From positions 1-64,000 of the forward strand of contig SHXT01000006.1 of the NCBI GenBank assembly GCA_009693175.1: a stretch of 64,000 nucleotides of DNA. The letters run 5' to 3'. The position numbers and the translations under genes were made by a program. Of this stretch, positions 1-64,000 are shown piece by piece. A model generated the notes under the pieces. That model was given only the letters and a program-made list of their open reading frames with translations. It was not told where the DNA came from and did not search any database. The DNA comes from Candidatus Methylopumilus sp. Its GTDB lineage: Bacteria; Pseudomonadota; Gammaproteobacteria; Burkholderiales; Methylophilaceae. Numbering within the stretch: position 1 is the first letter of the stretch; each line of letters begins with the position of its first letter.

Positions 1-79
1 ACATCAATTTTTTAACTTTATATTTAGTAGACAAATATTCAAAAAATATTTGTAATACTGTCAATTTCGGGAGGCAATA

Positions 80-2071
80 ATGGCAACACGTCAAGATTTA
101 GCTAACGCGATTCGTGCGTTATCAATGGATGCAGTTCAAAAAGCAAATTCAGGACACCCAGGTGCGCCTATGGGTATGGCTGAAATTGCAGAGGTTTTAT
201 GGAATCATCATTTACAACATAACCCTAAAAATCCAAACTGGGCTAATCGTGACCGCTTTATTCTTTCGAATGGTCATGGATCTATGTTGATTTATTCACT
301 TCTCCATCTCACTGGCTATGATTTACCGATGGATGAAATCAAGACATTCCGTCAGCTTCATTCTAAATGTGCAGGCCACCCCGAATATAGTTATGCACCA
401 GGTGTTGAAACAACTACAGGACCTTTAGGTCAAGGTATTAGTAACGCAGTAGGTTTTGCTATGGCAGAAAAATTACTCGCAAATCAATTTAATAAACCAA
501 ATCATAAAATTGTAGATCACCACACTTACGTATTTTTAGGTGACGGTTGTATGATGGAAGGCGTTTCTCATGAAGCTTGTGCACTTGCAGGTACATGGGG
601 CCTTGGTAATCTGATTGCGTTTTGGGATGATAACGGTATTTCTATTGATGGTCATATTGAAGGTTGGTATACAGACGACACAGCGAAACGTTTTGAGTCT
701 TACGGTTGGCATGTGATTCCGAATGTCGATGGCCATGATTTTGAAGCAGTTAATAAAGCGGTTGAAGCAGCTAAGAAAGTGACAGATAAACCATCTTTAA
801 TTTGTTGTAAAACAATTATCGGTAAAGGCTCGCCAAACAAATCTGGATCGCATGATTGTCATGGATCAGCTTTAGGTGATGCTGAAGTTGCTGCAACAAG
901 AGAAGCGATTGGTTGGAAGCACGATCCTTTTGTAATTCCTGAAGATATTTATGCAGGATGGAGCGCAAAAGATAAAGGCGCTAAAGCTGAAGTGGATTGG
1001 AATGAGAAGTTTGCAGCTTACGAAAAAGAATTCCCAGATTTAGCAGCTGAATTTAAACGTCGCATGAAAGGTGATCTTCCAAAAAATTGGAAAGCATTTA
1101 CTGACGCTATGATTAAATCAGCAAACGAAAAAAGCGAAGTGTTGGCTACACGCAAAGCTTCACAAAATGCGATTGCAGCACTAGCATCCATCTTACCTGA
1201 GTTCGTGGGTGGTTCAGCGGACTTAACAGGATCTAACTTAACAAGCTGCTCTAGCTTCCAACACGTGAGTGGAAAAACACCAGGTAATTATATTTCTTAT
1301 GGTGTGCGCGAATTTGGTATGGCAGCTATTATGAATGGTATGGCTCTCCATGGAGGTGTGCTTCCTTTCGGTGGAACTTTCCATATGTTCACTGATTACA
1401 TGAGAAACGGTATGAGAATGGCAGCGCTCATGAAACAAAGGGTGATTTACGTACTAACACATGATTCGATTGGTCAAGGTGAAGATGGTCCAACTCATCA
1501 ACCGATAGAAACAACTTCGGGCCTTCGCTATATTCCTAGAATGGATGTATGGAGACCAGCAGATTCAACTGAAACTGCTGTGGCTTGGGTATGTGCAGTT
1601 GAAAGCGCCCACAATCCAACAAGCTTAGTATTAAGCCGACAAAATACTTCATTTACAAAAAGAACCGATGCGCAAATTGATTTAATTCGCAAAGGTGGAT
1701 ATGTGTTAATAGAAGCAGAAGGTGGCAAGGCAGATGTGATTTTGATTGCAACTGGATCCGAAATTGATCTTGCATTGAAATCACAAGTAGCGTTAAAAGA
1801 ACAAAATATTAAAGCACGTATAGTGTCTATGCCATCAACTAATGTATTTGACCGACAAGATCAAGCATATAAAGATAGCGTATTAACTAAGGGCGTAAAA
1901 CGCGTATCAATTGAAGCTGGCGTCACTGATTTCTGGAGAAAGTACATTGGTTTAGATGGCGCTGCTGTAGGGATTGATACATTTGGTGAATCGGCACCAG
2001 GTGGTGCATTATTTAAACATTTTGGGTTTACAGTAGAAAATGTTGTCTCAACTGTTAAATCAATTCTGTAA
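80..2071 (+). CDS. tkt: Transketolase
   Basis: 663 aa ORF; N-terminal [34 protein letters not shown] and the TPP-binding region [13 protein letters not shown] are typical transketolase; GGGAGG ribosome-binding site upstream. Confidence 0.98.
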
Positions 2072-2089
2072 TCATTATTGAGTAAGTCA

Positions 2090-2126
2090 AATAAGGCATC
2101 TCAAGTTTGAGATGCCTTATTTTTTA
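2090..2126 (+). terminator. Rho-independent terminator downstream of tkt
   Basis: AATAAGGCATCTCAAGTTTGAGATGCCTTATTTTTT: long perfect stem followed by a T-run. Confidence 0.9.
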
Positions 2127-2140
2127 TTAAGGAAATGTCT

Positions 2141-3160
2141 ATGGCAATTAAGATAGCAATCACAGGATTTGGAAGAATTGGCCGTTTAATATTAAGGGCG
2201 ATTTATGAAACAAATCGTCATGATATTAAAGTTGTTGCGATTAATTCGAGTCGTGGCGATTCAGTCTCTAATGCTCATTTACTTAAATATGATAGTGCGC
2301 ACGGAAAATTTAATGCAGATATTAAAACTAACGATCATGAAATTATCGTGAATGGTGACGTTATTAAATTTTATAGCACAAGAAATCCAGAAGAATTACC
2401 TTGGGGCAATTTAAATGTGGATGTGGTAATGGAATCTACAGGCACCTTTACAAGTAAAGAGCAGTCAATGATACACGTTAAACAAGGTGCAAAAAAAGTC
2501 ATTATTTCAGCGCCCGGCGGTAAGGATGTTGATGCAACTATAGTTTATGGTGTTAACCATCAAATTTTAAAATCTTCAGATAAAATAATTTCAAATGCTT
2601 CCTGCACAACAAATGCACTGGCTCCTATTGTTAAACCCTTGCATGATAAATTAGGTATTGTAAGTGGCCTAATGACAACTATTCATTCATATACAAATGA
2701 TCAATATTTGAGTGATCATTATCATAAAGACTCAAGAAGAGCGCGATCAGCAACTGCTTCTATGATACCTACTAAAACTGGAGCAGCAGAAGCTATTGGT
2801 TTAGTAATACCTGATCTTAAGGGTAAGCTTGATGGAATTGCTATTAGAGTTCCAACGCTTAATGTTTCATTAATTGATCTTACATTTATACCAGAGAAAG
2901 CAACCTCAAAAGAAGAAGTGAATCGTATTATTAAAGAAGCTGCGAGCTCAGGAAATTTAAAAGACATATTAATTTACAATGAAGAGTCTTTAGTCTCTAT
3001 TGATTTTAATCATACCGAAGCATCTTCATTTTTTGATGCCAATTTAACCAAAGTAAGTGAAGATGGATTACTAGTTAAAGTATTTGGCTGGTATGACAAT
3101 GAGTGGGGATTTAGCTGTCGCATGATTGACACAGCCTTGGCGCTTATGTCAGCCAAATAA
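2141..3160 (+). CDS. gap: Type I glyceraldehyde-3-phosphate dehydrogenase (ORF opens at 2135; start at 2141 preferred from RBS spacing)
   Basis: GFGRIGRL Rossmann motif, [13 protein letters not shown] catalytic Cys motif, [13 protein letters not shown]-terminus; AAGGA RBS spaced correctly for the second ATG. Confidence 0.95.
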
Positions 3161-3170
3161 TATTTGATTA

Positions 3171-4346
3171 ATGAATATTAAAAGATTAGTCGATTTAAAT
3201 CTTAAAGATAGAAGAGTTTTTATTCGCTCTGACTTGAATGTACCCATTCAAGATGGAAAAATTACATCCCCTAAAAGAATTTTAGCTTCTATACCTACGA
3301 TTAAATTTGCACTTCAACAAGGTGCGAGCGTGATGGTGACATCTCATCTAGGGAGACCTGAGGAAGGAAAGTTTAGTAGTGAAGATTCCTTAAAGCCTGT
3401 TGTTGAATTCTTAAAAAATTATCTTGATTATCCTGTGAAATTTATCTCTAACTGGGTAAATAAACCTTTTAATGTGACGCCAGGTCAATTAACAGTTTTA
3501 GAAAATTGTAGATTTAATATTGGTGAAAAACATAATGATGAAGTATTAGCAAAAAAATATGCTTCACTCACAGATATTTTTGTGATGGACGCTTTCGGAA
3601 CGGCACATCGTAAAGAAGCCTCTACTTATGGTATTGCTCAATATGCCGACATTGCATGTGCAGGTATTTTATTTGTAGCTGAATTAGAAGCGCTTGAAAA
3701 AGCACTATTCGAACCTTCAAGGCCTATGATTGCTATTGTAGGTGGCAGTAAAGTTTCTAGTAAATTAATTATTTTAGATACATTATCTGAGAAGGTAGAT
3801 CAGCTTATTGTAGGTGGAGGTATTGCGAATACATTTATCAAGGCTATGGGTTTCGATATAGGTAGTTCCATGTATGAAGAAGATCTAGTGCCTGCAGCTA
3901 AAAAAATTATTGATAAGTTAGTAAAACGTAGCGCTTCATTACCTGTCATTTCAGATGTTGTGTGTGGTAAAAAATTAGATGCAAATGAAAGTGCTATTAA
4001 AAAAAATATTAAAGATATTAACAAAGATGACATGATTTTTGATCTAGGCGAAGATTCAGTTAATGAGATTGTTAAATGTATTCAAAAAGCTAAAACAATT
4101 ATTTGGAATGGGCCTATTGGTGTATTTGAATTTGCTCAGTTTTCAAAAGGCACTGAGACAATGACGCATGCGATTGCGAGTTCAGATGCATTTTCATTGG
4201 CAGGCGGAGGTGATACTGTTGCTGCAATAGAAAAATTTAATGTCGCAAATGATATCTCATATATCTCAACTGCAGGAGGTGCTTTTTTAGAGTTTGCTGA
4301 AGGTAAAAAACTCCCTGCAATTGAAATTCTAGAAAAAAGATTTTAA
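3171..4346 (+). CDS. pgk: Phosphoglycerate kinase
   Basis: RRVFIRSDLNVPIQDGKI, VTSHLGRPEEG and C-terminal GGGDTVAAIEKF motifs. Confidence 0.97.
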   Translation: MNIKRLVDLNLKDRRVFIRSDLNVPIQDGKITSPKRILASIPTIKFALQQGASVMVTSHLGRPEEGKFSSEDSLKPVVEFLKNYLDYPVKFISNWVNKPFNVTPGQLTVLENCRFNIGEKHNDEVLAKKYASLTDIFVMDAFGTAHRKEASTYGIAQYADIACAGILFVAELEALEKALFEPSRPMIAIVGGSKVSSKLIILDTLSEKVDQLIVGGGIANTFIKAMGFDIGSSMYEEDLVPAAKKIIDKLVKRSASLPVISDVVCGKKLDANESAIKKNIKDINKDDMIFDLGEDSVNEIVKCIQKAKTIIWNGPIGVFEFAQFSKGTETMTHAIASSDAFSLAGGGDTVAAIEKFNVANDISYISTAGGAFLEFAEGKKLPAIEILEKRF

Positions 4347-5246
4347 ATGGCTGAAGGTCAATTGACTGCAACATCAATCACAAGTCTTCCCTTGCTTCAC
4401 AAAGGTAAAGTCAGAGATATTTACGAAGTTGATAAGAAACATCTATTGATTGTGACGACAGATCGATTGTCTGCATTTGATGTGGTAATGAATGAACCTA
4501 TTTCTTTTAAAGGGTTTGTGCTTACTCAAATGGCAGATTTTTGGTTTAACAAACTTTCATTTATAGTACCTAATCATTTATCAGGTATAGCGCCTGAAAG
4601 TGTTGTAGCAGAAAATGAAGTGGCTCAAGTTAAACATCGTTCGATTGTGGTGCGTAAATTAAAGGCGCTTCCTATTGAGGCTATTGTGAGGGGTTATTTA
4701 TCAGGAAGCGGTTGGAAAGATTATCAAAATACACAAACTGTATGTGGCATAAAAATTCCATCCGGATTAAAGGAATCTTCAAGATTAGTTGAGCCTATAT
4801 TTACGCCCTCGAGCAAAGAAGAGGTTGGCCAACATGATCAAAATATTTCGTATGAAGAATGTGAAATGCGTGTAGGCAAAGATATTACATCTCGCATCAA
4901 AGAAATTAGTATTAAGTTATATCAAGAAGCAGCTTCTTTTGCGCTTACGAAAGGCATTATTATTGCGGACACTAAGTTCGAATTTGGTTTAGATGAGCAA
5001 AATAATTTAGTGCTTATTGATGAAATATTAACGCCAGATTCTTCACGTTTTTGGCCATTAGATCAGTATCAAGAAGGCACTTCCCAACCAAGTTTTGATA
5101 AACAATTTATAAGAGATTGGTTAGAGTCAACTGGATGGAACAAATCGCCCCCGCCTCCAAAACTCCCAGAAGACGTTATCCAAAAAACAAGCATAAGATA
5201 TATTGAAGCGTTTGAAAGAATTACTGACCTTTCTCTTAAAGATTAA
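4347..5246 (+). CDS. purC: Phosphoribosylaminoimidazole-succinocarboxamide synthase
   Basis: HKGKVRDIYEVDKKHLLIVTTDRLSAFDVVM and DEILTPDSSRFWP are SAICAR synthetase signatures. Confidence 0.97.
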   Translation: MAEGQLTATSITSLPLLHKGKVRDIYEVDKKHLLIVTTDRLSAFDVVMNEPISFKGFVLTQMADFWFNKLSFIVPNHLSGIAPESVVAENEVAQVKHRSIVVRKLKALPIEAIVRGYLSGSGWKDYQNTQTVCGIKIPSGLKESSRLVEPIFTPSSKEEVGQHDQNISYEECEMRVGKDITSRIKEISIKLYQEAASFALTKGIIIADTKFEFGLDEQNNLVLIDEILTPDSSRFWPLDQYQEGTSQPSFDKQFIRDWLESTGWNKSPPPPKLPEDVIQKTSIRYIEAFERITDLSLKD

Positions 5247-5257
5247 ACTAAATAGCA

Positions 5258-6355
5258 ATGAGTTTAAAAAATACACTTAAAGCTTTTTTCTTAAAAATAA
5301 TTGCTCGTAAAAAAAATACCCCATTTGACAATAAAAAATTAAAAAAAATTCTAATTTTTAGGTACGACCGAATAGGGGATATGATTGTGACAACCCCATT
5401 AATTAGCGCCTTAAAAAAAAGCTTTCCAAAGTCTAGAGTTATTATTTTAGCAAGTGAAGTAAATGCAGGAGTCTTAACTAAGAACCGGTATGTTGATAAA
5501 ATTCAAAAATATCCAAAAAATATTTTTTTAGCAATTTTATGCCTAACAAATCTAAGGAAAGAAAAAATAGATCTTCTGATCGATTTAAATCATAGTATTG
5601 TTTGGCGAGCTCTTCTTGAGATAAGGTTAATTAATCCGGTGTGGGCCATTTCTCCTCAAAAAGGCTCGAGATATGGAGTTAATGGGTCATCTTTAGGCTT
5701 ATATGATAAACAAGGTGATGCTGATGTTAATCAGCCGCTTTCTTTGGTTTATTTAAATCTTATAAATTTATTAAAGCCTAAATTACGTGATTTTAATAAT
5801 AACTATTATGTTCCATTAGATAAAAAACATTTAAAAAGAACATCAAGAATTCTAAATAGAAAAAATAAACCTTATATTTGTTTAAACTTTTTTGGAAGTA
5901 AAGAAGAGAGAAATTTAGATTTTAATAGTATAAATTTAATAGTAAAAACTATAAAAAATGAATGTTCTTCATGTACTATATTTTTAATTACATCCCCAAG
6001 TAACTATTTAGATAATATCAAAATTAAAAATTCCTTATTAAATCACAATCTTGTTGAGGTTTTGCCACCAGCAGCTTCTATTTTATATGTTGCATCATTA
6101 ATTAAGAGTATGGATTTATTAATTACACCTGATACATCGCTTGTACATTTTGCTTGTGCTTACAAGATACGTTTAATAGCTATTTATCCTCAAAATGAAT
6201 TTAATTATATGCATTGGCAGCCTATTGGATACAATAAATCTTTAGTTTTATTTTCTAAACATCCAAAAAGTCTCGAAGGATATTCCGAGAGAGATTTGTT
6301 AAAAAATATTATCTACATGCTTAAAAATTTAAATAAAAAAAGCGCCTATAAATAG
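5258..6355 (+). CDS. Glycosyltransferase family 9 (heptosyltransferase-like) protein
   Basis: KKILIFRYDRIGDMIVTTPLISALKKSFP N-terminus and LLITPDTSLVHFACAYKI C-terminal motif typical of GT9. Confidence 0.85.
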   Translation: MSLKNTLKAFFLKIIARKKNTPFDNKKLKKILIFRYDRIGDMIVTTPLISALKKSFPKSRVIILASEVNAGVLTKNRYVDKIQKYPKNIFLAILCLTNLRKEKIDLLIDLNHSIVWRALLEIRLINPVWAISPQKGSRYGVNGSSLGLYDKQGDADVNQPLSLVYLNLINLLKPKLRDFNNNYYVPLDKKHLKRTSRILNRKNKPYICLNFFGSKEERNLDFNSINLIVKTIKNECSSCTIFLITSPSNYLDNIKIKNSLLNHNLVEVLPPAASILYVASLIKSMDLLITPDTSLVHFACAYKIRLIAIYPQNEFNYMHWQPIGYNKSLVLFSKHPKSLEGYSERDLLKNIIYMLKNLNKKSAYK

Positions 6356-6366
6356 GCGCTTTTTTA
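6335..6366. terminator. Bidirectional intrinsic terminator between convergent GT9 and hppA genes
   Basis: AAAAAAGCGCCTATAAATAGGCGCTTTTTT; symmetrical hairpin with A-run and T-run; it contains the GT9 stop codon. Confidence 0.85.
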
Positions 6367-6378
6367 AAGCTTTAAAAA

Positions 6379-8403
6379 TTATAGAAGCGGCACAATAAGA
6401 AGGGCCACAATATTAATAATTTTAATGAGCGGATTAATAGCAGGTCCTGCTGTATCTTTATAAGGGTCGCCTACAGTATCTCCTGTGACAGCTGCTTTAT
6501 GAGCTTCTGAACCTTTACCGCCATGATTACCATCTTCAATATATTTTTTTGCATTATCCCAAGCACCACCACCTGTGCACATCGAGATAGCTACAAATAA
6601 ACCTGTCACAATAGTTCCCATGAGAAGACCGCCTAATGCTTTAGGACCTAAAGTTAAACCTACAACAATAGGCACCGCAACTGGAAGCAATGAAGGCACA
6701 ATCATTTCCTTAATAGCTGCTGATGTTAACATGTCAACAGCTCGTGCATAATCAGGTTTACCTTTGCCAGTCATAATACCTTTGATGGTTTTGAATTGAC
6801 GTCTCACTTCTTCAACCACTGCGCCTGCAGCTCTGCCTACAGCTTCCATAGCCATCGCAGCAAAAAGATATGGAATAAGGCCGCCGATAATTAGCCCAAT
6901 AATTACTAATGGATCACTTAAATCAAATGTGGTTGCAATACCTACAGATTCCAATTTATGTGTGTAGTCTGCAAAAAGTACAAGCGCTGCAAGACCGGCA
7001 GATCCAATTGCATAACCTTTAGTAACTGCTTTAGTTGTATTGCCGACTGCGTCTAGAGGGTCTGTTACATCACGGACACTCTTAGGTAATCCCGCCATCT
7101 CCGCAATACCACCTGCATTATCAGTAATCGGGCCATAAGCATCTAATGCTACAATAATACCAGCCATACTTAACATTGATGTGGCCGCAACAGCTACACC
7201 ATAAAGACCTGCAAGCTTATGAGATACAAAGATTGCAATACATACAGATATTACGGGTAAGGCTGTTGATTTCATTGAGATACCAATACCGGCAATGATA
7301 TTTGTTGCATGCCCTGTTTGAGAGGCACGAGCCACATGCCTTACTGGCTCATAATCAGTGCCTGTGTAATATTCTGTAATCCATACCAATGCTGCTGTTA
7401 ATACTAGCCCAACGATACATGCTTGAAATAAATCCATAGAAGAATAATTTACATTTTGAATTGAAACGCCCTCAGGAAATACAAAGTTTGTCACATAGTA
7501 GAAAGCTACCAGTGACAGTCCTCCAGCTACAATGAGTCCTTTATATAAAGCAGGCATTACATTTTTCATTTTAGGAGTGGCTCTTACAAAAAAACACCCC
7601 ACAATTGACGTCACAATAGAAACTGCACCTAATAGAAGTGGGTAAATAATACCGCTCGCACCATTGTCCGTGATCATAAGTCCACCAAGCACCATAGTTG
7701 CAATAAGTGTCACTGCATAAGTTTCGAATAAATCTGCTGCCATACCTGCACAGTCACCCACATTATCACCAACGTTATCTGCAATGACAGCTGGATTTCT
7801 TGGATCGTCTTCTGGAATACCTGCTTCGACTTTACCAACCAAATCTGCACCTACGTCGGCACCTTTGGTAAAAATACCACCACCTAAACGTGCAAAAATT
7901 GAAATAAGTGAAGAACCAAATGCAAGCCCAATAAGAGGATCTAAATTAGTTGCTTCAGTACCGCCCAGATACATGTAAAAACCAGTGACACCAAGAAGTC
8001 CAAGCCCTACAACTAATAGACCTGTAATAGCACCTCCCTTAAAAGCGACATCAAGCGCAGGGACTATCCCTTTTGTGGCGGCCTGTGCTGTTCTTACGTT
8101 GGCTCTGACAGAAACATTCATGCCGATAAATCCACATGCGCCTGAGAGAAGTGCGCCAATTACAAAGCCTAATGCAGTTTCTTTTGATATAAAGATACCA
8201 ATTAGAATTGTTAAAATGATGCCTACGATTGATATGGCTTTATATTGTCTTGCAAGATAGGCTTTCGCTCCTTGCTGAATTGCATGAGCAATATCTTGCA
8301 TTTTTGCATTACCTGCAGGTAGTTTAAATATCCAGGCACTCATCACTGCGCCATAAAGAATTGCTAATAGCGCTGCGATAATAATAAGGTTAAGTTCTGA
8401 CAT
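6379..8403 (-). CDS. hppA: Membrane-bound ion-translocating pyrophosphatase (predicted H+-PPase)
   Basis: 674 aa polytopic protein; [54 protein letters not shown] is the hallmark PPase motif; [23 protein letters not shown]-terminus. Confidence 0.97.
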
Positions 8404-8507
8404 ACATTCTCCTAAATTTTGGAAATCTTAAAAATAAAAAAACTTATGCAATAAACTATCACATTAAATAACTTTGTCACCATAAAACCACATATTTTAA
8501 TTGTAGA

Positions 8508-9314
8508 TTATCTTGTAAAAAGCATTGACAAGCCGATGAAAAATAATAGACAAGCAAATATTTTTTTTAATAATAAAACAGGAATTTGATGAATCCATTT
8601 TGTTGCCAATCTTACAAAAATGAGACTTGATGATGTGATAAGTAAAAGGCCAGGCAGATAAATATATCCTATACTGAGTTGTGGCAGGTTATTGATATGT
8701 GACCCATTTTTGATAAATCCAAATGAGGCACCTAAGCCTATAAATATACCTAGAGAGCTTGATAGTGCTACAGCAAGTCTTGGATTAATTTTATGGTAAA
8801 TAAAATAAGGAACGAACATCGTTCCACCTCCAATTCCGATAATGGTGGAAATAGAAGCAATGATAAATCCATAAAAGCTAGCAAAAATAAAAGTCGGCAA
8901 TCTAAGAACACTTTTTATTTTTTGCCCTTTAAAAATTTTATAAGCAGCAAGAAAGGTATAGATAATAAATGTATGTTTAATTAATACAATATTCAAATGG
9001 GGAATAATAAAAGCCATAACAGACGCCCCCAATAAAACACCGGGAATGTAATGTATCGCTATCGACCAATCCATATTATTTCTTTTTTTATGAAAGTAGC
9101 TTGACATGCCCGCTGTAAAAATAATAGATGCTAGTGAAGTGCCAATTGCCATTAACATTGCCTGATCAAAAGTGACTTCATGAAAATGAATTAAGGTAAA
9201 AGTTAGAAGAGGTACGATAATGAGACCACCACCAATTCCGAGAAGCCCAGATAAAATACCTATAAGACTTCCAGCGAGAGTAAGAATGATAATTTCAGTC
9301 AGTAGTATTTGCAT
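8508..9314 (-). CDS. TauE/SafE-family sulfite exporter-like membrane protein
   Basis: Glycine-rich GSLIGILSGLLGIGGGLIIVPLL and a second SISTIIGIGGGTMFVPY repeat, multiple TM segments. Confidence 0.88.
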   Translation of the reverse strand: MQILLTEIIILTLAGSLIGILSGLLGIGGGLIIVPLLTFTLIHFHEVTFDQAMLMAIGTSLASIIFTAGMSSYFHKKRNNMDWSIAIHYIPGVLLGASVMAFIIPHLNIVLIKHTFIIYTFLAAYKIFKGQKIKSVLRLPTFIFASFYGFIIASISTIIGIGGGTMFVPYFIYHKINPRLAVALSSSLGIFIGLGASFGFIKNGSHINNLPQLSIGYIYLPGLLLITSSSLIFVRLATKWIHQIPVLLLKKIFACLLFFIGLSMLFTR

Positions 9315-9741
9315 GATGTTTGATAAGTTTAATGAGGCGATGTCTTAAAGGTGATTCTTCAAGGGTATTTAATAAGTTTTCGAAAGCAAGTTTAGCTTGA
9401 GAAGGGATGCTTTTAGCTCTAGGAGAAGCGACTTTCGAATTCTTAATAACCAATTTTATTTTTAAGGATTTAATTGGATTGACATACGGCATTTCTTTTT
9501 GAATCGCCTCATTTAAGTCATTAATAAGCGTGGACTCAATAAATTTTAATTTGCTCGCGGCACCGCTATTTTGAACGTAAATGGTTAAAACGTTATTTTC
9601 AATGCCACCGACATGAGATATAGGAGACAATTTGCCTGGTGCTTTTAATACCCATAGCCTTTGATAGCTAGAAATAGATCGATTTTTCTCTCTAATTAAA
9701 GAAAATACTTCATTTTCTAAAAGTTTATTCAAAGGCTTCAT
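9295..9741 (-). CDS. DUF721/DciA-like protein
   Basis: 148 aa; LWVLKAPGKLSPISHVGGIENNVLTIYVQNSGAASKLKFIESTLINDLN resembles DUF721; located beside M23 peptidase and secA, a common betaproteobacterial context. Confidence 0.65.
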   Translation of the reverse strand: MKPLNKLLENEVFSLIREKNRSISSYQRLWVLKAPGKLSPISHVGGIENNVLTIYVQNSGAASKLKFIESTLINDLNEAIQKEMPYVNPIKSLKIKLVIKNSKVASPRAKSIPSQAKLAFENLLNTLEESPLRHRLIKLIKHHANTTD

Positions 9742-9783
9742 AAGTTATAATTATGTATTATTTAAGCTAAATTTTAGAGCTCA

Positions 9784-10674
9784 ATGCGAATTATCTTTGT
9801 AACAAATAGTACATCAAAGCCAAAAAGTATCCATTTAATGACTTTTATAGTTGTAATCTTTTTGTTATTTATTGCTCTCATTCAGACTATCAATTGGCTT
9901 GATACAAAATATAATGGGGGCGTTGAAGGTAAAAAATCATTAATTAATTTAAAGCTTGATCTAAATTTAGGAAGTTTTCAAAAGAATTTAGATATTTATG
10001 TAAATCAAATTGGTGAACTTCAAGCAAGATTAATTCGCATTGATAATCAAGCTCAAAGACTTCAAGATTTTGCTAAAGAAAAATTAAAGTCAAACGAAAA
10101 AATACCCAAAGCTGATTCTGCTAAATCTCCAGATTTAGGCGGCCCATTTGTCAGTGAAAAGAATTTTTCTGAATCAGAGCTTCAGGAATTTATTGATAAA
10201 TTAACGATTAATATTGAAAAGCATGAAGAGTATTACAGCAATTTAGAATCAATGTATTTAAAGCAAATTGTATTAAAAGATACTTTGCCTAATAAAACCC
10301 CAGTAAATGCTCCATTCAATTCATCTAGCTATGGTTGGAGATTAGACCCTTTTTTAGGCGTCAGGGCTTTTCATGAAGGGTTAGATTTTAGCGCGGAAGT
10401 TGGCCAGGCTATAAAAGCGACCGCTGCAGGCGTTGTGATTGCAGCCGAAGTAACGCCAGAGTATGGGAATATAGTTCGTATTTCTCATGGGTCGGGTCTT
10501 GAGACAAGATATGCACACGCATTCAAATTATTAGTTAAAGAAGGCGACCGAATTAAGAAGGATCAAATTATAGCGCTTGTAGGAAATACTGGAAGATCGA
10601 CAGGACCGCATCTCCATTATGAAATTAGGATGAACGGAGAGCCTCTTGATCCTCGAAAATATCTTAAGTATTAA
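9784..10674 (+). CDS. M23-family peptidoglycan endopeptidase (LytM domain)
   Basis: N-terminal TM segment, coiled coil, then SSSYGWRLDPFLGVRAFHEGLDFSAEVGQAIKATAAG ... GRSTGPHLHYEIRMNGEPLDPRKYL. Confidence 0.95.
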   Translation: MRIIFVTNSTSKPKSIHLMTFIVVIFLLFIALIQTINWLDTKYNGGVEGKKSLINLKLDLNLGSFQKNLDIYVNQIGELQARLIRIDNQAQRLQDFAKEKLKSNEKIPKADSAKSPDLGGPFVSEKNFSESELQEFIDKLTINIEKHEEYYSNLESMYLKQIVLKDTLPNKTPVNAPFNSSSYGWRLDPFLGVRAFHEGLDFSAEVGQAIKATAAGVVIAAEVTPEYGNIVRISHGSGLETRYAHAFKLLVKEGDRIKKDQIIALVGNTGRSTGPHLHYEIRMNGEPLDPRKYLKY

Positions 10675-10710
10675 TTTTTTCAAACTACCTCGTTTAAGAA
10701 TATTCATATT

Positions 10711-13380
10711 ATGTTAAAAACAATTGTTAAAAATTTATTTGGAAGTAGGAACGATAGGCTTTTGAGAGAATATGGCAAAAAAGTCCATCAAATAAATTTA
10801 CTTGAAGATGCAATAAAAAAGTTAAGTGATGCAGCACTTAAAGCTAAAACTTCAGAATTTAAAACGCGCCTAACTAAAAGGCAAAAGCTTGATGATATCT
10901 TGGTAGAAGTTTTTGCTGTTGTAAGAGAGGCAAGTCGCCGCGTCTTGGAGATGCGACATTTTGATGTGCAGCTTATTGGCGGCATGGCGCTTCATGATGG
11001 AAAAATTTCTGAAATGAGAACGGGTGAAGGAAAAACGCTTGTAGCAACATTACCTGCTTATTTAAATGCTTTGGAAGGCAAGGGTCTTCATGTTATTACT
11101 GTAAATGACTATCTTGCAAAGCGAGATGCAGAGTGGATGGGTCAAGTTTACAAATTCCTTGGACTAGAAGTTGGGATTAATTTGTCTAGTATTTCAAGTG
11201 AAGAGAAAAAGAAAGCCTATGAAGCAGATATCACTTATGGCACCAATAATGAATTTGGTTTTGATTACTTAAGAGACAACATGATCTTTTCTAAAGAAGA
11301 GCGTGTTCAAAGAAAATTACATTTTGGATTAGTCGATGAAGTTGATTCAATATTAATTGATGAAGCCAGAACCCCTTTAATTATTTCTGGTCAAGCCGAA
11401 GATAATGTTGATCTTTATACAAAAATTAATTTAATTGTATCAAAATTTGCTAAACAGAATAAAGAAGATGGGGCTGGTGATTATTGGGTTGATGAGAAAT
11501 CCCATCAGATTGTGCTTTCAGAAATTGGCCATGAAAATGCAGAACAGCTACTTATAAAAGCAGGGCTATTATCAAAACAGGTGAGCTTATATGATGCAGC
11601 TAATATTTCATTGGTTCATCATATTAATGCAGCATTAAAGGCTAGGAATCTTTTTAATAAAGATCAGCATTACGTTGTTAAAGATAACAGCATTATTATT
11701 GTTGATGAATTCACAGGAAGAATGATGCCAGGCCGAAGATGGTCAGAAGGTATTCATCAAGCAGTTGAAGCTAAAGAAGGTGTCGCAATTCAAAAAGAAA
11801 ATCAAACTTTAGCATCAATTACTTTTCAAAATTACTTTAGGATGTATCAAAAATTATCTGGTATGACAGGTACTGCTGATACGGAAGCTTACGAGTTTAA
11901 TCAAATTTATGGGCTAGAGACTATTATTATTCCACCTCATCGGCCGACACAAAGAAAAGATATGATGGATAAAGTCTATAGAACTTCATCTGAGAAATAT
12001 GACGCGGTAGTAGAAGATATTAAGGCATGCCAAAAAATTAATCAGCCTGTACTTGTAGGAACTACTTCAATTGAAAATTCAGAGCTTATTTCTGACCTAC
12101 TTACCAAGGCAAAATTAAAACATCAAGTTTTAAATGCAAAACATCATGAAAAGGAGGCGCATATTATTGCGCAAGCTGGTAGGCCAGGCATGATTACAAT
12201 TGCAACTAATATGGCAGGACGAGGAACAGATATTGTTCTTGGTGGGAGTATTGAAGCCAATATTTATGAAATTAAATTAAATGAAAAATTAACTGACAGT
12301 AAAAAAGAAAAAGAAGTGATAGCAATTAAAGAGACATGGAAAGTACAAAATAATTTAGTTGTTAAATCCGGTGGCCTTCATATTATAGGCACTGAAAGAC
12401 ATGAGTCGCGAAGGGTTGATAATCAATTAAGGGGGCGCTCGGGAAGACAAGGCGATCCTGGGTCAAGTCGATTTTACTTATCACTTGAAGATTCCCTCTT
12501 AAGAATATTTGCATCCGATCGAGTTTCAGCCATTATGGAAAAACTAAAAATGCCAGAAGGTGAAGCTATTGAACATTCATGGGTAACTAAAGCCATTGAA
12601 AATGCGCAAAGAAAAGTTGAAGGTAGAAATTTTGATATTAGAAAACAACTTTTAGAATATGATGATGTTGCAAACGATCAAAGAAAAGTTATTTATGAAC
12701 AAAGAAATGAGCTTTTAGATTTTGATCAGATTCAAGAAACTATTGCAGTAATTAGGGCAGATGTTATTCGGGATGTTCTTCAAAATCATATTCCCCTAGG
12801 AAGTATGGAATATTTGTGGGACATAACTTCACTAGAAAAGCTATTAAAATCTGATTTTATTCTTGATATATCTATTAAGAAATGGATAGATAAAGAACCC
12901 CAAATTGATATTGAAAATATTCACGAAAGAGTAATTGCTTTAGCAAATAAGCAATATAAAAATAAGGAATCATTGGCAGGTAAGGAATTAATGAGGCATT
13001 TTGAAAAAACAATAATGCTTCAAAGTATTGATCATCACTGGAGAGAGCATTTATCATCTCTTGATCATTTAAGACAAGGCATACATTTACGCTCTTATGC
13101 GCAAAAAAATCCAAAACAAGAATATAAAAAAGAAGCATTCGAATTATTTGGCCATCTTTTAGACACAGTAAAGAATGAAGTAACTCGAATCACCATGATT
13201 GTAAAAGTTAGAAGTGAAGCTGAACTTAATGAAATTGATGAAAAAAATAAAAATGAAGTCAAAAAAACATTGAGAAAAAAAGAGGAGACAAATGAGGTGT
13301 TGCCTAAAGTTAGTAGAAATGACCCATGCTTTTGTGGCAGCAATAAAAAATATAAGCATTGTCATGGCGCCCTGGTATAA
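10711..13380 (+). CDS. secA: Preprotein translocase ATPase SecA
   Basis: 889 aa; [20 protein letters not shown] Walker [21 protein letters not shown]-terminal zinc motif [14 protein letters not shown]. Confidence 0.99.
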
Positions 13381-13573
13381 CCAAAGAAAAGTAACTATTT
13401 TGATTGAATCACCCTGTATTGGCGTTTGTTTAATTAATGGACACCATCATTTTTGTAATGGATGCTTCAGAAGTGAGGAAGAGATTGCTAAATGGATCAC
13501 CCTGAATGATGAGGAAAAGAAAGAAGTTATTTATTTAATAAATAAAAGACAGATTGATCATATTTACTTCTAA
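13364..13573 (+). CDS. DUF1289 small Cys-rich protein (start inferred; ORF track starts at 13292)
   Basis: [31 protein letters not shown] matches the DUF1289 CxxxC...CxGC pattern; overlaps the 3' end of secA. Confidence 0.8.
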
Positions 13574-14202
13574 ATCAATTTTTTCTTATATTCACATAAC
13601 TCATAAATTACACAAGACATACATTTAGGATTTCGCGCGGTGCACGTATATTTACCATGCAGAATAAGTAAATGATGAGCGTTTCTTAAAAATTTTTCTG
13701 GGGTTAGTTTAACTAATTTTTTTTCTACTTCAAATACAGTTTTTCCTTGTGCTATATTTATACGGTTAGCAATTCTAAATATATGGGTATCAACAGCAAT
13801 AGTAGGCTCATTAAAAATGGTATTTAGAATCACATTTGCAGTTTTTCTGCCCACCCCAGGCAATGCTTCAAGTAATTTTCTATCGTTTGGAACATTTCCG
13901 TTAAATTGGCTATAAATTTTTTTTGCTGTTTCAAGTATATTTTTTGCTTTTGTTTTATATAAACCAATTGTTTTTATACAAGATTCAATTTCGGCAAGGC
14001 TGATTTTTGATAATTGATTTGCATCAGAAGCTTTGCTAAATAGCAGAGAGGTGGCTTTGTTGACAGATTTATCAGTAGCTTGAGCAGACAATATAACTGC
14101 GATTAGAAGCTGGAAAGAGCTTTGATAAATAAGCTCGGTGGTAGGATTTGGCGTAACTTTTGACAGCGTTTCAAAAATCTTAAATCGCCTTGCAGGATTC
14201 AT
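13570..14202 (-). CDS. nth: Endonuclease III
   Basis: LLEALPGVGRKTANVILNTIF HhH motif, AVDTHIFRIANRI, C-terminal FeS cluster Cys pattern CTARNPKCMSCVIYELC. Confidence 0.97.
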   Translation of the reverse strand: MNPARRFKIFETLSKVTPNPTTELIYQSSFQLLIAVILSAQATDKSVNKATSLLFSKASDANQLSKISLAEIESCIKTIGLYKTKAKNILETAKKIYSQFNGNVPNDRKLLEALPGVGRKTANVILNTIFNEPTIAVDTHIFRIANRINIAQGKTVFEVEKKLVKLTPEKFLRNAHHLLILHGKYTCTARNPKCMSCVIYELCEYKKKLI

Positions 14203-14211
14203 GATTTAAAC

Positions 14212-14844
14212 TTATTGATTTGTTTCGATACGATTTTTCAAGGCAATTAGACATGCCAAACCAATGAAAGCTCCGGGAGGCAATATAGCTAAAAGAAATC
14301 CATGATAATCACCAAAGAAATGAATCACTAAATTATTCGCTGATGGCCCAAAGACAAGATCAATGCCTGAAAATAAAGTGCCTTTCCCAAAAAGCTCTCT
14401 CAAACCACCCAACAGAGTTAATACCATAGCTAAACCTAGTCCCATAAAAAGACCGTCAAAAAAAGAAGGTGTAGTTTCATTTTTTGCAGCAAATGATTCA
14501 ACACGAGCTAACACAATACAATTAGTTACTATGAGTGGAATAAAAATGCCTAAGGCCTTATAAAGAGGTTGGATAAAAGCGTGGATACTAAAGTCAATAA
14601 TAGTTACGAGCGAGGCGATTATTAAAACAAAAACTGGCACTCTAATTTCTATGGGAATAAATTTTCTGATAGGTGATACAGAGCCATTTGATAGCGCCAT
14701 GACAATGGCAGTAGCAATCCCTAAACTTAAACCGTTAATGACCGATGTTGTTATTGCAAGAGTTGGACATAACCCTAAAAGCTGCACGACACCAGGGTTC
14801 TGTTTCCAGAATCCATCCAGTGCAATTTTTTGAATACTATTCAT
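14212..14844 (-). CDS. rnfE: Electron transport complex subunit RnfE
   Basis: NPGVVQLLGLCPTLAITTSVINGLSLGIA; last rnf gene before nth. Confidence 0.95.
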   Translation of the reverse strand: MNSIQKIALDGFWKQNPGVVQLLGLCPTLAITTSVINGLSLGIATAIVMALSNGSVSPIRKFIPIEIRVPVFVLIIASLVTIIDFSIHAFIQPLYKALGIFIPLIVTNCIVLARVESFAAKNETTPSFFDGLFMGLGLAMVLTLLGGLRELFGKGTLFSGIDLVFGPSANNLVIHFFGDYHGFLLAILPPGAFIGLACLIALKNRIETNQ

Positions 14845-15482
14845 AATGCAAACAACCTTTGTTTATTTTCCTTTGCATAAAGCAGCGTTTTATATGTTGA
14901 TTTAATGACTGCGCGAGGAGTAATAGTTGCGCCTGTCGTGTAATCAAATTCGCCACCATCTTTTTTTACCGCCCAATGATTTTCTGTTATTTTTTCCAAA
15001 GAGGTGTTATCAAAATTTTTAATCCATTTACTTTTTTCAATTTCAATATAATCTCCTAAGCCTGGTGTTTCTTTGTGATTGATAACTCTAACACCCAAAA
15101 CTTTATTTTCATGATCGATACCTACCAGTGTTTTTATTTCTCCACTATAGCCATCTGGAGCGATAGATTCAATAATTACAGCCACTACCTTATTCTTTAT
15201 CTTTGCGCGATATATTTCAATATTCTTTTTATTTCCAAGCAACTGACTTGGCTCAGCTGAAATAGTATCTTTAACTAAATCATTATCATAAAGGTTAGCG
15301 GATATTACTTGATTGAGAAATATTTTTTTAGCTTTCGCATCACTTTCATCAATAGGTGATTTGGTAATGAAATATGAGATACTTAAAGCGGTTGAAGCTA
15401 TAAAAGAAAAAATGATCATCGATGTCGCTGTAATTGAGATTTTTTTAAAGTGATCTTTAAACATCTTATTGTTTATGGCCAA
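14841..15482 (-). CDS. rnfG: Electron transport complex subunit RnfG
   Basis: APDGYSGEIKTLVGIDHENKVLGVRVINHKETPGLGDYIE and FMN attachment motif DYTTGATITPRAVIKS. Confidence 0.96.
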   Translation of the reverse strand: MAINNKMFKDHFKKISITATSMIIFSFIASTALSISYFITKSPIDESDAKAKKIFLNQVISANLYDNDLVKDTISAEPSQLLGNKKNIEIYRAKIKNKVVAVIIESIAPDGYSGEIKTLVGIDHENKVLGVRVINHKETPGLGDYIEIEKSKWIKNFDNTSLEKITENHWAVKKDGGEFDYTTGATITPRAVIKSTYKTLLYAKENKQRLFAL

Positions 15483-16488
15483 AAACTCTTGGTTGAGTAA
15501 GGCTATCTATCAATGGCACACATATATTCATAAATAAAACAGCAAATGCAATGCCTTCGGGATACCCACCAAAGATTCGAATAATAAAAACTAACAATGC
15601 AATAGCTATGCCGAAGTATATTTTTCCTTTAGGGGTGGTTGGAGCGCTTACAGGGTCGGTAATAATAAAGAAAGCACATAGTATGCTGCCACCGCTCATG
15701 ATTTGGAATAGTGGCGAGGCAAATGTATCAGGTTGGTAGATATTAAATATCAATCCAATTAAAAATAATGTTAATAAAAAAGCGACAGGTAAATGCCATG
15801 AAACAATTTTTTCTTTAAGTAGATATAACCCACCAACCAGATAGCCAAAATTTATCATTTCTAAACTTTGCCCACCAAAAAATCCAAATATTTTATCTTG
15901 TTTAATTCTAGATAGCGGCTGATCAAGAGTAAGTTGAGTTTTTATGTAATCGAGAGGTGTTGCTGAACTGATTGCATCTACCGTCTCTTTGCTAATTAAC
16001 TGGCTATTAAAGATTATTTTAATTTGATCTATCCATGCAAAGTGCCCATCTATTAAAAAGATTGGCGCCTGCCAATGAGTCATAAACGCAGGAAATGAAA
16101 TAAGTAAAATTGCATAACCTACCATTGCTGGATTAAACAAGTTATATCCAAGGCCACCATATAAATGTTTACCAAATATAATACAGAGTAAAGTACCTAA
16201 GACGATGATCCACCAAGGCGCTATTGATGGAATTGATAAGGCTAAAAGCCATGCCGTTACAAGACCGCTACCATCAAAAATAAAAGGTTTGATAGGCAAT
16301 TTTCTTATTGAAAGAATGGTGCTTTCGGTTAATAAAACGGTTAAAGATGCTAAAAAAATATTTACCAACACCCCAAATCCGTAAGCGTAAACATATAAAG
16401 CTATACCTGGAATTAAGGCCAGCAATACCTTAAACATAATTGTGCTTACTGAAGGTGCATTTACAATGTAGGGGGATCTATTATTCAT
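15466..16488 (-). CDS. rnfD: Electron transport complex subunit RnfD
   Basis: SPYIVNAPSVSTIMFKVLLALIPGI; SSATPLDYIK FMN site; FIITDPVSAPTTPKGKIYFG. Confidence 0.96.
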   Translation of the reverse strand: MNNRSPYIVNAPSVSTIMFKVLLALIPGIALYVYAYGFGVLVNIFLASLTVLLTESTILSIRKLPIKPFIFDGSGLVTAWLLALSIPSIAPWWIIVLGTLLCIIFGKHLYGGLGYNLFNPAMVGYAILLISFPAFMTHWQAPIFLIDGHFAWIDQIKIIFNSQLISKETVDAISSATPLDYIKTQLTLDQPLSRIKQDKIFGFFGGQSLEMINFGYLVGGLYLLKEKIVSWHLPVAFLLTLFLIGLIFNIYQPDTFASPLFQIMSGGSILCAFFIITDPVSAPTTPKGKIYFGIAIALLVFIIRIFGGYPEGIAFAVLFMNICVPLIDSLTQPRVFGHKQ

Positions 16489-18019
16489 TTTTATTTTTTA
16501 TATTTTCTTGTTGATTTTTTTTAACTCTCTTGATTGCGTCAGAAATGGCTAGTTTTTTTTCATCGGTTGCTTGTTTTTCTTGCGCGCCTAATGCTTTTTG
16601 TGCATTTCGCTCTGCACGTTCTTTTTTCTCTCTTTCAATTCTGGAAAGTCTAAATTCATTTCTTTCTCTTGCGGTGTTAGCCGCTTCTTTTGCTTTTTCT
16701 TCAGCAATAATTTCACTTTTTGCATATCTGTAAAATTGCACAAGTGGAATATTGCTTGGACAAACATAAGTACAACAACCGCATTCAATACAATCAAATA
16801 AATTATAATCTATAGCTTTCTCGAGTTGAGATGATTTTGAAAACCAATAAAGCTCTTGAGGTTGAAGATATACAGGGCAAGCGTCTGCACATCTCGCACA
16901 GCGAATACAAGGCATAACAGGTTTTGGGGGCAAAAATAATTCAGGAGAGCTTCCTATGACACAATTCATCGCTTTTGTGACTGGAACGTTAATTGAAGGT
17001 AAGTCAAATCCCATCATAGGGCCACCCATAATAAATTTATCAATTTTGGTTTCTTTTCCATCAGCATTTTTAATTAGTTCTGGAAGAGGCGTGCCGAACA
17101 ATACCTCATAATTTTGAGGGGTTTTCACATTGCCCGTCACGGTAACTATTCTATTAATGGAGGGCTCACCCAACTCTATGTATCGATAAATTGCTGCGAC
17201 TGTAGCTACATTAAATACTTGAATACCTAAATCAATAGAACGTTTTTCTTTTGGAACTTCTATACCCATTAAGAGATAAATAAGTCTTTTTGCATCACCA
17301 CTTGGGTAGATCGTTGGTACAACTTTTATTTCAATAGAAGTTTTTTTTGCAGCTTTTGTTAACGACTGAAATGCTTCAATTTTATTATCTTCAATACCAA
17401 TCATACAATGTTTTGCATTAAGAATAGACTGTGTAATAAGAGCACCTTGAATAATTTCATCTGCACGCTCTCTTATAAGCATATCGTCACAAGTAATAAA
17501 CGGTTCACATTCGGCAGCATTAATAACCAATGTATTGATTGATTGAGTTTTATTAATTTTTAATTTCATGTGTGTTGGGAAAACTGCACCACCTAAACCT
17601 ACAATGCCTGAATGAGTAAGCGTTTGAATTAATGTCGCGCTATCTAGTTTTTTCCATTGGATAGATTTTTTTTCAATCCATTGATCTTTAAAATCCGGCT
17701 CAAGCGTGAGGCAAAAGTCAGGAAGTCCTGATGGATGGGGAACCACCTCCTCACTGATTTTTATAATTTTTCCTGATGTTGGTGCGTGGATTGAAGCAGA
17801 GATATTGCCATCTGCTTCCGCGATCATTTGACCCTTGAGTACATGATCACCGATCTTTACTTTTAATTTTGCAATGTTACCTACATGCTGCCTAAGTGGA
17901 AGCACCAATTTTTTTGGAATAGGTAATCTTGCAATGGGTAAGTGAGTTGATTCTGCTTTATTTCCATCCGGATGAACCCCGCCATTAAATTTAAAGATCT
18001 TTTTAATTTGCATTAACAT
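16481..18019 (-). CDS. rnfC: Electron transport complex subunit RnfC
   Basis: GGVHPDGNKAESTHLPIARLPIPKKLVLPLRQHVG; two 4Fe-4S motifs CIRCARCADACP and CIECGCCTYVCP; charged C-terminal tail. Confidence 0.97.
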   Translation of the reverse strand: MLMQIKKIFKFNGGVHPDGNKAESTHLPIARLPIPKKLVLPLRQHVGNIAKLKVKIGDHVLKGQMIAEADGNISASIHAPTSGKIIKISEEVVPHPSGLPDFCLTLEPDFKDQWIEKKSIQWKKLDSATLIQTLTHSGIVGLGGAVFPTHMKLKINKTQSINTLVINAAECEPFITCDDMLIRERADEIIQGALITQSILNAKHCMIGIEDNKIEAFQSLTKAAKKTSIEIKVVPTIYPSGDAKRLIYLLMGIEVPKEKRSIDLGIQVFNVATVAAIYRYIELGEPSINRIVTVTGNVKTPQNYEVLFGTPLPELIKNADGKETKIDKFIMGGPMMGFDLPSINVPVTKAMNCVIGSSPELFLPPKPVMPCIRCARCADACPVYLQPQELYWFSKSSQLEKAIDYNLFDCIECGCCTYVCPSNIPLVQFYRYAKSEIIAEEKAKEAANTARERNEFRLSRIEREKKERAERNAQKALGAQEKQATDEKKLAISDAIKRVKKNQQENIKNKNE

Positions 18020-18577
18020 TTAGACCTTGCCTATTTTTTCAATGTTATAAATGGGATATTTCCATTTCCAAGTTTCAGAACTTTCAAGAATGGGTTCCAT
18101 TGTTATGCAATCAACCGGACATGGAGGGAGGCATAATTCACAGCCTGTGCATTCACTAGAAATAATAGTATGCATCTGTTTTGCTGCCCCTAAAATTGCA
18201 TCAACCGGACATGCCTGAATACATAAGGTACATCCAATACAAGTCGATTCATCAATTAATGCAACTGATTTTGGTTTTTGTATCCCATGCTCTTCATTAA
18301 GTGGTTTAAATTCCACACCCATAAGTTCAGCCAAAGCTTTAGCTCCAGCATCGCCTCCTGGTGGACATTGATTGATGTCTGCTTCGCCTTTAGCAATTGC
18401 AGTTGCATAAGGTTTACATCCTGGATAACCGCATTGTCCACATTGAGTTTGAGGCAGTATGGCATCAATTCTTGCCACCATTGGATCGCCATCTACTTTG
18501 AACTTGATCGCTGAATAACCTAAAACCAAGCCCAAAAGTATTGCGAGCAAAATCATGACTAAAAGCGCTGTAATCAT
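18020..18577 (-). CDS. rnfB: Electron transport complex subunit RnfB
   Basis: [36 protein letters not shown]; ferredoxin motifs [16 protein letters not shown] and [16 protein letters not shown]. Confidence 0.97.
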
Positions 18578-19158
18578 TAGCGATCTAGGCCCGCGAATCC
18601 CATAAATGCAAGGCTCATAATAGATGCTGTAACGAGTGCAATGGCAGTACCTTTAAAGGGTAAAGGTATTTCTGCGCCATCTAAGCGCTCTCTTAAAGAT
18701 GCAAAAAGGATAAGCACTATAGAGAAGCCTAAAGCACCACCAAAACCAAACAGGGCCGACTCTAGAAGGGTGTGACTTGATTGTGCATTTAAGAGAGGTA
18801 TGCCTAGCACAGCACAATTTGTAGTGATGAGTGGTAGAAAAATACCTAGTAGTTGATAAAGTAATGGAAAGTTTTTTTCCATTAGCATTTCGGTAAACTG
18901 CACAACTCCTGCGATGACAACAATAAATGAAAGCGTCCTTAAGTAAATAAGATCATTAGGTTCAAGAAGATAATGATTGATTGCCCAGCTTGTCATTGAA
19001 CCTATAGTTAATACAAATGCAGTAGCTGCTGACATGCTGATTGATGTTTCTAGCTTCTTAGACACCCCCATAAAAGGGCAGAGACCTAATATTTTTACAA
19101 GCACGATATTATTAACTAATACGGTACTAATAATAATTAAGAAATAGTGTTGAATCAT
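18577..19158 (-). CDS. rnfA: Electron transport complex subunit RnfA
   Basis: [42 protein letters not shown]. Confidence 0.96.
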
Positions 19159-19395
19159 AAAGTTAAATTATACGTTTAAAATTGTTTAAAAGATTTACAG
19201 TCAAAGTTTCTCTTTTATTAGTTTTTGGAGAGCATATAGCTTCTATAGGGTTGCAATATATCAATTAACCTATATTACTTCAAAGAATAAAGTTATATAT
19301 TAATATAACTATTTAATATATATTGAATGATCAATTTTTTAGTGCTTAACTATTTAAGTTAAAATAGCAATTTTACTAAATTTATAGCCAATCTC

Positions 19396-20274
19396 ATGTC
19401 ACTTCAAGGCAGTCTTGTTGCAATTGTTACCCCTATGTTTCCTGATGGCAGCCTCGATATTCAAGCGCTTCACGGATTGATTGATTTTCATATCAGCGAA
19501 GGTACAGATGGTATTGTTATTGTAGGAACCACAGGGGAGTCAGCGACAGTTAACTTTGATGAACACTGCCAGCTTATAGATACTACAATCAAACACGCTA
19601 ATAAAAGAATCCCAGTCATAGCTGGTACAGGTGCAAATTCAACACAAGAGGCTATCGATCTTACAAAAGAAGCTAAACGCCTAGGTGCTAATGCTTGTTT
19701 GTTAGTTACGCCTTATTACAACAAGCCTAATCAAATTGGATTATTTAAGCATTTTAGTAAAATTGCAAATGAAGTTGAAATTCATCAAATACTTTATAAC
19801 GTACCTTCAAGAACTAGTTGCGATTTACATAATGATACTGTTTTAAGATTGAGCGAAGTTAATAATATTGTTGGAATTAAAGATGCGACAGGAGATATGA
19901 CACGAGGTATTGATCTTATTAAAAGATTGCCAGCACATTTTTTAGTATTCAGTGGAGATGATGCAACAGCTTTATCACTTATGTTGCTTGGTGCGAAGGG
20001 TATTGTATCTGTTACTGCAAATGTGGCTCCAAAACTAATGCATAAGATGTGTGAATGTGTAAGGTTGAAACAGAATGATAAAGCCATTGAAATTAATCAA
20101 CAATTATTTTCTTTACATACTAATCTATTCATAGAGTCCAATCCAATACCTGTAAAATGGGCACTTAAGACTATGGGTCTTATAAAAGAAGGCATTCGAT
20201 TGCCTTTAGTTGAGCTTAGCCAAAGTCATCATAAAATTATTCAAATTGCCATGAAGGAAGCTCATATTCAATGA
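19396..20274 (+). CDS. dapA: 4-hydroxy-tetrahydrodipicolinate synthase
   Basis: GSLVAIVTPMFPDGSLD, GTTGESATV, YNVPSRTSCDL, GIKDATGD motifs. Confidence 0.98.
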   Translation: MSLQGSLVAIVTPMFPDGSLDIQALHGLIDFHISEGTDGIVIVGTTGESATVNFDEHCQLIDTTIKHANKRIPVIAGTGANSTQEAIDLTKEAKRLGANACLLVTPYYNKPNQIGLFKHFSKIANEVEIHQILYNVPSRTSCDLHNDTVLRLSEVNNIVGIKDATGDMTRGIDLIKRLPAHFLVFSGDDATALSLMLLGAKGIVSVTANVAPKLMHKMCECVRLKQNDKAIEINQQLFSLHTNLFIESNPIPVKWALKTMGLIKEGIRLPLVELSQSHHKIIQIAMKEAHIQ

Positions 20275-21536
20275 AATTGATAGTAAACAATAAATTGTTA
20301 TATTTATTGCTATTGTTTTTAATTTTATCTGGATGTGACAGCATTCCTTTTGTTGATCAAGTAACTGCCCCTGATTATAAAGCCATAGGAAGATCACGCC
20401 CTCTTGAAGTGCCACCTGATTTAACTTCTGCAACATCAAGTGACAATTATGCAATACCGGGGTCTACAAGCTATTCTGATTTTAAAAATGGACAACAACA
20501 AAACAATGGTCAAGCAAAGATTTTGCCGAATCCCGAGGGTATGAAAATTGTGAAAGCTGGCGCTCAAAGATGGCTTGTTGTTAATGCGCCTGCAGAAAAA
20601 ATATGGCCTGTTATAAGAGATTTTTGGTTGGATATGGGATTTGCTATTAAGAAAGAAAATCCAGAAACAGGCGTTATGGAAACCGAATGGATTGATCAAA
20701 GTGATCTTAAGATAGATGAGAAAAAAGGCGCGTTAGATAAATTTGATCAATGGGTAGATAAGCTATCAGGTGTAGGCAATCGGAAAAAATTTAGAACTCG
20801 AATTGATCATGGGCTTCAAGAAGGCACTACAGAAATCTATATGACACATCGAGGTATTGAAATAGCAGATGATGGAAAAGAAAAAGTTAGAACTGGCTAT
20901 GGTGAAATTGATACGGGATACAAAATAGATGGGAAAAATAAAGTCAAAACAGATCCGAATGATGATGATTTAGATGCTGAGCTTTTAAGAAGGCTCATGA
21001 TCAAACTTGGGATGGCCGATAAAAGAGCTAAAGAAGTTATTGCGGCACCTGTAGATCAGAAGAGAGTTGAAATTAAAAAAGAGGCTGACGGTAGCACTTC
21101 TCTTAGAATTCAAGATCCATTCGACCGTGCTTGGCGAAGAGTTGGATTAGCTTTAGACATTATTGGTTTTGTAATTGAAGATAAAGACAGGTCAAATGGA
21201 CTTTATTTTGTAAAGTATGCAGACGTAGATATTGATGATGTATCCAAGAAAAAGAAAGGCGTTTTAGATACTCTTATGTTCTGGAGTGACAATGACAAAA
21301 AAGATAAGCAAGACAAAGAGATAAATAAACCTAAAGAGAAGCCTTTATCTGAAAAGCTTAAATTCTGGGGTGGTAATGATAAAGATAAAACAAATCCAGA
21401 CAAACAATATCGTATAAAAATATTGTCATTAGATGATGGCAGTTCTCAAGTTTTAATTGAGTATCAAGATGGTAAAACAAATAACTCTTCCACTGCGAAT
21501 AGAATTATTTCTCTTCTTTATAACCAATTAAAATAA
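20271..21536 (+). CDS. bamC: Outer membrane assembly lipoprotein BamC (NlpB)
   Basis: Lipobox LILSGCDS; PDYKAIGRSRPLEVPPDLT; located directly after dapA. Confidence 0.9.
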   Translation: MKLIVNNKLLYLLLLFLILSGCDSIPFVDQVTAPDYKAIGRSRPLEVPPDLTSATSSDNYAIPGSTSYSDFKNGQQQNNGQAKILPNPEGMKIVKAGAQRWLVVNAPAEKIWPVIRDFWLDMGFAIKKENPETGVMETEWIDQSDLKIDEKKGALDKFDQWVDKLSGVGNRKKFRTRIDHGLQEGTTEIYMTHRGIEIADDGKEKVRTGYGEIDTGYKIDGKNKVKTDPNDDDLDAELLRRLMIKLGMADKRAKEVIAAPVDQKRVEIKKEADGSTSLRIQDPFDRAWRRVGLALDIIGFVIEDKDRSNGLYFVKYADVDIDDVSKKKKGVLDTLMFWSDNDKKDKQDKEINKPKEKPLSEKLKFWGGNDKDKTNPDKQYRIKILSLDDGSSQVLIEYQDGKTNNSSTANRIISLLYNQLK

Positions 21537-21538
21537 AG

Positions 21539-22309
21539 ATGCAGTTTGCATCTTTAGGCAGTGGAAGCGCTGGCAATTCTTTTATAGTTAAGCAAAACAA
21601 ATCACTTTTAATGGTAGATTGTGGTTTTGCTATTCAAGATATTATATTTCGTTTAGAGCGGCTTCATGAGACCCCCGAAAATCTTACAGGGATTTTATTG
21701 ACCCATGAGCATGAAGATCATGTCAAAGGCGCTTTTAAATTTGCTAATAAATTCAAGATTCCCATATGGCTTTCTTACGGCACTTTCAAAATGTGTGAGA
21801 AATATATAATTAAATCCTATAAAATTGATTTGAATATAATCGATAGTTACAGCGCATTTGAAATACAAGATTTTATAGTTGAGCCCTTTCCTGTACCTCA
21901 TGATGCAAGAGAACCTACTCAATTTACTTTGAATGATGGGAATCATAAATTGGGTATTTTAACTGACACAGGAAGTTCAACACCCCATATTGAAAAAATA
22001 TTACAACATTTAGATGCGCTTATTATTGAGTTTAATCATGATCTCGATTTGCTCGAAAAAAGTGAGTATGCTTATAGTTTAAAAAAAAGAATTAGTGGAA
22101 AATTAGGGCATTTAGATAATCAGACAGCTGCTGAAATTCTAGGAAAAATTCAATACAATAGATTAAAACATCTTGTTGCAGCCCACCTTAGCGAGAAAAA
22201 TAATACTGAAGACTTAGTCAAAGAAGCTATTGTAAAAAAGATAGGATGTGATCGTGATTGGATAAAGATTGCATCTCAAGCCGACGGAACCCCGTGGCAA
22301 ATAATATAA
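21539..22309 (+). CDS. MBL-fold metallohydrolase
   Basis: MQFASLGSGSAGNSFIV and LLTHEHEDHVKGA metal-binding motif. Confidence 0.92.
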   Translation: MQFASLGSGSAGNSFIVKQNKSLLMVDCGFAIQDIIFRLERLHETPENLTGILLTHEHEDHVKGAFKFANKFKIPIWLSYGTFKMCEKYIIKSYKIDLNIIDSYSAFEIQDFIVEPFPVPHDAREPTQFTLNDGNHKLGILTDTGSSTPHIEKILQHLDALIIEFNHDLDLLEKSEYAYSLKKRISGKLGHLDNQTAAEILGKIQYNRLKHLVAAHLSEKNNTEDLVKEAIVKKIGCDRDWIKIASQADGTPWQII

Positions 22310-22337
22310 AAAAGCCGGTTTTCAAACGGCTTTTTTA
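22307..22337. terminator. Intrinsic terminator after MBL-fold gene
   Basis: AAAAAAGCCGgttttcaaaCGGCTTTTTT hairpin between convergent genes. Confidence 0.85.
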
Positions 22338-22366
22338 TTCATATACATATAATAATTAATTGTCTA

Positions 22367-22498
22367 TTATTTAGCTTCAGCTGGAGCAGCATCAGCTGCT
22401 GCTGGAGCAGCATCAGCTGCTGGAGCAGCCTCTTCTTTATTGCCGCAAGCAGTTAAACCAAGAGCTAATAATAAAGCTATAAGTAGTGAACGTGTCAT
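22367..22498 (-). CDS. Small Ala/Pro-rich putative lipoprotein (43 aa)
   Basis: Read by eye on the minus strand: MTRSLLIALLLALGLTACGNKEEAAPAADAAPAAADAAPAEAK*; lipobox LTAC; shorter than the ORF track cutoff. Confidence 0.75.
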   Translation of the reverse strand: MTRSLLIALLLALGLTACGNKEEAAPAADAAPAAADAAPAEAK

Positions 22499-22580
22499 TT
22501 TTAATCCTTAAAATTAATATTGAATTTGGGCTAATAAATATCTCCCTGATTAACATTCTACAATAAAAATAGTAAGTTTG

Positions 22581-23729
22581 TTAAATAAAATCAATAAATC
22601 CAGAGAGATATAAAGGTAATAAGATTATCCCTAAAGCGTTTAAATCTTTTTTATTTAAAGTGGGTTCTAAGGAGATTTCTCTATCATTTGCAAGCTGCTT
22701 TAAAAATATGACATATTTTTTATGGACTTTGATATATTCGCCATTCACATAAAAATTACTTTTTATAAAAAGCATTCTAGTTTTTGGATTTAATTTTAGC
22801 GTTTCGCTAATAAGATACTTTTTAAAATTTGCAAAGCTTAGTGGCTTAGGAGCCTGAAAAATTCTGTTTTCTATCGGCTCAGAAAGAAATTGACCAATAA
22901 ATGTATTTACTGAGGCCGTATCCCAGCGTAAGCGATCAACTATTTTTTGAATCACTTTAGCCATATTTGAGTTAATTTCGGCAGGATTTTTTTGAAGACT
23001 TAAATGAGGGTCTTTGTAAATTTCATTTACATTTGTAATTAATTGATCTTGAATGAAGTCTAAAAATTTAGATTGAATTTCAAATGTACCAGGCGCTCTA
23101 AACCCAATAGAATAAGTAAGGCAGTCATTACTTAGGGAAATACCCCAATGGCCTACATTTGGCGGCAAATAAAGCATATCACCCGGTTTAAGTAACCATG
23201 TATTTTTGGACTTAAAATTACTAATTATTTTAATAGGGGATTTCTTATCTAAAGTAATTTTTTTTTGATTACTAATTTTCCATTCTCTTAAACCTTTTGC
23301 CTGAAATAAAAATACGTCATAGGAATCGTAGTGAGGGCCAACACTACCTTTTTTTGTAGCATAACTAATCATCAAATCATCAAGACGTGCGTAAGGAATA
23401 AATTTAAAAAGATTTAGAAACGATTCAGCAAAGGGAAGATAATGATTAATATTTTGCACAAGGATCGTCCAAGGTGTATTTGTTTCTTTAAGCAGATCTG
23501 ATTTTTTAAAAGGACCATGCTTAACTTGCCAAATACCTTGCTTATATTCGATAAGGCGTGATATCGCTTCTTCATCTTGGGCTATTCTAAAAAGATCTTT
23601 TTCTGTGATTGGAGATACAAAATTTTCAATTGCATTTTTAATCAGCAGTGGTTTTTTTTGCCAAAAGTTTTTCAAAAAACTATTGGCTGATATTTTTCCT
23701 AGAATATGAGTTTTACGATTTAATCGCAT
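22581..23729 (-). CDS. JmjC/cupin 2-oxoglutarate oxygenase, ribosomal protein uL16 arginine hydroxylase-like (RoxA/YcfD family)
   Basis: FWQKKPLLIKNAI; GSVGPHYDSYDVFLFQAKGLREWKI (HxD facial triad); LKPGDMLYLPPNVGHWGIS. Confidence 0.85.
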   Translation of the reverse strand: MRLNRKTHILGKISANSFLKNFWQKKPLLIKNAIENFVSPITEKDLFRIAQDEEAISRLIEYKQGIWQVKHGPFKKSDLLKETNTPWTILVQNINHYLPFAESFLNLFKFIPYARLDDLMISYATKKGSVGPHYDSYDVFLFQAKGLREWKISNQKKITLDKKSPIKIISNFKSKNTWLLKPGDMLYLPPNVGHWGISLSNDCLTYSIGFRAPGTFEIQSKFLDFIQDQLITNVNEIYKDPHLSLQKNPAEINSNMAKVIQKIVDRLRWDTASVNTFIGQFLSEPIENRIFQAPKPLSFANFKKYLISETLKLNPKTRMLFIKSNFYVNGEYIKVHKKYVIFLKQLANDREISLEPTLNKKDLNALGIILLPLYLSGFIDFI

Positions 23730-23774
23730 AATTTTATTAAGTCTTATAACTTCCTAAGTTAAAATACTATTGTT

Positions 23775-24788
23775 ATGAGCTACCAATTGATTCGTTCACT
23801 ATTATTTAAGTTTGATGCGGAATTTTCGCATGACTTAACCCTTAAGGCACTATCTCTTTCTAATAAAATTGGTTTATTGTCTTTATTAAAAGCCCCTAAT
23901 ACTTCGAAGTTAAGAACCGTGATGGGCATTTCTTTTCAAAATCCGGTGGGTCTAGCTGCAGGGCTTGATAAAAATGCAAGTCATATTGATGCATTAGGTA
24001 AATTGGGTTTTGGGTTTATTGAAATTGGAACAATTACTCCAAGGCCTCAATTAGGCAATCCAAGGCCAAGATTATTTAGATTGCCTAAGGCTCAAGGTAT
24101 TATCAATCGGTTTGGTTTTAACAATGTAGGCGTCGATGCCGCAGTTGAAAATATTATATTAAGTAAATATAAAGGCGTCCTTGGAATAAACATTGGCAAA
24201 AATTTTGATACACCCATAGAAAAAGCAGTGGATGATTATCTTTTATGTATGAAAAAGGTATACCAATATTCAAATTATATTGCGATTAATATTTCTTCGC
24301 CCAATACAAAAAATTTAAGAGATCTCCAAGAGAAAAAAGCACTTAGTGGTTTGTTGGCCCGACTTAAAGAGGAGCAAACAAAGCTCGCTGATTACTATGG
24401 GCGCTACGTACCAATTGCCTTAAAAATTTCACCTGATTTAACAGATAAACATCTAGATGCAATATCAAAAATCATGATTAAAAGTAAAATTGATGGGATT
24501 ATAGCAACTAACACTACCATTAGTAGAGATTCAGTAAGTGATCTCTTTCATGGAAGAGAGATTGGAGGGATGTCGGGCAAGCCTCTATTTAAATTATCCA
24601 ATTCAATTATTCGTGAGCTTCATTTAAGATTTCAAGGTGAAATCCCGATCATTGGTGTAGGTGGTATATTTTCCGGAGAAGACGCCTTAGAGAAAATTGA
24701 AGCTGGCGCCGAGCTCGTCCAAATTTATTCAGGGCTTATATACCAAGGAAGAAAGCTTATTCTAGACGCTTGTAGCTCTATTGGTTAG
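23775..24788 (+). CDS. pyrD: Dihydroorotate dehydrogenase (quinone), class 2
   Basis: NPVGLAAGLDKNASHIDALGKLGFGFIEIGTITPRPQ; INISSPNTKNLRDLQ; GVGGIFSGEDALEKIEAGAELVQIYSG. Confidence 0.98.
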   Translation: MSYQLIRSLLFKFDAEFSHDLTLKALSLSNKIGLLSLLKAPNTSKLRTVMGISFQNPVGLAAGLDKNASHIDALGKLGFGFIEIGTITPRPQLGNPRPRLFRLPKAQGIINRFGFNNVGVDAAVENIILSKYKGVLGINIGKNFDTPIEKAVDDYLLCMKKVYQYSNYIAINISSPNTKNLRDLQEKKALSGLLARLKEEQTKLADYYGRYVPIALKISPDLTDKHLDAISKIMIKSKIDGIIATNTTISRDSVSDLFHGREIGGMSGKPLFKLSNSIIRELHLRFQGEIPIIGVGGIFSGEDALEKIEAGAELVQIYSGLIYQGRKLILDACSSIG

Positions 24789-24793
24789 TTGAC

Positions 24794-25390
24794 TTGAATA
24801 AACTAAAATTATTTACTTACAGACGTTGTCCTTATGCTATTCGATCCAGGCTTGCTTTATATCAGGCAGGTATCGATTATGAACCTATAGAAATTTCACT
24901 GAAAGATAAGCCCAGCGATTTTTTGGTTTTAAGTCAAAAAGGTACCGTCCCTGTATTACTTCAGTCAGATGGAAAATTTATAGAAGAGAGTTTAGAAATT
25001 ATGTTATGGGCTCTTAATATAAATGATCCAGATCATTGGATTTTAAAAGATGGAGATGTGAGTCAAAAACTTATACTTGAAAACGATTTTAATTTCAAAA
25101 AAAATTTGGACAGATATAAATATGCTGATCGTTTTCCAGGGAATTCAAAAGAATATTATCGCTCTCAATGTGAAATATTTTTGAATTTATTAAATGCAAA
25201 GCTAGAGTTAAAAAAATATTTAATGGAAGATAAAATTAGTCTTGCTGATATAGCAATTTTCCCATTTGTAAGACAGTTTTTTTTGGTAGATGAAAATTGG
25301 TTTTTGAATTGCAAATACGATGTATTAAAAAAATGGTTACATAGCTTTATAGATAGCCAGATATTTAAAGAGGTAATGAAAAAAAATTAA
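24794..25390 (+). CDS. Glutathione S-transferase-like protein
   Basis: KLFTYRRCPYAIRSRLALYQAGI with CPYA thioredoxin-fold motif; KGTVPVLLQSDGKFIEESLEIMLW. Confidence 0.85.
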   Translation: MNKLKLFTYRRCPYAIRSRLALYQAGIDYEPIEISLKDKPSDFLVLSQKGTVPVLLQSDGKFIEESLEIMLWALNINDPDHWILKDGDVSQKLILENDFNFKKNLDRYKYADRFPGNSKEYYRSQCEIFLNLLNAKLELKKYLMEDKISLADIAIFPFVRQFFLVDENWFLNCKYDVLKKWLHSFIDSQIFKEVMKKN

Positions 25391-27654
25391 GATTCTTGTA
25401 GTGCTACTTTATTTTCTTTTTCAAAAATTAATTTTACTTTATCGGAGTCATCAACATCAATAATGACATTGCCGCCATTGGTTAATTTGCCAAATAAGAG
25501 CTCATCAGCCAGCGCTTTCCGAATAGTGTCTTGAATGAGTCTTGCCATAGGTCTTGCACCCATAGTTGGATCAAATCCATTCTTAGCCAAATATGATTTA
25601 AGTGCTCCAGTAAATGTAGCGTCTACCTTTTTTTCATGTAATTGATCTTCAAGTTGCATTAAAAATTTGTCTACAACTTTTAGAATGACATCATGATTTA
25701 ATGCTGAAAATGACACAGTAGCATCAAGCCTATTCCTAAATTCTGGTGTAAATAATCGTTTGATTTCAGCTTGTTCATCACCTGCTTTTTTAGATTGTGT
25801 AAATCCCATAGAAGTTTTTGAGATAGATTCTGCACCAGCATTTGTAGTCATAATGAGAGTGACATTTCTAAAATCTGTTTTTCTTCCATTGCTATCTGTT
25901 AAGGATCCGTGATCCATAACTTGCAGGAGAATATTAAAAATATCTGGATGAGCTTTTTCAATCTCATCAAGAAGAAGCACACAATAAGGTTGTTTATTTA
26001 CAGCCTCGGTCATTAATCCGCCTTGCTCAAAACCGACATATCCCGGCGGTGCACCGATAAGTCTAGAGACAGCATGTCTCTCCATATATTCACTCATATC
26101 AATACGAACGAGCTCAATACCTAAAATATAAGCAAGCTGACGAGCAACTTCTGTTTTTCCAACGCCGGTTGGGCCACTAAAGAGAAAATTTCCAATAGGT
26201 TTATTTGGTAATCCTAATCCACTTCTTGTCATTTTAATGGCACTGGCTAAGTTCTCAATTGCTTTGTCTTGGCCAAAAATAACAGCTTTAAGATCGCGCT
26301 CAAGATTCTTAAGAACATGTCGATCATCATTAGAAATACTTTTAGGAGGTATTTTGGCAATTTGAGCAACAATCTCTTCTATCTCTTTATTTGTAATAAC
26401 CTTTTTTTGTTTATTTTTAGGAAGTATTCTTTGTGCCGCTCCAGCCTCGTCGATCACATCGATGGCTTTATCAGGCAGTTTCCTGTCGTTAATATATTTT
26501 GCAGACAACTCTGCCGCGCTATTAATTGCAGCAATAGAATATTTAACATTGTGGTGTTTTTCAAATCTTGTTTTAAGGCCTTTAAGGATATTAATCGTAT
26601 CGAGAATGCTTGGCTCATCGACATCAATTTTTTGAAATCTTCTTGTAAGGGCATGATCTTTTTCAAAAACTGTTCTATATTCTTGATATGTTGTAGCACC
26701 TATACATTTAATAGCACCATTAGCAAGCGCTGGTTTTAGTAAATTTGACGCATCAAGCGTTCCGCCGCTTGCTGAGCCAGCACCAATCAGTGTATGAATT
26801 TCATCAATAAACAAGATAGCATCTTTATGTTCATTGAGTTGTTTCATTACAGCTTTAAGTCTTTGCTCAAAATCACCACGATATTTAGTTCCCGCTAATA
26901 ACGTTCCCATATCAAGTGAAAATATTGTGGTGCCTTCTAAAATTTGAGGCACTTCTTTATCTACAATTCTTTTTGCTAAACCTTCGGCAATAGCTGTTTT
27001 TCCAACACCAGCTTCGCCCACTAAGAGAGGGTTATTTTTTCTTCTTCTACAAAGTGTTTGAATAACACGTTTAATTTCAGAATCTCTTCCAATAAGAGGG
27101 TCAATTTTTCCAGCTAACACCATTTTATTAAGATTAATAGTGTAGCTTTCTAGTGCTTTAGTACTGGGGGATTCTTGATCACCCTCTTGTTCGATAGATA
27201 CTTTATTTGAATCGCCCTCAGTCAACTTAGAGACTCCATGAGCAATAAAGTTAACAACATCAAGGCGTGTTACACCTTGTTGATGAAGAAAATAAACGGC
27301 ATGTGAATCTTTTTCGCCATAAATAGCCACTAAAACATTAGCACCATTTACCTCTTTTTTCCCAGAAGACTGCACATGAAGCATTGCTCTTTGAATGACT
27401 CTTTGAAATCCAAGGGTAGGCTGAGTATCAACATTGTCTTCACCAGAAATTGTGGGTGTATGATCATCAATATATTGAGTTAATTCATTTCTTAGTATTT
27501 CAATATTTGAGCCGCAGGCTTTTAAAACTTCTGCTGCAGAAGGGTTGTCTAGCATAGCAAGAAGTAAATGTTCGACCGTAATAAGCTCATGACGCTTTTG
27601 TCTTGCATCCATAAATGCCATATGCAAACTTACTTCAAGTTCTTGAGCTATCAT
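25387..27654 (-). CDS. clpA: ATP-dependent Clp protease ATP-binding subunit ClpA
   Basis: Two Walker A motifs ([30 protein letters not shown]) and Clp N-domain; clpS is immediately upstream. Confidence 0.98.
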
Positions 27655-27663
27655 AATTTAAAT

Positions 27664-27978
27664 TTATTCAATTCTTTCAATAATGCATTGTAATGGATGT
27701 TGATGTTCCTTTGCATAGTTTACCACTTGATTCATTTTTGTTTCAGCAATATCTATAGGAAAGATACCACATACTCCTAAGCCCTCTGTATGTATTTTTA
27801 ACATTATACGAGTAGCCTCATCAAAACTTTTATTAAAAATACGCTGAATTGTATTAACAACAAATTCCATAGGAGTAAAGTCATCATTAAGTATGATAAC
27901 TTTGTAAATACTTGGAAGTTTTGTCTTAGTTTTTTTTGGACTAAGCTTTATGTCATCAGTTGCATTTATTTTTGGCAT
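27664..27978 (-). CDS. clpS: ATP-dependent Clp protease adaptor ClpS
   Basis: YKVIILNDDFTPMEFVVNTIQRIFNKSFDEATRIMLKIHTEGLGVCGIFPIDIAETK. Confidence 0.97.
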   Translation of the reverse strand: MPKINATDDIKLSPKKTKTKLPSIYKVIILNDDFTPMEFVVNTIQRIFNKSFDEATRIMLKIHTEGLGVCGIFPIDIAETKMNQVVNYAKEHQHPLQCIIERIE

Positions 27979-28056
27979 TAGCTAAACTCTTTTGAATATT
28001 GTGATTAAAAAAAATAAAAACTCAAGTAATTCTTTAGAATAATTTATAAATATTTA

Positions 28057-29331
28057 TTATAGAGGATAGATTTTTATGCTTTTGACAATTCGATCATAAG
28101 ACTGAAGTATCTCTAATGTATAATTTGTTATTTTAAAGCTTGTATTTGGTTCTGGGATATCTTCAAAGTATTCCAACACTAGACCATTAAGTGTTTTTGG
28201 ACCATCAGTTGGAAAATTAAGGTTAAGTTTTTTATTGAGAGCTCTAATAGTGACACTTCCATCTACAATCCATCCGCCGTCATCATCTTGGCTAAATTTT
28301 GAGGATCTTGACAAAAAATCTAAATTAAATTCACCTACAATCTCTTCGAGAATATCTTCAAGACTTAATAAGCCTATAAATTCACCATGCTCATTCACAA
28401 TAAGACCAATTCTTTCTTGCTTATCTTGAAAGTGCTTCATTTGTGTGTATAAAGGGGTACCTGAAGGTATAAAGTAAGGCTCTGAAATTAATATTTGCAA
28501 ATCACTTTTTGTAATTTTATTTAAAGAATCATGCGCATTAAGTTGCTTAATAATTTTTTGTGTATTAAGAAGACCTAATATACTTTCTGGTGAATTTGTT
28601 TTTACTAATATTCTGCTGTGCTGCATGGTAAGTAATTTTTGGATAATTTCTTCATTGGATAGATCAAAATCGATTGATTCCACGAAAGTATGAGGAATCA
28701 TAATGTCATCTACAGTAATTCTTTCAAGCTCAAATAAATTGAGTAATATTTTTCGATGCTGGTTTGGGATAAATTGGCCAGCTTCTGAAATAATACTTCT
28801 AAGCTCGTCCATTGATATTGCATGAAGATTATTACTGAAATCTATTTTTACATTAAAAATTTTGACAAAACTCAATACAAAAAAGTTAACTAGAATAACA
28901 ATCGGGTATAAAATTTTTAAAAGTGGATAGAGGATGTAGCTACAAAAAAAAGCAAATCTCTCTGGTTTTGATGCAGCAATAACTTTAGGAGACACTTCTC
29001 CAAAAATAAGAATTAAAAAAGTTGTCACTAAAGTGCCTGCCATGAGTACTAATTGACCTTCGCCGTATAGACGAACGGTAATAATGGTTACAAGCATTGC
29101 GGAGGCTGCATTTGCAAATTCTTTACATAATAAAATGACGCCCAATAATTTATCGGTAGAAGATAAGAGTTTGTGAGTTAATTTTGCTGCGTAATTACCT
29201 TGATTTACTAAATGCTTTAATCGATAACGATTCAACGTCATTAAGCTTGTTTCTGCAAGAGAGAAAAAAGCTGATATAGCAATTAAAACTATAAGAATTA
29301 AAAATTGGTAGCTAAGGGAAAGAGTGTTCAA
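28057..29331 (-). CDS. CNNM/CorC-type transporter with DUF21 and CBS domains (HlyC/CorC family)
   Basis: ISAFFSLAETSLMTLNRYRLKHLV; ITVDDIMIPH; VNEHGEFIGLLSLEDILEEIVGEF. Confidence 0.92.
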   Translation of the reverse strand: MNTLSLSYQFLILIVLIAISAFFSLAETSLMTLNRYRLKHLVNQGNYAAKLTHKLLSSTDKLLGVILLCKEFANAASAMLVTIITVRLYGEGQLVLMAGTLVTTFLILIFGEVSPKVIAASKPERFAFFCSYILYPLLKILYPIVILVNFFVLSFVKIFNVKIDFSNNLHAISMDELRSIISEAGQFIPNQHRKILLNLFELERITVDDIMIPHTFVESIDFDLSNEEIIQKLLTMQHSRILVKTNSPESILGLLNTQKIIKQLNAHDSLNKITKSDLQILISEPYFIPSGTPLYTQMKHFQDKQERIGLIVNEHGEFIGLLSLEDILEEIVGEFNLDFLSRSSKFSQDDDGGWIVDGSVTIRALNKKLNLNFPTDGPKTLNGLVLEYFEDIPEPNTSFKITNYTLEILQSYDRIVKSIKIYPL

Positions 29332-29344
29332 AGTCTAAAGAAAC

Positions 29345-30283
29345 TTAAGGATTAATTTCTTGTTGTTGGTTTTCTTTTAATTGGTCTTGAACAAGGTTAC
29401 GTTGTGATACGCCTAGCCACATTGCCACTGGACACGCTACCAGTACTGAGGAATAAATTCCGAATAAAATACCAATAGTTAATGCAAGCGAGAAATTATG
29501 AAGTGTCTCCCCGCCAAAAAATAACATTGAACACACCATAGTTTGAGTCATAAGGTGGGTAATTACAGTTCGTGACATTGTTCTTGTGATTGCGTTGTCA
29601 ATAACTTCTACTACACTTGCTTTTCTCATCTTTTTGAAATTTTCTCGAACCCGATCAAAAACAACAACTGACTCATTTACAGAATAACCCAAAACAGCAA
29701 GAATAGCAGCGAGCACTGTAAGATTAAATTCCCATTGAAAAAATGCAAAGAATCCTAAAATGATAATAACGTCATGCATATTTGCAATAATAGCTGCAAC
29801 AGCAAAGCGCCATTCAAATCTTAATGCGAGGTAAGCGACAATACCAAAACATACTAGCAATAATGCAAGGGCACCATTTGCATAAAGTTCTTCACCAACT
29901 TGAGATCCAACAGATTCGACCCTTTGTATTTTTGTTTCTTTATCATCTGCAATAAGTGTAGCCGATACCTTCTCTGATAATTGAGCTATTGATAGATCTC
30001 GTCTTATTGGAAGTCTTATTAGCACATCTTTACTTGTGCCAAAATTTTGAACTGTAGCATCTTTAAGTTCAACTCTATCCATCGCTTGACGAATTTTATC
30101 AATGTCTGCAGGATGACTATAACTTATTTCCATAAGTGTACCGCCAGTAAAATCTACTCCAAAATTAAGGCCTTTGGTAATGAGAAATATAATTGCAAGA
30201 ATAAATGTAATGAGTGAAATGGTCGTAGTTAACCGACCGTAGCTCATAAAAGGGATATCTTTTTTTATTCTAAATAATTCCAT
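29345..30283 (-). CDS. secF: Protein translocase subunit SecF
   Basis: LNFGVDFTGGTLMEI; LGYSVNESVVVFDRVREN. Confidence 0.98.
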   Translation of the reverse strand: MELFRIKKDIPFMSYGRLTTTISLITFILAIIFLITKGLNFGVDFTGGTLMEISYSHPADIDKIRQAMDRVELKDATVQNFGTSKDVLIRLPIRRDLSIAQLSEKVSATLIADDKETKIQRVESVGSQVGEELYANGALALLLVCFGIVAYLALRFEWRFAVAAIIANMHDVIIILGFFAFFQWEFNLTVLAAILAVLGYSVNESVVVFDRVRENFKKMRKASVVEVIDNAITRTMSRTVITHLMTQTMVCSMLFFGGETLHNFSLALTIGILFGIYSSVLVACPVAMWLGVSQRNLVQDQLKENQQQEINP

Positions 30284-30285
30284 AT

Positions 30286-32139
30286 TTATTCTTTACTTGG
30301 TTTGTATATTTGTCCAATTGACAATTTATCAATTTTTCTTCGATAACCATAAATGATATTTACAAGCGCTCTTGAAACCAAAATAGCACTAAACATCGAT
30401 GTTAAGATACCTAAGACATGAACTACAGCAAAACCTTTTATAGGCCCAGTACCGAACATAAAGAGTGCTAGACCAGCAATAAGTGTTGTGACATTTGAAT
30501 CTAAAATCGTATCAAAAGCCCGATCATAGCCAGAGTGAATACTTGCTTGAGGGGTATTCCCATTTCTGAGCTCTTCTCTAATTCTTTCATTAATAAGAAC
30601 ATTTGAATCAATTGCCATACCAAGTGCCAATGCAATAGCTGCAAGACCTGGTAGCGTAAGTGTTGCTTGAATGATTGATAATAAAGCTACTAATAATAGT
30701 AAATTGATAGCAAGTGCAAAAATTGAGACGCCACCAAAAACCATATAATATAAAGCCATCATTACTGATATGGCGGCAAATCCCCATAAGGTAGAGTGTA
30801 TACCTCGTTTAATATTTTCTTCACCCATACTTGGACCCACTGTGCGCTCTTCAATGATTTGCATAGGGGCCGCTAAAGCGCCTGCCCTTAATAAAAGTGA
30901 TATATCGGTGGCTTCTTGAGGGCTATTCATCCCAGAAATTTGAACACGTCCACCACCAATTTCTTGTTGAATAACAGGTGCTGTGACAACTTCCGTTTGA
31001 CCTTTTTCAATAAGTAGCATTGCAAGACGCTTACCTACATTTTCTCGTGTCACTTGTTTAAAAATATTAGAGCCTCTTCCATCAAGCGTGACATGAACTA
31101 CAGATCTTCCTGATTCTTGATCAACTCCAGGGCCTGCATCTGTAATTCTATCGCCCGTAAGTAATACATTTTTCTTAACAAGAATTGGTCTACCATCTCT
31201 GTCTTTAAAAAGGTCATCTCCAAAGGGGATATTTCCTTTCTGCGCATTTTCTAAAGTTGCCATGTCTATTTTATCTTCATCTACCAATCTAATTTCTAAC
31301 GTTGCTGTTCTTCCAAGAATTTCTTTTGCTTTTGCTGTGTCCTGAACACCCGGGAGTTGAACTACAATGCGATCAAGGCCTTGTTGCTGAATAATAGGCT
31401 CTGCAACGCCTAATTCATTAATTCGGTTATGTAGTGTTTGTAGATTTTGTTTGAGTGCAAATTCTTGAATTTTTTTCTTTTTAATTTCACTCATACCAAC
31501 ATCAAGTGTTTTATCTTTTCCTGATGACGCCTCATCTACCATTAAGTCTGGATAATTAATTTTAATAAGTTTTTTAGCTTTCTCTAGCTCCTCTTGATTA
31601 TCGAATTGGAGTTTTACGAGTTCATTTGATCTTGATATACCTATGTAAGAAATACGTTCTTTTCTAAGCGCCATACGGAAATCATTTAAATAACCCTCAG
31701 CAGCTTTCTCAGCAGCAGCTTTCATATCAACTTGGAGAAGAAAATGAACGCCACCTCTTAAGTCCAAACCCAGGTACATTGGAATTGCACCAATTTTAGA
31801 TAACCATGTTGGTGATTTAGAGACCAGATTAAGTGCAATGACGTAATTACTGCCCAGAGCATTTTGTAAAATATCTTTAGCTTTGACTTGATTATCAGGG
31901 CTGCTAAATTTAATTTTAATGCCATTAGTTTCTTGCATAATGCCGTCAAAAGAAAGATTGGCTTCTTTTAAACTGCTTTCAATCGTCCCTAAAATAGCTA
32001 AATCTAGCTTATTTGATGTTTTAGTTGGCATTATCTGAACGGCTGGAGACTCTCCAAAGAAATTAGGAACTGAATAAATAAGACCAATAAAAATTGCGAA
32101 TAAAACTAGGCCATATTTCCATTTTGGATATTGATTCAT
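30286..32139 (-). CDS. secD: Protein translocase subunit SecD
   Basis: YLGLDLRGGVHFLLQVD; LALGMAIDSNVLINERIREELR. Confidence 0.98.
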   Translation of the reverse strand: MNQYPKWKYGLVLFAIFIGLIYSVPNFFGESPAVQIMPTKTSNKLDLAILGTIESSLKEANLSFDGIMQETNGIKIKFSSPDNQVKAKDILQNALGSNYVIALNLVSKSPTWLSKIGAIPMYLGLDLRGGVHFLLQVDMKAAAEKAAEGYLNDFRMALRKERISYIGISRSNELVKLQFDNQEELEKAKKLIKINYPDLMVDEASSGKDKTLDVGMSEIKKKKIQEFALKQNLQTLHNRINELGVAEPIIQQQGLDRIVVQLPGVQDTAKAKEILGRTATLEIRLVDEDKIDMATLENAQKGNIPFGDDLFKDRDGRPILVKKNVLLTGDRITDAGPGVDQESGRSVVHVTLDGRGSNIFKQVTRENVGKRLAMLLIEKGQTEVVTAPVIQQEIGGGRVQISGMNSPQEATDISLLLRAGALAAPMQIIEERTVGPSMGEENIKRGIHSTLWGFAAISVMMALYYMVFGGVSIFALAINLLLLVALLSIIQATLTLPGLAAIALALGMAIDSNVLINERIREELRNGNTPQASIHSGYDRAFDTILDSNVTTLIAGLALFMFGTGPIKGFAVVHVLGILTSMFSAILVSRALVNIIYGYRRKIDKLSIGQIYKPSKE

Positions 32140-32164
32140 TATTTTAAAAATAGTAACTTTAGAA

Positions 32165-32482
32165 TTAGATCGATTTTATTGTGCCTTTAGGCAACAAAGT
32201 TTGTATAGATTGTTTTTGAATATAAATTTGAGTACTAGTTGCAATTTCTACAGTCACAAATTGATCTTTAATTTTAACAACCTTCCCAAGTACGCCGCCA
32301 TTTGTCAAAATTTCGTCGTCTTTTTTAAGTGAATCAATCATAAGTTTATGCGCTTTCGCTTGTTTCATTTGCGGGCGAATTAACATGAAGTAAAAAAGTA
32401 TAAAAATGACAATAAATGGTAAAAAACTCATGAGATCAGTTGGTGCAGCATCGGTAGCAGCATATGCTTGATTTATAAACAT
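32165..32482 (-). CDS. yajC: Preprotein translocase subunit YajC
   Basis: FILFYFMLIRPQMKQAKAHKLMIDSLKKDDEILTNGGVLGKVV. Confidence 0.96.
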   Translation of the reverse strand: MFINQAYAATDAAPTDLMSFLPFIVIFILFYFMLIRPQMKQAKAHKLMIDSLKKDDEILTNGGVLGKVVKIKDQFVTVEIATSTQIYIQKQSIQTLLPKGTIKSI

Positions 32483-32536
32483 TTATATTTCCTGTGGACA
32501 ATTATTTCTAAAGCGTAATTTTAACACAGTGCACAT

Positions 32537-33643
<1,107 letters not shown>

Positions 33644-33750
33644 CTAAATATTAATTCGCTGTTCGGTAAGTCAATGAGTATAAATTAGAATTAAAGAAAT
33701 TGTTAAAGCTTTGTTATACTAAAAGATTGAGTTTTTATTGAAATTTACAC

Positions 33751-34530
33751 ATGAAAAAGTTTAAAGATATTAATAAAAATAAAGAAGATTTACTAAGAAA
33801 TAAAATAGGTAAACATACCTTTTACTTGTTGCCTAACTTTATAACAACTGCATCTTTATTTTCCGGATTTTATTCTATTGTACAGGCGATGAATGGTAAA
33901 TATGAATTAGCTGCAATCGCGATTTTTATTGCCATTATCATGGATGGATTAGATGGACGCGTTGCAAGGCTTACTAATACCGAAAGCGCTTTTGGTGCTG
34001 AATACGATAGTCTTTCAGATATGGTTTCTTTTGGCGTAGCACCCGCACTTATTTTATATGTTTGGGCATTAAAACCTTTGGGTAAATTAGGCTGGATTGC
34101 AGCTTTTATATATTGTTGTTGCGCAGCCTTTAGACTCGCTCGCTTTAATGTGAAGTTAGATAGAGACGAAAAAAAATATTTTTTTGGACTGCCAAGTCCT
34201 GCGGCTGCAGCTTTGTTAGTAAGTTTTGTTTGGGTATCCAATGAAAACGGTTTTAGTGGAAGTGAGATTTTTTTTAATATGATTAAAATGAAATGGGTTT
34301 CTTGGTCATTAACTATTCTGATCGCGCTTTCCATGGTGAGTGAAATTAGGTTCTATAGCGGCAAAGATATCAATTTTAGAAATAGTGTTCCATTTGTAGC
34401 TATTTTATTTGTTATTTTGGCATTTGTTTTAGTTTCTTACAGTCCGCCCGAAGCTATTTTTATTATAGTGGGATGTTACTTTTTGTCAGGTTATTTTAAC
34501 TTTCTTAAAAATTTTAAGATTAACAAATAG
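33751..34530 (+). CDS. pssA: CDP-diacylglycerol--serine O-phosphatidyltransferase
   Basis: CDP-alcohol phosphatidyltransferase motif DGLDGRVARLTNTESAFGAEYDSLSD; upstream of leuA. Confidence 0.95.
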   Translation: MKKFKDINKNKEDLLRNKIGKHTFYLLPNFITTASLFSGFYSIVQAMNGKYELAAIAIFIAIIMDGLDGRVARLTNTESAFGAEYDSLSDMVSFGVAPALILYVWALKPLGKLGWIAAFIYCCCAAFRLARFNVKLDRDEKKYFFGLPSPAAAALLVSFVWVSNENGFSGSEIFFNMIKMKWVSWSLTILIALSMVSEIRFYSGKDINFRNSVPFVAILFVILAFVLVSYSPPEAIFIIVGCYFLSGYFNFLKNFKINK

Positions 34531-34540
34531 GGCTCAATAA

Positions 34541-36091
34541 ATGCAGCAAGAAATTCAAAATAATAAACTCATTATATTTGATACAACATTAAGAGATGGG
34601 GAGCAGAGTCCTGGGGCTTCAATGACTCAGGAGGAAAAATTGCGCATTGCAAGACAGCTGGAAAAATTAGGTGTTGATGTCATTGAAGCAGGTTTTGCTG
34701 CAGCAAGCCCTGGCGATTATGAGTCTATTTGTGCGGTGGCTAAAAATATTAAAGATTCAACGGTATGTTCATTAGCTCGTGCCGTTGAGAACGATATTCG
34801 AAAAGCTGGCCAGGCGATTAAAAATGCTAAAAAAGGACGCATTCATACATTTATAGCGACCAGCAAAATTCATATGGAGAAAAAACTTCGCATGTCAGAA
34901 GACGAAGTTTTAGAAAGAGCCATTCAAGCAGTGATATGGTCTTTGGAATATACGGACGATGTGGAATTTTCTGCAGAAGATGCTGTGCGATCTGAAATTG
35001 ATTTTCTTGTTAAAGTTTTTAATGCTGTCATTAAAGCCGGTGCTAAAACAATCAATGTACCTGATACTGTGGGTTACTCTATTCCTGGTGTATGGGGCGA
35101 ACGAATGAAAGTACTTATTCACCAAGTTGAAAATGCTTCTAAAGTGATATGGTCAACGCATTGTCATAATGATCTTGGTATGGCAGTAGCTAATTCATTA
35201 GCAGCTGTTATGAATGGTGCAAGACAAGTAGAGTGCACAATCAACGGTCTTGGTGAAAGAGCTGGTAATGCAAGCTTAGAAGAAATTGTGATGGCAGTTA
35301 GAACAAGGAAAGATTTGTTTAATTTAACTACGAATATTGATACAACGCAAATTGTCCCTACTTCAAGACTAGTTTCAACGATTACAGGTTATCCTGTTCA
35401 GCCCAATAAGGCGATTGTTGGGGCAAATGCATTTGCGCATGAATCTGGCATTCATCAAGATGGCGTTTTAAAACATAGAGAAACTTATGAGATTATGCGG
35501 GCACAAGATGTAGGTTGGGGGGCGAATAAAATTTCACTTGGTAAATTGTCAGGACGAAATGCATTTAAAAATAGACTTCAAGAGCTAGGCATTGATATTC
35601 AATCAGAAGAAATTATTAATGCTGCTTTTGCAAGATTTAAAGATCTAGCAGATAAGAAGTCAGAAATTTTTGATGAGGATATTCATGCGCTCGTCAGCGA
35701 AGAATATATTGCAGAAGCTACGGAATTTTATAAATTAATTCATTTAAAAACAATGTCTGAAACAGGAACGATTCCGCATGCCAAAATTAAAATTTCTGAA
35801 AATGGTAAAGAAATAGAAGCAGAGTCGTCAGGTGGAGGCCCTGTAGACGCTACATTTAAAGCCATTGAAAAAATTGCAAAATCAGGCTCTGAGTTACAAC
35901 TTTATTCAGTGAATAACATCACAAGTGGTACAGACGCTCAAGGCGAAGTGACGGTAAGACTATCTAAAGGTGGACGCCTCGTGAATGGCCAGGGTGCCGA
36001 CACAGATATTATTATTGCCTCTGCTAAGGCTTATATCAATGGACTTAATAAACTCCATTCAAAATTAGAACGTGCACACCCCCAAGTCTAG
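34541..36091 (+). CDS. leuA: 2-isopropylmalate synthase
   Basis: [64 protein letters not shown]. Confidence 0.98.
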
Positions 36092-36099
36092 AGGCTAAT

Positions 36100-36762
36100 T
36101 TGAATCTAGCACTTTTTGATTTAGACAATACTATTTTAGCTGGTGATAGTGATTACAACTGGAGCCGCTTTCTTATTCAAGAAGGTTATCTTGATGCTTC
36201 TTATCATGCAGAAAGAAATGAAAAGTTTTATGCTGATTATAAAAAAGGTACATTAGATTTTTACGCATTTGTCGAGTTCCAATTTAGACCGCTTGCCAGG
36301 AACCCTCGAAAGATACTTAATCAATTACTTCTTAAGTATGTTGAAGAAGTAATTAAACCCATGATTACCGAAAAATCTTATACGATTGTGAAGCAACATC
36401 ATGATCAAGGTGATTTACTCGTTGTTATTACAGCAACAAATAGTTTTATTACTAAACCTATTGCACAATTATTTAATATCGATAACTTAATAGGCACTGA
36501 TCCGGAAGAAATAAATGGTGAATTTACTGGAAAGATTTCAGGGATGCCTTCTTTTAAGGATGGCAAGGTGATTCGCTTGGAAGCATGGCTTAAAAATAAA
36601 AATTTATCTTTAAGTGATTTTGAAAAATCATACTTTTATAGTGATTCACATAATGATTTACCATTGCTTCAAAAAGTAACTCATCCAGTCGCGGTAGATT
36701 CTGATAATATTTTAAAAGAGTATGCGAAAACTAGAGGATGGCCACAGATCTCACTAAGGTAG
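36100..36762 (+). CDS. HAD-IB family hydrolase (SerB-like phosphatase)
   Basis: LALFDLDNTILAGDSDYNW; ITATNSFITKPIA; FYSDSHNDLPLLQKVTHPVAVDSD. Confidence 0.9.
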   Translation: MNLALFDLDNTILAGDSDYNWSRFLIQEGYLDASYHAERNEKFYADYKKGTLDFYAFVEFQFRPLARNPRKILNQLLLKYVEEVIKPMITEKSYTIVKQHHDQGDLLVVITATNSFITKPIAQLFNIDNLIGTDPEEINGEFTGKISGMPSFKDGKVIRLEAWLKNKNLSLSDFEKSYFYSDSHNDLPLLQKVTHPVAVDSDNILKEYAKTRGWPQISLR

Positions 36763-36767
36763 CTTAT

Positions 36768-37571
36768 TTATCGGTGAAGAATGATCTCTAAAACAAATTT
36801 ACTGCCAAGGTAAGACAAGACAAGAAATAAAAAAGCAGTAAGAGAAATGTACATAGATTTTTTACCACGCCAACCATAAAGCTTTTTGCCAGCTAGCAGA
36901 AACCCATATATAAACCAAGCTAATATTGAAAATACTGTTTTATGGTTAAATTGAAGTGGAGTTTCAAATAATTCTTCTGAGAATAAAACGCCGCTAATAA
37001 GTGCAATAGTCAATAAAGCAAAACCAATTTTATTAATATTAAGTAGAAAATTCTCCATTTCAATTAAGGGCAGAGATTCATTTAAAATCACATCCATTTT
37101 TTTCTTCTGATGAAGCTTGTTTTCAAAAAATAAGATAAATAAAGCTAGGTACGCTGAGAATGTAAATAAGCTATAAGCAAATAAAGCAACTGCAATGTGT
37201 GTGATAAATAATGGTGATAAGTCATTAGTTAAATAATGATTTGATAAAAATAAAGGATGTATGATCAATAAGAAAATAGAAGGAATGAGTAGAAATGGCT
37301 GCAGATAATTAAAGTTTTTATTAAAATTAAGCACCCAAAAAATTAATATACTAAAAAATGATGTGGTAATAAGTGCATTAGAGAAGCTTAAGTTTATGGG
37401 GTTAAAAGAAATGCTGCTTTTAAGAATTGTAAAATGAGCTAATAAACCAAGCCCCACTAAGATAGAGTTAAAATTAGCCAATCGGTTATCAAGCGTTGTT
37501 TTTTTAAACAAAACAATGTTTGGTATGAGATAGCATAAAGAAGTAAAAAAAATAGGTAACCAGATTTCCAT
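36768..37571 (-). CDS. Cytochrome c assembly (CcsA/HemX-like, YpjD-type) inner membrane protein
   Basis: About 8 hydrophobic segments; LSPLFITHIAVALFAYSLFTFSAYLALFILFFENKL and ILAWFIYGFLLAGKKLYGWRGKKS; adjacent to ffh as in many proteobacteria. Confidence 0.78.
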   Translation of the reverse strand: MEIWLPIFFTSLCYLIPNIVLFKKTTLDNRLANFNSILVGLGLLAHFTILKSSISFNPINLSFSNALITTSFFSILIFWVLNFNKNFNYLQPFLLIPSIFLLIIHPLFLSNHYLTNDLSPLFITHIAVALFAYSLFTFSAYLALFILFFENKLHQKKKMDVILNESLPLIEMENFLLNINKIGFALLTIALISGVLFSEELFETPLQFNHKTVFSILAWFIYGFLLAGKKLYGWRGKKSMYISLTAFLFLVLSYLGSKFVLEIILHR

Positions 37572-37645
37572 AATTATTAATTGATTATTAAAAGTTTAAT
37601 ATACCATGTACATAAGCAAGAGTTAACCTAAAATAGGATAGGCAA

Positions 37646-39001
37646 ATGTTAGAAAATTTAACTGACCGATTACAGAGTGTTATTAAAACAATCCGTGGCC
37701 AAGCAAGATTTACTGAACAAAATATCAGTGATGCTATGAGAGAGGTTAGGATTGCTTTAATTGAAGCCGATGTTGCCTTGGCTGTTGTAAAAGATTTTGT
37801 CGATCGCGTTAAAACAAAAGCATTAGGCGTCGAAGTTGTACAAAGTTTATCTCCAGGACAAGCAATTATTAAAATTGTTCAAGATGAGCTCACTAGTCTC
37901 ATGGGCGATCAAAATGTTTCATTAGAGCTTAATGTCTCGCCCCCGGCCATTATTTTAATGGCAGGTCTACAGGGCTCAGGCAAAACAACAACATCTGCAA
38001 AACTTGCAAAACTTCTAATTGAAAAAAAGAAAAAAGTGTTACTTGCAAGTGCCGATATTTATAGACCCGCTGCAATTGATCAACTTAAAACATTGGCTAA
38101 AGGTTTGAATATTGAATGTTTTGATTCAAACCCAAATCAAAAACCTTTAAAAATCGCATCAGAAACTTTAGATTACGCAAAAAAACATTTCTTTGATGTG
38201 GTTATTTTTGATACTGCGGGACGATTGGGTATTGATGTTGAAATGATGGATGAAATTAAAGCGCTCCATAAAAAATTAAATCCTATTGAAACTTTATTTG
38301 TTGTAGATGCAATGCAAGGACAGGACGCTGTCAATACAGCAAAAGCTTTTGGCGATGCCTTGCCTCTTACGGGTGTTATTTTAACTAAATTGGACAGCGA
38401 TACCCGAGGGGGGGCCGCTTTATCTGTTCGCCATATTACAGGTAAACCGATTAAGTATATTGGTGTAAGTGAAAAAATTAATGGTCTTGAGCCTTTTCAC
38501 CCTGAGAGAATGGCATCAAGAATTCTTGGTATGGGAGATATTGTAAGTCTTGTTGAAGATGCTCAGAAAACGATCGATGTTAAAGAAGCAGAAAAATTAG
38601 CTGAAAAAGTTAAATCAGGGAAAAATTTTGACTTAGAAGATTTTAAAAATCAAATTGTTCAAATGAAAAAAATGGGCGGCGTGAGCGCTCTGATGGACAA
38701 GATGCCAGCTCAATTTACAAATGCAGCATCTAAAGTTAATCCAGAGGATGGAGACAAGTCACTTCGTCAAATAGAAGCTATTATTAATTCAATGACACCT
38801 TTTGAAAGAAAGAAGCCAGAGATAATAAAAGCCACAAGAAAGAAAAGAATTGCTCTGGGTTCTGGAGTACAGGTGCAGGATGTAAATCGCGTGCTTAATC
38901 AATTTGAAGAAATGCAAAAGATGATGAAAATGTTCTCAAAAGGCGGTTTAAATAAGCTTATGCGTGGTATGGCTGGTAAAATTCCTGGCCTTAGATTTTA
39001 A
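37646..39001 (+). CDS. ffh: Signal recognition particle protein Ffh
   Basis: LMAGLQGSGKTTTSAKLAKLL G1 motif; VIFDTAGRLGID; TKLDSDTRGGAALSV; Met-rich M domain. Confidence 0.98.
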   Translation: MLENLTDRLQSVIKTIRGQARFTEQNISDAMREVRIALIEADVALAVVKDFVDRVKTKALGVEVVQSLSPGQAIIKIVQDELTSLMGDQNVSLELNVSPPAIILMAGLQGSGKTTTSAKLAKLLIEKKKKVLLASADIYRPAAIDQLKTLAKGLNIECFDSNPNQKPLKIASETLDYAKKHFFDVVIFDTAGRLGIDVEMMDEIKALHKKLNPIETLFVVDAMQGQDAVNTAKAFGDALPLTGVILTKLDSDTRGGAALSVRHITGKPIKYIGVSEKINGLEPFHPERMASRILGMGDIVSLVEDAQKTIDVKEAEKLAEKVKSGKNFDLEDFKNQIVQMKKMGGVSALMDKMPAQFTNAASKVNPEDGDKSLRQIEAIINSMTPFERKKPEIIKATRKKRIALGSGVQVQDVNRVLNQFEEMQKMMKMFSKGGLNKLMRGMAGKIPGLRF

Positions 39002-39066
39002 TCCCTCGATAATCATTATTGACCAATGAGGTTCAATAACGGATAATTCCATGTTTTGTTTCGTCT

Positions 39067-39142
39067 GGGTCGGTAGCTCAGTCGGTAGAGCAGCGGACTT
39101 TTAATCCGTTGGTCGTGGGTTCGAATCCCGCCCGACCCACCA
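39067..39142 (+). tRNA. tRNA-Lys (anticodon TTT)
   Basis: GGGTCGGTAGCTCAGTCGGTAGAGCAGCGGACTTTTAATCCGTTGGTCGTGGGTTCGAATCCCGCCCGACCCACCA; full cloverleaf, encoded CCA. Confidence 0.97.
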
Positions 39143-39239
39143 TTTAATGGGCTTTACAGCACATTTCTATTTTAAAAAACAATAGCGCACCAATAGCGCA
39201 CCTTTTATTCTCACTTTCTTTTATGTATGCTTAGCGTAT

Positions 39240-39386
39240 ATGAAAGCTAAAGCACTCACTACACATACCATCATTGCAGAACAGCTACACGTGTTTAAGC
39301 GTGCACGCAGTGCTGTATGGCAGTGCAAATACTTAGCAAATGGTAAATGGATTAAGTTTTGTTGCAATGTGTCTGCTATTAAATAA
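39240..39386 (+). pseudogene. Truncated integrase-like N-terminal fragment (48 aa) just 3' of tRNA-Lys
   Basis: Translated by eye: MKAKALTTHTIIAEQLHVFKRARSAVWQCKYLANGKWIKFCCNVSAIK*; the LHVFKRxRSAVWQCKYxxNGKW pattern resembles the N-terminus of tyrosine recombinases, and location 3' of a tRNA fits. Confidence 0.6.
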
Positions 39387-39437
39387 AAATTGTCATAAAT
39401 TTTTTTTATAAATTTAAGTAAGTAAAATTCAAAAAAT

Positions 39438-39462
39438 AATAATTAATCTCAGATTAATTATT
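39438..39462. repeat. Perfect 12-bp inverted repeat with 1-nt centre
   Basis: AATAATTAATCT-C-AGATTAATTATT. Confidence 0.85.
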
Positions 39463-39507
39463 TTCCAAGCTACACTGATCAGAATAAAAACCTTTTTAAT
39501 TTTAACG

Positions 39508-39524
39508 CTTAAGCGGCGCTTAAG
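39508..39524. repeat. Perfect 8-bp inverted repeat with 1-nt centre
   Basis: CTTAAGCG-G-CGCTTAAG. Confidence 0.85.
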
Positions 39525-39548
39525 TCACACAGAATGCGAAGATTAAAA

Positions 39549-39704
39549 TCATAATAAATCATGAAAGTTTTTCTTACTTCCATCATCTGCAATAATTATT
39601 TCATTAGGCTTGATGGATTGTATTTCAATAGACTTTAAAACTAAAAGAAGTGCTTCAAGCCAATTGTAAGTTTTGATTATTAGGCTGATAGTAATTTTTT
39701 TCAT
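39549..39704 (-). pseudogene. Truncated family 2 glycosyltransferase N-terminal fragment (51 aa)
   Basis: Translated by eye on the minus strand: MKKITISLIIKTYNWLEALLLVLKSIEIQSIKPNEIIIADDGSKKNFHDLL*; SLIIxTYNWxEALxLVLKS...PNEIIIADDGS is the GT2 nucleotide-binding N-terminus, then it stops. Confidence 0.75.
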
Positions 39705-39722
39705 TATATAAAATATAGTAGA

Positions 39723-40655
39723 TTACGTTAATTTTTTTTGTGTAAGGGTGCGAAGAATTTCTAAGGGGCTTTTCTTGGGATCATATTGTTTTGATGCAGC
39801 AAGGTGAAAAGTTTGTTCCATCATGTGTTGTCCAGACATAACTGCATGTGATGTTTGATCAGAAAAGCAAATCCATACAGCGTTAGGCTTAAAGGGCATA
39901 GTTATTTGTGGAGATTTTTTTTGGTATTCTAAATCAGATTTCATTGCATCATGCAGTTCTAACATGATGTGATCATATTCACTTCTTAATGATTTAGTAA
40001 CCCCTATAAGGTTAATTAATTTTGCGTAAAAAGGGGAGTACGGTTTTATTTTTTTAATATATTGTTTGGCTATATTTAAAAAAGGCTCACCAACTCTCCA
40101 AACTCTTGGCGCTCCCTCAGTGTTAACATTAATAAAAACTCTTAAAATTCTTTCTCCGTAATTAGGCCTTGATGGAAATGCATCTACGTGTAATCTTCTA
40201 TCATCAGCGCGCCATGAAGTAACCCGAGAGCTAACTTCAAGTGGTCTAAAGCTAGTGGGCGCTAATTTTAAATAAGGTTTATATTCAGGAAAGGCTGAAA
40301 ATATAAGATTTTTTGCTTGGCTTCTAAATCGAAGAATCATTTTTTTTAATGCTTCAATATCTTCTTCAGGTCCAATAGCACCTTTAATTGAGCCATCTAA
40401 ATTCAGGCTTATATTTCTTGTATTGGGTTTAAGAATATTAGGAGAAAAAAGTTTTATTTCATTTTTATTTATTTTAAATGGAAGACTTTCAAAATATAAA
40501 ACCTTTCCATCTTCGATATCATTTGCCCATTTAGGCTTTGGTTCGCTGAGCAGCCAATGTTTATTTTCAATTTTAATGAGTTGATTATGAGATGATTTTT
40601 TCATTAGTTTAGTCATGCTAAATACTTTGGGAAATAATAAAGTAAATTGATACAA
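39723..40655 (-). CDS. Kdo hydroxylase (KdoO) family protein
   Basis: RLHVDAFPSRPNYGERILRVFINVNTEGAPRVWRVGEPF; TMPFKPNAVWICFSDQTSHAVMSGQHMMEQTFHL; pattern of Fe(II)/2OG Kdo 3-hydroxylases; in-frame ATG at 40616 may be the true start. Confidence 0.75.
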   Translation of the reverse strand: MYQFTLLFPKVFSMTKLMKKSSHNQLIKIENKHWLLSEPKPKWANDIEDGKVLYFESLPFKINKNEIKLFSPNILKPNTRNISLNLDGSIKGAIGPEEDIEALKKMILRFRSQAKNLIFSAFPEYKPYLKLAPTSFRPLEVSSRVTSWRADDRRLHVDAFPSRPNYGERILRVFINVNTEGAPRVWRVGEPFLNIAKQYIKKIKPYSPFYAKLINLIGVTKSLRSEYDHIMLELHDAMKSDLEYQKKSPQITMPFKPNAVWICFSDQTSHAVMSGQHMMEQTFHLAASKQYDPKKSPLEILRTLTQKKLT

Positions 40656-40711
40656 AAGTGGTTATTTATTCCATGGCTATTTCTTTGAAATCAAATAAAC
40701 TAGATTATAAA

Positions 40712-40788
40712 TGGCGCGCCCGAAGAGATTCGAACTCCTGACCCCTTGGTTCGAAGCCAAGTACTCTATCCAGCTGAGCTACGGGCGC
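40712..40788 (-). tRNA. tRNA-Arg (anticodon TCG)
   Basis: Reverse complement GCGCCCGTAGCTCAGCTGGATAGAGTACTTGGCTTCGAACCAAGGGGTCAGGAGTTCGAATCTCTTCGGGCGCGCCA; loop CTTCGAA. Confidence 0.95.
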
Positions 40789-40816
40789 ATAAATAAAAGA
40801 GATGTAATTAAATAAA

Positions 40817-40893
40817 TGGCGCGCCCGAAGAGATTCGAACTCCTGACCCCTTGGTTCGTAGCCAAGTACTCTATCCAGCTGAGCTACGGGCGC
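40817..40893 (-). tRNA. tRNA-Arg (anticodon ACG)
   Basis: Same sequence as 40712-40788 except anticodon loop CTACGAA. Confidence 0.96.
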
Positions 40894-40926
40894 ATGATGA
40901 CATTATAACTTAATGATATTGAATAA

Positions 40927-41020
40927 TGGCGGAGAGCGAGGGATTCGAACCCTCGATACAGGTTTAAGCCCGTATGCTTCCTTAGCAGGGAAGTGCCTTC
41001 GACCACTCGGCCAGCTCTCC
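40927..41020 (-). tRNA. tRNA-Ser (anticodon GCT)
   Basis: Reverse complement GGAGAGCTGGCCGAGTGGTCGAAGGCACTTCCCTGCTAAGGAAGCATACGGGCTTAAACCTGTATCGAGGGTTCGAATCCCTCGCTCTCCGCCA; long variable arm. Confidence 0.97.
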
Positions 41021-41070
41021 AGAAGCGCGAACGATACGCTAAATTACTGTAAAAATCAATTTACCAAGAC

Positions 41071-42294
41071 TTATGTATCAAGCCTAAAAGCTTTATGAAG
41101 CGCTCTAACTGCAAGCTCTAAATATTTTTCATCAATTAATACTGAAATTTTGATCTCACTTGTTGAGATCATGTCAATATTAATGCCTTCTTCAGATAGT
41201 GTTCTAAACATTTGACTTGCAACTCCCACATGAGATTTCATTCCAACACCGACAATAGATACTTTTGCAATTTTATCGTTGCCATTTACTTCTTTAGCGC
41301 TCACATGGTTTTTAACTTTTTCATTTAAGATACTTAAAGCCTTATTCAAATCTTTTCTGTTTACTGTAAACGTAAAATCAGTTGTTCCGACAGCGCCCAC
41401 ATTTTGAATAATCATATCCACATCAATATTAGCGTCTGCAATTGGACCTAAAATTTGATAAGCAATGCCTGGCATATCTGGGACACCAAGAATGCTAACT
41501 TTTGCTTCATCTCGATTAAAAGCAATACCTGAAATAATGGGTTGTTCCATATTATTTTTTTCCTCAAATGTAATTAAAGTGCCATCACCCTCATCTTCAA
41601 AGCTTGATAACACTCTCAACTTAACTTTGTATTTTCCTGCAAATTCTACAGATCTAATTTGAAGTACTTTTGATCCAAGACTTGCCATTTCTAACATTTC
41701 TTCAAATGTAATAGAGTCTAATTTTTTAGCTTCTGGGACGACTCTAGGATCTGTTGTATATATACCATCTACATCTGTATAAATTTGACATTCATCAGCT
41801 TTAAGCGCTGCTGCTAAAGCAACACCCGTTGTGTCCGATCCTCCTCGACCAAGCGTTGTAATATTGCCATGTTCATCGACTCCTTGAAATCCAGCAACTA
41901 CAACTACATAACCTTTGTCTAAATCTTCTTGAATATTATTGTGATCAATTTTTAATATTCTTGCTTTAGTATGAGCGTCATCAGTAAGTATTTTTACCTG
42001 AGAGCCCGTATAACTTTTAGCTTTTATACCAAGATCAATTAAAGCTAAAGTTGTCATGCCAATGCTAACTTGCTCTCCTGTAGATACCACAACATCAAGC
42101 TCACGCGGATCAGGCTCGTCCATAATTTCTTTAGCAAGTTTAATGAGTCGATTGGTTTCTCCTGACATTGCAGAGACCACTACGACTACTTGATGCCCAA
42201 GTGATTTATAGCGTGCTACACGTCTTGCAACAGCACGAATTCTTTCGGGTGTCCCGACAGATGTACCACCATATTTTTGTACAATTAAACTCAT
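41071..42294 (-). CDS. lysC: Aspartate kinase
   Basis: LIVQKYGGTSVGTPERIRAVA; TLGRGGSDTTGVALAAAL; tandem ACT domains. Confidence 0.98.
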   Translation of the reverse strand: MSLIVQKYGGTSVGTPERIRAVARRVARYKSLGHQVVVVVSAMSGETNRLIKLAKEIMDEPDPRELDVVVSTGEQVSIGMTTLALIDLGIKAKSYTGSQVKILTDDAHTKARILKIDHNNIQEDLDKGYVVVVAGFQGVDEHGNITTLGRGGSDTTGVALAAALKADECQIYTDVDGIYTTDPRVVPEAKKLDSITFEEMLEMASLGSKVLQIRSVEFAGKYKVKLRVLSSFEDEGDGTLITFEEKNNMEQPIISGIAFNRDEAKVSILGVPDMPGIAYQILGPIADANIDVDMIIQNVGAVGTTDFTFTVNRKDLNKALSILNEKVKNHVSAKEVNGNDKIAKVSIVGVGMKSHVGVASQMFRTLSEEGINIDMISTSEIKISVLIDEKYLELAVRALHKAFRLDT

Positions 42295-42299
42295 GAGTA

Positions 42300-44954
42300 T
42301 TAGTTAGAAATAGTTTTCTTTAATTTAGTTAAAAAATTATCAAATGCTTTATCAAGAAGTTCAGCTTTTGATCCACCAGCCATTGCTAGATCGGGTTTAC
42401 CCCCGCCTTTTCCACCAATAGTGAAAGCTAGTTCACTCGCAATATCTCCAGCTTTAATTTTTTGAGTAAGATCGTTTGTGACACCTACTGCTATAGTGAC
42501 CTTACCCTGATTGACAGTACTTAAAATTATAACTGCACTTTTAAGGTCTGATTTAAGTTTATCAATTGTTTCTCTTAAGCCGGCAGCGTCGAGAGGACCT
42601 AATTTTTCCATGATAACTTTAATCTCGCCTATAGAAATTGCTTTCTTGGCTAAATTACCACTCTCAGAAAAAGTAATTTTTGATTTTAGTTGCTGAACAT
42701 TTTTTTCATACTCTTTAATTTGATCAATTAATTGACTGATTTTGTTTGGAAGCTCCGAAGAAGAAACTTTCAAATTATGAGCTAATTGATCAATAATTGA
42801 GACATGCTGATTCATATGGCGAATGACATTTAATCCAGTAGTTGCTTCAATACGCCGTATCCCAGAAGAAATACCTGTTTCTGAAATAATTTTGAAAGCA
42901 CCAATATCACCCGTTCTATTGACGTGTGTGCCACCGCATAATTCTTTACTTGAACCAATAGTAAGAACTCTTACTTCGTCAGAATATTTTTCGCCAAAGA
43001 GCATCATTGCACCACTTTTTTTGGCTTCATCTAAGGACATAGTTTTAGCTTCAGTATCTGTATTCTTAAGTATTTCTTGGTTGACAAACATTTCAACAGA
43101 TTTAATTTCATCAACACTTAAAGGATTGGGATGTGAGAAGTCAAAGCGTGTTTTAGTGTCATCTACAAGAGAGCCTTTTTGTTCAACGTGAGTACCTAAT
43201 ATATTTTTAAGTCCTTTATGAAGTAAGTGTGTTGCAGAATGATTTCTCATAATATTTTTTCTTGTTTCATCCTCTACAGACGCAATGACTTCATCAGCTA
43301 CTTTTATAGTATTTTTTTCAACGACGCCATAATGAGCATAGATTTTGGCTTTAATTTTTTGCGTATCTTCAACCACAAAAATACTATTTGAAGTTTTAAT
43401 GACTCCTCGATCGCCCACTTGGCCTCCAGACTCAGCATAGAAGGGAGTTGCATTAAGTATGATAATGCCAGACTCTCCTTTAAGTAATTCTGTTTTTGGT
43501 TGATCATCTTTGAAAATTGCTAGTATTTCAGCTTTAGATTCCGAGATGTTATAACCGTTAAAGACTGTTGCCTCACCGTTATAATCAATGTTTATTTTCA
43601 TTTTAAATTTATTAGAAGATCGTGCCATTAATTTTTGTGCTTCCATTGCTGCATCAAAACCTTTTTGATCAATTGTAATATTTTTTTCGCGACAGATATC
43701 TGCAGTTAAATCAAGAGGGAATCCAAAAGTATCATGAAGTTTAAATGCGACTTGGCCATCAAAGGTTTTTTTATTTTTTTCAAGTAGTACATGAATAGAT
43801 TCTTCCAATATATTCATACCATTCTCAATAGTTTCAAAAAAACGCTCCTCCTCTTGTTTTAATGAAAGTGTAATTTTGTCTTTATTTTTTATGATGTCTG
43901 GATAAGTTTCACCAAGCATACGAATAACATCATTAGTAAGTTTATGGAAAAAAGGTTGCCTACAGCCTAATTTATAACCATGTCTAATTGCTCTTCGAAT
44001 AATTCTTCTTAATACATAACCACGACCTTCATTACTTGCAATAACGCCATCTGAAATAAGAAAAGTACAAGCGCGAATATGGTCAGACAATACTTTTAAT
44101 GAAGGATGATATAAATCCGAAGTTTTTGTAATCTTTGCAGCTGACTCGATAAGGGGCACAAACAAATCTGTTTCATAGTTTGTATGCACACCTTGAAGGA
44201 CTGCGCTAATGCGCTCTAGTCCCATACCTGTATCTACAGATGGTTTTGGAAGCGGGTGCATAAAATCTTTTTCGTCTCGGTTATATTGCATGAAAACAAT
44301 ATTCCAAATTTCGATAAAACGATCTCCATCTTGATCTTTTGATCCAGGAGGCCCTCCAGGTATATGGTTACCATGATCATAAAAGACTTCAGTGCATGGT
44401 CCACAAGGCCCAGTATCACCCATCATCCAAAAATTATCTGATGCGTATTTTGAGCCTTTATTGTCACCAATGCGAATGATCTTTTCTTTACTTATACCAA
44501 TAACCTTAGTCCAAATGTCATAAGCTTCATAATCTTCATTGTAAACAGTGACTAAAAGCTTTTCTTTAGGAATTTTATAAACGTCTGTGAGAAGTTCCCA
44601 AGCATATTGAATTGCATCATGCTTAAAATAATCACCAAAACTAAAATTACCAAGCATTTCAAAAAAAGTATGATGCCTTGCCGTATAGCCAACATTTTCT
44701 AAGTCGTTATGCTTACCGCCTGCGCGCACACATTTTTGACTTGAAGTAGCTCTTGTGTAGCTTGGTTTATCAAAACCTAAAAATACATCTTTAAATTGAT
44801 TCATACCTGCATTCGTAAAAAGCAAAGTTGGATCTTCGCCAGGCACGAGCGAGCTAGAATTTATAACTTGATGTTGTTTTTTCTTAAAAAAATCTAGAAA
44901 AATATTTCTAATTTCAAAACTAGAGAGTTTTGGATTCTTCAGTTCATTAGACAT
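42300..44954 (-). CDS. alaS: Alanyl-tRNA synthetase
   Basis: [60 protein letters not shown] editing-domain HxxxH; ELCGGTHV. Confidence 0.99.
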
Positions 44955-44961
44955 ACGCTAG

Positions 44962-45432
44962 CTACTCTTCCTTGGCATTCAATATTTTTTTTATGAGAGA
45001 GACATCAAACCCGCGACTTTGCATAAAGCGAGCTTGTTTCGACCATTCCTTTTTCGAGGTTGGAAGCAGTTTAAATTTTTTTTGCCAAACTTGTTTTGCA
45101 TATAATAATTCTTGGTTTTTAAGAGGGTCCATGTATTGATCGATGAGCGAATGATCGATACCTTTTTCCTCAAGTTCGCGAATGATTTTATAGCGACCAA
45201 ATTTATTTTTTTTTGCATGAATAAATTGTTCGCAATATCGCTCATTAGAAAGCCATCCTTCTGAAATCATAGAGGATAAAAAAAGATCTAATGCATCCTT
45301 TTCAAATTCAAGTGTGCGAGCATATTCATTTAATTTTAATTTTAATTCGAGATATGAATATTCTCTTTTTGCTAGGTAATACAGCGCTCTTTTTTTAAGT
45401 AAAACTAAATTTTTATTTGTTGCGTTATTCAG
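44962..45432 (-). CDS. recX: Regulatory protein RecX (extended N-terminally from the ORF-track start 45270; start codon uncertain, CTG at 45432 or 45441)
   Basis: C-terminal RecX sequence in the ORF track; upstream in-frame sequence [30 protein letters not shown] continues the RecX three-helix repeat; immediately downstream of recA. Confidence 0.75.
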
Positions 45433-46459
45433 TTTCTTCAGTGTCCTGTGGTGCTGTCATTGCCTCGTTTACTACGGATGAATTTGCCCTAATTTTATCC
45501 TCAATTTCTTGAGCAATTTTTGGATTTTCTTTTAGAAATTCTCTGGCATTATCTTTGCCTTGACCTATTTTTTCGCCATTATAACTATACCAAGCACCGG
45601 CTTTTTCAATAAATTTTAAGTTAGAACCAATTTCAATAATTTCGCCTTCTCTTGATATGCCTTCACCATAAAGGACATCAAATTCAGCCTGTTTAAATGG
45701 CGGTGCGACTTTATTTTTAACAACCTTGACTCTTGTTTCAGCGCCTATGACTTCATCACCTCTTTTGATTGCACCAATGCGACGGATATCAAGTCTTACA
45801 GAAGCGTAAAATTTAAGTGCGTTACCACCAGTAGTTGTTTCAGGACTACCAAACATCACACCAATCTTCATGCGTATCTGATTAATAAAAATAACAAGTG
45901 TATTTGTTTTTTTAATATTGCCAGTTAATTTTCTTAAAGCTTGAGACATGAGTCTTGCTTGAAGGCCCATGTGTGAATCACCCATTTCACCTTCAATTTC
46001 TGCACGAGGTGTTAAAGCCGCAACAGAGTCTATGACTACAATATCTACTGAACCACTTCGTACTAACATATCTGTAATTTCAAGAGCTTGTTCGCCTGTA
46101 TCAGGTTGTGATATTAATAAATCTGAAACGACTACACCTAATTTTGCTGCATATTGGGGATCAAGCGCATGCTCTGCATCAATAAAAGCCGCAATACCGC
46201 CAAGTTTCTGCATTTGAGCAATAACAGATAGGGTTAAGGATGTTTTGCCTGAAGATTCTGGACCATAAACTTCAACAACGCGTCCTCTAGGAAGTCCGCC
46301 AATTCCAAGAGCGATATCAAGACCAAGCGAGCCTGTTGAGACAGATTGAATATCTTCGATGACTTCGGAATCATCCATTCTCATCACTGAACCTTTTCCG
46401 AATTGTTTTTCGATCTGCGCTAATGCGGCAGCGAGTGCTTTACTTTTATTCTCATCCAT
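45425..46459 (-). CDS. recA: Recombinase RecA
   Basis: [20 protein letters not shown] Walker A; uninterrupted 344 aa. Confidence 0.99.
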
Positions 46460-46503
46460 CTAAATTTGCCTTTAATTAAAGTGTTTTATCACTGATAATT
46501 ATT

Positions 46504-47004
46504 TCATACTTGGAGGTTTAAAGTAAGCGCTAAGCACTGATTTAGTGCAAATAGACAGGAGGATTCACGTATATTTTCTCTGGATCCAGGGAATTTTTTT
46601 GAGGCATTAAAAATCATTTTATTTTGATAAGCAATACCAAAAAAAACAGTGCCAACAGGTTTGTTGGGTAGACCGCCAGAAGGTCCAGCAATTCCTGTAA
46701 TTGAAAGAGAAATATCCGCGTGACTTATATTTAAGGCGCCTAAAGCCATTTCTGAGGCCGTTTCTTCACTTACAGCACCATATTTCAAAAGAGTATCTTC
46801 GCTCACTTTAAGAAGCTCAATTTTTGATTCATTACTGTAAGTGACAAATCCTCGATCAAACCAAGCTGAGCTCCCAGGAATGCTTGTAAGATATTGGCTT
46901 ACCATACCTCCCGTACAAGACTCTGCTAAGACTATCTGTAGTTTTTTTTCAATGAGCACTCTGCTCAATCGAAGACAAGCTGTTTCAATCAGAGCATTAG
47001 CCAT
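46504..47004 (-). CDS. pncC: Nicotinamide-nucleotide amidohydrolase (CinA C-terminal domain)
   Basis: KLQIVLAESCTGGMVSQYLTSIPGSSAWFDRGFVTYSNESK; GIAGPSGGLPNKPVGTVFFG. Confidence 0.95.
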   Translation of the reverse strand: MANALIETACLRLSRVLIEKKLQIVLAESCTGGMVSQYLTSIPGSSAWFDRGFVTYSNESKIELLKVSEDTLLKYGAVSEETASEMALGALNISHADISLSITGIAGPSGGLPNKPVGTVFFGIAYQNKMIFNASKKFPGSRENIRESSCLFALNQCLALTLNLQV

Positions 47005-47477
47005 TGAAATAAGCCATAAAAAAATAATGCAAAAAGAGCAGCAACGTAATCATCAAGCATAATGCCTAAACCACCATCAATATGTTTGTCTAAATAATTA
47101 ATAGGAAAAGGTTTCCAGATATCAAATAGCCTAAAAAGTAAAAATAACTCTATTATTTGAATGGCATTAAAATGCGTTTGGACGATTACCAACATTAAAA
47201 AAAATGCTCCAATTTCATCCCAAACAATCGCGCCCGGATCTTTTATTTTAAGCGCGAGCGCAGTTTGATCGCAGACTAAAATACCCCCTATAAAAAATAA
47301 GATTGCAATGAAAATTTGAACAAGAATAGTAAAAGAAGATAGAAGTAAATAAAGAGGAATGGCGACGAGCGTTCCTAATGTGCCTGGCGCTCTTTTTGAG
47401 AGGCCAGCACCAAATCCTAAGGCTATAAAATATGATGGGCTCTTAAAAAGAAACTTTAGATTAGGCAAAATGATCAT
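46989..47477 (-). CDS. pgpA: Phosphatidylglycerophosphatase A
   Basis: YFIALGFGAGLSKRAPGTLGTLVAIPLY; VWDEIGAFFLML; RLFDIWKPFPINYLDKHIDGGLGIMLDDYVA. Confidence 0.96.
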   Translation of the reverse strand: MIILPNLKFLFKSPSYFIALGFGAGLSKRAPGTLGTLVAIPLYLLLSSFTILVQIFIAILFFIGGILVCDQTALALKIKDPGAIVWDEIGAFFLMLVIVQTHFNAIQIIELFLLFRLFDIWKPFPINYLDKHIDGGLGIMLDDYVAALFALFFYGLFQWLML

Positions 47478-48408
47478 AACCTTTATTTTTGAATGACACT
47501 AATTTACCATGTCTATCTAAAATGCTAATAGATGGTTGATTCGTAATTACACCAATACGAGTCGTAATAATCTTTGTTTTTTTAGAGATTTTTTGAATGT
47601 GTGAGCTATATTTTTTAGGGGCTGTAAATAATAATTCGTAATCATCTCCACCGTTAAGTGCGTAGTGATATTTCTTTGATGTTTTAATTGCTGCATTACA
47701 AGGAATTTTTTCTATAAAAAGAGTCGCTCCTACTTTAGAACTTTTTGTAATATGAGTTAAATCTTGAATTAATCCATCAGAAACATCAATACAACTCTTT
47801 GCATAACGAGGTAAAGTAAGCCCAAAAAAAACTTTTGGCACTGGTGTTTGGAGAGATTTAATACATTTTGTTTTTAAAGTAGGAGAGAGTTTCAATTTTC
47901 TTTGTAAGCATGCCAAGCCCATTGATGCATTACCTAACTCACCTGTAACCCATATATCATCGCCTATTTGAGCCCCAGACCTTAAAAGACTTTTATTTTT
48001 TTTAATTTCTCCCATGATTGTAATGGAAATTGATAGCGGACCTTTTGTGGTGTCACCACCAATAAGATCAATGTTAAATTTTTTTGCGCATTTAAAAAAG
48101 CCTTGGGAAAATTTTTTAAGCCAAATAGGATCTACTTTTGGAAGTGAAATAGACAAAGTGGCCCATTTAGGCTGAGCCCCCATGGCTGAAATATCAGATA
48201 GATTTACTGCAAGTGATTTCCAGCCTAAGTGACTTGGATTAGTATTTTTTATGAAATGAATACCCTCAACTAGCATATCTGAAGAAATAACCAATTCATG
48301 ATTTTTTTGGATTTGAATGATCGCCGCGTCATCACCAATACCTAATTTTGTTTGCCTATTTTTTTTTGTAAAGTAGCGTTTAATGAGTTCAAACTCAGAA
48401 GTTATCAT
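47461..48408 (-). CDS. thiL: Thiamine-phosphate kinase (start moved to internal Met; ORF track starts at 48522)
   Basis: SEFELIKRYFTKKNRQTKLGIGDDAAII; GGDTTKGPLSISITIMGE; CIDVSDGLIQDL; ALNGGDDYELLFT. Confidence 0.95.
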   Translation of the reverse strand: MITSEFELIKRYFTKKNRQTKLGIGDDAAIIQIQKNHELVISSDMLVEGIHFIKNTNPSHLGWKSLAVNLSDISAMGAQPKWATLSISLPKVDPIWLKKFSQGFFKCAKKFNIDLIGGDTTKGPLSISITIMGEIKKNKSLLRSGAQIGDDIWVTGELGNASMGLACLQRKLKLSPTLKTKCIKSLQTPVPKVFFGLTLPRYAKSCIDVSDGLIQDLTHITKSSKVGATLFIEKIPCNAAIKTSKKYHYALNGGDDYELLFTAPKKYSSHIQKISKKTKIITTRIGVITNQPSISILDRHGKLVSFKNKGYDHFA

Positions 48409-48415
48409 GATTGAT

Positions 48416-48988
48416 TTATTTTTTAGGCCTAAAAGTTTCAACAATATGAGTATGAGTTTCAATAAAAGGCCCATTAAGAAGATCAATACAGTAGGGCACT
48501 GCAGAAAAAATACCGTGAACAAGTATTTTCCCTTGGTTATCTTTTAAGCCTTCAAGCGTTTGAGCAATTGACTTTGGCTGGCCAGGTAAATTAATAATAA
48601 GCGTATTTTTTCGAATGACAGCTACTTGTCTTGAGAGAATGGCGGTGGGTACAAAATGGAGACCAATTTGACGCATCTGCTCTCCAAAACCAGGCATATC
48701 GCGATCAGCAATTGCCATTGTTGCTTCGGGGGTAACATCTCTTAATGCTGGCCCCGTACCTCCGGTAGTTAAGATAAGGTCACACATATCCTTCTCTACA
48801 AAATGAATTAGAGTTGATTCAATGATGCGCTTTTCATCGGGGATAATTTTTTCTATTGTTTGAAAGGGCGATGCAATTGCTTTTTGCAGCCAAGCTTGAA
48901 GATTAGGAATGCCTTGATCCACATATTCGCCTTTTGAAGCTCGGTCGCTGATTGAAATGAGTCCAATTTTAGTGAACTTATTTTCCAT
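48416..48988 (-). CDS. mog: Molybdopterin adenylyltransferase (MogA/MoaB family)
   Basis: IGLISISDRASKGEYVDQGIPNLQAWL; DLILTTGGTGPALRDVTPEATMAI; NLPGQPKSIAQTLEGL. Confidence 0.92.
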   Translation of the reverse strand: MENKFTKIGLISISDRASKGEYVDQGIPNLQAWLQKAIASPFQTIEKIIPDEKRIIESTLIHFVEKDMCDLILTTGGTGPALRDVTPEATMAIADRDMPGFGEQMRQIGLHFVPTAILSRQVAVIRKNTLIINLPGQPKSIAQTLEGLKDNQGKILVHGIFSAVPYCIDLLNGPFIETHTHIVETFRPKK

Positions 48989-49044
48989 GATAGGTCATAG
49001 TTATTCAAAGCTTGATCATAACATTATCGTTATAAAGGAATTTT

Positions 49045-49800
49045 ATGCAATTTAAACTTATTTTTATTATCTTTACTTTATTCAGTTGTTTAACTATGGC
49101 CGATGAGGTTAATTTATTTCAAGCAAATTATTTAACTCAAGGCAATAGCAGTTTTCATTCTCTACAAAAGAAGCCAGATACAAAAATTTATTCTGGCATG
49201 AATAAAGATAAAGACAATATTAGAATGCTTGAAGATGGCTTCGACTTAATGGGAACGTCATCATTTCAGGGGCCTTTTATTGAGCCTAATCAAGCATTAA
49301 AGCATGCTCAATCTGCCGAGGCTGATGTTGTTTTAGTGTACGATCGAAAAATTAACAAAATGACGCGATCATCACGTTTAAAGCAGATTCATGATGAAAT
49401 GAGAAAAGAAAATAAAGGTGAAAAAAATACTTCAGTTGAGATTACAGAAACAGATTTAAAAGACAAAAATAGTAAATTTGAATTTTATGCTACTTATTGG
49501 GCAAAGTTACCTAAGCCCATTTTAGGTGTGCATGTCATTAAATTAATTACTAAGAATGCGGATACTAGAGAATCTCAGCAAGAACCTGGCTTAAAAGTGA
49601 TTGCAGTGATTAAAGATTCCCCAGCATATAAGGCAGGCATTCAAAGGGGAGATGCAATTCTTTTATTCAATGATTTAAATGCAGAATCGCCAGAGGAATT
49701 TACTAAAACAGTTTTTAAAGCTCAAGGTACCAAAGTACAAATAAAATACATGAGAGAGAATGAAGAGAAAGTGGCGCTGATTGAATTAAATCAAAGATAG
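49045..49800 (+). CDS. Secreted PDZ-domain protein
   Basis: Signal peptide-like N-terminus; LGVHVIKL...GLKVIAVIKDSPAYKAGIQRGDAILLFNDLNAESPEEFTKTV PDZ fold; no protease catalytic domain seen. Confidence 0.7.
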   Translation: MQFKLIFIIFTLFSCLTMADEVNLFQANYLTQGNSSFHSLQKKPDTKIYSGMNKDKDNIRMLEDGFDLMGTSSFQGPFIEPNQALKHAQSAEADVVLVYDRKINKMTRSSRLKQIHDEMRKENKGEKNTSVEITETDLKDKNSKFEFYATYWAKLPKPILGVHVIKLITKNADTRESQQEPGLKVIAVIKDSPAYKAGIQRGDAILLFNDLNAESPEEFTKTVFKAQGTKVQIKYMRENEEKVALIELNQR

Positions 49801-49806
49801 AAAGGT

Positions 49807-50301
49807 TTACTGCTCTATAATTTTTTTTATTAACTTAAAAAGTTCGCGATTGTATTTAGGCGCTTTATCTTTATGTTTTTCGTTAATAGTTTCTTTGATA
49901 GTATCCAAGAGTATAAGCTTCTCTTCTGTAGGATATTTAGATAGGAATTCGCTGATACTTGCTGGTTCCTCTACTAATTTTTTTCGCCATAATTCAATAG
50001 TGTGAAAATGTTGCTTTTCTTTAAGCTCTTGCTGATCCCAGAAAGTAATAATTGTATTTAATTCTGTGGAATCAAAATTTCTCATGAGCTTCCCAATATA
50101 TTGACTCTGTCTTCTTTTCGCACCATTACTTGTGATTTTTTGCATCGCTAGAATAGCCTCAAATAAATTAGGCGGCAAATCTAATGCCCTTAATTTAGAT
50201 ACTGATAGATCGCATAACTTTAATCCAAGTGATTGAAGTTTTTCTGCTTCGAGTTTGAGTTGTGTTCTGCTGACTGTATTTTTTTCGAGGTCTTTTGCCA
50301 T
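49807..50301 (-). CDS. YjgA/DarP (DUF615) ribosome-associated protein
   Basis: SRTQLKLEAEKLQSLGLKLCDLSVSKLRALDLPPNLFEAILAMQKITSNGAKRRQSQYIGKLMR. Confidence 0.93.
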   Translation of the reverse strand: MAKDLEKNTVSRTQLKLEAEKLQSLGLKLCDLSVSKLRALDLPPNLFEAILAMQKITSNGAKRRQSQYIGKLMRNFDSTELNTIITFWDQQELKEKQHFHTIELWRKKLVEEPASISEFLSKYPTEEKLILLDTIKETINEKHKDKAPKYNRELFKLIKKIIEQ

Positions 50302-50376
50302 TTCAATATGACTTGATTAATAGAGTGACTATTTCTAAGTTATGATAACAGGGTTTACTTTCTCATCCATGCTGAC

Positions 50377-51711
50377 ATGAAAAAAAATCAATTCGATTTA
50401 GATGGCTTAAAAAAAATTGCTGATCACACATTAAATTATGCAAAAAAAATAGGTGCCACTGCATCTGAAATTGAAGTGAGCTATGGTACAGGGAAAAATA
50501 TTTCTGTACGTTTAGGGAGTCTCGAAACTTTAGAAATTAATAGAGATAAAGGACTTTCAGTCACGCTTTATAATGGCCAGAGAAAAGGCAGCTCAAATTC
50601 TTCTGATCTTTCCTTTCAAAGTATTGAAGACACAGTAGACGCAGCTTTTGATATTGCACGTTATACCGCTCCCGATCCTTTATTTGGACTTGCCGATAAA
50701 AATCTTATGGCAACAGACATGAGAGATCTAGATTTATATGGGATATGGGATATTTCTGTAGACCATATGATTGAACTTGCTAAAACATGCGAGGCTCATG
50801 CGCTTGATGTGAGTGAAAAAATCACAAACTCTGAAGGTGCTAGCATTTCATCTTCTGAAGGCGTTTTTATTTATGCAAATAGCTATGGTTTTATGGGGGG
50901 GTACCCTACATCAAGACATTCTATAGGGTGCTCTGTCATTGCCGAAGAAGAGTCTATGATGCAAAGAGACTATTGGTATTCATCTGCAAGGCATGTTGAG
51001 GATTTAGAGTCCGCTGAGTCTGTAGGTTTCTTAGCCGGCAAAAGAACATTATCTCGTTTAGGCGCTAAAAAAATTAAAACTTGTCATGCCCCCGTTATTT
51101 TTGAAGCACCTTTAGCGACTGGATTAATATCCTCTCTCATTTCAGCAATTTCAGGCGGTAATTTATATCGCCAATCTTCTTTTCTTTTGGATTCAATTGG
51201 AAAAAAGGTTGCAAGTGATCAGCTAATAATTCATGAGGATCCTTTTCTTAAACGGGGGGACGCAAGCTCAATGTTTGATGATGAAGGTGTAGCCACTCAA
51301 TCAAGACTATTAGTTGATCAAGGCATTATTAATGGTTACCTCTTATCTTCATATTCAGCAAGAAAACTTGGTATGCAAACCACAGGGAATGCTGGTGGTG
51401 CACACAATTTAATTGTAAAGGCAGGAAATCAGGATTTAACAGAGCTACTCAAAACCATGGGCAAGGGGTTACTTGTTACAGAATTACTTGGTCACGGACT
51501 TAATATGGTGACAGGCGATTACTCTAGAGGCGCTTCAGGGTATTGGATAGAAGATGGGATGATTATTTATCCAGTTGAAGAAATTACGATTGCAGGCAAT
51601 ATGAAAAACATGCTAAAACAGATTGTTGCGATTGGGAATGATATTTACAGAAATGGATCGAAGCAGACAGGTTCAATTTTATTAGAATCGATGAGTATTG
51701 CCTCTAGTTAA
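50377..51711 (+). CDS. pmbA: Metalloprotease PmbA/TldE
   Basis: GATASEIEVSYGTGKNISVRLGSLETLEINRDKGLSVTLYNGQRKGSSNSSDLS; TGNAGGAHNLIV. Confidence 0.96.
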   Translation: MKKNQFDLDGLKKIADHTLNYAKKIGATASEIEVSYGTGKNISVRLGSLETLEINRDKGLSVTLYNGQRKGSSNSSDLSFQSIEDTVDAAFDIARYTAPDPLFGLADKNLMATDMRDLDLYGIWDISVDHMIELAKTCEAHALDVSEKITNSEGASISSSEGVFIYANSYGFMGGYPTSRHSIGCSVIAEEESMMQRDYWYSSARHVEDLESAESVGFLAGKRTLSRLGAKKIKTCHAPVIFEAPLATGLISSLISAISGGNLYRQSSFLLDSIGKKVASDQLIIHEDPFLKRGDASSMFDDEGVATQSRLLVDQGIINGYLLSSYSARKLGMQTTGNAGGAHNLIVKAGNQDLTELLKTMGKGLLVTELLGHGLNMVTGDYSRGASGYWIEDGMIIYPVEEITIAGNMKNMLKQIVAIGNDIYRNGSKQTGSILLESMSIASS

Positions 51712-51726
51712 AACTTTAAAGCTGAA

Positions 51727-52467
51727 TCAATTGCCGAATAATGGCACGGTATAAGATTGAAAGCCATCTTTATTGTCTGTGCCATCCTTAACTAGGTTTT
51801 CTCTGTATTGCATATAGCTATCACGCATAAATGCATAAGGATCAAATGCTTGATCACGTATATCGGTATCATCAAGAAGTTCAGCGCGCTTATCAACTAT
51901 AACTGCAGCTGTTGTTATATATCTTGATGTATCATCATTGATATAGGATATTGGGTTGAAGAAGAATGTATCAGTAGCAAAACCAATACCGTCTCTTGTG
52001 CTTGATGGGCCAAGAATTGGAAGCACTAAGTAAGCGCCACTATCAAAGCCATAATAGCCAAGTGTTTGACCAAAATCTTCTCTGGTACGAGCACCACCAC
52101 TTTTCGAATGCACATCAAATACCCCTAAGACACCCACAGTTGTATTAACGGCTACACGACTTGCCGTATTAAAGCTTTGTTTAAATTTAAATTGGAATAC
52201 TTCATTAATCACTGTGACAACGTCAAGAATATTTTTAAAGAAGTTATTAACGCTCGTTTGAACTGGTGAAGGTGTAATTGCTTGGTAGCCCTTAGCAATA
52301 GGTTTAAGCGCTGCTTTATCGACCACACCATTGAATTTATAGATCGTTCGGTTAAGGCCTTCGAGAGGGTCTTTATTTTGTTGTGAAGCACATCCAAACA
52401 TAAATAAAGTGACTAAGATTGCAATAAGAAATTTGCCAATGTACTTTATCATAACTGAAGTATTCAT
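51727..52467 (-). CDS. mlaA: MlaA (VacJ) phospholipid-retention lipoprotein
   Basis: Lipobox MFGCAS; DPLEGLNRTIYKFNGVVDKAALKPIAKGYQ; EDFGQTLGYYGFDSGAYLVLPILGPSSTRDGIG. Confidence 0.96.
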   Translation of the reverse strand: MNTSVMIKYIGKFLIAILVTLFMFGCASQQNKDPLEGLNRTIYKFNGVVDKAALKPIAKGYQAITPSPVQTSVNNFFKNILDVVTVINEVFQFKFKQSFNTASRVAVNTTVGVLGVFDVHSKSGGARTREDFGQTLGYYGFDSGAYLVLPILGPSSTRDGIGFATDTFFFNPISYINDDTSRYITTAAVIVDKRAELLDDTDIRDQAFDPYAFMRDSYMQYRENLVKDGTDNKDGFQSYTVPLFGN

Positions 52468-52563
52468 TAAAGTTAGTCAATTATCTATGAATGTTGTTTT
52501 TTTGTCTATTAAGTTATTGTAAATCATGGCTTATAGATTTTTTATGTTGCATAAAAACAACAA

Positions 52564-53970
52564 TTAAGATTTACACGATTTATAGAGTGCCAAAGCCTTC
52601 GTGCGTTGAGTTGGATGATCAATTACAGGGCCTGGATAGTCAAACTTTTGAGTTTCTTTAGCTAACCAAGGGGCATGGATGTTTTCGGCCAAACAATCCT
52701 TGAGTTCAGGGATATATTTCTTAATAAATTTGCCTTCCGGATCAAATTTGACAGATTGCGTGACGGGATTAAAAATTCTAAACCATGGTTGAGCATCGCA
52801 CCCCGTGGATGCAGCCCATTGCCAACCACCATTATTGGCACTCAAGTCAAAATCGATGAGCTTTTCTGCAAAATAAGCTTCTCCCCATCGCCAATCTACT
52901 AGTAAATCTTTGACCAAAAAAGAAGCGGCAACCATTCTGAGTCGGTTATGCATAAAGCCTGTTTCGTTAAGTTGTCGTATTGCGGCATCCACAATCGGGT
53001 AACCTGTTTTACCTTCTGTCCAAGCTTTGAAATAATCAAGATTATTTTCAAAAGGAATGGATTCGTAATCTTTTTTAAATGCTTTCCCTTTCGCAATATC
53101 AGGCCGATGAAATAAAATTTGAAAATAAAACTCACGCCATATAAGTTCATTTAGCCATGTTTCTGCTCCTTCACTCAAAGACTCTTGTGCTAAGCGAATT
53201 AGCTGTCTCACAGATACAGTTCCGAATCTTAAGTGGACTGATAAATAAGAAACGCCTTTAATAGCTGGATAATCACGCGTTTTTTTATAATGGGCGATTC
53301 TTTCTTTGAAATCTTCTGCAAGTAATTTTCCACCAGACATTCCTGTATGAATTTTAATATCATGAAGATTCGTTTTCTTAAATCCTATGTCATTTAAGCT
53401 TAATAATGGCGCATATTTAAATTGAGCCAGATTTTGTGAAAGGGGCTCAATATCAAATCTAGGGATCGTTGTATTACTTAATTTTTTTAAGTAATTATTT
53501 TTATAAGGCGTGAAAACTGTATAAGACTTTTCGAGGGCAGTGAGGATTTCATTTTTCTCAAATAAAACTTGATCCTTGAAATCATAAAATGCGATATTTT
53601 TTGCAAGAGCAATCTTTTGAATTTTTTCATCTCGATTGATTGCGTAAGGTTCATAATCACGATTTGTATAGATCGCATCAATATTGAATAGATTGATAGC
53701 ATATGAGATAGCATGTTCGGGAGAATCATATATCACAATTAAATCAGATTTTTTTTGTAAGAAACTTTCTTTGAGTTCCCTGACACTTTCCCATATAAAT
53801 TCAACACGCCTATCATTTTTATTTTTTAGATGGCTTAAGATTTCTTTATCAAAAATAAATATACAAAAAACATGTTGTGATTCGTAAAGTGCTGCATGTA
53901 AAGCTGCATGATCATAATCGCGTAGATCTCTTCTAAACCATACAAGTGAATTCTTATGCCTTTTATTCAC
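52564..53970 (-). CDS. phrB: Deoxyribodipyrimidine photolyase
   Basis: LVWFRRDLRDYDHAALHAAL; ETWLNELIWREFYFQILFHRPDI; WRWGEAYFAEKLIDFDLSANNGGWQWAASTGCDAQPWFRIFNP. Confidence 0.97.
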   Translation of the reverse strand: MNKRHKNSLVWFRRDLRDYDHAALHAALYESQHVFCIFIFDKEILSHLKNKNDRRVEFIWESVRELKESFLQKKSDLIVIYDSPEHAISYAINLFNIDAIYTNRDYEPYAINRDEKIQKIALAKNIAFYDFKDQVLFEKNEILTALEKSYTVFTPYKNNYLKKLSNTTIPRFDIEPLSQNLAQFKYAPLLSLNDIGFKKTNLHDIKIHTGMSGGKLLAEDFKERIAHYKKTRDYPAIKGVSYLSVHLRFGTVSVRQLIRLAQESLSEGAETWLNELIWREFYFQILFHRPDIAKGKAFKKDYESIPFENNLDYFKAWTEGKTGYPIVDAAIRQLNETGFMHNRLRMVAASFLVKDLLVDWRWGEAYFAEKLIDFDLSANNGGWQWAASTGCDAQPWFRIFNPVTQSVKFDPEGKFIKKYIPELKDCLAENIHAPWLAKETQKFDYPGPVIDHPTQRTKALALYKSCKS

Positions 53971-54424
53971 GATGATAAGGATGATTTTCTAGGATTGAAT
54001 ATGCTCTGAATAATTGTTCTGCAATCATGACGCGCACGAAAGTATGAGGAAATGTAGCCTTAGAAAGGCTCCAGACGAGATTTGCTTTATTAAGAATTTC
54101 CTCATGAATGCCTTCAGCACCACCAATGACAAATACAATACTTTTGAGATTTTCCGACCAGTACTTTAATTTTTGGGAGAATTCACTAGACGTAAATTGC
54201 GTGCCTTTGTCATCAAGAATAATTAAATATTCTTTATCAAGATATCCTAAAATTTTATGTGCTTCATTTAATTTTTTCTGCTCTATAGAAGCAAATTTTT
54301 TTTCAGGCTTTATTTCGATAAGTAAGGGAGAAAATTCATGTGTGATTCTTAAAATGTAATTTTTAAAAGCTTCGTTAATCCAGCTTAGCATTTTGTTGCC
54401 AATAGCAATAATTTTAATTTTCAA
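53963..54424 (-). CDS. rlmH: 23S rRNA pseudouridine1915 methyltransferase RlmH
   Basis: FVIGGAEGIHEEILNKANLVWSLSKATFPHTFVRVMIAEQLFRAYSILENHPYHRE. Confidence 0.97.
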   Translation of the reverse strand: MKIKIIAIGNKMLSWINEAFKNYILRITHEFSPLLIEIKPEKKFASIEQKKLNEAHKILGYLDKEYLIILDDKGTQFTSSEFSQKLKYWSENLKSIVFVIGGAEGIHEEILNKANLVWSLSKATFPHTFVRVMIAEQLFRAYSILENHPYHRE

Positions 54425-54783
54425 TGAAGAGAGCTAATTTTTTTAGGGGTTTGTTTTTTAGAAGGCTCAATCCATAATTGTTCGAGATTGTAATAGGCAC
54501 GTGATGTAGGCACCATGATATGAACGATCACTTCATCAACATCTACCAAGACCCACTCGCCTTCTTTTTCACCTTCAATTCCATTAATATGAATATTAAG
54601 TGATTTCATTTTTTCACAAACGTTGTGTGCGAGAGCTTTTGTTTGTCGTGTGGAGTTAGCACTTGCGATAATCATAAAGCTTGTGATAGTGGTGAGTTTT
54701 CTTACGTCGATAACTTCGATATCAAATCCCTTGATGTCCTCAAGTGCTTCGACCACTGCTTTTTTAATATCGTTAACGGTCAT
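54421..54783 (-). CDS. rsfS: Ribosomal silencing factor RsfS
   Basis: SFMIIASANSTRQTKALAHNVCEKMK; GEWVLVDVDEVIVHIMVPTSRAYYNLEQLW. Confidence 0.96.
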   Translation of the reverse strand: MTVNDIKKAVVEALEDIKGFDIEVIDVRKLTTITSFMIIASANSTRQTKALAHNVCEKMKSLNIHINGIEGEKEGEWVLVDVDEVIVHIMVPTSRAYYNLEQLWIEPSKKQTPKKISSLH

Positions 54784-54789
54784 CGATAT

Positions 54790-55170
54790 TTAAGCGGCCT
54801 GGATTTGAATAGAATCTTTTTTTGAAATAATCTGATTTTTTTCGTTGACGTAAATAAAGATAGGCTTGTATTTTTCAAGCTCAAGCTCATTATAATTTCC
54901 ATAAGTTGCAATAATCACAAGATCCCCTGGATTAGCTTTATGCGCAGCAGCACCATTAATGGAAATGACACCAGAATGTCTTTGCGCCTTAATTGCATAA
55001 GTTGTAAAGCGCTCGCCATTTCTGATGTTGTAGATAGCAATTTGCTCATATTCGTGAATATGAGCTGCCTCAAGCAAAGCTTCATCAATAGCACATGAGC
55101 CCTCATATTCAAGTTCTGAATGCGTGACTTGAACGCGATGAAGTTTAGATTTAAGCATGATTCTTTGCAT
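54790..55170 (-). CDS. panD: Aspartate 1-decarboxylase
   Basis: [25 protein letters not shown] with Gly-Ser self-cleavage site; [19 protein letters not shown]. Confidence 0.97.
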
Positions 55171-55218
55171 ATTTTAGGCTACGAAACTAAGTCTAATGGA
55201 TATCCTATTATAGCCAGT

Positions 55219-56055
55219 TCAATGATGGATGCAAAATTCAATGTTATCAATTAATCGAACAGACCCTAAAGTTGCAGCGCCTAGGATAATCATATGATTT
55301 TCATCGTGAAGTGGTTTTTGAAGTGATTTAGCCGATCGAATAGAAAAGTAGTCGACCAGCCAGCCGGAACCATTTAAATGCTTGATTGCCGTTTCTTCAA
55401 TTTCTTTAATAGGCATCGACTTTTCGATAACTTTTTCTTTCATATTATTCATAATCTCAAATAGCTGAGGTGCTTTTTTTCTATTCCCTGCTGTGAGTAA
55501 ATTATTTCTCGAACTTTTTGCCAAACCATCTTGGTCGCGAATTGTATCTATACCGATTATCTCTATCGGATAGTTCAATTGACGTGTTATTTCTTTAATT
55601 AAAAACAATTGCTGGAAATCTTTTTTTCCAAAAAAAGCCACCTCAGGCTGAATGAGATTAAATAGTTTGCAAATAATAATTGCGACACCGTTAAAATGAC
55701 CTGGTCTAAACTTACCACATAAGTCATGAGCAATCTCAGGAAGATTAATTTGGATAGTATTTGACTTGTCAATAATGTCATTTTCAGATGGCGTAAATAC
55801 AAAAGACACATTTATTTTTTTGAGCATAGATAAATCATGCTCCAAAGTTCGTGGATATTTTTGAAAATCTTCTTCTGAATTAAACTGAAGAGGATTGATA
55901 AAAATACTAACAATCACATGATCCTTTCTTTTTTTAGCTTCTTCAATAAGTGTAAGGTGTCCTTCATGGAGATTCCCCATTGTAGGCACAAATGCCATGC
56001 GAGGTAGCGATCTTAATACTTTAATTAATTCGTCTTGATGATAAATGACGTGCAT
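55219..56055 (-). CDS. panC: Pantothenate synthetase
   Basis: MAFVPTMGNLHEGHLTLIEEAKKR; FNGVAIIICKLFNLIQPEVAFFGKKDFQQ. Confidence 0.97.
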   Translation of the reverse strand: MHVIYHQDELIKVLRSLPRMAFVPTMGNLHEGHLTLIEEAKKRKDHVIVSIFINPLQFNSEEDFQKYPRTLEHDLSMLKKINVSFVFTPSENDIIDKSNTIQINLPEIAHDLCGKFRPGHFNGVAIIICKLFNLIQPEVAFFGKKDFQQLFLIKEITRQLNYPIEIIGIDTIRDQDGLAKSSRNNLLTAGNRKKAPQLFEIMNNMKEKVIEKSMPIKEIEETAIKHLNGSGWLVDYFSIRSAKSLQKPLHDENHMIILGAATLGSVRLIDNIEFCIHH

Positions 56056-56064
56056 ATTAGGGAA

Positions 56065-56820
56065 TTAGGAATGATCTTTTATGAATTGCATAAGAAAATC
56101 TTGCACGATATTAATCTTGTCGTGAGATAATTGATTTTCTAAATATAGATGATGTGATCTTTGAGGCTGCATAAGTAAGTCATATAAAATAAAAACTTCG
56201 CCATCACATGTTTTTCCAGTATTAAAACCTATGGTTGGAATAGACAATGTTAGGGTAATTTTTTTTGCAATATCTTCTGAAATTGAAGATAAAACAATCA
56301 TGTCTGCACCTGATTTTTCGAGCGCCTTTGCATCCTCTAGAAGTTTTTCAGATGAATTTTTTAAAATTTCTTTTATTTTATCTGCATCGCAATCTTTAAT
56401 ATTTTGAGGCATGAGCCCTATGTGAGCACACACACTTATACCTTTTACTTTTAAATGTCGAATGGTATCTGCTAGTGATGTATCACCTTCAAGCTTTACC
56501 ATATGCGCACCTGCTTCGATAAGTCTTAATGCACTTTGATACGCAAGCTCTGTTGTTTTGTACGTGCCGATAGGAAGGTCACTTATAATAAAAGTAGATT
56601 TAAGGCCTTGCGAAACCGCTTTAGTATGATAAAGCATGTCATCTAATGAAACATTGTGCGTATTTGAATCTCCCTTAATCACGATACCTAAAGAGTCGCC
56701 GACCAAAATAGCATCAATACCAACAGATTCCAAGATAGATGCAAACGTGGCGTCGTAACATGTGAGCATGGTAATTTTTTTACCATTTTTTTTCATAAGA
56801 CTAAGCGATCTTAGATTCAT
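56065..56820 (-). CDS. panB: 3-methyl-2-oxobutanoate hydroxymethyltransferase
   Basis: MLTCYDATFASILESVGIDAILVGDSLGIVIKG; VCAHIGLMPQ; ends near the usual length. Confidence 0.96.
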   Translation of the reverse strand: MNLRSLSLMKKNGKKITMLTCYDATFASILESVGIDAILVGDSLGIVIKGDSNTHNVSLDDMLYHTKAVSQGLKSTFIISDLPIGTYKTTELAYQSALRLIEAGAHMVKLEGDTSLADTIRHLKVKGISVCAHIGLMPQNIKDCDADKIKEILKNSSEKLLEDAKALEKSGADMIVLSSISEDIAKKITLTLSIPTIGFNTGKTCDGEVFILYDLLMQPQRSHHLYLENQLSHDKINIVQDFLMQFIKDHS

Positions 56821-57464
56821 ATAAGCTGGGGGTTAAAGAACTCACGATTGCTTTTGATATGAATAATTCTATCAACTAGAAGATCTATCGCATGCTCATC
56901 TTTAAGTATGTTTAAATTTTCGTTATTAAGAATAAGAATGGGTGAATGATTATAGCTATGAAAAAATTGACTATAAGATTCAGCAACCTCTTCCAAATAC
57001 TCGCTAGAAATATTTGTTTCATAATCAATATTTCTTTCTTTAATTCTATTTTGTAATGTTTCAATAGATGTTTGTATGTAAATAATAAGGTCAGGTTTAG
57101 GTACTTTTAATTGTAAGTGAGAAAAAATTTGGTGGTAAAGCTTAAATTCCTCATCGTCCAAATTAATTTTTGCAAAGATAGGATCTTTTTCTAAAAAGAA
57201 ATCGGCAACAGTTGATTCTTTGAATATATCTTTTTGAAAGATTTTTTGGATTTGATCGGCTCTTTGAAAAAGAAAAAAAAGCTGTGTTGAGAGTGCATGA
57301 CGCTTCATATCCTCATAAAATCTTGGTAAAAAAGGATTTTGTTCAGCCTTTTCACTAAGAAAATTTACTGAAAATCGATCCGCTAATATTTTTGCCAGTG
57401 TAGATTTTCCTGAGCCAATAGGGCCCTCAACTACAATATAAGGAAATTTATCAAAGATATTCAT
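56817..57464 (-). CDS. Deoxynucleoside kinase family protein
   Basis: PYIVVEGPIGSGKSTLAKILADRF P-loop; QLFFLFQRADQIQ; VADFFLEKDPIFAKI. Confidence 0.9.
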   Translation of the reverse strand: MNIFDKFPYIVVEGPIGSGKSTLAKILADRFSVNFLSEKAEQNPFLPRFYEDMKRHALSTQLFFLFQRADQIQKIFQKDIFKESTVADFFLEKDPIFAKINLDDEEFKLYHQIFSHLQLKVPKPDLIIYIQTSIETLQNRIKERNIDYETNISSEYLEEVAESYSQFFHSYNHSPILILNNENLNILKDEHAIDLLVDRIIHIKSNREFFNPQLI

Positions 57465-57946
57465 AAGGTTATACGTTTAGCACTTTTAGGGTTTAATGCT
57501 TTGGCTATTTTAGCGAGATCTCCTATATGTGGAATATAAATATTTGCATTAATTTCTTGAAGAGGGAAGATCACGAAAGATCTTTCATGCATTCTTGCAT
57601 GTGGAATAGTCAATAGAGAGGTTTTTATTTCTACACCCTCAATAAAGAGAATATCCAAATCAAGAGTTCTTGGCGCATTAGGAAATAATCTTTTCCTTCC
57701 ATGTTTATTTTCTAAAGATTGTAATTCTGTTAAAAGCATTTCGGGAGTAAGATCTGTTTTAATTAAGACCACTGCGTTGATAAAATTTGGCTGATCTACA
57801 TAACCTTGTGGTTTACTTAAATAACAACTCGATTTCTTTATGAGTTCACTTTTAGGTAGCTTTGCAAGTTCATCAAATGCTGTTAATACATGATTCAACG
57901 GATCTTCGAAATTACTTCCTACTGCAATGTAAGCCAATGCATTCAT
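57461..57946 (-). CDS. folK: 2-amino-4-hydroxy-6-hydroxymethyldihydropteridine diphosphokinase
   Basis: AYIAVGSNFEDPLNHV; GRKRLFPNAPRTLDLDILFIEG; IPHARMHERSFVIFPLQEI. Confidence 0.95.
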   Translation of the reverse strand: MNALAYIAVGSNFEDPLNHVLTAFDELAKLPKSELIKKSSCYLSKPQGYVDQPNFINAVVLIKTDLTPEMLLTELQSLENKHGRKRLFPNAPRTLDLDILFIEGVEIKTSLLTIPHARMHERSFVIFPLQEINANIYIPHIGDLAKIAKALNPKSAKRITL

Positions 57947-57952
57947 TATTTA

Positions 57953-59215
57953 TTATTTGAGCGTCAGTTTTTTAACCATCAATGATTTTTCATGGTTATC
58001 AGCGTCAATAAATGTGGTCCACCATTCGCCAATCTTTGTATCAAGTTGATTAGACTCGCATCTTAATAACATAAAATCATAAGCCGCTCTAAATCTTGGG
58101 TGCAGTAATAATCGATATTTTTTTTTTGGTGATTGATTTTCAAATCTTGGCTGTAAACGCCATATTTCTTTCATGGTAATTGTAAAGCGTTTGTGAATAG
58201 GAAAGAGCTTAATTTGTTTTTCAATGATTTCGTCAATAGCTTGATTAAGTGCAGCAATTGAGTGTTTAAGTTCGTGTTTGTATTGATTCCATAGTGGATA
58301 GACTTGGTGCCAAAGTAAAAATGAAAATAAGAAGCTAGGATTGCAAGATTTGTCATTATTAATTCTAAAATCCGTATTTTTAAGACCATTTTCAATGAAA
58401 AGGTTGGTTTCTTTTGAGTCAATGAGCGATGCTAAAAAAAATTGTGTATATATATTTTCATTTTGCATGATTCTATAACTATCTAATGCGTGTCCTGTTA
58501 AAAAAAACTTAATTACCTCATCAAACAATCTGGAATGAGGAATGTTATGAAGTAAAGGCACTATTTTTTTTATAGGCTCTCTCGAAGTGTCGTTAAGAGA
58601 CATATTAAGTTTTGCACATACACGAAAGGCCCTAAGTATACGAATGGGATCTTCTTGATATCGCTTTTCAGGATTGCCAATTATCCTTATGATACCGCGA
58701 TTAAGATCATTCAGCCCATCATGAAAATCAACGAGTTTTTGATGCGTGGGGCTATAAAACATAGCATTAATCGTAAAATCACGTCGCATGGCATCGTCTT
58801 CAATCGTTCCATAATGATTATCGTCTATCACTATGAACCTGTCAGGCTGGGCTATTTCTTTTTGCAGTGATCGATAGGTAGATACTTCAATTATCTCTCG
58901 ACCATAAATTACATGGACTAATTTAAAGCGCCTTCCAATCATTCTTGAGCGTCTGAATAAATGATGTATTTGATCTGGCGTTGCATTTGTAACCACATCA
59001 AAATCTTTAGGCTTTATTCCAAAAAGAAGATCGCGCACCGCTCCGCCTACAAGGTAAGCTTCAAAACCATTTTCTTCAAGTATATCGATTGTTTTTATTG
59101 CATTAATACTAATGAGATTAATATCGATTTTTTTAAAATCGATTTCAAAATTAGATTTTTTAGATTTCTTAAATTTTTTTAAAAAGGATTTAAGTATAAG
59201 TGGGGTAGGGGACAT
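57953..59215 (-). CDS. pcnB: Poly(A) polymerase I
   Basis: GFEAYLVGGAVRDLLFGIKPKDFDVVTNATPDQIHHLFRRSRMIGRRFKLVHV; next to folK. Confidence 0.93.
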   Translation of the reverse strand: MSPTPLILKSFLKKFKKSKKSNFEIDFKKIDINLISINAIKTIDILEENGFEAYLVGGAVRDLLFGIKPKDFDVVTNATPDQIHHLFRRSRMIGRRFKLVHVIYGREIIEVSTYRSLQKEIAQPDRFIVIDDNHYGTIEDDAMRRDFTINAMFYSPTHQKLVDFHDGLNDLNRGIIRIIGNPEKRYQEDPIRILRAFRVCAKLNMSLNDTSREPIKKIVPLLHNIPHSRLFDEVIKFFLTGHALDSYRIMQNENIYTQFFLASLIDSKETNLFIENGLKNTDFRINNDKSCNPSFLFSFLLWHQVYPLWNQYKHELKHSIAALNQAIDEIIEKQIKLFPIHKRFTITMKEIWRLQPRFENQSPKKKYRLLLHPRFRAAYDFMLLRCESNQLDTKIGEWWTTFIDADNHEKSLMVKKLTLK

Positions 59216-59230
59216 TAATTAAGATTTATA

Positions 59231-59779
59231 TTAGCTAATGTTTTTTTTCCAAAAAACATCTTTAACTTTTTTATGTTTATTAATTACTCTCGCCAATACA
59301 AATAATAAATCAGATAATCGATTGATATATTGAAGCGAATAAGCATTAATACTATTTTTTGAATTAAGTTTAAATATTGCCTGCTCGGCCCTTCTGCAAA
59401 TTGTTCTTGCCATATGACAAAATGCTGCAGCTCTGGAACCACCCGGAAGAATAAATTCTTTTAAAGGAGGTAAGTTTTTGTTATACGTAGTAATAATATT
59501 TTCTAGTTCAAGCACATCTTTTTTTTGAATAATTTGATGTCCTGGCATAGAAATTTCACCACCTAAATTAAATAAGTGATGTTGTATTACTGTTAGAATT
59601 TTATTAATTTTAGAAGGAAGATTCTCTGTCAGCATTAAGCCAATCATTGAATTAAGTTCATCTATTGCGCCTAGCGCTATAATACGATCGCTAAATTTTT
59701 TAGTTTTTGACCCATCACCAAGACCTGTAGACCCTTTGTCGCCAGTTCTTGTAAATATTTTTGATAAACGGTAACCCAT
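59231..59779 (-). CDS. PduO-type cob(I)yrinic acid a,c-diamide adenosyltransferase (internal start preferred; ORF track starts at 59821)
   Basis: MGYRLSKIFTRTGDKGSTGLGDGSKTKK; ALGAIDELNSMIG; FILPGGSRAAAFCHMARTICRRAEQ. Confidence 0.95.
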   Translation of the reverse strand: MGYRLSKIFTRTGDKGSTGLGDGSKTKKFSDRIIALGAIDELNSMIGLMLTENLPSKINKILTVIQHHLFNLGGEISMPGHQIIQKKDVLELENIITTYNKNLPPLKEFILPGGSRAAAFCHMARTICRRAEQAIFKLNSKNSINAYSLQYINRLSDLLFVLARVINKHKKVKDVFWKKNIS

Positions 59780-59857
59780 GATTTTCCTTTCTAATCTATT
59801 GTACATTAAGCTTACTATCATCTATATTTAGATTTAAATAAAACGTGGATTGAATTC

Positions 59858-60667
59858 ATGAATCTATCTCAAAATCAACCTATTGGGGTGATTGATTCCG
59901 GAGTGGGCGGCATATCAGTACTTAAGTGCATGCGTGAGCTTTTGCCCAATGAATATTTTATTTATGTTGCAGATTCAAAATATGCGCCTTATGGTGAAAA
60001 AACAAATGTAGAAATTACAAGTCGTGTGCTGGCTGCTTTTGAATTTTTAAATAAGCAATACGTAAAATCAGTTGTTGTTGCATGCAATACTGCGACAGCA
60101 TCTTCAATTCAAATACTTAGAGATGAATTTAATTATCCTATTATTGGTATGGAGCCAGCAGTTAAACCAGCATCTAATATTTCAACTAACAAAATTATTG
60201 GAATATTAGCAACTTCAGGCACTTTATCGAGTGCTAAATTCTCTGCACTTTTAACGCATCATGAGACTGATATACATTTTATAACTCAGCCATGTTTTGG
60301 TCTTGTTGAGCTTGTTGAAAAAGCTGATTTAGAAAGTGCGGAGCTTCAAGAGCTTTTAAAAAAATACATTGATCCATTATTAAAAAAAGACATCGACACA
60401 CTTGTTTTAGGATGTACGCATTATTCTTTTTTAAAACCTGCTATTCGAAAGTTAATTCCGAATCACATACATATTGTCGACACAGGCAACGCTGTTGCTA
60501 ATCATCTAAAACATGTGCTCACTGAAAAAAATTTGTTAAATAAAAGTGGCACTTTAGGAGTAACAGATTTTTGGTCAAATAGTTTAGATCAAAATGCTGA
60601 TCAAGTGATTAAAAAACTATGGAGTCAAAATTTAAATACCTTTAGTTATAAAGGTATTTGGGCTTAA
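59858..60667 (+). CDS. murI: Glutamate racemase
   Basis: QPIGVIDSGVGGISVLKCMRELLPNEYFIYVADSKYAPYGEK; VVACNTATASS; LVLGCTHYSFL. Confidence 0.97.
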   Translation: MNLSQNQPIGVIDSGVGGISVLKCMRELLPNEYFIYVADSKYAPYGEKTNVEITSRVLAAFEFLNKQYVKSVVVACNTATASSIQILRDEFNYPIIGMEPAVKPASNISTNKIIGILATSGTLSSAKFSALLTHHETDIHFITQPCFGLVELVEKADLESAELQELLKKYIDPLLKKDIDTLVLGCTHYSFLKPAIRKLIPNHIHIVDTGNAVANHLKHVLTEKNLLNKSGTLGVTDFWSNSLDQNADQVIKKLWSQNLNTFSYKGIWA

Positions 60668-60668
60668 T

Positions 60669-60830
60669 TTATTTTAACCTGTAAGTCGTCCCACAATAGG
60701 GGCATGAAACAGTTCCTGTTTGAGTAATATCTAAAAAGACTCTTGGATGAGATGAAAATAAATTCTCTTTTTGCGTAGGGCAAAATAACGGAAGATTTTT
60801 TTTATCAACACTAATAGTTTTACTGTTCAT
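60669..60830 (-). CDS. Small zinc-finger domain protein (zf-CHCC like, 53 aa)
   Basis: Translated by eye: MNSKTISVDKKNLPLFCPTQKENLFSSHPRVFLDITQTGTVSCPYCGTTYRLK*; CxxH-type HPRVFLDI...CPYCGTxYRL; below ORF-track size cutoff. Confidence 0.88.
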   Translation of the reverse strand: MNSKTISVDKKNLPLFCPTQKENLFSSHPRVFLDITQTGTVSCPYCGTTYRLK

Positions 60831-60833
60831 TTT

Positions 60834-61766
60834 TTAAACGTAAGTGAGCCAGCCCTCATATTTTTTAGATTTTCCGGTCACAGCATCAAAATATATACTT
60901 TGTAATTCTTTTGTCATATCTCCACGACGGCCTGCGCCAATCATTCTTCGATCTAATTCTTTGATAGGTGTCACTTCAGCGGCTGTCCCTGTAAAGAAAG
61001 CTTCATCCGCAGTATAAATCTCGTCACGTGTAATTCTTTTCTCAATCACAGGTATTTTTAAGTCATTTGCAATCTGAATGATTGTGTCGCGTGTAATACC
61101 CTCCAGCGCACTGGTGAGATCAGGTGTAAAGAGCTTATTATGTTTTACGACAAATATATTTTCACCTGAGCCTTCGGTCACAAAACCGTTTACATCAAGC
61201 AATAAGGCTTCATCATAACCATCTTGACTGGCTTCCTGGTGGGCTAAAATGGAATTCATATAGTTACCATTTGCTTTAGCTTTACACATCGTGACGTTAA
61301 CATGATGCCTTGAAAAAGAAGACGTTTTAACGCGAATACCATTTTCTAAAGCTTCTTTCCCCATGTACGCACCCCATTCCCAAGCCGCTATAATGACGTG
61401 TGTTGATAAAGTTTTTGCAGAAATACCCATTGCCTCTGCACCATAAAATGCCATAGGCCTAATGTAGGCTGATTCCAGCTTATTTTCTTTAACAGCTTTT
61501 TTATGCGCATCCATAATGACATTTTTTTCATAAGGCATTTTCATACCCAGAATATGCGCGGAACCGAAGAGTCGATCTGTATGCTCTTTAAGTCTAAAGA
61601 TGGCAGTACCTTGATCTGTTTTATATGCCCTTACTCCTTCAAATACACCCATGCCGTAATGAAGTGTATGTGTGAGCACATGAGTCTTAGCATCTCGCCA
61701 AGGCGTCATTTTGTTATCAAACCATATGTGTCCGTCACGATCTTCCATTGATGTTGGGATTGCCAT
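60834..61766 (-). CDS. ilvE: Branched-chain amino acid aminotransferase (internal start preferred; ORF track starts at 61835)
   Basis: MAIPTSMEDRDGHIWFDNKMTPWRDAKTHVLTHTLHYGMGVFEGVRAY; GYDEALLLDVNGFVTEGSGENIFVV. Confidence 0.97.
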   Translation of the reverse strand: MAIPTSMEDRDGHIWFDNKMTPWRDAKTHVLTHTLHYGMGVFEGVRAYKTDQGTAIFRLKEHTDRLFGSAHILGMKMPYEKNVIMDAHKKAVKENKLESAYIRPMAFYGAEAMGISAKTLSTHVIIAAWEWGAYMGKEALENGIRVKTSSFSRHHVNVTMCKAKANGNYMNSILAHQEASQDGYDEALLLDVNGFVTEGSGENIFVVKHNKLFTPDLTSALEGITRDTIIQIANDLKIPVIEKRITRDEIYTADEAFFTGTAAEVTPIKELDRRMIGAGRRGDMTKELQSIYFDAVTGKSKKYEGWLTYV

Positions 61767-61869
61767 AGTTTTCCTTAAATAAAATTGGTGAACCTCTGTT
61801 AGGTTTGTGTCAGGTCTATTACCATTTATTAACATGATAAAATGAATCGCTTTTATTGAGAAATATATT

Positions 61870-62445
61870 ATGAAAAAAATCCTATTTTTATTTAGTCTTA
61901 TAGCTTGTCTTGTCGCATGTCAAAAAATTAATGAAGAAAGTTTTATTGGTAGGGATATCAGTTCCTTCCAAATGGACACATCTTTTAAGTTGCGAGATTT
62001 TAATGGTCATTCAAGGACTTTAGAGGATTACAAAGAGAAGATTGTTGTTGTATTTTTTGGCTTTACTCACTGCCCTGATATATGCCCTACGACGATGTTA
62101 GACCTAAAAAAAACTATAGGGTTACTTAAAGACAAGGCTTCAGCTATACAGGTCATTTTTATCACTTTAGATCCATCTCGTGATACCGAAGACGTTTTAA
62201 AGAAATTTATTCCAACATTTAGCGCTAGTTTTGTAGGTCTTACGGGTTCAGAAAGTGATATTGAGAAAGTGACCAGTCAATTTAAGATTTTTTATCAAAA
62301 AGTGAATGATCAAAGTAAATCTGGCTATACGATCGATCATAGTGCGGGTTTATATGTAATTGATAAACACGGAAAAATTAAACTGCATATGAACTATGGA
62401 CAAAAGCCAGAAGATATAGCGAGTGACCTCGTAAAACTAATTTAA
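61870..62445 (+). CDS. SCO1/SenC family copper-chaperone lipoprotein
   Basis: Lipobox LVACQ; FFGFTHCPDICPTTML CxxxC motif; YTIDHSAGLYVIDKHGKI. Confidence 0.93.
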   Translation: MKKILFLFSLIACLVACQKINEESFIGRDISSFQMDTSFKLRDFNGHSRTLEDYKEKIVVVFFGFTHCPDICPTTMLDLKKTIGLLKDKASAIQVIFITLDPSRDTEDVLKKFIPTFSASFVGLTGSESDIEKVTSQFKIFYQKVNDQSKSGYTIDHSAGLYVIDKHGKIKLHMNYGQKPEDIASDLVKLI

Positions 62446-63164
62446 CCGAGAAGGTAAAGGTCGTTAGAAAGTGTTTTAAGTTCTTTTTCTGAAGAGCGGT
62501 ATTCAGGAAGAACTTTTCCAATTTCTTCCCAGAAGTGATTTGAGTGGTTCATTTCTTTAAGATGTGCTAATTCATGGCAGATAACATAATTGATGATATG
62601 AGGCGGCGCTTGAATGAGCCTCCAATTAAGTCTAATTTCTTTTTTTGTATTGCAACTTCCCCATCGGGATTTTGCATTCGACAAGTAAACATTTGAAGGG
62701 TGGACGTTAAGTTTGACACTGAATACTTCTACTCTCCGAACAAAATCTTTAAACGCTTTTTCTTTTAACCATCTAGAAACAAGTTTCGCTGAATAAAGTT
62801 GATCATTCAAGCGATTGGTGTCGATATGAAGCACATCTTTATCTTGTAATACGGAATTTGTCTTACTTGCCTTAAAGCTTAAGATAATCCCATTACCTAG
62901 AATATAAATGAGTTCGCCCGTTTTCCAGCTAATTTTCTTTTTTTGTTTTAATTGAAGCGATAATTTTTCTTGAATCCAATCAAGCTTTGGCATGATGAGT
63001 TCTTCAATGCGCGATCTTGGAATAAGAATAGGAGCATGAATGATAAGCCCTTCATGATCAACTTTCAATCCTATAGTTCTTCGATTTCTTCTCTTAAGGA
63101 GATATTTAATTTTTTTGCCGCTAGGCAAAAAGAGTTCAAGGTTGGTAGGTTTTAAATTAATCAT
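62442..63164 (-). CDS. YgjP-like M48-family metallopeptidase domain protein (DUF45)
   Basis: [49 protein letters not shown] (HELAH). Confidence 0.92.
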   Translation of the reverse strand: [240 protein letters not shown]

Positions 63165-63864
63165 TTAAATGTAAAACTTCCTTTTCAATCCAATTTTCAG
63201 CCAGCGCAATAATTTGACCAGGATCTTTATCTTTTACATCAATTGGTTTCCCAATGCTCACCTGGATAACTCCAGGTTTTTTAAGGATTGAATTTTTTGG
63301 CCAGAATAAACCTGCATTATGAGCTACAGGAATGACTTGAGTTTTTGTTTTTGATGCAACCCAAGCGCCACCAATATGATACTTACCTTTTTCTCCTGGG
63401 CGTATGCGAGTACCTTCAGGAAACATAACAATCCAGAAGCCTTTTTTAAGCCGATCAAGACCTTGTGTGAGTATTTGTTCTAGAGATTTTTGGCCAGCCT
63501 TGCGATTAATGGCAATTGGCGATGTCATTGCTAGGCCCCATCCAAAGAATGGAACCCATAATAATTCTTTTTTAAGGACCCAAACTTGCGGAGGAAATAT
63601 TTTTTGAAAAGCAAGAGTTTCCCATGCTGATTGATGTTTGGAAAGTACAATCGATACTGTAGAACCTATGTTTTGCTCCCCTTTGACAACAAAATTTAGA
63701 TTACAGGAAATTCGAAGCCAATATAACATTGTTTTTGCCCAAATTGAAATAAATTTATATCTCGCGATAGGCGGAAAAGGGAAGGTGAGAAGGGATGCAA
63801 TCGTAAATGGAATTGTAAAAATCCACATCCCAATAAGAAAAATGATGGATCGTAAATAAAGCAT
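63157..63864 (-). CDS. 1-acyl-sn-glycerol-3-phosphate acyltransferase
   Basis: VLSKHQSAWETLAF (HX4D-type site with E) and MFPEGTRIRPGEKGKYHIGGAWVA. Confidence 0.92.
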   Translation of the reverse strand: MLYLRSIIFLIGMWIFTIPFTIASLLTFPFPPIARYKFISIWAKTMLYWLRISCNLNFVVKGEQNIGSTVSIVLSKHQSAWETLAFQKIFPPQVWVLKKELLWVPFFGWGLAMTSPIAINRKAGQKSLEQILTQGLDRLKKGFWIVMFPEGTRIRPGEKGKYHIGGAWVASKTKTQVIPVAHNAGLFWPKNSILKKPGVIQVSIGKPIDVKDKDPGQIIALAENWIEKEVLHLND

Positions 63865-63873
63865 TATTTTAAA

Positions 63874-64000
63874 TTAAGCATATTCTGAAATAATTCTCTG
63901 TGTTGCTTCAGCGAGACTTTCACAGACCCATGTATTTTTTGGTAATCCACCTTTGGCAAGTGTTTCTTCGCCTTTACCTGTTTTAACAAGGATAGGTTGA
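63874..64000 (-). CDS. C-terminus of a HAD-type heptose bisphosphate phosphatase (GmhB-like), truncated by window edge
   Basis: Minus strand reads ...QPILVKTGKGEETLAKGGLPKNTWVCESLAEATQRIISEYA*; VKTGKGxxT is typical of GmhB C-termini. Confidence 0.65.
   Translation of the reverse strand, partial: QPILVKTGKGEETLAKGGLPKNTWVCESLAEATQRIISEYA

Follow-up and report, generated by a model that had tools for sequence, protein, structure and literature searches.

Within the window, by which we mean the whole 64,000-nucleotide stretch analysed here, a region without intact genes opens immediately 3′ of an intact tRNA-Lys(TTT) gene. The interval 39143–39722 holds only two short ORFs, one on each strand, which bears out an earlier note on this DNA that had described about 580 bp of gene-less sequence at this point. 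The note had also reported palindromes here, and an AT-rich palindrome with perfect 12-bp arms (39438–39449 and 39451–39462) was verified. The flanks are conserved: ffh is 93–96% identical across genomes of the same genus and lies in the same place ahead of tRNA-Lys, and tRNA genes form the right border (Table 1). We refer to the variable segment between tRNA-Lys(TTT) and tRNA-Arg(TCG) as the slot. Besides the tRNAs, an Rfam search of the window returned only sub-threshold tRNA look-alikes.

Table 1. Features in and around the slot that follows tRNA-Lys(TTT), with positions in the window.
Feature	Position	Strand	Basis and remarks
ffh (signal recognition particle protein)	37646..39001	+	ORF; conserved left border of the slot
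tRNA-Lys(TTT), intact; putative integration site (attB), bounding the probable scar on its left	39067..39142	+	ARAGORN; Rfam RF00005, 78 bits
Putative left end of the former island, tRNA to integrase start	39143..39239	+	Differs from the empty-site flank TTTATATCAAGGACTT...
Integrase stub, 48 aa	39240..39386	+	About 43 N-terminal codons (39240–39368), then non-homologous codons and a stop
Putative deletion-junction filler	39369..39570		No detectable relative; contains the AT-rich palindrome 39438–39462
Glycosyltransferase family 2 stub, 51 aa	39549..39704	-	PF00535; homology spans 39571–39704 (codons 1–45)
Kdo hydroxylase, intact; member of the slot's variable surface-sugar module	39723..40655	-	PF11004, E 2.9e-106
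tRNA-Arg(TCG)	40712..40788	-	tRNA prediction and locus comparison; conserved right border of the slot
tRNA-Arg(ACG) and tRNA-Ser(GCT)	40817..41020	-	tRNA prediction and locus comparison; conserved right border

Between the tRNA and the plus-strand ORF, a perfect 11-bp repeat, CAATAGCGCAC, occurs in tandem (39180–39190 and 39191–39201), 40–60 bp ahead of the integrase start, and its two copies are candidate arm-type integrase sites. CAC-rich motifs are found at similar upstream distances in related integrases. On the minus strand, the repeat region also scores as a terminator-like hairpin.

Truncated integrase and glycosyltransferase genes

A comparison with 149 related genomes aligns the 48-aa ORF with the N-terminal residues of intact integrases of 403–477 aa. 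The alignments begin at the same start methionine, and identity is 51% with a 403-aa protein (37 aa aligned) and 44% with a 412-aa protein (43 aa aligned). A 44-position profile of the N-termini of five intact integrases, all taken from other genomes, gives this ORF 52.3 bits (E 5.9e-14), about 40 bits above the best of 2000 shuffled copies (12.2 bits); among 800 stop-to-stop segments of the window, the runner-up reaches 8.3 bits. Both Pfam (PF00589, E 4.7e-9) and PHROGs (phrog_1, E 1.9e-25 and 6e-32) assign the full-length relatives to the integrases. Searches of Pfam and PHROGs with the 48-aa stub alone returned nothing useful, as the stub is too short and the curated models lack this N-terminus. 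By homology, the ORF is thus identified as the N-terminus of a tyrosine recombinase, beginning 97 bp past tRNA-Lys and missing the catalytic part. Matches of full-length integrase queries to the window break off at about codon 43 (39368); the later parts of the protein, sought with the same queries, are absent from the window in all frames; the gene is therefore truncated rather than merely frameshifted. The stub is only 44–51% identical to its closest intact relatives, and the exact parent island is not among them. Viral contigs and phage records yielded no relative of this integrase family, which leaves a prophage origin unsupported.

On the opposite strand, the 51-aa ORF matches PF00535 (E 3.8e-6) and is 64–67% identical to full-length glycosyltransferases of 266–269 aa, which occupy the same place in the same orientation in three genomes of the genus (G003, G013 and G010). 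This homology ends at codon 45, position 39571. Read from the right border, the window is collinear with G010 and G003 from tRNA-Arg through the Kdo hydroxylase gene to glycosyltransferase codon 45, where the match ends, and the ORF is assigned from these comparisons to the N-terminus of a family 2 glycosyltransferase. The genome and profile searches for the first ORF and the PF00535 match with same-locus homologues for the second agree with the earlier note, which had read the two fragments as the N-termini of a tyrosine recombinase and a glycosyltransferase. Between the two homologous segments, the 202 bp of 39369–39570 gave no match beyond chance against about 200 loci by blastn and tblastx, and only 30-base chance matches against phages.

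The slot in related genomes

The slot lies in a frame that is fixed across the genus: ffh–tRNA-Lys(TTT)–[variable]–tRNA-Arg(TCG)–tRNA-Arg(ACG)–tRNA-Ser–lysC–alaS. Our comparison used one genome per species, and the contigs of G001, G007 and G012 stop in or ahead of the slot. In four genomes (G004, G005, G008 and G009), the slot is empty, with about 235 bp of mutually similar sequence from tRNA-Lys to tRNA-Arg, as expected of the vacant target of a tRNA-integrated island; the sequence following tRNA-Lys in the window is unlike this flank. The slot of G015 spans 8.4 kb and holds a 6.6-kb island, whose intact 394-aa integrase starts about 100 bp past the tRNA. At its far end lies attR, 46 bp that repeat the tRNA-Lys 3′ half (positions 30–76) without a mismatch, and beyond it the native empty-site flank resumes (53 bp, 92% identity to G004). 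An integrase, a repeat of the tRNA 3′ end and a native flank are together the classic mark of an element that integrated into a tRNA gene by crossover in the anticodon loop. In G002, a gap of 325 bp includes 199 bp that align at 75% identity with the integrase end of the island in G015, and this decayed copy of a G015-type integrase end represents a second, independent scar.

The remaining occupied slots contain sugar genes in varying combinations: an epimerase and a glycosyltransferase in G013; an epimerase, a glycosyltransferase and Kdo hydroxylase in G003; another glycosyltransferase-type gene (PF25342), a glycosyltransferase and Kdo hydroxylase in G010; and Kdo hydroxylase alone in G014. 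No integrase and no att repeat was found in these four modules. Among the genus genomes searched, Kdo hydroxylase is present at this locus only in G003, G010 and G014, and the window adds the combination of integrase stub, glycosyltransferase stub and Kdo hydroxylase. The flanking genes of G013 and G015 are near-identical and their slot contents wholly different; for two such close sisters, this points to recent turnover, on a three-gene tree with modest support at several nodes. In G014 (L070), tRNA-Arg(TCG) is missing between the Kdo hydroxylase gene and tRNA-Arg(ACG), as well as from the rest of the 87%-complete assembly. The tandem tRNA-Arg genes are nearly identical, and recombination between them would account for the loss.

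The same tRNA-Lys beside ffh is also used outside the genus. In G061, a 45-codon integrase stub, 98% identical to the intact integrase of G034, directly follows this tRNA, and its island is closed by the same type of perfect 46-bp tRNA-Lys repeat. In G189, from another genus, an intact 403-aa integrase adjoins ffh. With these integrases at the same site in another genus, the tRNA-Lys(TTT) site is a family-level hotspot. The alignment of the ffh-to-tRNA-Arg interval thus revealed islands in relatives, with neither spacing nor sequence uniform, and the hypervariability that the earlier note had anticipated is observed as empty, intact, decayed and sugar-module states. Its proposal of integration at the tRNA 3′ end likewise finds its counterpart in the 46-bp attR copies at this tRNA in G015 and G061.

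Proposed history and alternative readings

We conclude that 39143–39722 is very probably a scar, left where an integrative genomic island formerly occupied the 3′ end of tRNA-Lys(TTT), in a slot that is a hotspot throughout the genus. The mostly deleted island that had been proposed from the window alone is supported by an integrase cut after about codon 43 and by what relatives carry at this site, namely islands both intact and decayed. A displaced tRNA 3′ fragment at the far end is not found: no attR or tRNA-Lys fragment, degraded copies included, was detected in the window slot, and no 12-mer is shared. For this reason, we speak of the scar of an island rather than of an island, and the right end and length of the former element cannot be defined.

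We infer the following order of events and a single deletion. The window lineage would first have carried a sugar module in the slot, as G003 and G010 do. An island would then have entered at the tRNA-Lys 3′ end, its tyrosine recombinase presumably using the tRNA segment from the anticodon loop to the 3′ end, as is observed in the relatives. One later deletion may have removed the integrase from codon 44 onward, the cargo or island body and attR, and also have taken about 80% of the glycosyltransferase along with the module gene distal to it. This would leave what is seen today: the integrase and glycosyltransferase stubs point towards each other, and the Kdo hydroxylase gene behind the latter is intact. 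Across the genus, the tRNA-Lys/tRNA-Arg slot gains and loses both islands and sugar-gene modules.

The earlier note had the island itself possibly carrying surface-polysaccharide genes. The reading as an island is supported, but the sugar genes are probably not its cargo: they are better read as a separate module resident in the slot and clipped by the same deletion, since the module occurs in four related species in which neither an integrase nor an att repeat was found with it. If the glycosyltransferase and Kdo hydroxylase were instead island cargo, the whole of 39143–40655 would be one shrunken island, and it is true that the sugar genes share the slot, lie directly behind the integrase stub and differ between species as island cargo does. 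We nevertheless consider this unlikely. In G003, G013, G010 and G014, the module fills the slot from one tRNA border to the other, and neither an integrase fragment nor a tRNA repeat was found; the cargo of the intact G015 island consists of other genes, and the sugar module replaces the native flank, for which homologous recombination between conserved borders is the better fit.

The integrase stub could also be a small gene that is maintained for its arm-site DNA-binding domain, serving for instance as a regulator or forming the left end of a non-autonomous element that relies on an integrase from elsewhere. In Methylophilaceae, N-terminal integrase stubs end at near-identical codons, from 41 to 49: 41–45 in G037 (L009), 45 in G061 (L006/L217), 49 in G069 and G085 (L007 and L008) and 43 in the window (39240–39368). 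G061 additionally has a second integrase and attR. However, truncated copies of other lengths occur as well (26, ~91, 116–150, 278 and 343 codons), and the clustering of the ends is weak (scan P ~0.016, assembled after the fact). Moreover, a search of the window genome for further members of the stub's family found none; it returned only two integrases, of 314 and 302 aa, sizes typical of XerC/XerD. That stubs of 41–49 codons at Methylophilaceae tRNA sites are in general a specific product, whether a mini-protein that binds arm sites or the left end of islands that are non-autonomous and use the integrase of another element, seems highly improbable to us, and a maintained gene in the window slightly more so. 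The prospect of ordinary intergenic DNA with chance ORFs is negligible: ORFs of 48–51 aa are frequent by chance and many are listed for the region, but both stubs show highly significant homology in the right frame, with the right start and at the right locus, and stub homology and locus comparison together refute this reading. A scar of a tRNA-Lys island next to a clipped resident module is the reading we retain.

Relation to described tRNA-associated islands

The intact relatives at this site share with the Islander class of tRNA islands (PMC4383910) a tRNA-adjacent integrase, crossover in the anticodon loop and a displaced 3′ tRNA fragment, whereas the window has only a scar, with the integrase truncated and attR lost. 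For Candidatus Methylopumilus, the main text of Layoun et al. 2024 (PMC10872708) describes three main islands, including fGI-2 at tRNA-Lys(CTT), and mentions small integrase-bordered insertions in general terms. The additive flexible island fGI-2 has in common with our locus the bacterial group, a tRNA-Lys target and a related integrase (that at the fGI-2 locus of G009 is 44% identical to the window stub). As described there, however, fGI-2 is at tRNA-Lys(CTT) with GGGGGATTAGCTCAGCTGGT repeats, which by our comparison copy the 5′ end of that gene; the window tRNA is Lys(TTT), beside ffh, with GGGTCGGTAGCTCAGTCGGT, and at the present site the repeats derive from the 3′ half. The replacement islands of the fGI-1 type, according to the same text, resemble the slot in that surface-sugar genes are swapped between conserved tRNA borders, but the present modules are much smaller (1–3 kb) and lie at another locus, fGI-1 being between tRNA-Ser(GGA) and tRNA-Arg(CCT). 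Tycheposons (fGI-3), defined in that text by a tRNA-Met border and an xerD-type recombinase, differ from the window in both respects, as its border is tRNA-Lys and its integrase is of another family. The main text of PMC10872708 makes no mention of 'ffh' or 'signal recognition' or of a tRNA-Lys(TTT) site. Because the tRNA differs from that of published fGI-2 (TTT versus CTT), the site is a new locus of a known phenomenon. It represents a hotspot of island turnover, apparently outside the three main islands of the group, in a genome-streamlined freshwater methylotroph, where sister species between them show the slot empty, with an intact island, with a decayed one and with sugar modules.

A caution concerns the half of the tRNA that is used. 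The islands of G015 and G061 use the tRNA-Lys 3′ half. In G009 (L083), G077 (L086) and G189 (L221 and L170), a stub-related integrase follows a tRNA-Lys 5′ half, cut just past the anticodon, and in G009 and G189 an intact tRNA-Lys lies at the far end of the island, from which it follows that these islands carry the 5′ half. The published fGI-2 repeat ACCAGCTGAGCTAATCCCCC, given as the 'last 20 bp' of tRNA-Lys in the main text of Layoun et al. (PMC10872708), is identical to the first 20 nt of the gene once these are reverse-complemented, in agreement with use of the 5′ half in fGI-2. G009 carries this 20-mer at ~0.43 Mb, and by way of such relatives the genus of the window is taken to be Candidatus Methylopumilus. 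With the fGI-2 repeat coming from the tRNA-Lys 5′ end, related integrases of one family use opposite tRNA halves. Islands with 5′ fragments are known but in the minority; Islander (PMC4383910) counts 159 among 3919. Finally, the intact islands of G015 (L072), G009 (L083), G034 (L222) and G189 (L221) share a second tyrosine recombinase of ~188–205 aa that consists of the catalytic domain only, and those of G015 and G009 also share a 147–148-aa protein of unknown function, which suggests a common backbone with two recombinases.
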